Positions 1 through 64,000 of a stretch of 64,000 bases of DNA are shown one piece after another; position 1 is the stretch's first letter; each line of letters begins with the position of its first letter. Below the pieces are notes generated by a model. The model was not told the origin of the DNA. It did no database searches and saw only the letters and a list, made by a program, of their open reading frames with translations. Source of the stretch: Macrocystis pyrifera (taxonomy: Eukaryota; Sar; Phaeophyceae; Laminariales; Laminariaceae). The translations under genes and the position numbers were made by a program. Location: assembly GCA_031763025.1 (NCBI GenBank), contig JASSKH010000040.1:757001-821000 (forward strand), in the 5' to 3' direction.

Positions 1-162
1 GTTGCTGCATGCAGACTACGTGACATCAACTCGTATCATGACATCGTAACATCGGTGCCACACTACTTATGTCTGTACTTGCGTGCTGGTTTGTTTTTAT
101 GTTATTATATATTAATAGAAGGTTCATGCACCTATATATGATATATCCTGCATCATAACAAA

Positions 163-198
163 TACGTACGTACGTACGTACGTACGTACGTACGTACG
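163..198. repeat. TACG microsatellite
   Basis: This is a perfect tetranucleotide run of TACG, about nine units. It is self-complementary, so it could extrude as a cruciform. No gene is visible around it. Confidence 0.9.
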
Positions 199-364
199 AC
201 GGACGAGTTTCCATACTGATTTTTTCGACAAGCAAGCGTCGTTTCCACAACTACCATCTTTTTCTGTGTGTGCTCCCCTTATTTTGAAGAAAATGCCGAA
301 ACCCCAGGTACAAAGAAACACGACAAACCAACCAACCTTCCCCGCACGAGTTTTCTCGAGACCT

Positions 365-500
365 TGCCTTGGAGAGTGGAGAGTGCAAGCGCAAGCACCG
401 AGCGATGCATGCTTCTATGGAAAAAGCTCGACGAGATTTCCGAAGCCACCGCCGTCTTCCGTTGTGTGTGTGCCGTGCCCCCCCTTGTTCTGGAGAAAAT
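365..500 (+). mobile_element. Relic of the TIR element found at 6107 and 33713
   Basis: The core with ACCGAGCGATG, then TTTCCGAAGCCACC about 40 bases later, matches the core of the 33,713-34,001 element and the reverse strand of the 6,107-6,377 element. The terminal inverted repeats are not preserved here, so this is a decayed internal fragment. The ends are approximate. Confidence 0.45.
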
Positions 501-735
501 CACATTAAACCGTTCTTTCTACCCGTCGACGACCAGCACAGCCAGTGTCCGTGCCGATTGTTCTGCCCTTCGTAGAGAGATGCAAGTTCTGTGGTCGCAA
601 AAACTACGCCACAGAGATACCACATTGTTCTGCAGCAAGGAGAGTAGACGATGCAAATGCCATGCCATATTACTACTGGATACGACCGGCACGATATACA
701 CGTTCTATAAAAGGGATGAAACAAAAGAAACAAAT
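487..735 (+). repeat. Interspersed repeat family B, long copy
   Basis: The copy begins near CACATTAAACCGTTCTTTCT and continues through CAGTGTCCGTGCCGATT and a CTACGCCACAGAGA block to an A-rich end near 735. The same order of blocks recurs at 14,655-14,890, and truncated copies lie near 2,600, 3,065 and 13,570. No open frame or terminal inverted repeat is evident. An A-rich right end would suit a SINE-like retroposon, but no pol III boxes were recognised. Confidence 0.7.
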
Positions 736-1504
736 AAAGAAATCATGTGCGAAAAAGGGGAAAAAAAAAGTGGCGTGCCTCGCCAGGGGATGTGGCAGAC
801 ATTACAGAACTAGCTGAAGAAACACCACCACTGCTTGCTGCATACAAAGAACCAAGGGGATACCAGGCAAATGCGTAGACTACAAGTAGTGATTCCGGTG
901 TTTTCTTCTTTTTTTTTTATCATTTTTACTTTCCAGCTTAACTCGTAGGTTTACCCTCAGCGGTCTTCTGGGACAAGCCCTGGCCACAAGTGTTGTCCCT
1001 TCTCCCCCCCAAGTACGTGCCTTCATTTTTATCGCGCACAGGGTTCAGCATTCCCACGGCTTGTCGATTTTCATCGAATGTTGCTTAACTCACGCTCTCG
1101 TCGCTTTCCGCTATTAAATGATCAATTTTTATGCAAGAAAAAAATTGAAAAATATATGACGAATACGTATATATGCACTCGGTGTGACTTGACCCTACGA
1201 AATTGATTATGGTGGGCACGCGGGCCACCTACCGAGCCACCGGCGACGCCGGCCACAGGTGTACGATAAAAGTTACCGTTGGCTCGTACTTTTTTTTCCT
1301 TGTACTGGTGTCCTTTTACTTTTAATAATAGGCTATATCGGTATTATTGTCTACACCATGGTTGACGACTCGTCGACGGCTTTATTATTGTTCCATTTAG
1401 ATGACGCGTCGACGCCTCTATTATTCTTTTAGACGACAGACGGACGCCGTTACTGACTGTTTCATTAAAGCTGCTATTTTTTACGTAGGTTCACACCAAA
1501 ATGT

Positions 1505-1556
1505 TATTGTGTTCTTCACAGCAGTAAACCGTTCTTTCTACCCGTGGTCTGCTGCA
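1505..1556 (+). repeat. Family B fragment (left end only)
   Basis: Only the left-end block is present: TTCTTCACAGCAG, then TAAACCGTTCTTTCTACCCG. The downstream blocks are missing. Confidence 0.5.
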
Positions 1557-2019
1557 ATATCATATCTATCAGCTATATCTCTCTGCTGCTGCTGCTGCTG
1601 CTGTAGGATAAACAATCAATATTCACTGACTGGGTGCACTTGCAAGGGATTGAATACAGGAGCCAGAAGGCGTGTTGCGGAGGGGCCGCCGAAGGCCAGA
1701 ATATGCGATATATGGGTGAATATGTGCCCGAAAACCACGTGGCAAAAGCCCATCCGTTTGGCCCCGTAGAAACTTTTTTTTTTTTTTTTTCTTCCTACAA
1801 GTACTTCGAACGATCTGCATTGTCTCGGAAACAAAAAAAATTGCCTGAATACGGCGAGCAAGACTCGCGCAACGTTTTTCTCGCCGGTTGCCGAAAACTG
1901 TTTCGCTCGGCACAACGCGCGCCTTCTGCGCCTGTTGCGGCAAACCGCGATGCCCAAATGTTGCTTCAGCGCAAAAACGCGAGACAGCACGCGTTGTACT
2001 GATGTAGTTCAGAGTTGCG

Positions 2020-2060
2020 GGTTGGGTAGAAGAGAACGGTTTAATGTGAGGTTAACGCAC
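2020..2060 (-). repeat. Family B fragment, inverted
   Basis: GGGTAGAAGAGAACGGTTTA followed by ATGTGAGG is the reverse complement of the family B left end. The rest of the element is absent. Confidence 0.45.
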
Positions 2061-2597
2061 AACCACGCAGCATGTGAACAGGCGGAATTGGACTCGAGTC
2101 GATGAGAGAAGAAAAGGCTGAATTCTTCGCGAGTACTTGACAATTGTGTGAAATCGAAGGCACGAAGCTTGTGGGGAGAACTATGATATGAGCTGTGACC
2201 CTCCAATATAAGGTACTCTGCGCGTAGCATTGCAATATACCCCATGTAGGTGGGGAAAGAGGAGGATAGCCTGCTATGGGACCCCGGATCTGAGTTAAAA
2301 TATGCATACATACGTATAACATAGGAGGGGAAGAGAAAATAACGGCAAATCTAACAAATGGGAACGAGAAAAAAAAAAATGACCTGAGGGTAGAAGCTGC
2401 TTTCTGGTGTGCCGTTGTTTCCGCATGTTCATACTGCTTTAAAGAAAAGCCAATATACCTGGCCTGGTAAATGCTATTTCTCCTACGTGTGCACCAACAC
2501 ATACATGTTTCTCCAGCGCCTACTCGTAGAATTTGCTGTGCCAAAAAGTAGTTGGTGTGTACATGGTACCGTGGTACATATTTAATAGTAGTATCGT

Positions 2598-2740
2598 TAG
2601 TGTGTGTGTTCTTCACATTAAAGCGTTCTTTTTCTACCTGTCGACATCCAGCACAACCAGTGTCCGTGCGGATTCTTCAATCTTAGAGAGATACGTACAA
2701 GTTGTGTGGTCACCAAACTACGCCACATGCAGATAAACTA
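2598..2740 (+). repeat. Interspersed repeat family B, medium copy
   Basis: The left-end block, the GTCGACATCCAGCACAACCA block and the ACTACGCCAC block occur in family order. It ends about 100 bases short of the long copies. Confidence 0.65.
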
Positions 2741-3064
2741 TTATTAGGAGTAATACGTTGTGCGTATGTATACTTGGTACTTGGCCGTCCGACATTTGAA
2801 AAATCCGTTTACTGTTCGGAGTATCGATAGTTTCCCCGCCGTGGTTATGTTGTTTCTTGACTTTCGTCGGTGCGGTGTTTAATTCGTTTTGTTTAATACG
2901 ATCCTACACTCCTTTTCTTTTTCTTTTTCTTGTTATTTTTCGGTTTGGTTTTTTCGTTGCTTCTCTTTCTTTATGGTGTATTTTGGTTGCTGGCGTATGT
3001 ATGTATGTTGTGTCGGCCGCACCTAGTGCGAAGGCATGGTATTACGTGGGCTATTAATGCATTA

Positions 3065-3195
3065 CGGTGTGTTGTCTCTGTGTCGTAGTCTGTGACCACA
3101 GAGCTCGTATCTTTCTAGGGTGAAGAATCAGCACGGACACTGGGCTTGCTGGATGTCGACGAGTAGAAGAACGGTTTAATGTGAAGAACACACAC
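3065..3195 (-). repeat. Interspersed repeat family B, inverted copy
   Basis: The reverse complement carries all the left-half blocks: the left end near 3,190, GTCGACATCCAGC, the AGTGTCCGTGC block and the TGTGGTCACAGACTACG block. It lies about 330 bp from the 2,598 copy in opposite orientation, so the two can form a stem-loop. Confidence 0.65.
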
Positions 3196-3449
3196 ACACA
3201 TACATACATGGAGAATCGTTTCAAAGTTACTCTATTAATACGAGTATACCAACCTGGTACTCTATAAAAGTACCTGCGAATAACACCAACGCTATCTGTG
3301 CGTTGTACCAAGGTATCAAATAGGATGCCTTAATCTAGTCCGCAGTGGTCATAAGATAACCCGAGGACAGACTCGAAAGCTGACTCCTGGGGTGGAACAG
3401 AAGAAATCATTTGAAAGGTGACAAAATTAACTCCTACGTACGTCACGCA

Positions 3450-3975
3450 TGTAGGAATACACCGAAAACCGACCCGTTTTTTTTATATCGGGTTTTGTGT
3501 TCCCTGCCCCCTACGCCGATAACGCCTACGTATATGTATGGAACCCCCGGAAACCGACCGAAAACGTTTTCGATAAAATGCGGAAGAACCGATCGAACCA
3601 TTTTCGTTTTCGGTTCACAACACTGCTGTCATGAATGGTGGTGGCTACTGCCTTTCTTTGCTGTCGATTACCAGAGGGTATAATTGTGTCCACCTCCACC
3701 GTCTGGTGCAGCAGCCGCAGATACAGCATGAAGAAGGCCACATGACACGTAAAAGTAAGCCACGTGCTCCCGACATTTGCGCAACGAACCAGTCGAAAAG
3801 TTGACCTTTCGGTTGGTTTCATCGAGAAACCGACTGAGAAATGGACCGACCCCGAAGTGGTCGATTCGGCTTCGGTTCGGCTTCGACTTTATCTTTGAAG
3901 CTAACCGAACCGACCGACGTCCTCGACAAGAAAATTCGAAAAACCGAATGAGCCGTTTTAATTGTCGGTTCACTG
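3450..3975. repeat. CGGTTCGG-rich degenerate repeat tract
   Basis: The tract holds many scattered copies of ACCGAACC/GGTTCGGT and CGAAAACC variants, concentrated at 3,535-3,620 and 3,780-3,970. The two concentrations are partly inverted with respect to one another, which suggests a decayed foldback element. No gene is seen. Confidence 0.45.
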
Positions 3976-3999
3976 CACCGATCATGGCATATCATACGT

Positions 4000-4345
4000 A
4001 GAGCTGTGAGTCGGCGCGACTCAAGTGACCAACTACTGCTGTATATACGAAGTAGTCACGATCTGTCTGACTAAAAATGGTCGATTTCCGGATATCCCGA
4101 CTATCCGACCTATTTGGTTTCCATACGTATTTTGTAGGAATAGTTGTTGAATGCAGGATGTAGTTGTTTTTTTTGGAAGGGGGTCCTCGGCCGGGAAAGG
4201 GCTGGTTTTGCTCTCTTCGCTCGCCTGACGTGAGTCGGCAAATCGGCTAGCCTTCAGCTGGCTTCGACTAAAGTTAGTTGGCTAGCGGCACCTACCGATT
4301 ACCTGGTAGTTTTTAGTCGTAAAATCCTGTCGACTCACAGCTCTA
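4000..4345. mobile_element. Short TIR element (MITE-like), about 346 bp
   Basis: The left end AGAGCTGTGAGTCGGC is mirrored at the right end by the reverse complement of AGAGCTGTGAGTCGAC, giving terminal inverted repeats of about 15 bp. There is no coding capacity. It is probably a non-autonomous DNA transposon. Confidence 0.65.
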
Positions 4346-4627
4346 ATAACACAGCAAAAACCTTCTCGTATATACTCAGGATCCATCGTACGGGTTGTCA
4401 TCCAGTATTCGGTCTGATTATTTTTCCTACAGACAACAACGACAGAACTTTCGTGGTCCAAACCTACGAAACGTTGTAAAAGTAACACAAGTACATACGC
4501 ATCGCAAAAATAAGGAAAAGTGGAATAAAAGGGAACCATGTTGGTTGTCACGTTGTACGTCCACGAATGATGCTTCGAGTTATATGAAAAATCGCTGAAT
4601 GATGCGGGGGCTAGGAGACTGACTGCT

Positions 4628-4630
<3 letters not shown>

Positions 4631-4659
<29 letters not shown>
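4631..4659. repeat. Poly-C tract (29)
   Basis: This is an uninterrupted run of C on the plus strand (G on minus). G-runs of at least 10 are unusually common in the window. Confidence 0.9.
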
Positions 4660-4661
<2 letters not shown>

Positions 4662-5115
4662 CGTGCATACGCTTCCCCTACACGTAAATAAGTTACACTA
4701 CGTATGTAGCAACCTTGCTTAGACGGGACGGCGAGTGTATCCCCGACTACTCCTGGGTTTGCCCCACGAGCGCTCATGCCATGGAGGCGGCACGAGCTGA
4801 AGCATCCTTCGTCGCCGCCACGTGCCCGCGGTTAAACACGTGCGAACACGCTTGGGTCCTCTACTTTTCTTGTGGAAGGAGCCTCTACTTTTCTGGCAGG
4901 AGGAGCCTGATGCGCCCTCCCTACCCTCCGGAAAAGGTTGAGGACGTACAGCAGTAGGTGTGCTCGCGGGTGAAGAACAGCGGGCACGTGGCGGCGACGT
5001 TAAACGCTTAGCTCGTTCCGCCTCTGCTATGCCGCAGGCGCTCGGTGTGGGGCAGACCCAGGAAGGAGTAGCGCGGAATGTACTCGTCGCCCTTCCTGTA
5101 TTGACCAGGTTGGTA

Positions 5116-5221
5116 TTACTGGGGCCCATAGTTAATAGGACCTATGGTATACATAAAAAACTATATATTCACCTATTTTTACTAACAATATTTGGGTCCT
5201 ATTTACTGTGATCCCCCGTAA
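5116..5221 (+). mobile_element. MITE family A, copy 1
   Basis: The element starts TTACTGGGGCCCATAGTTAA and ends with the near reverse complement ATCCCCCGTAA. TA flanks each side, the signature of Tc1/mariner-type target duplication. Its A/T-rich middle contains CACCTATTTTTACTAACA, shared with the six other copies. Confidence 0.75.
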
Positions 5222-6106
5222 TAGATACGATATACCAGGTTCTGAGTTATATACTGCCATACGTACCAGGTTTTGTGAGACGACACACAAGCATTCGTGA
5301 TGACCGTGGGTGGGTGTGATCCGTATTCGGTATTCCGTATTCGGTAATCAGTATCCGGTGTGGTTGTTCTATCGCCATAGTCTAGTCCGCGGCCCGCGGG
5401 TCACAAAAATACCGTACCATATATCTGGCTCACGAGGCGGAGATCTCAGTGTCGGATGGTGTTGAAAAATGCGAAACCCTGGAGAACGATCTTGCGGTTA
5501 TCGCGTGACACTCTTGTGTACGTGAATGTTTTCGCTTGTTTTCCCTCCCTTTTTTTTCTTGTATACAACCAGCTCAACTTGTGGGAGGGCTTTTTTTTTA
5601 TGCCCGCAGCGGCATTCTGGACAAAGCCGTGGTCGCAGGTGTCTTGCTAGAATGTTGGACGTCGAACTCGGTACGTTATCGACGAACAAACAAAACTATT
5701 AATGGATACTTGTTTTGCGATTTTGATATTTTTTTACACGGAAGCTTTCGTTCAGTATCAGAATGAAAAACACGGGGATGCCAGGGTGATGGGGCAGAAC
5801 ATGGTCGACGCGAGACCTCGCACCGCAACACCTGCGGGAGTGTACCGTAAGTAACTACAGCAGTCGCCTTGATAGCATGCTTGGTAGGTATAAATAGCGT
5901 TTTCCGTTGCTTTCGCACCTGTAATAATTTGTAGACAGCTCTGAAACCTGGAGCAGTACATGGCCCGTAGAAGGCGGGATCGAATTTTTACACCCAAGCT
6001 TGCAAAACATGAGTTTTGATTAAATTTTCGATCTCACAGCTTCGGTTTTTTGTTTTAGTGTTTTCCTTCATAATCGAAACTTGGATGTATCGGACGACAT
6101 CCAACA

Positions 6107-6377
6107 CTACCCGTATAACACGCAAGATAATACACCCCCTCGCAACGGCTGCTGTGGCGAGGCTGCTTGTGATTTTTTTCAGACCCGGTGCCCTCCAAAA
6201 CATGCCTTAAGGAGGGCACGCACAGCGAAAATGGTGGCTCTGGAAATATTTCGTGGAGAAGGTTGCATAGACCCATCGCTCGGCGTATACATAACGCCCT
6301 CCCCGTTGTCGAAAAACCCAGCTTTGAAAATCGTGCGAGGGGCAAGTGTGTTGTCTTGCGTGTGTGTTGTACGGTAG
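6107..6377 (-). mobile_element. TIR element, about 271 bp
   Basis: The left end CTACCCGTATAACACGCAAG is matched by the reverse complement of the right end, CTACCGTACAACACACACGC, giving imperfect terminal inverted repeats of about 25 bp. Its core, read on the minus strand, contains CGCCGAGCGATG and ATTTCCAGAGCCACCATTTT, shared with the copy at 33,713-34,001. It has no coding capacity. Confidence 0.7.
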
Positions 6378-6607
6378 TCTTGTTGCCTCCTTCGAGTTTC
6401 TTTTTCTTTTTCTTGCACATGCCTTCGTTTCCGTGCATACATATTATGCCTGGTGTGGGGTTCAGCATTCCCAATGCTCGTCGATTTGCATCGAATTTGG
6501 TCACACATGCATATCCTGGTGTAATTATACATATACACGTACAGCCGAGATGTCTTATTTTTTTGTACATGAAGTATGTACGTACGTCACTGCTGCTATT
6601 TTTCATG

Positions 6608-7000
6608 GGTGTGTTCGGTACGGTACTACCGAGGCCTACCGGCGGTAAAATACCGCCGGTATACCTGTACCGAGAGGATTCGGTACGTTCGGTCTGGAGT
6701 TCTATACCGTACCGACAATTTCGGTACGTTCGGTCTGGAGTTCTATACCCTACCGAACATTTCGGTACGTTCGGCACGATGTCCGTACCCTTACCGGCGG
6801 TATCGGTATGATACACCGTACCGATACCGAGAAGCTCGGTATGTTCGGTACGATGCCCATACCGGTACCGAGAATTTCGGTACGTTCGGTACCATGTCCA
6901 TACCCTTACCGAGAACCTCGGTACGTTCGGTACCATGTCCATATCGTACCGGCGGTATCGGTATGACACAACGTACCGATACCGAGCTTATACCCTACCG
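6608..7000. repeat. CGGTAC palindrome array, block 1
   Basis: Repeating units of about 45-50 bp combine a small palindrome (ACCGAGAATTTCGGTA type) with TTCGGTACGTTCGGT and a spacer such as CTGGAGTTCTATACC or CCATGTCCATACC. Four or five palindromes are strung together. The right two thirds is nearly identical to the block at 7,365-7,705. Confidence 0.85.
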
Positions 7001-7364
7001 AGAGTACCGATCCCGGGCTAATCGGGAAGTTAGGCTCGGGACAACCCGGTGCCGGTACAGTACCGCCACACACATAGCACGCAGCAGCACAGCAGCACAG
7101 CAGCGTACCCTGCCTCATCGGTACAGCGGCCCTCATGAGCACCACAACACCCCCCCCCAGCAACAACGACAATGATGACCACGGTTTAGACGTTCAGGCA
7201 AGACAAATAATACCCGGTGTGGTAAGGCGCCCATCGAACTCTGGAAATGAATGTGATGACAAAACAAAAAAAAAAAAAAAAACTGTCGCAGACACACACA
7301 TTCTTGATGGGCAATACCATGGTACTGCTGTGGAGCGACGCTCGGTTTGACAAATACCGCTGGT
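7001..7364. other. Unique spacer between the two palindrome arrays
   Basis: The spacer contains CAG-type repeats near 7,080, a C9 run near 7,150 and an A19 run near 7,265. Open frames here are short and have no recognisable motif. No gene is supported. Confidence 0.4.
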
Positions 7365-7705
7365 ATCTGCGGTACGGTACCGGTATGGAGGTCTATACCG
7401 TACCGAGAATTTCGGTACGTTCGGTATGGAGTTCTAAATCGTACCCGAGAATTTCGGTACGTTCGGTCTGGAGTTCTATACCCTACCGAAAACTTCGGTA
7501 CGTTCGGCACGATGTCCGTACCCTTACCGGCGGTATCGGTATGATACACCGTACCGATACCGAGAAGCTCGGTATGTTCGGTACGATGCCCATACCGGTA
7601 CCGAGAATTTCGGTACGTTCGGTACCATGTCCATACCCTTACCGAGAATTTCGGTGCGTTCGGTACCATGTCCATACCGGTACCGAGCGTACCCGTACCG
7701 TACCG
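7365..7705. repeat. CGGTAC palindrome array, block 2
   Basis: The architecture is the same as block 1. The segment at about 7,490-7,690 matches 6,750-6,962 almost base for base, so one block arose by recent segmental duplication of the other. Confidence 0.85.
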
Positions 7706-8087
7706 AACACACCCTTGCTATTTTTCATCAGGTGTATCACATATATCACAGCAAAACTCTGTAATATGATATGCAATGATGTTCTACGATAAGATAATGA
7801 AACGACTTTTTTTTTCAAGTGCATGACGAGGTCCCCCCGCTTCAGAATCTTGAGCAGTAGACACGTACAAGTAGACATGCAATGATATCCTATGATAGAT
7901 GCGAGTATCACATGTACCGGGTATGATGGAAGGTCTACTCGGAAATCACTAAAAGGATACCATAGTAAGTATTGCGGGATTTCCGGCTTGCTCTGAGTTC
8001 TTTTGTTCTATCTCCTTTGCTTGGTCTCCCGTCATGCCACCGCACGGACCGACCCCCCCCCCCCACTCCCTTGCCCCTACCTCGAAC

Positions 8088-8262
8088 TGGCTACACCGGA
8101 AGTGAAATTAACTCATTGAAGCTGTCGTCCCTATGCAAGTCCGCCTCACAAGCGATTCTGGCTGATCGGTGAAAACCCGTCGTGCTCTGTCCCGGCATTG
8201 TACGATACGAGGGTCAATGGTCATACGACCACGGCCATGCATGATAATGAGTACACCCCCCT
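8088..8262 (-). repeat. Family C repeat, truncated, C-tract end
   Basis: The reverse complement carries CATGCATGGCCGTGGTCGTA, then GACCC and TGCCGGGACAGAGCACGAC, then the ATTAACTCATTGAAGC-type block, in family order. It ends at a C-rich run near 8,260. It lies directly upstream of the first recognised pseudokinase exon. Confidence 0.65.
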
Positions 8263-8327
8263 TCCCCTACCCCTGCCCCTCTTCTGCAACTCCCACTTCG
8301 CGTTTTGTTCCGAAACTGGAGTCTCAG

Positions 8328-8519
8328 AACGCGCCACTGCCCAGTAGCCCTACTGGTAGACCCTCCCGCCTGTTGAGGTGGAAAGCAGAGGGTGCCGGCT
8401 TTCAAAAGGAAGAAGACGGTGCTGGTGACGAGGAGGAAGAGGAGGGGGAGGGAGGCGAGGGGAGGCTGGTGTATTTGACGACATCTTGCATCACGCTAGA
8501 GGCTTTCATCAATGCCAAG
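8328..8519 (+). CDS. Pseudokinase exon a (beta4-hinge)
   Basis: The frame reads through RLLRWKAEGAG, an acidic run of Glu and Asp, and then RLVYLTTSCITLEAFINAK, which fits strands beta4-beta5 and the hinge of WNK-like kinases. The end is AAG before gtttgc, a weak donor in phase 0. The start is uncertain: CTCAG before 8,328 is one candidate acceptor, and an AAAGCAG near 8,380 is another. Confidence 0.55.
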
Positions 8520-11500
8520 GTTTGCGCCGTAGATTGGGGGCGGCGTGCATTGTAGCGGGGGTAGAGTTTACGTCCACCGTACTTGATTGGGTGCAGTGCA
8601 GGTACCGACTGGTGCTGAGAAAGGCATCGTCTACTGCTGCAGTAAAGATTCCACTGCTGTAATAATCAAGACAGCAGTATTAGGGAAATACACCAGTGAA
8701 ATACATGCTGGATTTAGCTGGTATAATGAGGTGTTATTAACACTGGGTATATTAATACAAGTAAGTAATTATTGAGGAATAGAGCAGGTACGTTTTGGGG
8801 ACAGTCAGCGTTGATAGATAGTAAAACAACAAACAGTGACTGCTGTATTATGTTACAGAAATGATGATCGACACAGCGGTAGCAGCAACGGAGCAGTCGG
8901 TGACACTGCAGAAGCAAATGCAGTAGTAGCGCACAGCAGTAGCAGTACCACAACAGGCTAGTCGGAGAGAAGCAACGAAAAGCTGCGAAAGGTATTTATT
9001 TGCAACCCTAGCCCTACGGCTACTGTTAATATTAGTATTAATAGTATCGCCCCAAACCCCGATCGCCCCAAACCACCCTGTTTTACTTATTTTACAACTT
9101 TATTTAGACTGCACTTTTGTCCTACACAACTTCCAAGTACGTTCTCTCCGTAAGGCGTGGGGGCAGTTCTCGACTACCAGGCAACTACAGCAGCAGTGGT
9201 ACTGTAATTATCCTCGTATATAGTCATATGCACCAGCAGCACGACTTTATATACAGCAGTACATACCTGGTATATATTAAATAATATACCCAGATACTTG
9301 ATAATTTTGCCAGGCACCAGGTACGCATTGTGTACTACTAATACCGGTAATGTACTACCGCTCTGACCATTAATATAATAGTTGTGTGGACTGCAATATG
9401 CTGATCTAACGGCGCTTATATTTCCGGTCAATTTGGTACAGTAGTATTAATAATTAGTATTAATATTGCAGTTGCAACAACTATTCGTAATATTAATAGA
9501 AGTACAGCAGTACTCTGTAATACTGCTCGTGTCATACTGGTACTAATAACTGCTTTTGACGAAGCGCTGAAGGGGTGGGTGGAGGGACGGAGGGATGGAG
9601 GGAAGGTATTGATACTTGGATCACCATGTTTTCGAGAAAATGGTTGACAGACACTGCTGTGTACAGCAATGTTCACCTATTGATAACCCTGACCCGACTC
9701 AACCAATGTTGAGATCTATTAGTAGTGGGTTATAGATGTACAGCACCAAGACAGAGCAGTAGTGCTACAGCTATTAATAGCTGTAGTTCTCGTCGTTTCG
9801 TGCACAGAGCAGTAGTAAAAATGTTCGTCAACCGTTTTCTCAGTATGTGGTGACCTCTGCTGGAGGGATGGGTGGGTGGTCGGAGGAATGAGGGGAGTTC
9901 ACCACTTATTCGAGAAAATGGCCGAGAGTCACTTTGTACCAGACGAATGAAAACTATCGATAAGGCCGACCCTAAACCAATCAGACCAAATCAACCATTC
10001 TTGGTCAGAAATAGCCCCTTTGTCTCGTACACAGTCTATGTCAACCATTTTCTCGAACTAAGTGGTGAGCTCTACTGGGAGGAATAGAGGGGATGTCGAG
10101 CGATATATTGATGGGTTGGATGATTGACCGTTCTGCCGAACCGCCCACGTCCCTGCCCCCTCCCTGCCTACCTCGCCAGGTGGAGCTTTTGCGTTGGCGT
10201 GTGGTGAAGCGGTGGACCGCTCAGGTTTTGGAGGCTCTCGCGTTTTTTCACAGCCAGTCTCCGGCTGTCGTGCACAAGTGAGGAGACGGAAAACTGTCCT
10301 GTCTGACATATGGCGCCGGCACATTGGTTTCTTCTTTATTTTCAGTCGACTTTGTAATTATTCGTTTTTGTGTTTTGTTGCGTCAGTGCAGTGCGCGCGC
10401 TAATATGTACCAGGTACCAGGTATCTCGTTTTTTTTTGTTGTTGTACTATACGAATAGTTACCTTGTGTCGTTATCTCGTCGTTTCGTTTCCTTGTTATA
10501 TATCTCGTCATTTTTCTCTTGTCCTGAGGTCGTTATTTTCGTTCTGCTTGCCGGCACGTCGCACAGCGATCCGGAAGGCCCTTGAAAGCAAACCCGCTTC
10601 CGGTTCCGCCGCTGCTCCCCCCCCCCTCGCTCCCGCCGCGCGATTTTATTTTGTGTTTTCGCTGATTGAGTGCCAACCGTAACCGATCGCGCCGCCGTCC
10701 ATATCCAGCAGCAACCACAGTCTCGTCCCGTGTAAAATCGTGTTTTCCGTCGCGCCTCCTGTTCCAACAAGTGATGCCGCCGCTTCAACACCACACCGCT
10801 TATTCCGCTGCTTACTTGCTCCTCCTCCTCCGCTTATTTCGCCGCTTTCTTTTTTAATCTCGTTCTGTATATTAAAAAAAATATATGAACAGGAACCTGT
10901 CCCTCGACAGCATCTACATTGACACATCCAAGAGCCACATTTTCGTGGGTGGGGTCGAAGACATCATTGCCCCGGCGTGCCCTTGCCCCGGCCCCCTCAG
11001 GCCGGCGCCGCCCCAGTCCGGTAGCGGTCGCGGCGGCGGTAGCGTCAACGGAAGGGGGGGCCACGGGAGGAGCAGCCAGAGGAACGGTCAGAAGAGCTGG
11101 GGGGGCAAGGCGTGGCACCGTGTGGTCGGGGGGGGGGGAGGGGGGGGGGGGGCAGGCGGGACGAGACCACCAGCCCGAGGGTAACCAAGACCGGGGTAAC
11201 GGTGCGGGCAAGGACAACGAAGACTACGGTTCTGATCGCAACGGTAACGGTGGCAACGATGAGAATGGTGGCAACGATACTAAAGGTGCCACCGACCCCG
11301 ACGGCAGGGTTAACCTTGACCGTGAGCCTGCCGCGGTCGTTCAAGTTGCCGACGGTGGTAACAGCGGTACCGGTGGCGGCGGCGGTATGGCGGCGCCTGG
11401 AGGCGACGGGGAGCCCCGCGTGGCGGCAGCGGCGCTGGTGAGAGTGGTGGAGCCACCGGGGGCGAAACGTGACGTGCGCACCTTGGGAACACTTCTGATC

Positions 11501-12574
11501 GAGATGGTCCTCAAGTGAGTTGTTCGTGGTTACCTGTTGGGTGGGGTCAGGGTTTGGGTTGGGGTTGTGTTGACGTGCGGCAGGCAGCACGTGGGCGGGT
11601 GAGTGGGTTGGTGGATGGGTTGGGTCAACCGGAGGATCAAGCAGAGAGACGGCAACACACTGCTCACGTTGGGTAGGGCTGGGGTTGCGTCGGTGCGGCA
11701 TCTCTTGGGTGGGTATACAACGTCGCTCGATGGACTCAACTGCTCTCGCTGCTGTGGACGTGCCGTTGGGGAATGGTTTTCGTATTGTTTCGTTTTTTGT
11801 TTTGTTTTTCAGAGGAGGGGGGAGGGGGGGAAGGTTTACTCATTTGTTACTTGCCATAGCCATTTGACCGTTGAACATGCATCCCCTTCGAGACGGGGGG
11901 GGGGGGGGTGTACTCGGTAGGAGAGATGTACTCGATCTCATGCATAGCAGTAGTCGTATGACCATAGACCCTCGCATCTCTATAATGCGGGGACGGAGCA
12001 TGTCGGGGGGGGGGGGGGAAGGGGGGGGCGGCACTCGGCATCATGCATGGCCGTAGTCGTATGACACTCGCATCCCAACAATAGAGTGTTTGCGAAAGTG
12101 TTCTGTGTTTCTTGCCTTCCCCAAAGTAAACACCGAAGGTAGGAGTTGAGGTGAGTTCTTGAAAAATGGACGAAAAATTATTTATTACGTATGTATCGTG
12201 GGTAGGAGTTTGACCAAATGTATGATACGTATTTCTCTCCGTTTCATTGGCTTGTAAGCACCGAGCATCTTCCATGCTTCCACGCACAATGCTACTTGCT
12301 GTACACAACACGACAACCGCTGGGAGCACAGAGGCTCGAGAGGTGTAGTATAACGCGGACTAGCGGCGTTGAATTGTGCCAGCGGACGGCCGCCGGCGCG
12401 CCGCTACGGTACGCTCTCGCCCGCTTGGTGACGTGGAGGATGCGTCGTCCCGAAAGGACTCGTACTTGTACTCGTGCTCGTGCTCGTACCGCCTTGGTTG
12501 TAGAGCGCGACAGCATGACAGCTCGTGTACCATTTCAATTCCACCATGCTGCTGTAGCAGCTGCAGCTGCAGCT

Positions 12575-12616
<42 letters not shown>

Positions 12617-15600
12617 GAAGAGCTGAGCGCGCCCGCGCTGTGGCGCGCGTAGGCCGAGCGCAACAGCAGCAGCAGCAGCAGCAATCGCAAAATGAAAAAA
12701 ATGGAAGCTGGTGCTGATGATTATTATTGTTGTTGCTCAAGCTAAAGCTGCCCCTACTTTAGCTGCGGCTAGCGCTAGCTGCCGTTGCTACTCGCACGCT
12801 GTCTCTTTGTTTCTCTTTTTGTTTTTTTGACTGCCGCGTTGCCGAACATCCCCAGTTCCCTCCTCAATTTCGGAGACGTCGCTTGCAGGATTTGGTTTAC
12901 CTCCTCCACAAACACCACGATCATGATGGGAAGGGAGTTCACTTTTTTTAGCGGAGGGAAAGAAGTACATTTCTGCAGTCTTTTTCGCAAACACTCTAAT
13001 GACAGGACGAAGCACGTAGGGGTTTCACCGACCAGGCAGGCATTGCTTTGCTACACGAGGCGCGAAGCACCGTGAGGTGTTCCGCGAGTCCCCTGAAGGA
13101 TGGGCTACATCCTACTGAAAACCACTTGTGAGGCCGGCTTGCACATGGATGATGACACCTCCAGTGATTTATTTTTTTTTTCCCGTGATGTGGCCACTAG
13201 CAAAGCAGAAATGGGGGTACCATGTAACTGGCTCGTGGATCCCTTAGCATGAACACTATTATCACGTGATGCGATCATTCCTCTTGTGGGGTGTAATTTT
13301 TTTTCCAGCCCGCACAAATGATCTACAACTCGATCGCCGGTCGTGACCGACCGCCAAGAAAGCGTCGAAGAAAAACGGTACCCGGTAGTGAGCGGCATGT
13401 TTTACAGTGTCGTTGCCAACCGACGCGCCAACCCAACCTACAACAGTATATACGACAGCTTTTTCCTTTTTTTATTTCTCTTTCGTTTTTTTTTTCTCGT
13501 TTTTTTTTGTTTTCTCTCTTGCTTTAGATTGTGTATGTCGTGCCTGTCGTATTTGAAGACGTGAACATTGCGATGTCTACTCTGCATACGAGTACTGCAT
13601 AATAATGTAGTATCTAAAGATGTACTGGTACATAGCGCAGCTCTGTGCCCAAAGAACTTGTATCTCTATAGGATTGAAGAATCGACACGGACACTGGTTG
13701 TGCTGGATGTCGACGGGTCGAAAGAAGAACAAACACGGGTGATGTTATAGGGGGCGCGGGGGGGGTATAATAGCGAAGGTTGCATTGCGTAGACGTTCGT
13801 AGTGCTGTAGTTGTGATCTTTCGAGACCATCGTCTTTGTTATCTTTTTCGTCGTCGTGCTCGAATCAACCGTGGGTTGTCGGAGCCGCCATTTTCATAAT
13901 CCTGGTCGTTAGCGTCATTACCGATTTCACTATCAGTACACCACCTTGCGGAATGTCAGTCAGTCTCAATGCAATTTCTAGACGTATACGTATATATACC
14001 TACACTCCTGCTGCTGCTGCTACTACTACTACTACTGCCGCCGCTGCTAGTTGCTATATTGGTATTCATAAGATACCATGCCACTGCTGTCATTTCTACT
14101 ATCAATACTGGTATTAATATTACTAGTACTACTGCTACGAGTACTACTACTACTACTGTTTCACTACTAATAGCGATTGTTGTTGACAGGAATATATTTC
14201 CCCTCTGCCGTTCCTCTGTCTGTGCCCCCCCCGCTTCCCCCCTGCTCCACGCCACGATTGGAACGGAAACCCTTGCAGGAAGAAGTTGGACCCGGAACTG
14301 GCGGGGTGCGATCACTTTTTGGCGGCGCTGCCTACTATCTCGGGCTGGCCGTCATCCGTTGTCGACTTCCTCCGCCTTTGTCGAGCCCCACCTGAGGAGG
14401 TGAACACGCACAAAAAAAAAGGAAAAGAAAAAATGTGCATCATCGTACTTACTCTGTTGTATTTTGGTGTTGGTGGTCGTGTTTTTACGTTTCGATTAGT
14501 GTTCTATGGTGTTAATATTAAATAGTCGATTGACGAGATGAAACACACAGCACGACAAAATAAGAATATTCTTCATCGTACCCACATGTAGGAAAAAATG
14601 ATCTGTCCGCTCTGTGAAAAGGATTGCCCCCAAAATTCTTCCGGTGGTGTTGTGTGTGTTTTCACCTTCAACCGTTCTTACTGCCCGTCGACATCCAGCA
14701 CATTGTCAACCAGTGTCCGTACGGATTGTTCTACCCTATTAATATTAATAGTAGAGATGTAAACTACGCCACGGAGACACGGCATTGTTTTGCAGTAAAC
14801 ATATTAATAGTAGACAAATCCAATGCCATGTAATCATACTAGGCACGACATACACTTTCTATGAAAGAGAGAAAACAAAGAAAAACAAACAAGAAAAAAG
14901 TAGGAAACAGAAAACATGTAAAATTAATCGAAAGAGCAGCAGGAGAAAAAAAAAAAAAAATGCGTGCATGTGTGAAGGATAATATTAAAATAACTTCATC
15001 GTACAGCAGTAGCAACCCTCACGTCGATAATGATGATGACAATTATGATAATAATTATCACGATGATTTTGATGATGATTGGTGATGATATTGCCGCTAT
15101 TGATAGCGTACGACGATGCTGATGATGATGCCAACGATGGTCACGGCGATGCCGGTGAATGTTTTGTGCCGCGGCAGAGACCCACGGCGGAGGAGCTCCT
15201 CGCCCACCCGTTCCTGGAGATCGGCACCGATATAGACGACGAGCCCACCTACCGCGACTCTGGGGCCATCGAGGCAGCGGGCAGGCTGGCGGTGGAGGAG
15301 GCGGAGGCGGTGGAAGAGGAGGGGGAAGGGGGTCAGCTTGGGGCGGCGGCGACGGCGGGAGCGGGAGCGGGAGCGGGAGCGGGGACCGCGGCGAACGTGG
15401 GGGCCCCGCCCACCCTCCTCCCCCTGCTGGTGAACACGTCTTGTTCGAGGGTAACAGGGTCAACATCTTCGTTGTCATCGTCGTCAGGAGCGACGACACG
15501 AGCGGGGGGCGGGTCGGCGGCGACGTCGCCGTCTTCGTCCGCGGCGGCAGCGGTGGCGGCGGCCGCGGCGGCGGCGGCCAGCGCCGCCGCCGAGGTGCCG

Positions 15601-16636
15601 GTGGTGGCCGTGGCCGGCTCGAGGCGATCGTCATGTTTTAGGTTCCGCCGCGGCCAGGTTACACCGCCCCCGCTCTTCGTGTCTCCTGCGACCGTAGCTG
15701 GTAGTAGCGGTAGCGGTAGTGGTACCGCTGCCGATAGTAAGCCTATCCAGCGGGATGACCCGTCCTTCTCTGCCGACTCCGGAGGAGGCGGGGCAGGGGC
15801 GGGGGCGGCGCGGGGTTGGCCGAGCTACGCGCGCTCTCCCGGCTACCCCCCGTCCTGCGTCTCTACCGAGTCCCCTTCTCCCTCCTCCCCGTCCGCCGCG
15901 CCATCCTTCGGCGGGGTTCCTACGACGCCATCCCCCCCGGCAGCCAGGGGTTTCGCTTACGACCCCGGGAATTCGGGGGGGGGGGGGGGAGCGGGAGAGG
16001 GAACAGGGACAGGAGCGGCGGGTGTTGCACCGGGCGCGGAAGGCGGGGGAGGAGCGGCGGGAACAGGGGGGTGGGGTTGGCGGGGTCGGGGGGTGGGGAG
16101 GGTTGAGCGTTCGTGGGAGCGCGGGAGGCATAGTGGGGCGCACGGGGAGCCTCCCGTTTCTTCCCCCCGGTGTCTCGGCGGCGACTCTGGCTAACGCTAC
16201 AGCGATCGCGGCTAGGATGGGCGGCTCGTTTTCGTCGAACGCTCCCAGGCAGCAGCAGCATCAGCACCCTTTCCGGGTGATCGGGGGGGGTGGGGCTCGG
16301 GGGACGACCCTTAGTGGAGGCCGGAACCGTTCCATGTCGTACTCGGACCGCCAGCACATGCTCTCTGCAGCGGGCGGAGGAGGCGGAAACGGGGCCGGGG
16401 GGCGAGGGGACAGGTTCGGGTCAGGGTTTTTGGGCGGTTCGTTCGCCGAAGGAGGCGGGGGTGGGGCCGCGGGAGGTGCGGGGTTGCCAAGCGCCAGCGG
16501 CAGCATGGCTTCCATGGTCGGTCGCTCGCGCTCGGCCTCGGAGGATGCGGTGTGGGACATGCTCCCTTCGGACGAGTCTCAGTGCCGCAGGCCGTTTTCA
16601 GTGAGCGCTGTGGAGGGTCGCCATGGATACCTGTGA
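8328..16636 (+). CDS. WNK/NRBP-like pseudokinase, split gene (N-lobe not found)
   Basis: Five exons give a protein-kinase C-lobe in correct order and compatible phase. The hinge strand is LVYLTTSCITLEAF, the alpha-E helix is WTAQVLEALAFFH, the catalytic loop is HKNLSLDSIYI (joined across an intron), the alpha-F region is VRTLGTLLIEMV, and the final subdomain is RPTAEELLAHPFL. WNK kinases have HRDLKCDNIFI in the loop and NRBP pseudokinases have HGNL; here the catalytic Asp is Asn. The DFG position reads VGGV. Loss of both aspartates predicts a catalytically dead scaffold or adaptor. A low-complexity insert of roughly 190 residues separates the DFG position from alpha-F, and a Gly/Ser-rich tail follows the domain. 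The glycine loop and VAIK lysine were not found upstream, so the gene may start outside this model or be truncated. Two exons are each one base too long for a continuous frame, both in stretches with G-tracts; this may be assembly error, alleles or decay. The WNK-versus-NRBP assignment is inference. Confidence 0.7.
8520..9600 (+). other. Pseudokinase intron, left part
   Basis: This is A/T- and CAG-rich sequence with many AATATTAAT and CAGCAGT motifs. No exon or RNA gene is recognised. Confidence 0.4.
9621..9853. mobile_element. TIR element in pseudokinase intron, copy 1
   Basis: The left end TCACCATGTTTTCGAGAAAA plus TGGTTGAC is mirrored at the right end by GTCAACCGTTTTCTCAGTAT plus GTGGTGA. 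Terminal inverted repeats are about 27 bp and imperfect. It has no coding capacity, and a sister copy lies 46 bp downstream. Confidence 0.65.
9900..10068. mobile_element. TIR element in pseudokinase intron, copy 2
   Basis: CACCACTTATTCGAGAAAAT at the left is matched by the reverse complement of the right end, CACCACTTAGTTCGAGAAAA. The ends are related to copy 1 at 9,621, so this is one small family. It ends about 110 bp before the next exon. Confidence 0.65.
10180..10277 (+). CDS. Pseudokinase exon b (alpha-E helix)
   Basis: The acceptor is CTCGCCAG and the donor is gtgagg. The 98 nt read VELLRWRVV, then WTAQVLEALAFFHSQSPAVVH, ending with two bases of the next codon. The Trp, Gln and His positions match the W..QIL..L.YLH....P.IIH pattern of WNK and NRBP proteins. 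Confidence 0.75.
10893..11514 (+). CDS. Pseudokinase exon c (catalytic loop to alpha-F, frame break)
   Basis: The acceptor is TGAACAG. One base completes the Lys codon, giving HK-NLSLDSIYID, then HIFVGG at the DFG position. A Gly/Arg/Ser-rich stretch follows up to G11-A-G13 at 11,128-11,152. After this the coding pattern continues in another frame (GRDHQPEGNQDRGNG, then VRTLGTLLIEMVLK). The exon length is one base more than the splice phases allow. The donor is gtgagt in phase 2. A hidden intron inside the low-complexity stretch is the alternative explanation. Confidence 0.6.
11840..12075 (+). repeat. Family C repeats with G-tracts, tandem fragments
   Basis: A head module (ATTTGACCGTTGAACATGCA then TCCCCTTCGAGAC) runs into G14. 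Then comes GTGTACTCGGTAGGAGAGAT with the CATGCATAGCAGTAGTCGTA core, a second G-tract, and a third partial core. It lies in the intron between exons c and d. Confidence 0.65.
12550..12682 (+). repeat. GCN/GGC and CAG trinucleotide repeats
   Basis: GCAGCT units are followed by a (GGC)n run at about 12,577-12,613 and a CAG run at 12,662-12,682. Long open frames across it are poly-Ala, poly-Gly or poly-Pro in all frames and are not evidence of a gene. Confidence 0.8.
13018..13450 (+). repeat. Family C repeat, long copy
   Basis: The copy runs from TTTCACCGACCAGGCAGGCA through GCGCGAAGCACCGTGAGGTG, the CTTGCACATGGATGATG block, GGTACCATGTAACTGG, GATGCGATCATTCCTC and GACCGACCGCCAAG to the CCAACCCAACCTA end. 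It lacks the G-tract head. It lies in a pseudokinase intron. Confidence 0.7.
13568..13738 (-). repeat. Interspersed repeat family B, inverted copy
   Basis: Reverse-complement blocks GTCGACATCCAGCACAACCA, GTGTCCGTGTCGATT and a GAGATACAAGTTC block appear in family order. It lies within the pseudokinase intron. Confidence 0.6.
13985..14165. repeat. CTG/CTA trinucleotide-rich tract
   Basis: Clusters of CTGCTG and ACTACTACT are separated by unique sequence. The tract ends about 115 bp before the exon d acceptor. Confidence 0.7.
14279..14399 (+). CDS. Pseudokinase exon d
   Basis: The acceptor is CCTTGCAG and the donor is gtgaac. Its first G completes the Lys codon begun by exon c, and the following 40 codons include VVDFLRLCRAPPEE, matching the FI..CL..DP..RP helix of kinase subdomain XI. 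It joins in phase 0 to RPTAEELL in exon e, which strongly supports the model. Confidence 0.75.
14655..14890 (+). repeat. Interspersed repeat family B, long copy
   Basis: The blocks match the 487-735 copy, including the CTACGCCACGGAGACACGGC block and the A-rich right end, with two ATTAATATTAATAGTAG-type insertions. It lies in the last pseudokinase intron. Confidence 0.65.
15178..16636 (+). CDS. Pseudokinase exon e (C-terminus, Gly/Ser-rich tail)
   Basis: After GCGGCAG the frame opens with RPTAEELLAHPFLEIGTD, which closes the kinase fold. An acidic/Ala/Gly-rich tail follows, then Pro/Ser-rich sequence (TESPSPSSPSAAPSFGG). Around G15 at 15,975-15,989 and further G-runs to 16,100 the convincing pattern shifts to another frame, with AATLANATAIAARMGGSF and SMVGRSRSASEDAVWDML, ending at TGA 16,634-16,636. 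Staying in the first frame gives a stop at 16,194 instead. The tail has several RSxS-type sites that could be phosphorylated; this is inference. Confidence 0.6.
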
Positions 16637-16647
16637 GCCTGTAACCT

Positions 16648-16950
16648 ACCCATTGATGGGTACCCAATGACGGGTGCCCAATGATTGAGTACCCAATCAG
16701 GGGTACCCAATGACGGGTACACAATGATTGAGTACCCAATCAGGGGTACACAATGACGGGTACACAATGATTGAGTACCCAAGCAGGGGTACCCAATGAT
16801 TGAGTTCCCAATGATTGACTACCCAATAAAGGGTACCCAGTGATTGAGTTCCCAATGATGGGTACCCAATGATTTGAGTACCCAATGAAAGGTACCCAAT
16901 AATTGAGTTCCCAATGATGAGTACCCAATGAAGGGTGCCCAATGGGTTCC
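16648..16950. repeat. GGTACCCAATGA minisatellite
   Basis: About twenty degenerate units of 13-15 bp (GGTACCCAATGA, with TTGAGTACCCAATCA variants) are organised into higher-order units of about 41 bp. It begins 12 bases after the pseudokinase stop codon, so it probably lies in the 3' UTR or just beyond it. Confidence 0.9.
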
Positions 16951-17313
16951 CGTGAGCGTTCGGTGGAGGGTTGAGTTCTGCGAAGGGGTACACTGAGAGG
17001 ACATGCAGTTCGAGGTAACGCAGCGGTGGCGCGCGGGGGCGGTGATGGTGCCTGCGGCGCGAGGTGTGTCGTGGTGTGGCGCGGAAGGGGAGGGGGGCAG
17101 GGGGAGGGTCAGGATCAAGGCCTCCGAGGTTTTCGACCCGTTCATTGAACGGAGGTGGGAAGGGGGTGGGGGGGGTGGGGCTGCAAGGTTCTGGACCCGT
17201 TGATTAAGCGGGAGGGGTGAAGGGCACTAATGATTGGTATAAGGGTTCGCACCTCCCTATTGGTGAAAATCGCGCCGCGTTTTTTTCGCGCGCTCCTCCA
17301 TTGGGTATGCGTA

Positions 17314-17362
<49 letters not shown>
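17314..17362. repeat. Poly-G tract (49)
   Basis: An uninterrupted G run is followed by GTACTCCTTTGGTGCTTGCC, a family C head-like sequence. Confidence 0.9.
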
Positions 17363-17363
<1 letters not shown>

Positions 17364-17423
17364 ACTCCTTTGGTGCTTGCCTAAGTCGTTTGACTACTGA
17401 CCACGCATCCTTTTTGGAGCGCG

Positions 17424-17463
<40 letters not shown>
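17364..17463 (+). repeat. Family C head module plus poly-G (39)
   Basis: A degenerate head (TTTGACTACTGACCACGCAT then CC) is followed by GGAGCGCGC and G39 at 17,425-17,463. The same head precedes G-tracts at 11,890 and 18,655. Confidence 0.7.
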
Positions 17464-17464
<1 letters not shown>

Positions 17465-17469
17465 TTGCA

Positions 17470-18569
17470 CCGACCTTTATTCTGTTCCTTTTCGGACGTA
17501 TATGAGTGCATGCGTATGCGTGCGTGCGGCTGCTTCGTTTTTTTTTTTTTTGTGCTTTTGGTGATAAGAAGCGGGCGGGCCGACGTTGGTTGGCAGTGAC
17601 CTTGGTCGGTGATGATCATGGTTGAAACTAACAGACAAGGCAGACAGATGGGACAGGCAAAAGCAGACGAGACGCATGTATAGGGACGTCGAAGTGGCAG
17701 TCGCGCGGAAGTTTGTACTTTTTGGCTGTTTTTGGCAACTTTTGGTATATATATATGTTTTTTTAATATATATATCTGGCGTGCGAGAGTTATTTTTGAA
17801 AAAAAACTCTTGCCGCTTTCGCTCTTGACGGTTGATGGTTCCCCTGATGTTCTTTGCTTGCGTTTCGTGCGATTGCGCAGCGTGCGTGTATCTCGCGCAC
17901 TCCCCCCGCACCTTCTCGGTTCTCTTGTTGCTGAATTCTTGTACGTCCCCTTCGTTCTGTTTTCTTGTCCTTTCTTTGTTTTTGGTTTGGTCTAGTGGTT
18001 TTATTTCGTCTGTTTTTTCGCGACTGGGCCGTTAGGCCGGTTGCTTGATTGATTTATGGCTCTCGTCGAGAGAGCTAGCCTCCACCGGGCCACCCGCTCT
18101 GCCGCTGCCGATAGCGAACAAATCCTACATTATCAATGCTCTTTGAATCGTAGAGAGTTTGTGATTCCGTGCCGGCAGTTACACCTGATTTGGTCGATTA
18201 TTTTAAAGTAGTGTTTCGTGATTCGTGGGAGAATCTCTGGATGACCTTGTTGTCAAGTCCCGTGGCTCTTTTTTTTTCTCCCCTCCCAAACCGAATTGTG
18301 GATAAAAGCGCGCACGAGATTTTCCTTTTTTCTCTTTTCCTAATAGTCTCTTGCTACTGCTGTGCTGGTGCATGCTGTACTACTGTTTCTAGTGCAGTGC
18401 GGCTGTAGGGGGGCGGTTGTAGAACTACAATCGGTAGGTATATTTTTTTACATTTGTTTTCGGTTGTTGCCTTGTGCGACCGTATAAAGGCGTTCGGCCG
18501 TCTCTCTTATTCCTTCGCCGCATACGTACCGAGCATCGGCGTGGGCAAAAAAAGAGAGGTGGACATGAG

Positions 18570-18590
<21 letters not shown>
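17470..18590. other. Stretch without recognised genes
   Basis: T-rich sequence with short open frames, a TATATATA tract near 17,745-17,780 and no motif that could be assigned to a protein family or RNA. Confidence 0.4.
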
Positions 18591-18776
<186 letters not shown>

Positions 18777-19507
18777 CTGCACCTCCCACTAGTCAGTCCC
18801 CACCCATATCTGTAAACGTTTGTTTCTAAATACTGAAATTACTACATTAGTAACACTACGTATTATTGTCGTTTTTGCTTGGGGGGGGTGGGGTCACGAT
18901 CATGGTGTCGTTATCTGTTCTGTGTGTCTATACGTAGTGTGTCTGTGCGTCTATGTGTGTTATGCTTACGTGTGGGAGGGGAGTCGTTGAGGCTTTTACC
19001 GAAACCTGCCTCGTTTATCTTGTACTTTACTATATCCCGGTAGATTGATGTACGTTGTATTAATAGTAGGCATATCAAGTCGTGGTACGGCAGCAGTAGG
19101 TAGCGATGAATGTAGAGATTTGGAGGGTCACCTAAACAGGAGGGGGGGGGGGGGGGGGGGTCGTACGCGGCTGCCCCCCCCCCCCCACACACGTCCTCAT
19201 TTTTCACTCGACGCATTTTCTGGGAGGTACCAGAAAGTGTGGTGGCCAGTTCGGCAAGGGGGGGGGGGGGTGTGTGGGGGGGAGGGGATTCTCGCTGTAG
19301 TGCGCAGGCGCTTTTTGGACTGTTGTTGACCGATTGAATTTGTTGGTTGAACTTTTTTTCGCATGGCGCCGGTTACGTTTGGACATTCAAGTACACAATA
19401 CTACAGACAGGGTACTACTGCGAGTACATGTATACACTCATGCTTAATATTGATATTGTGTGGGGAATGACACTTTTTTTTAATCACTACCCGCTTACTC
19501 TCTGGGT

Positions 19508-19700
19508 TGTTTTGTCTGCTTGCTTGCTTTTGCTTCTGCGTGCGTGCTTTGCTTGGTTGCTTGCTTCTATTCGCTTGCTTCTACTTGCTTGTTCTATGTG
19601 CCTGCTTCTGTTTATATTTGCTGGTTCTATTCGCTTGCTTCTGCTTGCTTGTTCTATATGCCTGCTTCTGTTTGTATTTGATTTCTTCTATTCGGTCGCT
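19508..19700. repeat. CTTGCTTCTG minisatellite
   Basis: Units such as TTCTATTCGCTTGCTTCTGC and TTGTTCTATGTGCCTGCTTC recur about every 57-60 bp, roughly two and a half times. The Leu/Cys/Phe-rich open frame over it is a consequence of the repeat. Confidence 0.7.
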
Positions 19701-20208
19701 TTCATTTGCTTGCTCACGTCCGGCTGCTTTCAGTCGCTCGCTTGCTTCTGTTTTTGCTCGAATTTTGCTGTGTTTTCTTCCACTCTTCTTCTGAATCTGC
19801 TGTCTTGCTAGTATTTATTTGCTGTTGTTGTCGCTATTTATTCCATGTCGCCCCCGTTCTAGCAATCGAGAGAGCGATACTTGACTTGTTTCTGGACGTG
19901 TCTTACTGCCGCTGCTGGTGCTGCTGCTGTTGCGCAACCAACTGATGATGACGATATTGATTAGCGACGAACTTTGACCCTTTTTTGGACTTCTTTTTTT
20001 TTTTCAGGTAGGTGTTTTTGTCCCAGAACACCGGACTGCAGCAGTTCTGAAAGGGCCGTGAAGAAATCGATGCATGCTGCAACGGAGGCGGGAGCGCCTG
20101 ATATTTTTACGAGGCACCTGTACCCCCGCAGCCACACCCTTACCTTGATGAAAGTGAAAAGGCGACCCGGATGAGACCACATGCATCATGGCCCTCTACA
20201 GCAGTATT

Positions 20209-20317
20209 ATTACACGGGGGACCGTATTAAATAGGACCTACGGTACACACAAAAAACAATATGTTTCGCTGTTTTTACTGACAATCTTTTGGTCCTATTT
20301 ACTGTGATCCCTCGTAA
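20209..20317 (+). mobile_element. MITE family A, copy 2
   Basis: TTACACGGGGGACCGTATTA begins the element and GTGATCCCTCGTAA ends it, flanked by TA on both sides. The middle matches copy 1 (CTGTTTTTACTGACAA). Confidence 0.7.
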
Positions 20318-20394
20318 TAATATAGTACTAGTTGTAGGTATACCGAAAACGGCGCGAAGCATGAAAAATACGTATTATTAGTACCAGGTAGCTA

Positions 20395-20500
20395 TTACGG
20401 GAGTCCGTAGTTAATAGGACCTATGGTACACACAAAAACCTATATATTTACCTATTTTCACTAACAAAATTTGGTCCCACTAACTATGGACCCCCGTAAT
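20395..20500 (+). mobile_element. MITE family A, copy 3
   Basis: TTACGGGAGTCCGTAGTTAA begins the element and ACTATGGACCCCCGTAA ends it, with TA on both sides. It lies only about 80 bp from copy 2 in the same orientation. Confidence 0.8.
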
Positions 20501-20502
20501 AT

Positions 20503-21960
20503 TAGATTCAGGCGATATTGATCGGGAAACTCTTCAGTTTTGTACCAGATCGTACGAAAAAAAAAAAAAAAAAATGTCGGGGGTGAGGTCAGGTCGGCCC
20601 AACGTGCCCTAGCCTCAGGGGCAACAGCGGACTATTCTGATGTTGCAATGGGAACTATGGCTCATAAATTGACACACAACACGAATTTCGAACCTGGAAA
20701 GTGTAGTGACCTTAAGCTTTGTTTTTACCAAAATCCGCCGGAGGATTGAAAAAAAAAAAAAAAAAAAAGTTGGCCTGAAAGAGTGCGCTCTAGATCTTTC
20801 TCCCTCTTCTCTCCTATCGCAGGATGTATTTTTGTTCACCTGGAACACTGGGTTCGCACCCACCCCGCGTTTCGATCGATACCGCCAAAAATGTATGAGT
20901 AGGTCAATGTGTTGAACGCCTTCTTCGTGAATGCTCCTTGTTACATTCTACTTCCTGAGACTACATTTGAAACCGAAGAAGTGCTGTTTCTGTGTCCCCG
21001 GGATCGTCCCTGATTTGCTGTGTGCCCTGAGTCTCTGCAGCTGGCACCTACCTGTCACCTGTTCCGGTCCAGCTGGCGGGACATCAGATTATCTCGTTAG
21101 TACTATATATATATGACGAGACGAGGCTGAGAACGACGCTGAGAACGAAAACAACAAACATCCACATGTCAATACAAAAACCGCTAACGCAGAAGCTTCA
21201 GGCAGTTGGGAGCTTGACCACTGCCATGCCCTAGATCCGTCACGTTCGTCATTCCCACTCTTTTACTAATAATAGTATTAATAGGCTGTGTGGAAGAGTC
21301 TGTAGTGTCATCACTACCATCAACCAAACAAAAAAACAGAAAGGTTGTTGGTAGGATATATACTGAATGTCTTTTTTCAAACCAAGATGAATAAATCCCA
21401 TATCCTCACCCAGTACGACGACGAGTAGTTATTAATAGTACCGATAGCCAGCGCGCAGACAGACGCTCTCAGTCTGAGCCAAACCCCGCCTGCCTGCCTG
21501 CCTGCCTGCCGGGGTGCCGTCGATGCCGGTGCCGACTGGTCTCTCTCGTCACCCTCACCAACTCCGACCAACTGAACTGCGACTGACTCCACAAAAAAAT
21601 GAGACAGGCAAACTGAGAACCGGAACAGCGCTCGAATGCATCTCATCGAAGGCGTTAAGAACTACATCGTATGTCCTGAACCAAAATGAAACGAGTGGCA
21701 TACACGTTTTCGCGTGCATGCATAGCCCTGAGGGATCGCCAGGCCGCTAGGGGAAGGGAGGAAGAAGCCGGAGGAATGCGACCAATGGCCTACTGGGGAT
21801 GGAACGTTGATTAGGAATAGGATATATTGTACCGGTAGCTAAAATGAAATGATGTGGGGGATGGAAATGGGAAACGGCTGGCAGAGAAGCATATGAGGGA
21901 TACTACTGATCTGCGGAAGGATATTTCGGTTTATATATGAACGGCATCTACGCTATATTG
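20503..21960. other. Stretch without recognised genes
   Basis: It contains poly-A runs at about 20,557 and 20,750, a CCTGCCTG run near 21,487-21,511 and short frames without family motifs. Confidence 0.4.
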
Positions 21961-21972
21961 TCGGAAGGCAAG

Positions 21973-22706
<734 letters not shown>

Positions 22707-23341
22707 AATAATATATGTGCATGCGCATGCAGCTGCTGCACATACATACTTTACCTGATGATTGGTATACACGCTTTTTTTTGTTTTTGGGGTTTCGTCA
22801 AGAATTCCAGGCGTGCCACCGTGCCACCCCTTGTGGACCCCTCCTTGCCCTCGCTCCCAACCACTTGACGAAACGTCTGCGCTCGGTCACTGCGAGGAGA
22901 AATTATACGCACGAGAAAGCAGGTACTCTTTTTAGCGGCCGAGCACCACATGTCCACATGTCCACATGAGATTCATTGCGGTCCCATGGAGGGGTGTGGT
23001 CCCCGAAAAATCCAAAAGTCTCCAAAACCGCTCTCTCTCTCTCTCTCTCTCGCAACTCTGTTTCCGAAGCGTACGTGAGACAGGGGACAGGGGGGGTGGG
23101 GCGGATACTCATTTATTTGTTGCTTGCTCTTTTACCCTCATCCCTACGAGACGGAGCACCATTCCTACTCCTACTGCACAGTAGAGATGCCTCCAACGTC
23201 TGGGTGTTCATTACGTCGTTTCCACATATATTACATATGAAACTTCTCTGGCTTATCTTATCTCCTTTATGTTTCGCCGCCTCTAGCCACACCATTTATC
23301 TCCCAGGATATAGCGATCGTTTTCTCGCTGCTATCTATTAA

Positions 23342-23560
23342 TAGTGTTGTATCACACTCCTACCTCCATGTCGCATTCGTCTATTTCCCTCATCTCCTCT
23401 TCTGACACACCGTTCCTCCTTGTATATTTCACATTCTCTCACTACGATGTGTGTGTTGTATCACTCTCCCACCTCCATGTCGCATTCGTCTATTTTCCTC
23501 ATCTCCTCATCTAACACACCGTTTCTCCTCGTATATTTCACATTCTCCAACAATGTGAGT
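23342..23560 (-). repeat. Tandem duplication at the 3' end of the LINE remnant
   Basis: A block of about 107 bp containing ACCTCCATGTCGCATTCGTC and TCTCCTC...ACACACCGTT occurs twice, from about 23,346 and about 23,460. Both copies read as charged LINE tail sequence on the minus strand. Confidence 0.75.
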
Positions 23561-24848
23561 TCTATTGTTTTGCCGCAAGGGCGCACCTCTGCATCTACTT
23601 CCACCTCCCGACTACTGGTATACCTCTTTCTTCTTTCTGCCAGGTCCAGGTCTCCTACACGAAATCACAGTTTCAGCGTTTTCGCGAGGTCCATTGGGCC
23701 GTGCAAATATATATTTCCATTCCTATCCCTTTTAATGTTTAATCCCCCGTATATCTCGAAGTGTCTCTGCGATTCCACCTTGTTTCTTGGGGCTAGCCTT
23801 CCCCTCCTTTCTATCCTACTCTCTTCTACTTGTGCCTTGCACCTCTTCTTAAAGTTCTCTGTTGACATCTTCATCTCTTCTCGGTTTCCTCCTATATCCT
23901 TCCTTCTCTCAACTACGCTATCCCACGTTATTCCCGCTCGCCCCTTCGATACTATCTCCCGTACAGCTCTATCAACTATGGCTGGCTGGCAACCTCTTTT
24001 TTGGCACGTTCCTTGCTCTATGTATTCAATTTCAACTTTCTCATGTCTCTAATTGTCTTGAGTGGGTACGTTCCAAGTTCTGCTCTCGCGACTGTATACC
24101 CATAGTCATGCTTGAGCATCTTGGGGTATTTTTTTAGCTGCTGTCATCTGTACTGACTGTTGTTTCACAAACTTCGTGTTGCCTTGCCATACTTTTCCGG
24201 CAGGTTTCTATCAATAGCTTTGGTACTATCACATTCATCAGGCTACACAAAAAAAATATATACCGGTATATATCTTGATCCTAGCGTCAAGGTGCGAGCC
24301 TTTTAGTATCGCATCCATCTTGCCTACGTGTGTTTTGCTTACCCTTTCCTATTACTTTTGCTATGTGTGTATCCCAAGAGTAATTTTTTAAGATCTCTAC
24401 GCCAAGGTGTGTATGCTGGTCTACGACCGGTAATTCATCTTCTCTCCACTTCCAACTGAAATTTACCGGGTTTACCTTATCTTCGTTTCAAACAACTACC
24501 GCGCATTTCTTGACGTTCGCCGTCGCCCTCCATTTCCTGGTGTATTCTAGCACCTTCTCTATTTGTTTCTGCAACCCCTCGGGTGTTTCTGATGATCCCC
24601 ATGCAGGGGGGCGGGGAGTAGTAGTATCATCACAGCGAAAAGGGTGGTTTCCCGTTGAAAGAGGCATCCGTCTGATGGCTGAATAACGTCCAACCATTCA
24701 CCACCACGGTAAGCGTTCCTTCTCTCCCGTACTTCATAAAATCATTATATCCGGTCTGACCCTGCTGCTTTTCTGTTCTTAAGCTTAGCTACACACTTCT
24801 TTACTCCTTCCCTCGCGAACTCTCCCTGTAGCCCTTCCGAACCACTGT

Positions 24849-24954
24849 TACGGGGGACCATAGTAAATAGGACCAAATATTGTTGGAAAACTTAGGGAAA
24901 CATGTAGGCTTTTTCGTGCACGGTAGTAGGTCATATTTACTGTGGTCCTCCGCA
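24849..24954 (-). mobile_element. MITE family A, copy 4 (inside LINE remnant)
   Basis: TTACGGGGGACCATAGTAAA begins the element and TACTGTGGTCCTCCGCAA ends it. Its middle is the reverse of copies 1-3 (ATTGTTGGAAAAC). The flanks are TG and TA, so the target duplication is imperfect. It interrupts the LINE finger region, so it inserted after the LINE. Confidence 0.7.
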
Positions 24955-25102
24955 ATACTGCCTTCCCTTTCTGATGCATCTACGTTCGCCTCTGCCCACG
25001 CTTTCGACGTGCTTCTCGAATTCTGCCTCGAAGGTTTCGTTGGCTGTAGGCGTTCCTATAGCTTCCGGTAATGATCTGCTTGAAGGAGCGCATCCAGCTG
25101 TC

Positions 25103-25190
25103 TCGCCTCAGAAACCCATAGTGATATCCTGAAGACGATGCCAAATGTAAAGGCGTTACCTACTGAGCTATAGGGGTAAAAGATCGATCG
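25103..25190 (-). other. tRNA-like A-box/B-box relic
   Basis: The minus strand reads TATAGCTCAGTAGGTAACGC, resembling a tRNA D-arm, and about 45 bases later GGGTTTCTGAGGC, a poor T-arm match. The D-stem does not pair and no anticodon stem closes well, so it is not a functional tRNA. A tRNA-derived SINE fragment is possible. Confidence 0.2.
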
Positions 25191-25199
25191 ATTACCGAG

Positions 25200-26480
25200 C
25201 CCAGGGTAATCCTTTTAACGCCTACCATTATACGCGTAGTACTTCCCTTTTCCCCTTTGAGCTACCAACCATGTTACCGTCATGTGCTCTTGAAGTAGCT
25301 GTTCCGGGGTCTGCCTCTCCTGCGTATTTGCCCGACATCTCTTTTATTCCTTCCCACATCTGCTTCATCCCGCCCTCAAAAGGTTTTCATTCGTAATGTT
25401 TACTACGTATTTCCGTGTCAATTTCTTCCTATTCTCTACCATCTCTTTTGCTTTCTTTCTAGCTACCTGGTATAGCACATTCCTCCCCATCCTGTCGTAG
25501 TTTCACTCGATGTATATATATAGCAAATGCACGAAACATAGACCAAAACGCTAGCACAAAGGCGGACCACCTAACATGCTCTCACATAGATACAGCAAGG
25601 TCACCCGACATGTTCAACTAACATGAAGGTTGGATCTCTGGGTAAGATACTCGTAAAAACCATACAGATTTCCATCGGGCGGCGGAAATCTGGTCTGACA
25701 CTAGTCCTAAAATCCCCGACATTAGGTGCACATGTCATGCGCCAAACGAAAGGGAGGGGGGGGGGGTGGATGAAGCATGACATTAATTCAAGGCCTATAA
25801 TACTCATGAAACGAGCACCTTGCAATTGACCAACCACATGACCAAAGAGAAGGAACACCAAGCGGTAAGTAGATATCTTCATATCTTGAAGGATAGAGGC
25901 CGGTAGAAAATGTGGGGGGATCGCTGGCCAAGCTCTCGACAGCGAACGTCTACTCGGGCGCCTTAGCGGGGTAGTTACGCATGGTGAAACGTACATAAGA
26001 CGGAGGAAACGACGCATGGGAGCATCTTGATGTGTGAGAAAGAGCCTGTGTTGTGCAAGCCGTCCTCGACCCTTGCACGGTAAAAATGACCTCCCCGGAG
26101 GAAAACAACCAGTGTAGCAGCGGGGCAAGAAGATAGAAGATACGATCGTGCGACGCCAAGATGGCTACCATGCAGATCACCTGACACAACCGTGGAGTAC
26201 TTGTATTGATGTTGTTGAGCTTGGGTCCAGGCCCCGAGCCCGTGTTGGAGACACTACTTAGTGTGGTGCACCGGCAAAAAAACTGGAAGACACCAGACCG
26301 TCAACGAGTACTAGGGTTGAGAAGTCCCAGTAACTTGGAACACTTCCCGCTACAAATATGAAGGCAAACGACCTGGAGATATTCTCGGAAGAGATTGAGA
26401 GAGAGACAGTGAGGCAGGGTGGGTGGAGGAAATGAAGATTGACAGGGTAAAGTACCAGTAGTGTTGATGTTTGGAGTTCC
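25200..26480. other. Stretch without recognised genes
   Basis: A frame of 175 codons on the minus strand at 25,601-26,128 has no family motif I recognise, and its composition does not look strongly coding. It separates the two LINE halves. Confidence 0.4.
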
Positions 26481-26482
26481 TA

Positions 26483-26588
26483 TTACGGGGGTCCATAGTT
26501 AATAGGACCTATGGTTAACATAAAAACCTATATATTTACTTATTTTTACCAACAAAATTTAGTCCCGTTAACTATGGACCCCCGTAAT
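26483..26588 (+). mobile_element. MITE family A, copy 5
   Basis: TTACGGGGGTCCATAGTTAA begins the element and TTAACTATGGACCCCCGTAA ends it as a perfect reverse complement over the first 20 bases. TA flanks both sides. It is the best-preserved copy in the window. Confidence 0.9.
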
Positions 26589-26739
26589 AGGGATATGGCG
26601 AGGATTAAGTTCAAGAGGAAGTGCGGTGACGTAGGACTGTGTGCTGCTTGGCAACAGATATAGTAGAACGGGAGGTAGAACACTTCCGAGTCACGCTAAA
26701 GCCGAGAGCGAGCATGGAGTGGAGTGGCGGAGGATGAGA

Positions 26740-28318
26740 GACAGAAAAGGTGCCGGCATGGGTTAGAAGACTAGGATGGAGAGTACGTATAGGTAATGGA
26801 ACAGCGAGACTGCGACGCAGCCCTAGGGTGAACGAAGGTAAAGGGAGGGAGGAAGGTGGCTCGAAGGGAATGGGGGGGAAACATAGGTTCGCAGAGCAAG
26901 CAGACAAAACCAGAAACGGAAACGGAAAGAACGCTCAAATAAAAGAGAGCAGAAATGGCCGCAGCGACTACGAAGAAGTAATAGCAGACAAGAATAGAAT
27001 GGACAGTGAAACGAAAAAGAAGCTGAGAATAGGATCGATCGCGGAACGTATGTGGATTCGCCGCGGAAAATCGCGAAACGCTAGAAATTGCGCCGAAAAA
27101 GTAAGTAAGCGCGACCTAGACATAGTGGGAATTCAGCAGCCGTGGGAGAAAGGGGAGGAGAAACAAGATGCAAAGTTGGAGAGTACGCATGGATAGGGAA
27201 AAGGAGGAAGGGACAGTACGGCAAGAGTAGGGGGGCGCGGGGAGTAGCGTTTTTAGTCAAAGAATACCAGTATGACATAATAGAAGTGATCAAAGACATT
27301 AAATTTAAACGAAATCATACGGACAGAGATACCAGGGGAGCGGGAAGCGAAATAATGCTTTCCAGGAAACATCTATAGGCCCCCGAAGTGGAAGAGTGCG
27401 GTAACATGTATACGGAGGAAGTTCGGAAAAGTAGCGGCAGTAGATGTGCAGGAGTATTGAAGTCAAGGAGAAGTACATGTAGTACAAGCGGGAGATTCTA
27501 ATTCAAGATTCGGGTAGGCAAGCAACCCGAATTAGAACGTTAGGTAATATGCGGTAGCAACAAAGAATAAGAATCGGGAAGATAAGTCGAAGTTCCTTAA
27601 GAATAACGAGATGAAGACGTTCACGTTGAATGACAACGTAAAGAAAGGTAGAGGCAGAATGCTCTAGATAGTGCATACCAAAGGAAGACAGTTCTATTCT
27701 TGACTATAGCGGTAAAAAATGGAAGTATTACGAGGGGCCATAGTAAACGGGACCAAATTTTGTTAGTAAAAATAGGTAAATGTATAGGTTTTGTGTGTGT
27801 GTGCCGTAGGTCCTATTTACTATGGTCCTCCGTAATAGTAAGGGAACGGAAGTACATGTATGCGCAGCGGACGTAGGAACTACGGATCACTGTCTAACAT
27901 AGACAGAGCAGTCAACAGACGAGGGTTATCAAAAATAGCAGAGGTAGGAAAATGTGCAGATGGAGAAGTCGTCCGTCTTCCAGAGCCCGCCATCGAGTCT
28001 GATGACACCCAGTCAAGATCATCTCCGACCACATCGATAGATAAACTACTAGAAGAAAAAAAAAAACCGGGAATAGTACCAAGATGAGATGTGGCCAAAA
28101 ATGCCGAGCAATTCTCCGAGCTGTTGGAAGTAATAGGTACAACAAGGAACGTTGTAGAGAGACACAATGCAGGAGCTAGGATACTAGAAGGATGGGAGCA
28201 ATCGGTCAAGACCACGGCAAGTAGAGCAATAGGGGAAACGCTGATAGCATGCAACAGAGCAGCAAAATGGTGGGATGAGCAGGTAAAAGAGGCTATAAGA
28301 GCATGGGACAAAATATGA
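26740..28318 (+). pseudogene. LINE-type retrotransposon, endonuclease half (broken)
   Basis: A basic N-terminal region leads to KLRIGS, then RDLDIVGIQ near 27,110, AWIGKRRKGQYG and GVAFLVKEY near 27,200-27,270. VGD-type residues follow near 27,480, and TDHC near 27,885 fits the end of an APE-type endonuclease domain. A charged linker continues through NAEQFSELLEVIG and NRAAKWWDEQVKEAI to a stop at 28,318. Several frameshifts and a MITE at 27,728 break the frame. APE endonucleases nick target DNA to prime LINE reverse transcription. No reverse transcriptase follows on this strand; the nearest lies upstream on minus (23.3-25.1 kb). Confidence 0.75.
27728..27835 (-). mobile_element. MITE family A, copy 6 (inside LINE endonuclease)
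   Basis: TTACGAGGGGCCATAGTAAA begins the element and ACTATGGTCCTCCGTAA ends it, with TA on both sides. The middle (TTGTTAGTAAAAATAGGTAA) is in the reverse orientation relative to copies 1-3. It splits the endonuclease frame between ILDY and the downstream TDHC block. Confidence 0.8.
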
Positions 28319-28324
28319 TTATTT

Positions 28325-29660
28325 TTTTCATGTCTATATTTGGTTTGAGTTTGATATGGAAAAGAAAAAACTGGTTATTAATGGTTGAGTTGTTTCGTGT
28401 CTGAATCTGTTTCGTGGTTCGTCAGGAGAAAACACACGGTTAGGTGAGTAATTTCATGTCCATTTCTGATTTTTGTTTCGATATGGGTTAAAAAAAAATA
28501 GTTAGTTGAGTAATTTGATGGCTCAATCCAGTTTGTGTTAGCACAATTACGAGGAAAGAAAACTGGTTAGTTCACTCTAGTTTCACACCTAAATCTGTTG
28601 TTTTGTGTTTTGTTATGGGAAAACAAAGTGGTTGGCGAGTACTTTTATGGCTGAATCCGGTTTGTGTAAATCATAATTACGGGGGAAAGAAAACTGTATA
28701 GTTCACTAGTTGCACGTCTAAATCTGTTTTTTTGTGTTTTGTTCTTAGAAAAAAGTGGTTAGTTGAGCAATTAATTTCATGTCTAAATCCGGTCTTTCTT
28801 ATCATAATTACGGGGGAAAGAAAACCGGTCAGTTCACTAGTTTCACGTCTAAATCTGTTTTTCGTGTTTCGTTGTAAAAACAAAGTGGTCGTAGTTGAGT
28901 AATTTCATGTCTAAAATCGGTTTTTTGTTATATGATTAGAGAAAAAAAAAAAACGGTTAGTTCAATTGTTTCACGTCTAAGTCTGTTTTTTCGTGTTTCG
29001 TTGTAAAAACAAAGTGGTCGTAGTTGAGTAATTTCAAGTCTAAAATCGGTTTTTTTGTTATATGATTAGAGAAAAAAAAAAACCGGTTAGTTCAATTGTT
29101 TCACGTCTAAGTCAGGGGCGTCCGTGAAAAAGAGAAAACGACACACCGCACCCCCTGGGGTCGGAATGGAAAAAAAAAAAAAAACAATCACAACCGTGGT
29201 GATCACATGGTAAGAGCCCATCTTAACGGGGAACTCTAAATTTCGTTCAATCAGATGTAAATTGAAATAGAAAAAAAAAAATCAAGTTAAATTGAAAGAA
29301 CCGAAAGTCCTCGATCAGATGGGCCCTTAAATTAAATTAGAAAAAAAAATCAAGTCAAATTGAAAGAGCCGAAAGTCCCCGTTAAGATGGGCCCTAAGAA
29401 ATGAGAAAAATGTTTGTTTTCTTCATTTTTTCATTTTTTCACTTGGTTATAGTAACCCCCTCCCCCCCCCCCCCTGTCTAGCGAAAAAAAAAAATCTGAC
29501 GGCTCACATTTCTTTTTTCCGGGCGCCGTTGTCTAAATCTGGTTTTTGTGCTCCGGTATGGGGGGAAACAAAAATGCTGTTGTAGTTCATGTCTACAGTA
29601 AATCTGGTTTGTGTTTCGGTATGGGAAAATAAAATGTGGTTTCGTGTCCATTCTATTGTG
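28325..29660. repeat. Tandem array of about 63-bp units, interrupted
   Basis: Units read roughly GGTTAGTTGAGTAATTTCAT, then GTCTAAATC and a T-rich block with GTGTTTCGTTATGG and an A-rich end. About twelve occupy 28,325-29,115. Two alternating unit types form about 130-bp dimers, and the last two dimers are nearly identical. Two more degenerate units appear at 29,530-29,660, after the inserted TIR element at 29,212-29,397. Confidence 0.85.
29212..29397. mobile_element. Palindromic TIR element, about 186 bp
   Basis: GAGCCCATCTTAACGGGGAA at the left is mirrored by TCCCCGTTAAGATGGGCCC at the right. A third partial copy of the end (AAGTCCTCGATCAGATGGGC) lies in the middle, so it may be two nested elements. 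It appears to have inserted into the 63-bp array. Confidence 0.7.
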
Positions 29661-29784
29661 TTTGCTGTTCCGGTGGCTCTGGCTTTGAGCTGTTGCTTGC
29701 TCGGTGTCTATTTCTGATACATGCGGCATTTTGCGTGGGAAGGAGCAGTCTGTATATTGCATGTCTAGTGCCTGGTGGCTTGGA

Positions 29785-30070
29785 GGGGGGGGGGCAGGGG
29801 GGGGGGGGGAGGGGGGGCGGGGGTGTACTCATTATCCTGCATGGCCGTAGTCGTATGACTATAGACCCTCGCATCCCTACAACGCCGGGACGGAGCGCGT
29901 CGGGTTTTCACCGACCAGGCAGACGTTGCTTGCACCAAGCTCGAAGAGTTCGTGAGGTGTTGGGCGAGTCGCATGAAGGGTGAGCTGCATGCTACTAAGA
30001 ACCGCTTTAGAGGAGGATTTTCTTGCATATGGATGATAGCATCAATGCATTGATTTAATTTCTGGTGTGG
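29785..30070 (+). repeat. Family C repeat with G-tract head
   Basis: G-rich runs (29,786-29,822) precede GTGTACTCATTATCCTGCAT, the GGCCGTAGTCGTATGACTAT core, TTTTCACCGACCAGGCAGAC and the TTGCATATGGATGATAGCAT block, ending in GTGTGGCCACTTCCAG. It is immediately followed by a second copy. Confidence 0.8.
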
Positions 30071-30087
30071 CCACTTCCAGAAACAGC

Positions 30088-30620
30088 ATTGGGGGGGTTA
30101 CTCATTATCATGCATGGCCGTAGTCGTATGACCCTAGACCCTCGCATCCCTGCAATGCCGGGACGGAGCCCGTCGGGTTTTCACCGACCAGGTAGACATT
30201 GCTTGCACCAAGCGCGAAGCGCCGTGAGGAGTTTGTTGGGCGAGCCGCATGAAGGGTGAGCTGCATGTCACTAAGAAGCGCATTTGAGGCGGATTTTCTT
30301 GCATATGGATGATAGCATCAATACATTGATTTAATTTCTGGTGTGGCCACTTCCAGAGACAGCAATGGGTTTACTATGTAACTGCCTCTTTCGTGCATTA
30401 CCATACACCCACTACGTGATACGACCATCCTCCTTGTGCGAAGTTAAGCTCCCCCCCCCACAAAAATTATCTAACTCGACCGCCACCAGTGTTAACCACA
30501 AAACAAAAAAACGTTACCCAGGCTGTCTAGCTTACGCAGTGAGAGGCGTGTGTTACAACGTCGTTGCCCAACCTATATATAGATGCCAGGTATATACTAT
30601 GGGGGGGGGGGGGGGGGGGG
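30088..30620 (+). repeat. Family C repeat, near full length
   Basis: It contains every block from GGGGGGGTTACTCATTATCA to the CCAACCTATATATAG end, about 530 bp, followed by a G18 run at 30,601-30,620. It is the most complete plus-strand copy and serves as the reference for the family. Confidence 0.8.
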
Positions 30621-31454
30621 GCAGGGGAAGGAGGGAGGGCACACTAAAGCCAAAACTACAGTAGGTTGGTTTTTGTTTTTTTGGTCGCTTGGTTCTGTTC
30701 GGAGTGATCGTTCCCTACCGATCGCTAACCGTAACCCTAAGACCGACCGACCACCATCACCCCGAACGCAACACATGCATGCACGTATCAAGGTAAACAC
30801 CCCAACAGTAGCTACAGTAGGGAACAGCAGCAGAGCAACGCGTATCGTAGCCTCTGCTCTACTAAAGTACGGCACATTGCAGAGCAAGTAATAGTGAAAT
30901 CAAAAGCCGTTTCGCCGCGCCCGTCACCATGTTGCCCCCATGAGGGTCTCCCCCCCCCCCCCGCCCCCAGCCCCCAATTATTAATACCTGTAGTATTTCG
31001 TTTCGTTGTTGCGTTTGCCGAGGGTAGCGTCTTTTTTGCGGTCTACTCTCGGCAGTTCATACTTGCGATAGTTTTTTTTTTTGCCGCTATCTTCGCAAAA
31101 AGAGAAATCGACCTACACGCCTTGCCCCGTGTAAAAAGCAAAACAAACCAGTTCGATTTTGTGGACGAAATGACGAAAAACGAGTCTGTTTTTCATATTT
31201 ATACTTTTCTTGGTTTTAGCGTACCCCCCCTGTCCGGGTATCGCACATGAGATGGGTGGTGGGGTGTCGACATTTTTGGTTTTCGTGGACCCCTGCTATC
31301 TTCCTAATAACGCACCAACCTACAGCACATACTGCGCCTCGAGACGAACACGACACGCTGCCCCCGTGACAGCGGCTCGTGCATTGTCCATCTTGTTGAG
31401 AGTAAGGATGCGTAGTGACCACAACTACGGAACCCCCCGCCCCCTCTCCTTCTC

Positions 31455-31490
31455 CTCCTCCTCCTCCTCCTCCTCCTCCTCCCCCTTCAT
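31455..31490. repeat. CTC trinucleotide run
   Basis: A TCC/CTC run of about 36 bp sits in a C-rich region with several runs of six or more C. No gene is assigned. Confidence 0.7.
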
Positions 31491-31869
31491 CCCCCCCTTC
31501 CCTGCTCCTGTACGCGCTTTCCCACCAACCAACGTACGTATCATAAGCGCGACCCGCCCCCCACCCCTCCCCCCCACGCGCCCCCCATCTATGTGCGCAC
31601 ATGCTGTCCATACGTGAAGGTTTCAACTTACTCGCTTGATTTGTTCTGTTTTTTGCGGAAAGGGGTGGTACCTCGGTATTTTTGGCTCTACTACACCGCG
31701 TGTGTGCTGTAGCTTGGTCGGTCGCCGTTCCCTGCCCCCTCCGCCGGGGCCGACTCCGCTGGGCGCAGTCGAGGGCTCGGAAACCAACCGAAGATCGATC
31801 GAAAACCAACTAAACCTAAAAGATCTACGAATCAACCTCTCGATCAAATCAGTCGAGTAGACCTAACGA

Positions 31870-31960
31870 TCAACCCATCAAATCTAAGTGTAGTCAGCCA
31901 ATCAACCAATCAACCAATCAACCAATCAACCAACTGACTCAGCCAATCAACCAACCAATC
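31870..31960. repeat. AATCAACC repeat
   Basis: Tandem CAATCAAC units extend for about 65 bp with degenerate flanks on both sides. Confidence 0.8.
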
Positions 31961-32063
31961 AATCGATGGATTAAACCGACTAGCTCGCTTCGTTGTCAGG
32001 TATTATTTTAATCGAGACCAAACATCGTCGTCGTTCAGCCCCGAAATCGTCACCATTACTACT

Positions 32064-32166
32064 ACGGGTGACCACAGTAAACAGGACCAAATATTGTTGG
32101 TAAAAATAGGTAAATATATAGGTTTTTATGTGTGCCGTAGGTCCTACTTACTATGGTCTCCCGTAA
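32064..32166 (-). mobile_element. MITE family A, copy 7
   Basis: CTACGGGTGACCACAGTAAA begins the element and ACTATGGTCTCCCGTAA ends it, flanked by TA on both sides. The middle (ATTGTTGGTAAAAATAGG) is in the reverse orientation, like copies 4 and 6. Confidence 0.75.
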
Positions 32167-32264
32167 TACTATCCTCATTCTCCTGGCCATTGCTCCTGAA
32201 CGCCATCATCAGCGTCATCATCACCATCGTCAACACCGCCGTCAACACCGCCGCCATCACCTTC

Positions 32265-32625
32265 CACCACCACCACCACCACCACCACCACCACCACCAC
32301 CACAATCACTATTAACATCGTCCCATCTTGGGTATGAAACAACCGCTCCCAATGCATACCACAGTCCCATCAATACTACCAGGCGGAGCCATCGAGTAGT
32401 GCGAAAGGCCGACCCCGCGGACAGTAGTTGCGCTCGCTTAAGGGATACCTGGTACACAACAACAACAACAACAACAACAACAAAAGCATCGTCTTCTCCT
32501 CCCGCAGAGCGGTAATCCGCCGCCTTCAATCCATTTTTTCTAATTCCCTTTCTCCAACGATACTGTAGATGTTGTTGTTGTTGTTGTTGTTGCTGTAGTA
32601 GTAGTAGTAGCAGCACAGTAGCAGT
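32265..32625. repeat. Cluster of trinucleotide runs (CAC, CAA, GTT, TAG)
   Basis: CAC at about 32,268-32,303, CAA at about 32,456-32,483, GTT at about 32,570-32,592 and GTA at about 32,595-32,612 occur within 360 bp. Long Val- or His-rich frames are artefacts of these runs. Confidence 0.8.
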
Positions 32626-32903
32626 GGCGTACCGTGGCATTGCCTCTTCCGAAGCCAACGCACAACTAACAACAGTGTCATTACCAGAGCGTTTCATGTT
32701 GCTGTGAGCTGTGAAGGGGGGCTGATAGCAAGGAGCACAGGAAAGTCGGCGCTGGAAAGAAGCGCCCTCCTTCGTGGTAGAAGTTCTTTTTGTTGTGTTC
32801 TTCCGGGGGAAAGAGGCTCGATCAGAAGCAGGAGTAGGGACCCGTTATTTCACCTCACATTTCAAATACGTTTATCTACCTTCGCAGCTCTATAGCTACG
32901 TGC

Positions 32904-33308
32904 GTGAAACCCATCAACATTGTACTTGCTGGCACTTCAAATGCACGAGCTCGTGGTGCTGTACTTGTGGGCGCAGCCCACCTGTCCCCTCCCCCACCCA
33001 AGCCTAAACCGCTTACTGTAGCTCACAAACAACAAACAAGTGTTGTATTGCTAGGTGACGCGTCGGCTACTCTCACCAGCAAGCTCAGCCCCGACAAATT
33101 CTGGCAGGAGAACTTGAAAAAGGAAACAGAAAACAATGTACTCAAAAGCCATACTACAGCGCATACAACCCCGCCCCCCCCCTCTTCACCGCGCACGCTT
33201 CGCGAGGCTAAATTACGTGTTCTTTCACGGCGAACCAACGGCAGTGTCCACTGCACCGTCCGTATACCGGGAGGTGTGCATCGTATCGTGGCGGCCATTA
33301 ATGTATAA
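32904..33308 (+). other. Unassigned open frame of 134 codons
   Basis: An ATG-started frame reads MKPINIVLAGTSNAR, with a Pro/Lys-rich segment and then VVLLGDASATLTSKLSPDKF. The composition is more protein-like than its neighbours, but no family was recognised and there is no clear splice context. It may be chance. Confidence 0.2.
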
Positions 33309-33712
33309 GCTTACTATAAAACTAAACACAACCAACTAAGAAGTAACTTAAGCGCCCGCTCTCGTCTCGAGTCCAACCGCGCATCACGAGGCAACAACAG
33401 TGCGTGGACCCAACTAAATATCAACGTACGTTAGAGTTTTGGATAAGGCCCCATGGCGTAGTCCTTGAGTGTAGGTGACCAGCACGATACCTCCAGCGAC
33501 ACCATTGCCTGCCTCGATCGATGCGGTGCGGTTTCAACGGGCGAATCTCCGACCGCTTCAGAGGGTCGAACCACGCGCCGATACTCCCGCGCCGGCGGGT
33601 CAGCCCGCCCGCATACCGTGAAACACGCAAGATGACCCCCTGGGCGTAAGTACAGGATCGCTTATTCTTCATATTAATGTACAAACTGTCCTTATATTTC
33701 CAGCCGTAGTGG

Positions 33713-34001
33713 TACCGTACAACACGTGTGGCAAGGGAACACCCCCCCTAGGACAAACATCAAACCTGGTTTCCTCTATATAACAACGGGGAGAGTGTAT
33801 AAACGCCGAGCGATGCGTCTACGGAAAGATTTCGACGATAATATTTCCAAAGCCACCATTTTTTTTTTTTGTGAGTTGCTTGCTCCCCTTGAGACGTGGT
33901 GTGGGACAAAAGCGGCTCCGAAATTCGTCCCAGGCGCCAGGTGTGTGTCATCTTGCGTAACTTGTACCTGGGGTGTGTGCCGTCCTGCGTGTTGTACGGT
34001 A
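33713..34001 (+). mobile_element. TIR element, about 289 bp, sister of the 6107 copy
   Basis: TACCGTACAACACGTGTGGC at the left is mirrored by CCTGCGTGTTGTACGGTA at the right. The core CGCCGAGCGATGCGTCTACG and ATTTCCAAAGCCACCATTTT matches the 6,107-6,377 element in the opposite orientation. Confidence 0.75.
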
Positions 34002-34082
34002 GGCCCATCGAGTTGGTTCGACCATCGCTGCCAACGGCTCATGGTCTCGTCTTTCACAATATTTTCTGGCGTGTTCCCCACA

Positions 34083-34113
34083 ACGACCCCCCCCCCCCCC
34101 CCCCCCCCCCCCG
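34083..34113. repeat. Poly-C tract
   Basis: An uninterrupted C run of about 25 or more bases lies shortly after the TIR element. Confidence 0.85.
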
Positions 34114-34769
34114 ATGCGTGTCCATCAGAAGAACCTACCTGGTGGGCCACCTCAGTTGCACGGATACCGTGTTCCTCCTCCCCTCCCTACCCTCTTCAAT
34201 GGAACGTTCAGCGTACCCCCCCTCTGTGTGATAAGACACATAGTCTTGCTTGGCCAGGTCACAGCCACGAGTACCGCAGAATAAGCGGGAGATGAAAACG
34301 ATAGTAAGGATGCCAGGTACGTAGCTACCATGTACTACCCAGCAGTAGCCAGCCTTCTATACCGAGTCGCCGATTGGTAACATAGCCATCTTTAACTTAG
34401 CTCAGGCGCCGCGCACCATACGTGCTTAGCGCAGAGATCTCCCCAAGAAACAATCACGATTGAAGACGTGACGTCGTGATACAACTGTTTCGTGGCGGGT
34501 TGTGGGAGGCGTCACAGGCCATCCTGCGATTTTGACGCCGCCACCTGACCTACCACCTACCGAACGGTCAAACCCCGACACGACAGCGAGCCGCAGAGAC
34601 GAGTCGCGAAAGAGAGTCGCACAAAGGAGTGCGACAAATGTCTTCGGCAAAGGGGACCGGTAGACGAAATCGAAACTCACAACTCCGCACCATATTTGGT
34701 GCGAAGAACGTGTCTCAAGTCGTTAAATAGCAAGGAATTTCCCCCCCAAAGAACTATTGAGCTGCGACT

Positions 34770-35790
34770 TGTGCCGTGCCATCTTCACCGCCAAGGACTT
34801 GTCCGTGTTCATCACGTCAAGGCCGATCGACCTCGTGTCACGATCACTCCACGTCACCTGGCAACCGAGCCATGCCGCATCACAAGCAACTCACACCGTC
34901 TACTGGCCAAAGCCGCGTCATGTTGTGATGACCAAGCTGCGTCTCGTCACACCTAATCCACGTCTTTTAACGACGAATGCACGTGACAGAACGACTGACC
35001 CGCGTTGTGAAACGACTCCTCCACGTCACGACCGACCAATCCAAGTTGTACAATGAGCACTCCACGTCCTCTAACGGCCACTGAATATCATGCCACGACC
35101 AACTCGCGTCCTGTAACGATCGATTCACATCATATCACGACCAATACAATTTCTATAACGACCACGCCACAGCGTGTTACGACCAATCTACGTCACCCCA
35201 CGATCGATCCATTTCCTGTAACGACGCATCAAGGCTAATCCACGTCGTGCTGACCACTCTGAATCACGCATCAACTAATCCAAGTCCTGTGACAACCACT
35301 CCACGTCCTGTAACGACCATTCCACATGACGATACGTCGCTTCACAACCAACCCGCTTGACAGTACGACCACTGGACTTTGGGTAACTGCCACACTCCAC
35401 GTCACACCTCGACCACAAAAGCAAGTCCCGTGTCAATCATTCGACGTCCTGTAGCAACCACTTCACACCACGTCACCTCGCGTCATGACTAATCCATTTC
35501 TCGTCATGACCAATCCACGTCGATTAACGACCACTCCACGTAAAGTGTCGACCGCTCCAAGCCTTGTAACGACCACTCCATGCCCTTTAACGACCAATCT
35601 ACATCAAACGTCGCGGCGCGTCACGACCAATCATCACCATGCAACGACCAATCTACGTCGCACAACGACCAAAGAACCACGATCACGCTACCTCACACCA
35701 ATAACCACAGTAAAGCCACGCCACGTGACGGGCAAGATCGACGCCACGCAACGACCCTCAACAGTCCCACCCATATCGCACGTGCGAGAT
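34770..35790. repeat. 21-bp-period minisatellite, about 1 kb
   Basis: Degenerate units such as CACTCCACGTCCTGTAACGA and CGACCAATCTACGTC recur about every 21 bp, nearly fifty times. The period is a multiple of three, so plus-strand frames read Thr/Arg-rich heptads (TTNPRLLTT, TTTPRKVST) in three successive open frames of 99, 61 and 110 codons separated by stops. It could be a decayed repeat protein, but no start, splice or domain evidence supports that. Confidence 0.8.
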
Positions 35791-36122
35791 ACGAGCACCT
35801 ACGCTAATAGCGACTGAAGGTGAGTTTCTAGTCGTCACGGTGCCAAAACTAAAATAGAGACACCCTTTCGAGTTGCCTGAAGCGTCCGACGTCCACCTCC
35901 GTCGCGGTCCCGAAAACATCGAAACGAGGACCGGCGATTGTTTTGTTCGACCAACTAAGACTCCACCGAACGCGCGCACGCACGCGCGCACTCACAAGTA
36001 CGTTGACGATGGTAATAAATATCTCGCTCCATTCGCGAGCTCCTCTTCATAGCGGCCAGCTGTATTAATCTCAGCCGGGTTAAGTGACAAAAACCTTGGC
36101 AGCAGGCTTCGCCACCCTTCAC

Positions 36123-36254
36123 CCCTACGAAGCGCACGCTCTGCTCCACGAGCGAGCGCACCGCCTCCCTCATTTCCGCCTCCTCAACCCCCGCCAGTCG
36201 AAGAAGCTTTCTGCGCAGCCCCGACCGCATCGGTGGCTCGTTCTCCAGGAAAGA
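36123..36254 (-). CDS. Dehydrogenase exon 8 (C-terminal helices)
   Basis: The acceptor is ACGGCTTAG, phase 0. It encodes SFLENEPPMRSGLRRKLLRL and EMREAVRSLVEQSVRFVG. The proposed donor is gtgaag at 36,122. Without splicing the frame continues to a stop at 35,955-35,957. Confidence 0.6.
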
Positions 36255-39200
36255 CTAAGCCGTATTCACCGGGATACGAAGTGGGTTGCAGTCGGGTGGA
36301 GTGGAGTGGAATGGAGTGGGGTGGGGGGGGGGGGGAGGGGAGGGGGGGGGTGGAGTAGGGTGGGATGGGGGCAGGAGGGAGGTAGAGAGGAGGGTCTTAG
36401 CATGTTTAATTCCGCTGCGAGCAGTTATATTAATAGCTTCGAATGGCTCCGAGCGCTGTGTTCCGATATGTCGAGTGTACCTTAAGGCGGCAAGGCGTCG
36501 AGAAAGCGCACGTCATGCTGTACAGTAGGCTTGCTGTGCTCCGCCCTTGCGGCGAAAAGTGATAAAAATGCAAGGCAGCACGATATTGTAGTCACGAGCA
36601 TCGAAGCGTGGGCATAAGGGACCGTTCATTCGCCCGCTCGATTGCCCGTGAATATATAGTCCGTTCGTCCGCTGCTGTCTCGTTCATGCTACCTCTTCGA
36701 GCTGATGTTTGATCGTCCCGGACGAACCGAGAGCAAGACCAACACTCCCGAGGGATGCGCGTGCTCCCCGAGAAGTAGATCGAAATGTAAAATCACACGC
36801 CCGTACCACTACACTCTCAAGATCCCCGTCGGTCATATCGCAGGGTGCGAGGGGCACCGAGGGACTCTCGCAGTCTGTTTTGATGGATGCCAGTACAACT
36901 ACTGGGCGCTGTGGGTGGCACGTCGGCTGAAATCGCTTCAGCACAAAACTGAACACATTGTAGAACAAAAAAATGTCAAAGTTAGGACTAAAGCTAGCCG
37001 TAGAGGTTGCCGACTCTTGGTAACTTGCTGAAGTCGAACCTCAAAGACAAGCTTGTGACCCCGGATCATGATTAGCCAAGAAAACGCCGGTATAAAATTA
37101 CCACATCGTCAGCCGGCGGGGAACTGCAGTAAGCCAACTAGCTGAAGATGTATGCCCGCTATAGCTACAGCAATCGTTCACGAAGAGAATTAATTGACCT
37201 CGATCATTTTCAGCCTCCCTTCGAAACGGTTGGCCACTCCTCCTCCCAGGACCCTTCCGATCTTGTCGTCCACCTGGTAACCACACGCATACGTACACAT
37301 GCACACAAAAATACAATGGCAGTGTCAGCCAACTCCGCGTTGCTTGCCCGCCTCACCGAGAAGAAAAACATTGCATACGATGCTCGGAAAGCATTTCGTG
37401 GAGCGGCTGTAGTATTAATATATGGGATTGGTGCGGGGACATGTAAGGGTTGGTCGGTGCGAGGACGCCTGGCTCTACTCGTGTGAAAGCTTAGCACACT
37501 GCTGACGAACAGAGTGAATTTGACAACAAACGACTGATGTTCTGTGGCCTTGTCCATCATCCTCCTCCTCCCCCCCCCCTCCTCCTCCTTCCTCTTCCCT
37601 TCTCCTCCTCCCTCCTCCTCCCCCCCCCCCCCCCCCCCCCGCGGCCCGCTACTCCGGCTCAAAGGTATTCAGGGTCAATCGTCAAAGGACTAAGGCAAGC
37701 AACAAAATAGAACGTCTCCCCGCCCCTCCCCTCGCTCTTCTCTCCTCCCTCCCCCCCCGCCCCGTCCTCGCCCTATATAATATACAAAGTGTATAGGCTA
37801 GGGTGGCGTCGGTTGGCAACAACACTGCAAAACATGCCGCTCACTACCTGAGCTAGACAACCAGGCTACCGTTTTCAATTTTTTGGCGGTCGGTCACAGC
37901 TGGAGAGTACATTATATAGGTTGGGTTGAAGTAGGTTGGCAACGATATCGTAGATCATGCCGCTCACTACCGTACCATTTGGTTTGTTTTGCGGTCGGTC
38001 ACAGCCGGCGATCGAGGTGTAGATCATTTGTGCGGGATGGGGAACCTTTACTCCGCACGAGGGGAATGATCGTATTACGTAGTGCTCATGGTAAGGCCCC
38101 CACGAAGCAGTTACATAGTACCCCACTGCTGTCCCTGCAAGTGGCCACACCGGAAAAATAATTAACTCATTGAAGCTGCCATCCATGTGCAAGTACGCCT
38201 CATAAGCGGTTCTAAATAGGATGCAGCTCACCCTCCATGCGGCTCGCCGAAGGCCCAACTGCACTTTCGCGCTTGGTGCAAGCAATGCTTGCCTGGTCGG
38301 TGAAAACCGGCCCGGTATCGTAGGGATGCGAGGGTCTATGGTCATACAACTACGGTCGTGCATGATATCCAGTACGCTTGTCCGTCTTGAAAAGGGATGC
38401 GCGGTCAATGATCACATGACTGAAGCAAGCAACAAATTTTCACGCCCCCCCCCCGGCCCTTCCTCCTCCTCCTCCTTCTGTTCTTCGTCGTCCAGTCGAA
38501 ACATCGGCTCTTCGCACAGCTTCAAGCGCGAGCAACAAACGCCGCCGCCATCACCGCCTCGTTTGGCAGCGGCAGAAAAACAAAACGGAACCAAACCATC
38601 CTTCGTAGGCACGCGCCGCAACAAGAAAAAACTCTCACATACACTAAATACGATGGGAATACATAGAGCATTCTTGCTTCAAAAAATATATATATTGTAG
38701 ACTGAGGGAGGGGGGGAGGGAGGGAGGCTACTCGACTGAGGGAACTACTCAATATGTATCTCTGGAAGGATAATCGTTCGCGTTTTTTCACGGCTGCTGT
38801 TTTTCTTTTTTCCATGCTTACCTACGTAGGCCATGCATGGCCTTGTTCATCGGGCTGTTTCGTACTTTCGTTTCCCTCAACGTTCAGTTTTTTGGGTGGT
38901 GAGGTACATACAGAGCGCTCCTCACCAAGCGAGAAAGGAGAGCCCTAGGAAATGATAGCAGATGCACCCCCTACATCGTACTTATGCAGCATGCACCTAC
39001 TAATTCAGAGGCAAAAAAGACCGGTGAAATAACAAACATGTATACCAGGGAATCGACGAGCAACGAAGGAATGCTGGAGACGTCCCTGCGCGAAACAAAA
39101 TGAAGGCAGGCAACCGAGGGCGGGGGGGGGGGGGGGGGGGGGGGGGGGGGAAGAATGGACCACACCTGCGACCACACGGCCTGTTCGAAAGAAGGCTGCT

Positions 39201-42200
39201 GAGAGGTAAAACCTCCTACATATACTAATATTTGTAGGAGTTGAGCGGTAAAGTAAAAAGTGATGATAAAATGCACCAATCAGTACGCCAGGAAAAAGGG
39301 CACAATTGTTACTACTGACTCACCCCGCTGAACCGCCCGAGCGTCTTCTTTGCGTGCCCCAGCAGGACGCGGCACAACTGCAAGAAGAAAGGGAGGTGTA
39401 GGCGGACGACGGACGTATATGGCACGCGGTTGAAAGCAAAAAAAGAAACAGAACGAGTACGACAACGAAGACGCGTGCTTGAGGTAGGGTTTTCCAGGTA
39501 TGTATCAGGTAGCACCTTTTGTGATCCAGGTATATACATATTTTTGACTGTGTTGTATATTATCCTAATGCTTTGGCTTGGGAGGGAGGGAGGGAGGGAG
39601 GGAGGGAGCTGCTGTGGCTGACATGTATACCGCATTGTCTAGCTCTGTGTCCATGCCGACGTGCGACTTTGCTGCTGCGTATACCCAAGCTAACTCTCTG
39701 CCAAAGAGTATGAACCAAACACCTACGAGAGGTTGTCTCTACTTACAGCGAAGCAACAAATAACAGTTTATTATCGTAACGGTTCCCGCTCTCTCGTATT
39801 CTTATCCCTCATTTCTGGGGCCTCGTCGCATGATGAGCTCTTTTAACTCTACCAGCAGCTGACTATTGGAGAAAATTCGTAAGCTCAGCCCGAATCGCAA
39901 TCCCACGGACTTCCAGGGACAGAATCGATTCTTAAAACACACACATACAGGATGACAGTTTTTTTCAAGGAAAGTTCCCTTAACACACTCTCTCGTTATT
40001 TCGGTGACGAACATGTGACGGAGGCTCTCTCCCTGCCTTAATAGCCGTACGGAAGAAAAACGCCCCCTCCTGCCTGGTCGGTGAAAACCCGACATGCTCC
40101 GTCCCGGCATTGTAGGGTTGCGAGAGTATATGGTCATACGACTACTACCATGCATGAGATCTTGTACATCTCTCCTATCAAGTACACCCCCCTATGGTCA
40201 TACGACTACGGCTATGTATGATACCGAGTACACCCCCACCACCCCAGCTTGGCAGTGGGACAACACTCGAACGTCACTTGGGGCCCACCCTCTCCTAGAG
40301 CAGGGGATTTTACGCTAAAAAAGTGCAGCACCTGTCGCAGCACGGCTAAGACGGTCCCCACGTCGACGAGCAGTCGCAAGGAATCGGTGGGACAATGAAC
40401 AACTACTAAGAGGAGAAGAAAAACTGCTTAGGAGGTAGGGGGCGGGGGGGGGGTGGTAGTGGGGAGGGTGGGCGTACTCACGCGTTGCATGTCTTGTGTT
40501 ATTTGACCGTTGACCACGCATCCATTTCGAGACGGAGCGTGGGCGGGGAGGGGGTGAGGGGCAGCGGCGAGATTGGGTGCACTACAAACGTCGAGAGGCG
40601 AAGCGCCGACCGTTTCAAGTTTGCAGAGGGAGATCGGCTGGGTGCACGCTACACGCATACCCCGCAAATAAGGCGACGAGAAAACGAACAAACGCACCTC
40701 GTCGTCGCTGTCGATGTCGTGAGCCGCCTTGATGATCGGCTCGTGCTCCCACATCACGTACATCAGCCGCGCCACCGCCCACCTCCAAACCATGGCGTTC
40801 TGGCCGGGGGAGGGGGCGCAAGGGAAAAGGGAGACAAATGGGAAAATAAGTGCGACGGTGTTTGTTGTAGTTTGCCACAAAAAATTAAATGACGCATCGT
40901 CTCCCTTCGGGTCTAACAACTGGACCACGCCGCGCGCCTCCGATCAGGCTTTTGTCTCCTCACCACTATATACACCCCCACAACCACCATCACCACCGTC
41001 ATCACCGCCACCGCCACCAACACCACCACCAACACCAACAACACCACCGCCGCCGCCGCCGCCGCCGCCGCCATTGCCACTGCTACCACAACCACCACCA
41101 CCACAACCGCCTCCATGACCCTCACTACCACCATCATGACTTAACGTCACCGGCGTCAGTGGCAGCAGCCGAGGCCCTGCAGACGGAGGTTTTGACGATT
41201 TTGCGGGATATTAAAAAACGACGCGACTAGTAGTCGTTTGTTGCGAAAATCGCGAGTTGTGGTTTGCGTTCGCTAGGGAATGCCAATCAATACTGCTAAT
41301 ATTATTGAAATCATGATACTAATACGTAGTACCTAAAAAGCAACAAGTATAGAAAAAGCCGGAAATCAGTTGTTTTATGTCACCAAGCGTTTATACCTGG
41401 TATTAATAGCGTAACACGATTTTTTTTGTCGCGAATAGTGTCTTTGTCGTCACTACTTAATCGTATACCTGGCACAGTATCACACGATTTGTTGTCACGA
41501 ATCGTGCTTTCGTTGTAAGTGTCACGAATCGTGCACGTTATCGTTTAAAGGTCGCGACAATCGTAAAAACAAAACCGCGTTCGATAGGAATGACCCTGAA
41601 CACCCTTGCTACCACTTAAAAACTCATGGTCAACTCTGATTCCAAGCCCCCCCCACACACCTGGCCTATATATTATTCATAGGTCGGGTTAGCGTCAGTT
41701 GGAAACAACACCGTAAAACATGCCGCTCACTATCTGAGCTAGACAACCAGGGTATCGTTTTGTTCATTTTTTTTTTGGGCGGTCGGCTATAGCTGGTGAT
41801 CGAGATATAGATCGTTAGTGCGAGGAATGATCGCATCACGTAGTGTTCATGGCAAGACACCCACGAGACAGGTACATAGTACCCCCATTGCTGTCGCTGG
41901 AAATTGCCACACCGGAAAAGAAATTAACTCATTGAAACACCCACGAGGCAGGTACAAAGTACCCCTATTGCTGTCGCTGGTAGTTGTCACACCGGAAAAT
42001 AAATTAACTCATTGAAGCTGTCATCTATGTGCAAGTCCGCCTCACACGCGGTTCTTAGTAGTGTGCGGCTCACCCTTCATGCGACTCGCCGAACACCTCA
42101 CAGAGCTTCGCGCTTGGTGCAAGCAATGTCCGCGTGGTCGGTGAAAATCCGACGTGCTCCGTCCCGGCATTGTAGGGATGCGAGGGTCTATGGTCTCTCG

Positions 42201-45200
42201 ATTACGGCCATGCATATTGTCGAGTACACCCCCCCACACCATATATATATATATATATATATAGGTTGGGTTGGCGTCGGTTGGTGACGACGCTGTAACA
42301 CACGCCTCTAACTGCGTGAGCCAGACAACCAGGGTACCATTTCTTGTTTTTGTTTTTGTTTTAGAGGTCACCACGGCTGGCGGTCGAGTTAGACTATTTC
42401 TGTGCGGAGTGGAGAACCTTAACTCGGCGCAAGGGAAGTGATCGCATCACGTAGTGTGTGTATGGTAAGGCATCTACGAGGCAGTCACATAGTAAACCCA
42501 TTGCTACCTCTGGAAGTAGCCACACCAGAAAATACATCAAACAATTGACGCTGTCATCCATAGACAGTTCTTAGTAGGATGAAGCTCACCCTTCATGCGA
42601 CTCGCCCAGCACCTCACCGCGCCTCGCGCTTGGCGCAAGCAATGTCTGCCTGATTGGTGAAAATCCGACGTGCTCCGTCCCGGCGTTGTCGGGCTGCAAG
42701 GGTTTCTGGTCTTACGACTACGGTCATGCATAATATGAGTACACCCCCCCTACCCTCTCCCCCCCCAAAAGAAAAAAAAAGGATGCACTCCGGAAGGGGG
42801 ATAGTCAGTGCAACCTCTTTAGGACTGCACTGCCCACCTCTTCCTCTGAGGCCGTGGCCGGCGTGAGGAGGACGTGGTCCTTCCATCCGTTCCCCTGCAG
42901 CCCCCTCCCTCCCTTCTCTTCCTTGCAGAGCGTGACGAAGGCGAGTGTCGTGTGCATCCCGTTCGCCATCAGGATTTTGCGGCGGCAGAAGAACTCCGCT
43001 TCTGCAGAAGTTCGCGGGATCTGCACGGGAGTAAGAAAGGCGGAATTCGACGTGGGGAGGAGGGTGCAATAGGGTGGGATGAGATGGGGTGGGGTGGGTT
43101 GGATCTGAGGTGGAGCGGGGTAGGGTGTATGGAGTGGGGTGGTGTGGAATGTGTTGAGGGGGAGCTGGGGGGTGCTACCTGCAGAATCGCAGGCACTATC
43201 TGCAGAAGCACCGATTGAACGTCCTTTAAGGGTAGGATGAGGCGAGGGAGGGAGTGGGAGAGGAAGAATGGAAAAGGGGGGGGGGGGGGTACTCATTATC
43301 ATGCATGGCCGCAATCATATGGCCATAGACCCTCGCATCCCTACAATGCCGGGACGGAGCACGTCGGGTTTTCACCCGACCAAGCAGACATTGCTGCGGG
43401 AACCTCGCCTGGACGTGGTCGCCGGCAAAGGGGGGGAGCGGTGCCTGCGGAGGAGGCGTGATGACAACGATTTCGCCGGCAGACGGCTCCGCGGCCAACT
43501 CTACCCAGTCTGCCGTGATCGTCCTCTCCGCGCAGATGCGGTCGACCATGCACGAGACGACATCCGCGCGACCTGGGTGAAGCGGTTGCCATGTTGCCAT
43601 GGCGTTGGTGGTGTCAAAGAAGGGAACGGAACGAGGGGGTGGGAACCCGGGGGGGGGGCGGGGGGGAGGGAGAACGAACGAAAAAAATACAGGTACCGGT
43701 GGAGGCGACGGGCGGTGTAGATAAGAACCGCGCGCACGTGAGGTATACAGCGAGCGGGCACCGAACATTTAGTGCTTACTACTGAAAACACGGTCCTATA
43801 TTTATTTCAAGCTCTAAAAAAATGATCCCAGACTTATTGCACGTATTGTAGATAGTTTGTCCCCAAAACGTGGGTGCGGTTACAAAGGGTTTGTCACGCG
43901 AACAGCTTGCTCCGTGATCAATCTGTTTTTTTTATTATTGTCCACGTTTGGACGCTTTGGAGCCGAGCCTTTCGGGCACTTCTTCCGCTGAACCGACACT
44001 GTCATGAGTGTTTTGTCACACGGGAGGGGGGGCGGGGTGTGTGCTCAACGTCGTGTATGGCCGCAGTCGTATGGCCATAGACCTTCGCATCCATACAATG
44101 TCGGGACGGGGCACTTCGGGTTTTCACCGACCAGGGGTAGAGATTTGCTTGCTCCAAGCGCGAAACGGTCGTAAGGGGTCTGGCCACTCGCATGAAACGT
44201 GGAGGTGCATCCTACTACGAACCGCTGGTGAGGCGGCTTTTGGCACCTTATTCGTATGCATTTCGCTCGTATGTGGATGCCAGCGTCAAATGGGGGGGGG
44301 TAACCGACGAGTGAACGAACGGCTTTGGGGTTGGGAAACCGCGTCACTTCGGCATCGAGCGGTAGGGCCAGCACCCGCCGAAAAATCATAGAATAATATT
44401 AAGAGGAGACCGCAGCATGACCCCTTGAGAGGTCCCTCCAACGCTACGACTGCCAACGTAGAACGCGTTCCATCAGACCGGCTGGCGCCCACCCGCCCGC
44501 CCGCCCGCCCGCCCTACAGCGCACGATCCAAAACGTGTCTCATGATCTTACCGCGGAGAGACTCCTTCAATCTGTCGCTTGCGTCGTGGTCGTTCTCGCA
44601 GGCATACAGAGCGGGCCTCCGCCCGTCGGTCTTGGCCCCCACGGAGGCAAGAAGCGGCACGAGAACGTCCGACATGGACGGCCCAAGCGACACGCTCAGT
44701 GTCGTCGCGCGCTCGACCTGGCCGCACAAGTCGGAAGGTCAGGGAAGGCTAGCGGGCGGGTGGTTGTTGGGCGGTGCTGGTGGTGGCGTAGCAGCTATGG
44801 TCACGGCGGTAGTAGAGACCTCGAGTTGGGCGGGTCGAGTCGGGGCGCGGGGGGGGATACTCATTATTATGCATGACCCTAGTCGTATGACCATAGGGGG
44901 GGAGGGACGGGGGCAGCGACAAGGGCGGGGACAGGGAGCGGGGCGGGAGAGGGGGGCGAAATCGCGGCTATTCGGGGATAGAAAGGAGGAGAGAGAGATA
45001 CACAGAAAAATGGTAGAGGGCTCCCGAATACTACTTGCAGTGGGGAGGGGGGGAAGGAGAGTTTGCCGTGTGACCCCAGATCTGACTTACGACTCTAAGT
45101 AGGAGAAAGAAAAGAAGGGCGAAGATAGCAAATGGGACCGGGGGGGGGGGGGGGGGGGACGTGTGCCAGGTTTTTACCTGCGCAGCACGAGAAAGCATTT

Positions 45201-45558
45201 GAGCGGAAAACGAAGCGTAAAAAAAATGCGAATCGTCTGTAAACCTGCTCGCTGTAGTTCTTAAGCAACCTTTCTTTGCGTACCCCCATCCCCTCTGCCC
45301 TGTTCAAAATCGCAGAAAAAAGGTGACGTAGGAGTGAGCAGGCAGTATCCCTTCCCCACCTCTCCTGCAATGCCGCATGTATGGGCGCCTCACCAGGGCA
45401 TTGAGCGCCTTTTCCTCGTCCGTGCACGCGAACACTCGGGAGCTGTCGCCCAACCCCCCTCCCGGGAATGCCTCCACGCCGCCTTGTCCGTTTTTGAGGA
45501 CGTCCATCTTCTCGATCAACACCTCGCCGTTCACCTTTAGCCCTACCGCCCCGCCTTT
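36123..45558 (-). CDS. Polyol-specific long-chain dehydrogenase, probably mannitol-1-phosphate 5-dehydrogenase (5' exon not found)
   Basis: Eight exons join in phase to about 347 residues. Motifs in order are LKVNGEVLIEKMDVL, VFACTDEEKALNAL, VLVPLLASVG, ALYACENDHDA, SCMVDRICAERT, KILMANGMHTTLAF, WRWAVARLMYVMWEHE, LLGHAKKTLGRFSG and VDDKIGRVLGGGVANR. K-x4-N-G-x-H is the catalytic Lys/Asn/His signature of polyol-specific long-chain dehydrogenases, and the RF...D...RV segment matches their C-terminal domain. Family members reduce sugars or sugar phosphates with NAD(P)H. In brown algae the fructose-6-phosphate enzyme opens mannitol synthesis and is the likeliest identity, but substrate cannot be read from sequence. 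The N-terminal FGAGxxG nucleotide loop, expected in an exon upstream of 45,558, was not found. The end is also uncertain: after 36,123 the frame stays open to a stop at 35,955. Introns hold many family C repeats. Confidence 0.75.
37199..37273 (-). CDS. Dehydrogenase exon 7
   Basis: The acceptor is GGTTACCAG and the donor is gtcaat (weak), phase 0, 25 codons. VDDKIGRVLGGGVANR and FEGRLKMIE continue exon 6 in the family order. Confidence 0.75.
37563..37640. repeat. CTC/C-rich tract
   Basis: Runs of TCC/CTC units end in an uninterrupted C20 at 37,621-37,640. It is intronic to the dehydrogenase gene. Confidence 0.8.
37790..38420 (-). repeat. Family C repeat, full-length, partly duplicated right end
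   Basis: The minus strand holds the full block order. The distal end (CAACC...ATGCCGCTCACTA...GCGGTCGGTCACAGC) occurs twice in tandem, at about 37,805-37,900 and 37,930-38,010. It lies in a dehydrogenase intron in the sense orientation of that gene. Confidence 0.8.
39123..39150. repeat. Poly-G tract (about 28)
   Basis: An uninterrupted G run lies in the intron between dehydrogenase exons 6 and 7. Confidence 0.85.
39324..39377 (-). CDS. Dehydrogenase exon 6 (18 codons)
   Basis: The acceptor is TTCTTGCAG and the donor is gtgagt, phase 0. This small exon encodes LCRVLLGHAKKTLGRFSG, the family's tRF.n segment. Confidence 0.8.
40070..40240 (-). repeat. Family C repeat fragments
   Basis: GCCTGGTCGGTGAAAACCCG, the GTCCCGGCATTGTAGGG block and the ACTACTACCATGCATGAGAT core lie on the minus strand, followed by a second short core copy (40,193-40,235). 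Confidence 0.7.
40440..40540 (+). repeat. Family C head module with G-tract
   Basis: G-rich sequence leads into GGGCGTACTCACGCGTTGCA, then TTTGACCGTTGACCACGCAT and CCATTTCGAGACGG. It is the same head found before the poly-G tracts near 11,890, 17,425 and 18,655. Confidence 0.65.
40698..40799 (-). CDS. Dehydrogenase exon 5
   Basis: The acceptor is CCCGGCCAG and the donor is gtgcgt, phase 0, 34 codons. It encodes NAMVWRWAVARLMYVMWEHE and PIIKAAHDIDSDDE, an amphipathic helical segment of the C-terminal domain. Confidence 0.8.
40978..41120. repeat. CAC/CCG trinucleotide-rich tract
   Basis: Imperfect CAC, ACCACC and CCG runs lie in the intron between dehydrogenase exons 4 and 5. His-, Pro- or Val-rich frames here are artefacts. 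Confidence 0.8.
41665..42240 (-). repeat. Family C repeat, full-length, with internal duplication
   Basis: The minus strand carries the complete block order. The ACACCCACGAGGCAGGTACA...ACACCGGAAAA segment is duplicated in tandem (about 41,860-41,930 and 41,938-42,000). The C7 run near 42,229 marks the G-tract end. Confidence 0.8.
42241..42263. repeat. AT dinucleotide run
   Basis: A TATATATA run of about 22 bp sits exactly between two head-to-tail family C copies. Confidence 0.85.
42264..42760 (-). repeat. Family C repeat, full-length
   Basis: This copy is head-to-tail with the 41,665-42,240 copy, in the same orientation and block order. It ends at C-runs near 42,745-42,770, about 65 bp from dehydrogenase exon 4. 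Confidence 0.8.
42838..43020 (-). CDS. Dehydrogenase exon 4 (catalytic residues)
   Basis: The acceptor is CCCGTGCAG and the donor is gtgggc, phase 0 at both ends, 61 codons. IPRTSAEAEFFCRRK leads into KILMANGMHTTLAFVTLC, which holds the catalytic Lys, Asn and His. A Gly-rich linker and HVLLTPATASEEE follow. Confidence 0.85.
43276..43392 (+). repeat. Family C repeat, 5' fragment with G-tract
   Basis: G13, GTACTCATTATCATGCATGG, the core and TTTTCACCCGACCAAGCAGA are present, and then the match stops at the dehydrogenase exon 3 border. It is antisense to the host gene. Confidence 0.8.
43409..43572 (-). CDS. Dehydrogenase exon 3 (apparent GC donor)
   Basis: The acceptor CACCCAG is followed by GT, which completes the Gly codon from exon 2. 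The exon carries VVSCMVDRICAERT, matching the fMVDRI motif, then AAEPSAGEIVVIT and PFAGDHVQ. The only exit that keeps frame with exon 4 is CAG before gcgagg, a GC-AG intron. Immediately downstream the sequence enters a family C repeat, confirming that the exon ends here. Confidence 0.75.
44025..44260 (+). repeat. Family C repeat, 5' half
   Basis: GGGAGGGGGGGCGGGGTGTG leads into a degraded core (TATGGCCGCAGTCGTATGGC), the CGGGTTTTCACCGACCAGG block, and CGAACCGCTGGTGAGGCGG. Confidence 0.7.
44552..44717 (-). CDS. Dehydrogenase exon 2
   Basis: The acceptor is GCGGCCAG and the donor is gtaaga in phase 1, 55 codons plus one base. It contains LSVSLGPSMSDVLVPLLASV and ALYACENDHDASDRL, where ACEN is the family's C-E-N segment of the coenzyme domain. 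Confidence 0.8.
44846..44900 (+). repeat. Family C repeat, short 5' fragment
   Basis: GGGGGGGATACTCATTATTA then TGCATGACCCTAGTCGTATG and ACCATAG, ending in further G-runs. Confidence 0.65.
45139..45159. repeat. Poly-G tract (about 20)
   Basis: An uninterrupted G run lies between dehydrogenase exons 1 and 2. Confidence 0.85.
45394..45558 (-). CDS. Dehydrogenase exon 1 of those found
   Basis: The acceptor is GTGTGCTCAG and the donor is gtgagg, phase 0 at both ends, 55 codons. It begins KGGAVGLKVNGEVLIEKMDV and ends VFACTDEEKALNAL. It fits the region just after the nucleotide-binding loop. Confidence 0.75.
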
Positions 45559-45559
45559 C

Positions 45560-46680
45560 TGAGCACACACACACGGCAAGGTTCAACGTTCACATAAAGG
45601 TAGGGGTTTCCATGTCGTTGAGGTGTTTCTCGGTGTATATGTAGGCGTGCGCTATGTGCAGCTGCATCCTTCACAAAACTTTGTGCAAGACCTATGTCGT
45701 CAATTTCAACCTTGCAAGTGGACCCAGATCAACCCGACCCCAGGCTTGACCCTAACTCGAACCCGAACCCGAACCCCAACCCTTTGGGGGACTCGAGGTC
45801 GGCAGGGTCAGTCACGCGGCTCCGCCGCGTGTTTCGGTGGCGTTCTTCCAAAAAACGCTCGGCGGCCGAAAGACCCGCCTTGACCAATAAGACCCGCATC
45901 CTGCACAGTGTTTTGCGCACGATGTAGCTCACATAGGTCGAGTCGTGTATGTAGGGCTTTCTACGTAGATGAGGCGTTTATCGGTGTGCTGTGGAGAGGG
46001 TTGATGATCGGAACGTGACCCGTTCGAGATATCCAGCCGCGTCAAAGGCTTGCTCTGTTCGAGGTTTCGAGGGGTTTATATTTCTGTCTTTTTGTTAGAT
46101 CTCTCGTGCGCCGGTGCTGCGGTGGAAGACTCTTGCTTCAGATGGACTGGCTACAGCCGATGGACCCGGAGGTCAATCCATCGTTATGACGCAGGCAGAA
46201 TCACACTCAGGCATACGCACGCACCCAGGTGGACAAAGCACATGGGCACAACAACAAACAGGCGCGCACATACACAAAAAAAAACGACGGCAACTATGAA
46301 TAACGTAAACGCACAAAAGCGTGGTGTCACCACGAGCGGAAGCATGCGAAACCGAACGCGAACTGTCGACAGCACCACGCAAAACACACGCGCGCGCTGT
46401 GCCTCGCTCACTCGCTAGGTGATAGCAGCAGCAGCAGCAGCGGCAGCAAGGCGATAGCACGGAATCAACGTTTCCAAACGGGTGAACGCACGAAGGCCCT
46501 AGCAGCGCGCACCCAGCGCGCATCCCACTGCCACACACGCGCGCGCGAAAGCGCTTCCCGAGCACCTTTGAGGCAAGAGAGGCCCCCGTCAAGCAAGGAG
46601 TCAGTCACGACGGTCAGGCCTAAACTCTCCCCCACAGACCCACCCGTACCCAAAAACTTCCCCCGTCCCCAACGGTATCC
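45560..46680. other. Region where the dehydrogenase 5' exon should lie
   Basis: I searched the minus frames for an FGAG or GxGxxG loop and found none. The region contains CCCGAACCCGAACC-type repeats (45,750-45,785) and a CAG run (46,424-46,440). A block near 45,865-45,905 resembles one at 62,305-62,350. Confidence 0.4.
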
Positions 46681-46689
46681 ATTCAGATC

Positions 46690-46722
46690 ATGATCTATCT
46701 ATCTATCTATCTATCTATCTAC
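46690..46722. repeat. ATCT microsatellite
   Basis: About eight units of the tetranucleotide. Confidence 0.9.
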
Positions 46723-46979
46723 AGTAAATGATCTAGTTCCTCACCTACCGCTGTGAGAGGTTGTGCAGGATCTGCCTTGTAGGGCAGATCCAACCTAGGC
46801 AGGAAACATGTGCTACATAGATCATGCGGATTATACGGCTCCCACCCGGCAACGTGAGCTAAAATCATACAAGGTGGGGAATAGATCTGCCTTGAAAAAA
46901 CTACATCGTGAGGTAGGAATTGATTATCTATCCGAGGTGTGGAAGGTTTCTCTTTTGCCAGGAGGGATGGGGGAAAGGG

Positions 46980-47108
46980 GGGGAGGTGTACTCGATAAGA
47001 GAAAAATACTCGATCTCATGCATGGCTGTAGTCGTAGTATGACTATAGACCCTCGCATCCCTACAATACTGGGACGGAGCATGTTGATTTTCACCGACCA
47101 GGCAGGCA
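46980..47108 (+). repeat. Family C repeat, 5' fragment
   Basis: GGGGGGGAGGTGTACTCGAT, then the CATGCATGGCTGTAGTCGTA core and TTTTCACCGACCAGGCAGGC. It ends in G-rich sequence. Confidence 0.7.
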
Positions 47109-47164
47109 TTGGAGGGGGGGTGAGGGGGGAGAAGAATCCTCCTCAGTATTCAAGAAAAATATGC

Positions 47165-47360
47165 CCTTCAAGTCGTTCTTAGTAGGATGCCGCCCACTCT
47201 TTCATGCGATTCACCAAACACCTCACGTCGCTTCGCGCTTGGTGCAGGCAATGCTTGCCTGCTCCCGGTGAAAACTCGACGTACTCCGTCTCGGCATTGT
47301 AAGCATACGAGGGTCTATGGTCATACCACTGCCATGGACGACGTGAGTACCCCCCCTCAT
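47165..47360 (-). repeat. Family C repeat fragment, inverted
   Basis: The minus strand carries the GGTGAAAACTCGACGTACTC block, the AGCATACGAGGGTCTATGGT core and a C-run end. It faces the 46,980 copy, forming an inverted pair about 60 bp apart. Confidence 0.7.
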
Positions 47361-48029
47361 GACATGAGCACAACCTTCCCCCCCTCCCCAATACTTAAAT
47401 GACTAAGGCATGCAAAAACTGAGTACCCCCGACTACGGCCATGCACGACATGGGTATACCCCCTTCCCCCCTCAACATCACGGAAATGTCAGCGCAAGCG
47501 GTGGTACGCAGCTCCATCGGAAGCAGTACCGCAACCCTCCCCCCTGTCCCCCCCCCCCCAGACTAAAACGCAAGAGGCAAAAAATTGGCCGGAGTTCTGA
47601 CCCTGCATACCTTGTCGGTCACTGCGACCCAACTCCGAGACGGACGTTGTACGATGACATACGGCTTTCCACTAGCATGGATGGCTGGGATCACCTGGGG
47701 ACCACGCAACCGCGCGAGAAAGTGCATTAAGCTGAACTATTTTACCGTTCTCAGTTGTTTCGTAGTTGTAAAAAAAATCAAGTACCATGGGGTGCAATTT
47801 TCGTCTCATCTCTAATTTCCAAGGTCTAAGTTCGAGCAGTTTCATGTTTGAAACGTGGGTGTACTTTCCGTCTAACCCTGATTTCAAGGCTGTGTTCGAG
47901 AAGTCTTCCTTCGAAAACGTGAGCGAAGTTTTCGGTATACTGCAACTCTAACTTCAAGTAAGTTTCTCCTCCAGGAGTAGCTGCATTTATTGCCCAAGTC
48001 TAATTCCAATTTCAAGTGGTTTTCCCTCT

Positions 48030-48118
48030 TATGTATGTATGTATGTATGTATGTATGTATGTATGTATGTATGTATGTATGTATGTATGTATGTATGTAT
48101 GTATGTATGTATGTATGT
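48030..48118. repeat. GTAT microsatellite
   Basis: About 22 perfect tetranucleotide units, directly abutting the 3' side of the Copia-like gag remnant. Confidence 0.95.
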
Positions 48119-48990
48119 CAGATCCTACAATCGCCCTCACGGTATGACATGTTTTTCTCATCCACTTCATAGTCGTTTGTGAGCGTCATGACGAACTTCC
48201 GGTTAACGTATTCTACCGAGTTCATTACATCTAGCGAAGCGAGCGCTCCAACAATCTTGTCATTCCGACCAAAATGTTTCATCGATTTTTCTCCCTTCTC
48301 CATTTGCACAACATCATGCGACACCGACCACTTGATCTGCTCTGCCCTTGTTTGAGGCAGGAACCAATCACACAACATCGTCGATTCAGCTCTAGGTGTT
48401 TTGGTTTCGAATACTCTACCTAACAGATCACGGTTCGCAATACTCTTTGTCAGGCAAGTCCAAGCTACTCTAGCTGTCTTAATGTATTCCTCGCTGAACC
48501 CTTGCGAGAGAAATATGGAGTGTCTTTCGTAACGTCGACCATCATCATGTCATGCACTGCGAGGGACGAAGTCGCACGCTCTTTCCACAGTGGAAAATAT
48601 TTTTGGACTTGCCACTAAATTTAGGAACTGACTGCTTCAGACTTCCCAATTGGCGTGAACTAACTTCAGCCATATGGCTATATTCGCTGCCACTCACACC
48701 ACTCCTGGGCAGGTCTGCTGCCTCACCGAGAGCTGGCAAACTCCCACTGGAGCTGACTCCCCTTGCTTCCTCAGCCCTGGTAGCGGTTCCGACCCGCTCA
48801 CCAGTGATACCGGACCCAAATTCGCGAACCGCAGCATCTTTGTGATTCACCCTCTTGAAAATCTTAGTCCTCAGTCGTTCATCGTCTTGACGTCGTAGTT
48901 CCCGGTCGTTCTCGCGTCGATTTTGTGCTTCTCTCCTGTCCTCCACCAGCTCCCTCGAGAGACTGGTTAGGTCATCTATCGCGGACATTC
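48119..48990 (-). pseudogene. Copia-type retrotransposon gag remnant
   Basis: On the minus strand an N-terminal charged coiled region (LSRELVEDRREAQNRREN) is followed by SVPKFSGKSKNIFH, the usual start of the UBN2-type gag domain. After frame breaks near 48,540 and 48,430 comes WFLPQTRAEQIKWSVSHDVV, then SVEYVNRKFVMTLTNDYEVD. Gag packages element RNA into particles. No protease, integrase or reverse transcriptase follows; the microsatellite marks the break. LTRs were not identified. Confidence 0.65.
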
Positions 48991-48999
48991 GTCCACTGG

Positions 49000-50450
49000 G
49001 AGTTCACTCGGCATCATCAAGCTGCTTGTTCGAACAATTACGCGTTAACGTGTTCAATTTGGCGCTGATACGCGGTGATGAATATGCTTACAACAGCCAC
49101 ACTAGGCTGTGGGCTAAGCATTGCAATACACAGAGCAGTGTGAATAAGAAAGAGGTAGACGAATGCAGGGGGGAAGGTGGCGTAATCTTGTGGGGCAACT
49201 CTCAACCGCTTGTACAGTATTCGAATGCCGTAAACCTCCTCGAATATCTCCTACTCGTACATACATGTCTGACTGCGCGTAGGTGATGCGGCGAGACAAT
49301 CCCTTGAACTACAACTCCCGTGACACAACGTACGTAACCGGAAACTTGTTTGCCAGGCTGTTTGATGAGACCGTTACGCTTGTTCCATATAACGAGCACA
49401 GGGTGAAGGTGTTGACCAATTGAAGTGGAAGTGCAGTCTATTGGGTACCGACTTCCACCTCCATTAATAGAACACTAACACACTCATAGCAGCGTGTGGA
49501 CTGTGGACTGCACTCAAGCGCTGCACGCCGTAATAGGGTGTAAATAGGCGCTGTCAGACATTTGAGGAGCCTTAGTAATAAATATCCAGGTGCCCCCCCC
49601 ATCGCACCGTGCGCCCATTGTGATTTCGACCGATTGTGTGGTTGATGCTCAACTTTGCAACCTGCGTGGTCGTCGGGCGCATGCGTTCTACGTTTCATGT
49701 GATGAGAGTATTTACAAAAATATGGGTTAACCAGAGCGAAGAAGAGCATACAATAGTATGGGATGACCTGTTCGCCAGCGCACGGTGGGTGGGAGGTAGT
49801 GCGTGAGGTTGCCTCGGGGCTTGTCTCCCATCCAAGCCTGTACGTGGGTAGAGGATGACCAAGCTATGCATGTGCAAGAAACAAGGATCGGGGAGTGATT
49901 GATATGTATACACAGCAGTTTTCGATGAGTGTGCTACTCCGAATTCCTTCCAACCTCGGTCTGCGAACAGCGATGGCCGGAACACAACTTCCAGAGCACT
50001 CCCGAGGGAGCGGACTGGATCATGAGCACCGCCTGCTCTTAGGGATGCCTCGCGCGTGTGAGCTGGCTGGGTTTATACCCAATTGTTATTGCCCGCAATG
50101 AAATGTATTCGAGCGCTGTTCTCAGTTTGCTTGTCTCTTTTTTTGTGAGGTCGCAGGTGGAGTTGTTGAGAGTGACGGGAGAGGCCAGTCAGCACCAGCA
50201 CAGACGGAACCCCAGAGTGCTGTGTTTGGCTCAGGCAGAGCGCCTACTTGTTGACTATCGGTACCACTTGTTATAGTACTCGGCGGGGACATATATCCAG
50301 CAGCAGCACACGAAGACGGAACGAGCACCCGCACCAGTACCACAGCAATGGGATCGATATAATTGAGGTGTAATTGGGGTTGCAGGGCTAAATGCAAGAC
50401 TGTTGGCCAATGAAAAACGAAACATGAACGGGGAGAGATCTCCAACAATC
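49000..50450. other. Stretch without recognised genes
   Basis: Short frames on both strands have no recognisable motif. No tRNA, rRNA or transposon end was identified. Confidence 0.4.
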
Positions 50451-50572
50451 AGTCAGAAAATTGACGACGCTCTCTTGGCCAAAGCAAAAAATGTCGGTTG
50501 TTTATTACAACAAGTAAACGACAGATTGACAAGAGTTCTCTGTACCGCGAAATAGTTGTGGGCGAAATGAGA

Positions 50573-50665
50573 ACTGAGGTGGATGCATGCTCTAGGGGGC
50601 AAGAGCTTGCCGCCGGCGTCCTACGGTATCCTCCCAAACCTGAAAAAAGCCCGTTTTTTGTTGTG
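50573..50665 (+). repeat. Module repeat, copy 1
   Basis: GAGGTGGATGCATGCTCTAG and GCAAGAGCTTGCCG...CGTCCTACGGTATCCTCCCA are shared with copies at 51,450 and 51,747. The small palindrome GCAAGAGCTTGC lies inside. Confidence 0.8.
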
Positions 50666-50689
50666 TGTTGTTACACATCTATACTATTA

Positions 50690-51430
50690 ATAGTTGATCT
50701 TGCCCGCCACCGCGCGAATTGCCCGTGGGCTGAGTCTCTGTCGAGATCGAACATCTATCGTGTATCGTCGCACCAGCTGAAATAATACTTTTTTGGTGTA
50801 CTTCGCGTTTCCATTCGCATACTATAGCAGGTATTTTACAGTACAATAGGAGTGGGTTACTTTTTGTTATTTTTTGTGCCACAGCAAAATTACCTACGAG
50901 TACTGCTGTATGCATTTCATCGAGGGCAATAACAATGCCCGTGGGTTGAGTCTCTGTCGAGATCGAGCGTCTATATCGTCTATCATCGCACGAACAGGTC
51001 TTTTGGTGAATTACTTTCTACTTTTCGCCTTTATTTGTTTGCGATCCTCATCGTATATTTCGGTACTCGCAAATAATAACCCGCCAGTTGAAAATACATG
51101 TCAATCTGTCGAATGTATAACAACCCACAAAATTGTTTTTCATTGGCCAACAAAGCGTCGTCATTCGCATAATATAGCAGTAGAGCCTGGTATCAGCATA
51201 GGGCTACCCTATACGTATACAGTAGTACTCGTTGATAATTTTGCTGTGGCATAAAAAGTAACCCACTCCTGTTGTACTGTAAAAGACCTGCTATAGTATG
51301 CGAATGGAAACGCGAACTACACCAAAAAAGTATTATTTCAGCTGTGGCGACGATACACGATAGACGCTCGATCTCGACAGAGACTCAGCCCACGGGCAAC
51401 CCGCGCGGTGGCGGGCAAGATCAACTAGTA
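50690..51430. mobile_element. Foldback repeat with about 200-bp arms
   Basis: The left arm (about 50,690-50,900) is the near reverse complement of the right arm (about 51,225-51,430). TGATCTTGCCCGCCACCGCG, GTATCGTCGCACCAGCTGAA and GGTGTACTTCGCGTTTCCAT on the left all appear inverted on the right. The loop of about 320 bp includes another copy of the GAGTCTCTGTCGAGATCGAG block. The frames inside have no transposase motif. Confidence 0.75.
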
Positions 51431-51449
51431 TAGATGACGGGCTCAAAGA

Positions 51450-51545
51450 AATGAGGTGGATGCATACTCTAGGCGGCAAGAGCTTGCCGGCGGCGTCCAA
51501 CGGTATCCTCCCAAACCTGAAAAGAAGCCCATTTTTTGCCATTCG
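51450..51545 (+). repeat. Module repeat, copy 2
   Basis: This is the same module as 50,573-50,665, in the same orientation, just outside the right arm of the foldback. Confidence 0.8.
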
Positions 51546-51546
51546 A

Positions 51547-51660
51547 CACGTTTGTTGTACTGCTGTAAAAGACCTGCTCGTGCGACGATAGACGACAGAC
51601 GTTTGTTGTACAGGAACTGTAAAAGACCTGCTCGTGCGACGATTGATGATAGACGATAGA
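51547..51660 (+). repeat. Short tandem duplication
   Basis: GTAAAAGACCTGCTCGTGCG followed by ACGA occurs twice about 55 bp apart, each preceded by TTTGTTGTAC. Confidence 0.75.
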
Positions 51661-51746
51661 CGCTCGATTTCGACAGAGACTCAGCCCACGGGCAACCCGC
51701 TCGGTGGCGGGCAAGATCAACTAGTATAGATGACGGGCTCGAAAAA

Positions 51747-51842
51747 ATGAGGTGGATGCATGCTCTAGGGGGCAAGAGCTTGCCGGCGGCGTCCTACGGT
51801 ATCCTCCCAAACCTGAAAAAAAGCCTTTTTTTTGCCATTCGA
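51747..51842 (+). repeat. Module repeat, copy 3
   Basis: This is the third same-orientation copy of the 50,573 module. With the preceding TGGCGGGCAAGATCAACTAG block it shows that a larger unit of about 300 bp was duplicated. Confidence 0.8.
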
Positions 51843-51899
51843 GACGGAACCAGCAGTAGTAGTACTCGTCCGAGTCGACGAGACGAGGAAAGCGCATGG

Positions 51900-53440
51900 C
51901 TCGAGCTGTTTGCTGCTGCTTTGACAGTTGCTGTTGTTGCCTGTTTGATAATGACTATTTACTCCGATTTACTGTAGAGCAGGAAGCGACCCTGTCGAAA
52001 AACGCTACATAATATATTGCAAACTCCATGGGATCAAGACCTTGCGGCCATAAGCGCCCTTGCACGGCCGTTAGCGAGCGGCAGGCAACGATCTCATTAA
52101 CACCGTTAACCAAACGTGCTGAGCAAGCAATGCTTCTGCAAGGTGATCCCACTTTTGTTACGATCGATGCGCTGTAGCCAATTTGCGAAAGATTTCGCTG
52201 CTCGTGCCGACTCTGGCACAAGCGATTGTCCGCAAGTAATTGACCCCCCGGTGAGGCTGGGTCGCGTAGCTCAAGGCGCAGGGTTCCGTTGAAGCCGAAA
52301 GTTGGTCCAGGCTGCTTGTATGTGTGTCCGCTATCGATTCGCGCGGTATACTACTCAACGTCGGGAGCGTTTTGGGACCAGATTTTGCGAGGATTAGAGT
52401 TTCCATGTGGCTGCGGTCAGACAGACAGACAGACAAGATTGCAATTACCAAAACAGAGACTCAGTTCTACAAACCCAGAATTATACCGCGCAATCCGGCG
52501 CATTCGCCGCGAGTACATACACCTCCGGTTTATTTTTTTCATACGGTAATGTAATTTTGTGAAGATCACCCCGGGATTATTTTGACAAAACTCATTGTAA
52601 AGCAGGGCAAGCGTTGCCCTGCTGTTCCCCAGGTGTTACCATTTAATACAAGGTTGGACTGAGGTATGGAAATTCTCTCGCGACGTAGATACTTGCTAGG
52701 TAGAATTTTACTTGTTTCAAGATGCTACTGTTGTTGACGCTGTATATTGTTCATTGCGTGGCTTTGCAGAAGAAAGAAGTGACAACAGCAGGAGATACCA
52801 GGCATGCTTATACAGTGGACGCTGATCACGGGCATGTATGCTGTACATTCGTGCGATATGTAAATTGGGTATGGAAGCAGTCACAATACCCGAACGAGGG
52901 CATAACCGGGCGAATTGTATCGCTTATGGATCGAGAGTCTCTATGCTCGCGATTTTTTCCTTGTGTATGTGGCCGATAACTGGTCAACCCGCTAGAAATA
53001 AAAAACGACTGCGCTCGGAATTCCCAACTCTATCAGAATTCGGGCCTGTTACATGGCCCATAGTGCCGCTCACGGTTGGCCTAGTGCCACATTTATTTCC
53101 TGCGGACTAGCAGCTGGGCCGAAGCTTCTAGGGCACACACACGAGGACGTAGGAGAGGTATTCGGCCAACAATCTACGCGATGCAATCACAAGCAAGCAC
53201 GACGTCAGAGACAACCCCCAGACCCGCTGGTGTGGCACATGGCTTTCGCGCAGACATATCCCCAGCCCAAGCCGTCCCGCACTACCCAGTGGAAGCTCGC
53301 GATCCTGCGAGAGCTCCGTGGCCACAGCAGGATGCCGTTTGCGAATCCACGTGCCATACCCGGAGCATTCACTGCAATCGCCGAAGGTAGTTTTGCTTTT
53401 CAAGCATGCACGGTTGCTGAAGAGGCATGCACCAAGCTCA
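51900..53440. other. Stretch without recognised genes
   Basis: An 85-codon frame at 52,722-52,979 (+) begins with a hydrophobic segment MLLLLTLYIVHCVAL that could be a signal peptide, but nothing else supports it. A CAGACAGACAGACA run lies near 52,418-52,434. Confidence 0.35.
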
Positions 53441-53449
53441 GAACCACGT

Positions 53450-53632
53450 GAACGTCGATGGGGGCCGCTTGTTTCGGCACACGCTATTGATAGGGATTTA
53501 GACCAATTGCTCAAGAAGGTACATTCAGTGTACGTCGATGGGGACCACTTTTTTCGGTACACGCTATCGAGAGCAAATGTCCAAGAAGGTATTTTCAGTG
53601 TACGTCGATGGGGGTCACTTCTTTCATTATCG
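53450..53632. repeat. Three-copy tandem repeat of about 70-80 bp
   Basis: ACGTCGATGGGG...CACTT...TTTCGG...ACACGCTAT recurs three times, at about 53,452, 53,530 and 53,600. The second and third copies share TCAGTGTACGTCGATGGGG. Confidence 0.75.
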
Positions 53633-54131
53633 ATCTGAGTCTCCATGCCAAAGCCTGGAGAATACCTCATAAACTAAACTAAGAACCGGGCAGACCGTTC
53701 CTACGGTCATATACTGCGAAGGGATCATCCGAGCTACTACTAAATAAGCGCCGCGGGCGGAGCCGTGGCCGCACCGCTAGTACTACCAAAGACTCATACC
53801 ACTGGTGTTGTCGCCACAAATCACACTCTGTTCCAACATTCAACCGACCTTCGTATCTTACGCCTAACCACGTAACATGCATACTTAGGTAGTCTAAAAC
53901 CCCATTGATCGCAGTTCTTACGAGGCCAGTACTGTCACCATCGCGGAGCGACCAACACCACAAGCAAGCAAGCACGAATATTTCCCATTAAACGAGTGAC
54001 GACACTTTTTTGACGCCGGGTGGTCGTGCGGCCAGTGATCTACAGTACATCCCACTGATGCCACCACCGCAGTTTGTACGTATGCGAGTCGCGAGGGGGT
54101 CCCCCAACACGTGAGCCACGCTCGCGACACA

Positions 54132-54296
54132 TTATGAGACTTTTGAGAACCGCCAACGCCCGAGAGCGGTCTTCCCTTCCCTCCCTTCGTGGCAGAGGTT
54201 AGGCGGGAGCTTTCCAAGATGCACGGCCTCGAGCCCTCGAGGTTCCAAGAGACCGGCGACGATTGCTTCGCTCACGGCGAAGGGCGGTCCGTTCTC
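54132..54296 (-). CDS. Methyltransferase exon 5 and stop
   Basis: The acceptor is TGGAACAG, phase 0, 54 codons, stop TAA at 54,132-54,134. GPPFAVSEAIVAGLLEPRGL and the RE-GKTALGRWRF ending match the family C-terminus. Confidence 0.9.
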   Translation of the reverse strand, partial: ENGPPFAVSEAIVAGLLEPRGLEAVHLGKLPPNLCHEGREGKTALGRWRFSKVS

Positions 54297-57200
54297 CTGT
54301 TCCAGCAAGGCGGCGTCCAGCGAAAGGGAGGAGGGGCCGGGGGGATGGGGAATGGCGCAGGGGAAACTATCATCAAATGTACAGCGTTGCGCAAACCCGC
54401 GCAAGCCCGCGCAAATGATCAAAAGGCCGGGAGAGCGTACGCGATACGTAACGTAGCCCTTGTTTCCTTTCTAGGGTCCAGGCACAACGATCAAAACATT
54501 GAGCAGCACCATCTCGCCGACCGTCTTCTAGGGTGAGGCGATCTGCAGTGCCAACACATGCCGCTAGCGTGTTGTACTACAACTCCTCGCAATGTATGTG
54601 TGCACTGCGGTTCCGGCACTAAATGTAATATTCCCTAACCCAGAAACGCCGAAAGTTGGTACCTGTGGCCTGACTCGCAGAGTATATACGACGCGACAGG
54701 TGCATTTCACCCCCCCCCCTCCCCTAACAAGGTCACTTCGGTGTTCGCCATTCGTCGCGACCGCGCCACCGGAAAACATTTTGAGTCTGTTCAATCGTCG
54801 TCTGTTGTCCACACTTTTTTCACTCTGGAGTCCCAAAGAGGTTCTGTTGATCTCCTCGTACGCTATGAACCAGCAACATATGATGCACACCTTCTCGACG
54901 ATCGGGAAGATCAACGTCACCAGCTCTCCCCCGGGGCTAAGCAGCGATACCATGTGGTCAGCCCAGTCGTTCCGAACGCTTGGATCGAGCGCGCTGCATG
55001 CCAAAGGACGGAAGGGGTGGCGTGAAAGTATGAAGCGCAATGCTGGTAAGGGCAAACCATGATGGGGGCTATTCGGGAACAGTGTTGATACGCCCTTGGC
55101 AGATAGTATTGTAGCACAGGCTTGCGCTGGTAGTGGGTAAATACACTACCTGGCTGGTGCTCGGAAAGTGCACCACCCATATTCCTTAACAGAGGCGCTG
55201 CCAAACAAGTATATTTGTTCGCATGTTGCTACCATAACTACCTTGGACGAGTTATCCCGTACGAGTAAGCGCAGTGCTAACTGTTGGTGCGCAATGAGTG
55301 CTTATTGGCGATACAAATCGTAGTTTTACCAAAACGACAAAACCAATTACTATTAAGTCGTCTTACCAAAACCCAAGACCACCATTACGACGCTGCGGGC
55401 AGCTGGTGGTGCGCGCCGTCAATGAAGACATTTGATTGAACTTTGCTACCTTGTGAACAACGCATTTTTTGCGAAGTCTGGACACAAGAACCGTGAGGAC
55501 GCGAGGGCCCCGACGTTTGGCATATGCAAATGTCGTCTGGCCCCACACGCGCGCGACGGCGTCATATAAAGAAGCGATCGCCTCAAAAACAGACAATTGG
55601 TCACCGTACCAGCAGCAAACACATATTAATAGTACAGTAAGAGTCGCCAAACTAGTTCAACGCGGATCACCGACCGCCGCCAATACCCTCCCGAAGTGAC
55701 CGGGTCCGCGACACGCGCCGTTGCCCTGCTGCTTGGGTTTCCCCCACCATCTAAAACCTACTACTCGTAGCTCAGACGGGCCTCAACCTTTGTTTTCAGC
55801 GTAGTGAAGGAGGCAAATGACAAACGATATACTGCATGCAAGATCCAGACGAACCTTCATTATCCGAAGAACTAAAACCTAAAGGAGGGCAAACGATAAT
55901 GACATGGAAGATGGACGAGATCCGGACGAATTTTCATTATCCGAAGAACTAAAACCTACATGAGGGCAAACGATTAATGGCAAGGAAGATGGACGAGAGG
56001 CGTGAGCATCGCGGCCATCTCTTCCTAGTAACCACTTTCATTGATATGCTTTTGTTTCACGTTTCCTCCAAGCGGATGGGTAATGATCGTCACACTTTCA
56101 CATGTATAAGACGCGTGCTATGATATAGGGAGCACTTTTCGGTCAACCTATTCCTGACTGACCGGTTTCCTTAACCCGATATCATTGGAATACCGATACC
56201 AGTAGTAGTGTTTTACTACGAATATACATTTCGTCAAATACCTACAGGATTTAGGATTGTTCGTCGGTTCGCACTTTTATCTTTTCTCAAAAAAAGCTTC
56301 TAGGTGAGGTATAGAGCTCCTATACTGTGATCAAGTGAGGAGTCTCATAAAATGTTGGTCCTACCTCTGTCAGGCAAACACGCGTCAAAATATGCGCCGT
56401 ACTGTCAACTTAATCCATCGCTCCCGCGCCTCCCGTGGCAAAAGCAGCGCGGGTTGCCGGTACCTTGGACGTGTGAACACGGGTATGTCGACCCGGCCTC
56501 ATCCCGAGAGGATCAGGCGCGGTAGAGAGAGCCACCCGGGGTTGCTCGTCCACGCTTTACGCGTAAGCTCCCCGCGGCAACGGGGCGGCGAGAGACTCAC
56601 CAGAGAAAGGTGTAGTCGAGGATGACGTCGAAATTCCCCTCCTCTTTCGCGGAAAATTTGAAAAAGTCGCCTGACCTGAATCTCACCTTAGAACGAGGAA
56701 GACGCAAAAGTGACACGAGACCGCCGGCTTTAATATCGTATATAAGGTCAACATAAAAATAAACCCACATAAAATGATGGCACAGCACTCTCTCTCCGTG
56801 GAATGCGCGACGACCAAATGTCGACTGGCGGGTCCGTTGGAAACGAATCAGTGGTACATAGCTGTACAGAGAAACACGGCAGTCTGGTTTGGCGGGATTC
56901 GAATGAGATGGTCGAGGCTCTGCCGTTTGAAGGTCAGGGGGGCTGCGAACCAGACGCCACTACGCACTTCGTTCACAGTTGTACTTGAAAATTATAAAGC
57001 ACCAAACACGTTTAGTTCTCGCACAGACGTCAAGATAGTCTCCCCCGTTCATCCTAGGCGGAGGTGATACAAATCGGAAATTCGGTGTATGGGTCTGGCT
57101 CGCGAAGGCAACAGAATAGACCAGGGGATAATCGGCGCAAGCATCCGCTCATTCTATTGTGCTGCATATATGCTTCGTATACCAGATACAGGGGTATTGG

Positions 57201-60200
57201 TATACATTGTCGTCACCTTGCCGCTGGGCTGCTCCTTCTGCTCGGCGAGAAGAGCGTTGGCCTGCCCCACCCCTGTTGGGGAGAGATCGAGGCCTAACGA
57301 GTCGTACCCGCTCTTGCCGAAAGCGATCGCGTCGTACCCACGGCCGCAGCCGGCACAAGCGACCGACCCTTGGGGAGAATACCTGAGAGTATCATAACAC
57401 AGACGGCGCCCGCGAATAAGGAACTCGAATTTGGCGTCGAGACTCAATTTCTTATTTTGTTGCCAGTATTAAGCACAGGCTACTCTTGGCTATTCTGTGG
57501 GGTTTAGAATGGCACCCTACCCTGAGCATCGTTGTTTTGTTCAAACGAAATATTTCGCGTCCCCGAATTCGGAAAATAAATAATTACCTCTATTTCCAGT
57601 ACGATATTATTTAATCACACTTTTCTTTTTTTCATCAGATCACATCCTTTAGTTGCAAGTGATTTCAATAAACCAACCTCGAAAGAGAAAACTATCCTCA
57701 ATTTCTTGCGACCGAATTTCTCAAGAGCGGGCACCTGTTCGTATGCATGGAATCTTCAACACTGACAATTACGTGTCGGTTCGGGATACTGGCCGATTCT
57801 GGGTTATTTGACTCTTATATTTCGAGTTTGCGTGTTTGTGGTGACGCCCAACAGGTCACTCACTCTCTCTGTCTTTATCCTCTTCGGACGCCACTTATGC
57901 ACGACCTGAAACTTCCATACATAGACAGCCCTGCAATCTGGGCTAATGGGCCTCAAGCTACGAACACTCTAGAGTGTTCGTACCCACGCAGCCTTACGGG
58001 TGATGCAGTTGGAGATCTACGGGTACAAGTATTGGAGCAGGGTCTTTCTCTCGAAGAGCTGAAACAGGCGAGCACAGACGCTGAGGAGCGTCGCAAGACA
58101 TATCGTGATGAGCTGATTGGGATGATGGCCGTACTGTTGAAGACCAGCCGCGGACACAAGGCGCAGAGAGAGTTAGGTGGGCAGCAACCGCCACCCACCG
58201 CTGGTGCAGCAGGGAGAGGTGCTGCATCACTACCGTAGGAATTCTCCGACAGCGCCGGTGGGAGCACGGGGGTTGAACGTGTTCCCGCGGAAGCTGAGCT
58301 CCGTGGGGATCAGCTTGACAGGAGAGGACAAGGCAGGGGCTTAGACCTCATAGGAGAGAACTCCTCTATCACACACGGTGGTCTGTGGTCGGCAATTTCT
58401 GGCACAGCCTAAAATGGCGGTGCCTCTCCTGAAAGGGCGAGGGAAGTTTGAGTGTTTTCCAAAACAAATGCAGTTTACAATAAGCTCCGTATTTGGTAGC
58501 GACCGGGACCTTGAGATTAGTGCAGATGGGAACGACAAAGGGTCCCCATGGCCCACGGCGTGACAGCCTTGATGTACTAGAGGCAGCTGATGGCCTTCGT
58601 ATTTATGCTTAAACTTTGCAGTCTAATGTCGACAAGGTTAGATTCCAACGTAGTATAACTTCGAGAACGTCTTGACAGGAGGTCGTGGGCTGGCACGACA
58701 CGAAAACCAACGGCCAGCAAGGTTCGCGCATCAGACAGACAGTACAATTTCAAAATCGGCAAGCAGGACGACCCTGTAAAGATTTTGTACGAGATGGAGG
58801 ACTTGCTCGTGAGTTGAACAACGCGGGACTGAGCGTGAATGACAACACTCTGTATGCATGTTTTGTCTCTGCCTTTCCTGCTGTCGAGTATGCACTCGAG
58901 ATTCGAAATATCAAAGATTCGGAATATCAACGCCAAGCAAAGCTTACGGCCGGAACGAGACCCTTCACCTAGTTCGCAGCTTCTGTAGTAAGAGACACTT
59001 CTCCTGTCTTTCGGCGAGTCGAAGGGCTCGTCAAACGCCCTTGCTCTCCTCAGCAATGGAGGGCGCGGCCGCGGTGGTAGAGACAAACGGGGTCAGGACG
59101 GAAAAAAACAGCAAGGAAGACGGAAACGACGGCGCAACCGCAGGAGCCGCGAAGAAGAAGGATTCGGTGACATGTAGCCGATGCAGAGCTACGGGCTACT
59201 ACAGCGACAGCTGCATCACCAAAGACTACAACGGGTGAGGTGGCAGAGAACACGAGAGCAGCAAATGCGGATCGCCGGTGGAGATGGGGAACGTGTTTAT
59301 GATGGTGGAGAGTCCCGGAGACGCAGCCATGGACACGATGTCGTTTTACGGGAGCAGCAGCAGGTGCAGCAGCAGCAGCAGCAGCTAAAAGTCCCAAAGC
59401 GGAACAATAACCATGGGTACCTCCGCCGTGTGTAGCGGCAGAGGGACTTTAAGCGGCATTTGCCGTGCGCACTCCACCACGGGGAGATGTAGCAGTGGAG
59501 GTGGAATACGTGCGGGTAATCGCGGAGCGAGGGGAAACAGGTCTGCACAATTCGCAAGAACAGACGGGCGGCGACCAGGCGGTGTACAGCTGGCCGCGTC
59601 GACCGGTGGGGGGAAGTCACGCGGTGTACTCGTAATCCGCGCTCACTCTACTGCGGGGAGATTGGTGGTGATGGTAGCGGACATGGAGGAATCGTGAGCT
59701 GTCTGCAGCTGTGTTAACTACGAGGGGTGGCACGTTCGCATGGCCTCGCCGCGAGCACTGCAAGACAGACGCATTCAACGATAGGGGTGGTATTTTTAGG
59801 CCCAAATATTCATGCCTGATCGGGGTTCCTTAAGGGCACTGAGGAGGTACCCAACATCGTTTATTTTTACTATCGCTTTTTCGTTACAGACCTACTGTTG
59901 TAGGCTATGGGCATTGTTCATCGGGTAAAGTATGGATTTTTTGGTAAAGAAAGGCAGTGTTTCGGATGAGATGCAGCGCGTCTCAGGCGAGGAGCCACAG
60001 AAAATTGCAGGCGTACTCGACCGTAGCATGCGTCGACAGCAGCAGCAACAGCAGCAGCAGCGAGAGGTTGTGTGAGGGAGCAGACGTGGTTATGTTGTCA
60101 GCAGGAGCTTTACGTGATTCCGGCAGCACTAATTACCGGGGCAACGGCAAAGCGTATGACTCTTTCCTTGGGGATGTTCATAGGAATAGTAAGTGACTTC

Positions 60201-63200
60201 CTTTCCCTTCTCTCAAAAAACTTTTTCGGTTGGAATTATTTACATACTTTAAAATTGGTCGGGCCATGGTAAAGTTTGTCGTTCGCGACGAGGGTGGAAT
60301 TTCTGAAATGTGTGGGATTTGTCATTCGTCCAGGGTTTTCGTGAATGGTAGGAAATGTATCGTTTGGGTTAATCCTACAGTAGGTTCTAACCCTCACCCC
60401 CCTGGTAATTGGAATAATCGTATTTCGTGTTCAAATCAGACAGTCTTGCAAATCAAACGCACTTCGTGGCGTTCCAAGAAGGGACTAAAGTTGGTGTGGG
60501 CAGGACCACAATGACTGGTCGAACCGAAATATATTTTTTCAAGGTTTGGAGGGAGAAAGGGTAGGTACGCCTTGAGGCGTGTCGTATTTTTATTGTGTGT
60601 TATTGGTGGTTACTGGTTTTATTGATTTTGCGTGTATCTCTCGTGTGCTGCTGTCTATCTGCGTTTTCATGACTGGTTGAGCATGGTATGCATAGTCATG
60701 ATTACTTATTCTACCATCATCTTTTGTTTTCCGAACTTAATGGATGATTGAAGCATTGTTTCGCGACTGAAAACGGTTGAATACCTGAGGATTTGGTTGA
60801 TTCGCGAGCAAGTCGCTTTGCCGCTGTTTTCTGCGATAAAACGTGGTGGTTTCACGGAATATGGAATAGTTTAGCGCCGGGGAAAGTATATACTCAAGTC
60901 ATGCGGAAAAGGAGGCATGCTGCTATGTCGCTTTATCGTTGCGGTCTGTGCGTCTATGGCGGGAGTAAATGATGTTGTGTTCGGAGGAACGAGGTCCTTC
61001 GCGATCTCTGGCACTTTATGATCCTCCTTAGTTTTTGCTCTTGAGGCGCGGCTACTGGCAATCTCTTCTGAGGTTGCAATAGCTGCACCATGTATGGGAG
61101 TGTGCAAGAGATTTTTGGTTTTCGGGACGGGTTTCCTCTTTCGCCACGGTCGTTTATTTAGGTCATGGAGTTGTGCACGATTCTTGGTCCCGTCACTGCT
61201 GCTTCATAGGTCTTTTCAAGAGCCAGGGAGGGTGTTTGTATGGACTGTTCGGCATTGACCGCAGTTACGTGTCGGCTCGGGCAATTGCTCTATTCTGGGT
61301 ATTTTGACTCTTGACTTCTGAGCTTGTGTGTGATGACGTCTAAGGTCACTCACTCTCTCTGTTGTTATCCTCTCGGGACAAAAAAAAAAATAACAATGGT
61401 AAAGGTAATAAAATGTCCATCCATAGACTGCCCTGCAGTCTACATAGGCTAATCGGCCTGAGGTTACGAAGAGCGCCCCCCCCCGTGTGTATTCATGTAT
61501 ACATTCGTACCCTCGCTATAATACACCTGGTATACAGTTACCAGGTACATACTGTAGGATTATGAGTTCTGTATATGTTGGTACCAGCAGGTTGGTGACC
61601 ACAACGAAAAGAGGTACAGCAGTAGTTTGAGTACCGTACGAGTACCGAGTCGTACCGAGTATATACGAGCGTATACCCTGGTATACGAGTCCATGATAAC
61701 AACAAAGACGTTGGCGGCTGATGTTAGGCTTCATTTAGAGGAGGGAAATGGTGAAAGGGGGGTATACCCCCCGGGTTTTTCGGCCATTTGGGGGTGTAAG
61801 CCAATCACGCCCACGGCGGGCGCTCCCACGTGCCCCAACTTGCCGCAAAAGCAATTCCGTCGCGCTGACAAGACACGCGCAGCCCATGCTCAACACGCAC
61901 ATCCTTTTTGTTTTTTTCGTGCACATTTTTGGGGCTAACGGGACCGCGGCACAACGAAATAAGTCACGAAATACCTAATAGTGTAAAGTAGTGTGAACGA
62001 AACTTCGTTCTTACCAGGTACCAGGCACAGAGTAGTGCAAATTTTACGAATACACTGGCCACCTGTGCAGCTCTTATTCCAATCACACCATCTTCATCAA
62101 GGGTACCTGTAGAATCCAAATGACTTAAAACATGGAAGGTGTTATCAATCGACAACCAGACTTGATTACTTGAGGGGGGGGGGGGGAATAGCAATAACGC
62201 AGTCTCCCTTTGAGTGACCCTATATATCTCATACTGACTCCTGACTCTCACCGACGCATCACTCAAACTTGAAAGGGTGACGTTGGTGGCGTTTAAAAAA
62301 AAACATCCGGGCGACCGAAATACCAGCCTTGACAAATAAAACCCGCATCCTGAACAAAGTAGGCTGACGGTGTCTGCACAGATGTGGAGGCTTCAACCGC
62401 CCTCAACACACCTGAACAGGGGGCGCAGTATATCGTCTCCTCCTCCTCCCCCCCCCCCCCCGATTCTGCGTACGCTTCCGCGGAAAGAACACCCATCTAT
62501 ATTGAGGGACCATCCCTGAGTAGGGCGGTCACCGATTAAAATTGCAGGTTTCAGGCCGTTTCCTATGCGGTTCGATTTCGATCTTCAGATTTGTATTTTT
62601 CGATCTCAAAATCGAATGACCCTACTTATGCAGTCCGATTATGCAAAATCCGACCGGAAATTTTTCGATTTGAGATTCCGATGACCCAAGTCGTCGGATT
62701 TTGGCCCAAGCCAAAATCCGACGACCTGGGTCATCAGATTTTCAAATCGAAAAATGACATGCTCTCTAAATTCAAGATAATATCCACGACAGCAAACAGC
62801 AGCGGAACGATCGATGAGTTGGATGGTGATACAGCTGTATAGCGAAGTTGCTTCGCGCCCGACGCGCGGACGGCGCATCCCTCCGTGGCTAGACTACAGT
62901 CGGCTGGCGCGGGCTCGGGCCTAGAGACCAAGAGAAGAGCACCCGGCACGCGCCTCTCCGTGGATACGTACTCGTAGACTACACTGCAGCTGTACAGCAG
63001 CAGCAGCAGCAAGTCAAGTCACAAAATCAAACACAAAATACCAAGACAGGTTGACTCTAGCGCACTCGCCACATCTCTTCGCCACCAGACTAGAGGCAGT
63101 CAGCGTGGGCTCGGACGCTTGGGTCCTACGCGCAGGGCAGCGCACCCAGCGCGTCTCTTCGCGGCGCCAAATCACAAAAACAGCAGTTGGTCTCGGCGTT

Positions 63201-63754
63201 TGCTCGAGTCTCTACACGCACAATAAATCTGATTTTTCCGCATAGGAAGGCCCTTTCGATTTTATAAATCACAATAATTGTAAAATTAGGTAAAAATGGA
63301 ATATAGACGAGGCGTATTACGCAGCTTGCAAAATTGAGTATCAACTATTTAATCAGTCCAACTCACAGCTGACGTATTTCAAAATTTTATAAAAAAAAAA
63401 AAATTGAAATACGGCCCTTTCGATTTGTCAAGCTCAAATCCATGTATCTGAAAATGCCATCGGGTCAAAATCTGAAGCTCAAAAATCGAACCGCATACGT
63501 GGCAAGAGATTCCTACCGCCTTATCGTTGGCGGACACACATGCACAAGGTATAGCCGTACTGCTGGATACTGCTGTGTACGACTACCACTACTGCTGCCT
63601 GTGCAATGTACGATACCTTGGTCTAGAAGCTGCTGGAGGGCAGGGGAGACGGCCCCGGTGTCCCACATATCGCCCTTTTTGAGGCCGCCCGACCAGTACT
63701 CCTCCCATCGAGGAGACGCGCCAACTTCTTCGGAAAGGCTGCTCGTCGTGCTCA

Positions 63755-63755
<1 letters not shown>
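54132..63755 (-). CDS. TPMT-superfamily SAM-dependent methyltransferase (thiol/halide type), complete five-exon model
   Basis: Five exons splice in phase to about 214 residues, close to the 220-250 usual for the family. The N-terminus has WEEYWSGGLKKGDMWDTG and SPAL. Motif I is ACAGCGRGYDAIAFG, followed by YDSLGLDLSPTGV. Exon 3 has SGDFFKF and FDVILDYTFL, exon 4 has LLSPGGELVTLIFPI, and exon 5 has GPPFAVSEAIV and GKTALGRWRF before TAA. This is the order seen in thiopurine methyltransferase-like proteins and plant/algal methyl halide or thiol methyltransferases. They move methyl from S-adenosylmethionine to thiols or halides, and brown algae are known to emit methyl halides. The acceptor substrate is inference. 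The ATG at 63,753-63,755 is chosen because homologous sequence starts soon after. The frame is open further upstream through a Ser run to the window edge, so a longer N-terminus, possibly a targeting peptide, is possible. Exon 1 to exon 2 joins a little short before motif I; a tiny exon may be missed. Confidence 0.85.
54891..54993 (-). CDS. Methyltransferase exon 4
   Basis: The acceptor is GGCATGCAG and the donor is gtgtgc. The first base completes the Cys of DYTFLC, then 34 codons read ALDPSVRNDWADHM and LLSPGGELVTLIFPIVEK. The R..WA..M..LL.PGG.L segment is diagnostic. Confidence 0.9.
55842..55998. repeat. Tandem direct repeat, two units of about 80 bp
   Basis: TTCATTATCCGAAGAACTAA with AACCTA, then GAGGGCAAACGAT and GGAAGATGGACGAGA, occurs twice in succession in the intron between methyltransferase exons 3 and 4. 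Confidence 0.85.
56601..56686 (-). CDS. Methyltransferase exon 3
   Basis: The acceptor is TTCTAAG and the donor is gtgagt, phase 0 to 2. It encodes VRFRSGDFFKF and FDVILDYTFL. GDFF and D(Y)TF(L) are the family's post-motif-I signatures. Confidence 0.9.
57217..57368 (-). CDS. Methyltransferase exon 2 (SAM-binding motif I)
   Basis: The acceptor is CTCCCCAAG and the donor is gtgacg. Two bases complete the Gly codon of exon 1, then 50 codons give ACAGCGRGYDAIAFG and YDSLGLDLSPTGVGQANALL. GCGRGYD is the SAM-binding glycine loop and the Asp of GLDLS is the ribose-binding acidic residue. Confidence 0.9.
57736..57966 (+). repeat. 5' LTR
   Basis: It begins TGTTCGTA and ends TACGAACA, an exact 8-bp inverted terminus. 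It shares ATTACGTGTCGGTTCGGG-type, GTCACTCACTCTCTCTGT and ATAGACAGCCCTGCA-type blocks with the 3' repeat. Confidence 0.75.
58010..59240 (+). pseudogene. Copia gag remnant with altered zinc knuckle
   Basis: Helical N-terminal sequence (LEELKQASTDAEERRKTYRD) is followed by a UBN2-type domain spread over several frames: FGSDRDLEISADGNDKG, then KIGKQDDPVKILYEMEDL and LARELNNAGLSVNDNTLYAC. A zinc knuckle follows near 59,170-59,220, CSRCRATGYYSDSC, where Tyr occupies the usual His position. Stops and at least three frameshifts show that it is dead. Confidence 0.7.
60257..60514 (+). other. Unassigned open frame inside the LTR element
   Basis: An ATG-started frame of about 85 codons reads MVKFVVRDEGGISEMCGICH and VFVNGRKCIVWVNPTVGSN, then a basic C-terminus and TGA. 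The CxxC pair and composition look protein-like. It does not match gag or pol that I know, and could be host sequence captured by the element or chance. Confidence 0.3.
61224..61232 (+). promoter_or_regulatory. Polypurine tract of the LTR element
   Basis: The purine run of about nine bases immediately precedes the TGTTTGTA start of the 3' LTR, the expected primer site for plus-strand DNA synthesis. Confidence 0.55.
61233..61472 (+). repeat. 3' LTR
   Basis: It begins TGTTTGTA and ends near TTACGAAGA. It differs from the 5' LTR by many substitutions and an A-rich insertion near 61,380, so the insertion is old. Confidence 0.7.
62521..63524. mobile_element. Long-TIR element, about 1 kb
   Basis: The left end carries GGGCGGTCACCGATTAAAAT and later TATGCGGTTCGATTTCGATC and TTCAGATTT. 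The right end, reverse complemented, carries AAGGCGGTAGGAATCTCTTG, TATGCGGTTCGATTTTTGAG and TTCAGATTT. Terminal inverted repeats are about 60 bp and imperfect. Inside are a long hairpin (62,660-62,755), AGC repeats and GGCCCTTTCGATTT blocks. There is no transposase frame. The right end lies about 90 bp from methyltransferase exon 1. Confidence 0.7.
62660..62755. repeat. Hairpin with 46-bp arms
   Basis: The left arm at 62,660-62,705 and right arm at 62,710-62,755 are reverse complements with only a few mismatches, separated by four bases. The arms contain GTCGTCGGATTTTGGC and its complement. Single-stranded or transcribed, it would form a long stem. Confidence 0.85.
63617..63755 (-). CDS. Methyltransferase exon 1
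   Basis: It reads from ATG for 46 codons plus one base, with donor gtatcg. It encodes MSTTSSLSEEVGASPRWEEY and then WSGGLKKGDMWDTGAVSPAL. A CTG/AGC run upstream gives a poly-Ser segment in the same frame. Confidence 0.8.
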
Positions 63756-63791
<36 letters not shown>

Positions 63792-63792
63792 A
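63755..63792. repeat. CTG/AGC trinucleotide run
   Basis: About eleven CTG units on the plus strand (poly-Ser in the methyltransferase frame on minus) lie immediately upstream of the chosen start codon. Confidence 0.85.
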
Positions 63793-64000
63793 GCGGCGGC
63801 GGCTTGGTCAACAGGTGATCGTAGAAATAATAGCGATAGATGTGGCGAAAAATGTCGCGACAACCGCACGAAAGCACCTTCGTCGTGGAACAGCGGCGGT
63901 GGTGATGATGTTCTTGGTTGGTGCTGCTGCTTCTGCTGCGCTGAGGGTACTGCTGCGAAAGAGAAGGCTCGAACTGCCACGAAAGAAAAGGCTAGCTGCG

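Follow-up and report, generated by a model that had tools for sequence, protein, structure and literature searches.

Dead kinases are a common class of proteins. One of them, NRBP1, is without the VAIK, HRD, and DFG motifs and is said to bind neither ATP nor cations (PMC12266122). Recent work has shown that, despite its dead catalysis, this protein activates the WNK salt/volume pathway; the study describes activation of WNK4 in vitro and a modelled pairing of NRBP1 with the WNK1 kinase domain (PMC12266122). One survey reports NRBPs in animals from the earliest lineages onward and, as far as its cited portion goes, none in choanoflagellates, fungi, amoebozoans, plants, bacteria or archaea, the cut-off being a BLAST E below 1e-28 (PMC12254500). 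For the oomycetes, the portion of the kinome account used here gives one WNK in the OTHER group, three inactive OTHER kinases, and many inactive kinases overall (PMC3019232).

Herein we describe a set of exons within a window of 64,000 nucleotides (the whole stretch of DNA that was analysed) whose spliced translation, referred to below as the query, is a protein-kinase C-lobe resembling that of the salt-sensing WNK family, probably from a WNK-like pseudokinase. We lean, if only slightly, toward reading it as the C-lobe of a real, intron-split eukaryotic WNK-like kinase gene that has lost catalysis.

Exon model and its surroundings

The gene model consists of exons A to E, with the following features.

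8328..8519, + strand: exon A, tentative; an acidic stretch, then GRLVYLTTSCITLEAFINAK (beta-5/helix D region); open, with a phase 0 donor to the phase 0 acceptor of exon B
10180..10277, + strand: exon B; VELLRWRVVKRWTAQVLEALAFFHSQSPAVVH(K), helix E up to the His of HRD; acceptor and donor both rank 1
10273..10277, + strand: His codon and the first two Lys bases of HKN; the codon is completed by 10893-10896
10893..11514, + strand: exon C; (K)NLSLDSIYIDTSKSHIFVGGVEDIIAP, a low-complexity stretch, then DVRTLGTLLIEMVL (helix F); acceptor rank 1, donor rank 1 by a narrow lead
10945..10956, + strand: VGGV at the DFG position (translation, alignment, and codon check)
11128..11152, + strand: G runs of 11 and 13 with one A between, inside the overlap of the exon C frames
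11471..11512, + strand: helix F core DVRTLGTLLIEMVL, its Asp kept (profile rank and coordinate check)
14279..14399, + strand: exon D, tentative; KKLDPELAGCDHFLAALPTISGWPSSVVDFLRLCRAPPEE; rank depends on the profile
15178..16636, + strand: exon E; RPTAEELLAHPFL (helix I), followed by a long tail rich in Gly/Ala/Ser/Pro; acceptor rank 1, two frames needed
15975..15989, + strand: G run of 15, inside the overlap of the exon E frames

To score splice junctions, a profile of NRBP1, WNK1, and an Arabidopsis WNK was applied to AG and GT sites over both strands of the window, with every phase of a site counted as a separate test. It should be noted that the reference sequences of this profile and of the trees below are working versions; that of NRBP1, compared at 11 published positions, agreed at all 11. 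With this profile the exon B acceptor ranks first of 21,462 (21.1 vs 13.4 bits) and the exon B donor first of 24,804 (29.4 vs 10.4 bits), while the exon C acceptor is first both of 7,156 in its own phase (18.1 bits vs 12.0 for the next) and of 21,498 over three phases (16.7 vs 13.3 bits). The exon C donor (helix F) is also first of 24,804, with a narrow lead (13.8 vs 13.0 bits), and the exon E acceptor is first of 21,462 (21.3 bits; the runner-up is this site shifted by 2 nt, and the next place scores 10.9). These top-ranked sites lie on one strand, in order and in phase, within about 5 kb.

The remaining exons rank far lower. The donor of exon A is placed 886th of 24,804 without gaps and 1,595th of 16,803 with gaps, and for exon D the ungapped ranks are 1,271 of 24,804 (donor) and 11,624 of 21,462 (acceptor), the gapped rank being 1,622 of 16,784 with a wrong frame at the same donor placed higher (1,313). 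Among the 184 in-frame candidates between exons C and E, exon D takes 13th place when scored with the WNK/NRBP profile; a broader profile of the kinase C-lobe puts it 1st (24.2 vs 23.6 bits). Such low splice-site ranks do little for the first and fourth exons as the original prediction had them, and we assign A and D to the gene tentatively.

The N-lobe, which the original prediction left to be located, was found neither upstream nor elsewhere when the profile was run over the 2,384 window ORFs of at least 15 aa, in which only the ORF of exon B stands out, as the sole significant match (E 1.7e-6). A Pfam scan of the upstream frames likewise gave no N-lobe match; it is uninformative on this point, as the known exons escaped a scan of this kind too.

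The surroundings are rich in repeats. Directly 3' of the stop at 16636 lies an array of 14-15 nt units of the TACCCAATGA type (16647-16945), and 235-nt near-duplicates, 97% identical and built of CGGTACGTTCGG-type sub-repeats, are at 6712-6946 and 7445-7679. An interspersed repeat of 50-64 nt occurs in both orientations at 2631-2694, 3121-3171, 13660-13723, and 14651-14700, its pairs being 72-91% alike; a 29-base pattern taken from it had 0 exact matches in the viral and bacterial/archaeal collections. A very long trinucleotide array at about 21940-22790 would read as poly-Asn, poly-Gln, poly-Ile or poly-Leu by frame. Runs of G or C that reach at least 8 bases number 53 across the window; the longest, of 122, is at 18655-18776. 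A Pfam scan of 84 of 182 selected window ORFs returned a TPMT-like (thiopurine-methyltransferase-like) gene, with one ORF at E 1.4e-5, and weak methyltransferase and peptidase matches; two pieces that match such a TPMT-like gene, below the Pfam cut-off, are at 54900-54995 and 57217-57393 on the - strand. Scans for tRNA and Rfam families of the window found nothing.

Catalytic positions and reading frames

The original prediction held that HKN stands in place of HRD, and the codons at the junction bear this out. After splicing of the + strand, the exon B–C join reads VVH-K-N-LSLDSIYIDTSKSHIFVGG, the 3' end of exon B (10277) being CAC AA/gtgagg and the start of exon C (10893) gaacag/G AAC CTG. 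Because the exon B donor leaves AA, the next codon has to be AAN, so that with this donor only Lys or Asn, and never Arg, can follow the His. VGGV at the DFG position is likewise confirmed by codons 10945-10956, where the place of the DFG Asp is taken by Gly (10951-10953) in one alignment and by a gap in the second, the Asp being absent in both. Hence both catalytic aspartates are gone, as claimed, and so is the catalytic-loop Asn, which has become Ser at 10909-10911, a change that was absent from the original prediction. The intact HRD and DFG aspartates of a WNK are thus replaced by HKN and VGGV, and the loss of both motifs is that seen in NRBP. A search of the + frames from 5000 to 16700 for unsplit motifs (H[RKCGN]D plus a hydrophobic residue, HRN, D[FLYW]G-type, and APE-type patterns; intron-split motifs would escape it) found no HRD, DFG, or APE in the gene, the matches falling at two places only, HRN at 5821 and HCDV at 13566, within the C-D intron.

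We consider it most improbable that the model is in error and that the locus encodes an active kinase whose true catalytic exon was missed or mis-assembled. The exon model was built from genomic sequence and the frame problems described below would fit an imperfect model or assembly, but the exon B donor forces AAN as the next codon, the + frames of the gene hold no HRD- or DFG-type motif in one piece, and the exon C acceptor is the best in the window.

Around these lost residues the helical core is kept in sequence. Helix E, the helix F core, and the final helix were said to be intact, and all three are present in the spliced translation, the last as RPTAEELLAHPFL with the Arg-Pro-Thr block of helix I. 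That helix E, the Asp of helix F, and the Arg of helix I remain speaks for a folded core, and the loss of the HRD Asp, of the Asn in the loop, and of the DFG Asp, together with the missing APE and the low-complexity stretch, speaks against phosphotransfer. This low-complexity sequence occupies the place of the activation segment, unless part of it is an unseen intron.

The exons do not form the single continuous frame that the claimed phases implied, as there are two frame changes inside coding exons C and E. In exon C the reading has to pass from the frame that stays open to 11181 into the one open from 10889, and in exon E from the frame stopping at 16194 into the one that is open from 15698 and contains the end at 16636. 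If each switch is placed within its overlap, the exon frames are without stops; a composition test of the two overlaps did not locate the switch points. GT-AG introns that would mend the exon C frame have many formal solutions, none of which, among those listed, restores DFG or APE, so that no one solution is favoured over the others. Since the frame changes fall in overlaps that contain G runs, assembly error, a hidden intron, and pseudogene decay could all produce them. Long G runs are frequent sites of assembly error, and the simplest reading is an error of this kind in the G runs; a hidden intron (in exon C) or real frameshifts are possible.

If both frame changes were real, the locus could be a decaying pseudogene of a WNK-like kinase whose motifs were lost by neutral drift, a reading that we regard as unlikely, though less so than the other rivals considered here. 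The frame changes themselves, the strong divergence (44/145 identities to NRBP1), and the weak exons A and D would all be expected of it. Nevertheless, the well-supported junctions keep intact, in-phase splice sites, the exon frames (with the switches within the overlaps) are stop-free though most aligned residues differ from WNK, and the overlaps contain long G runs of a kind that is common in the window (53 G/C runs of at least 8 bases) and error-prone in assemblies.

Relationship to WNK, NRBP1, and other kinases

Comparison with known families places the query among protein-kinase C-lobes, with the helix E–DFG stretch closest to WNK among solved structures. Up to an E of 10, this 60-aa stretch has matches to 32 different PDB sequences, and the best 15 are all WNK1 or WNK3 (3.2e-6 to 2.4e-5), followed by GCN2 at E 1.4e-4; by this measure helix E and the catalytic loop are of WNK type. 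WNK also leads when a 171-aa composite is compared with the PDB, with PAK and STK10 leading in the helix F–I half (best 60 of 337 matches). The composite, which is without the low-complexity stretch and the N-lobe, reaches 29.8 bits with Pfam Pkinase (PF00069) against a cut-off of 31.7; for this span of the human NRBP1 reference sequence the score is 73.2 bits. Two NCBIfam matches are both far below their cut-offs. In shuffle tests the beta-5–DFG region gives z-scores of 17.7 with NRBP1, 18.6 with WNK1, and 17.9 with plant WNK, and the helix F–I region low ones (6.4, 1.8, and 5.2, respectively). The beta-5–DFG alignment has 12 invariant columns common to the query, NRBP1, and two WNKs, including Trp32, Gln35, Pro48, and Asp58. 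Over the aligned C-lobe the identities are 44/145 to NRBP1, 38/149 to WNK1, 45/148 to plant WNK, 39/145 to PAK1, and 35/147 to MST1, so that 70-75% of the aligned residues are unlike WNK and NRBP1. Searches of viral contigs for relatives gave 28 pattern matches with the query and 22 with a four-sequence alignment, 0 of which were confirmed in either case.

In six-sequence trees, the query, WNK, and NRBP1 stand apart from PAK1 and MST1 with a support of 100 (IQ-TREE) and 1.000 (FastTree), and within this group the query is joined to NRBP1 at 61 (IQ-TREE) and 0.708 (FastTree). When the four catalytic columns are masked, the IQ-TREE support for the query with NRBP1 falls to 52 and FastTree places the query beside PAK1 and MST1 at 0.304, the NRBP1 grouping being lost. 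A good part of the link to NRBP therefore comes from the altered catalytic positions, and convergence would produce these changes as well.

These data bear on whether the query belongs to another family altogether, as a GCN2-, STE20- or TKL-like pseudokinase whose likeness to WNK is confined to the catalytic loop. GCN2 is second in the PDB search (1.4e-4), PAK and STK10 lead in the helix F–I half (among the best 60 of 337 PDB matches), the identity to PAK1 is 39/145, and the masked FastTree tree is unresolved. We still regard this as quite improbable, given that the 15 best of the 32 PDB sequences matching the helix E–DFG stretch are WNK and that the spacing before the HRD His is as in WNK and NRBP1, unlike that in PAK1 and MST1.

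The NRBP-type assignment made in the original prediction stood as to pattern and not as to descent. As in NRBP1 (HGN), the HRD Asp has become Asn, and both the loop Asn and the DFG Asp are lost; the identity to plant WNK (45/148) equals that to NRBP1 (44/145), and the support declines from 61 to 52 on masking. In the reference sequence used here, NRBP1 has an ordinary activation segment with an APE motif, neither of which is seen in the query. The two tail frames consist of 53-60% Gly/Ala/Ser/Pro and gave no Pfam match to a CCT domain, the tail frame being broken and maybe incomplete; as a control, the tail of the NRBP1 reference sequence gets no better than E 0.13 with OSR1_C, which is under the cut-off, so this Pfam test is barely sensitive and the apparent absence of a CCT domain from the tail is weak evidence.

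A true NRBP orthologue outside animals, which would make NRBP older than Metazoa, is in our view very unlikely. It would account for the Asp-to-Asn change at HRD, for the absence of loop Asn and DFG Asp in both proteins, for their common KRW stretch in helix E, and for the joining to NRBP1 at 61 (IQ-TREE) and 0.708 (FastTree), but masking lowers the former to 52 and abolishes the latter, and the identity to plant WNK is equal. Moreover, NRBPs are reported absent from the non-metazoans examined in the cited part of the survey, although with its strict cut-off (BLAST E below 1e-28) a protein this divergent would be missed (PMC12254500).

In weighing the reading that we slightly prefer, that of a real WNK-like kinase gene that has lost catalysis, we counted in its favour the rank-1 splice sites in order and in phase, the WNK-led PDB matches, and the frames that are stop-free despite divergence. 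Counted against it were the two frame changes, the failure to find an N-lobe, the weak exons A and D, the low helix F–I similarity with PAK and STK10 leading there, and the unresolved placement of the query in the masked FastTree tree at 0.304.

Proposed function and comparison with described kinases

We now put forward a hypothetical function for such a WNK-like gene. With its catalytic residues changed, the protein is probably a dead kinase that acts through partner binding. It would carry out no phosphate transfer, as it has neither the catalytic base nor a metal-binding Asp/Asn, and would not bind substrate in the normal way, as the normal activation segment is missing. We propose that the kept helical core (helix E, the helix F Asp, and the helix I Arg) would instead provide a binding surface, and that the protein would most likely act as a pseudokinase partner. 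It might, for instance, bind an active kinase of the WNK or STE20 type in the same cell and alter its activity, in the way that NRBP1 acts on WNK4 in vitro and is modelled to act on WNK1 (PMC12266122). A binding partner or allosteric regulator is the best reading by analogy with NRBP1; we infer, as the original prediction did, a possible scaffold role, and any naming of the partner or of an osmotic role would be a guess.

It is also possible, though doubtful, that a pseudokinase derived from WNK emerged here outside animals, independently of and parallel to NRBP, with the same Asp-to-Asn change in the loop and with a long disordered insert in place of the activation segment. If so, inactive WNK partners evolved more than once. 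In the literature searched (titles and abstract openings, among the matches listed) no WNK-like pseudokinase in algae is described, which is not proof of absence. A WNK-like dead kinase outside animals would make the recurrence of dead partners in WNK signalling testable; a pseudogene or a member of another family would be an ordinary case.

Compared with WNK itself (human WNK1 and WNK3 and plant WNK), the query has in common the spacing before the HRD His and the Trp in helix E. The WNKs, however, are active kinases with intact HRD, loop Asn, and DFG, whereas all three are changed here, and low-complexity sequence without APE replaces the activation segment. A further WNK trait is the shift of the catalytic Lys from beta-3 to beta-2, a position that would lie in the N-lobe, for which the window ORFs gave no match. 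The likeness to NRBP1 and NRBP2 lies in the Asp-to-Asn change at HRD, the loss of the loop Asn and DFG Asp, and KRW in helix E. The query differs from NRBP1 in having HKN where NRBP1 has HGN, and its identity to NRBP1 is no higher than to plant WNK; in addition, the cited part of the NRBP1 study gives that protein a C-terminal CCT domain, of which none was seen here by a test that is weak (PMC12266122). The same kind of change, Asp to Asn in subdomain VIb, is described for CDK-like proteins of Phytophthora infestans in the portion of the oomycete kinome account cited, but these differ from the query in belonging to the CMGC family and are not WNK-like (PMC3019232).
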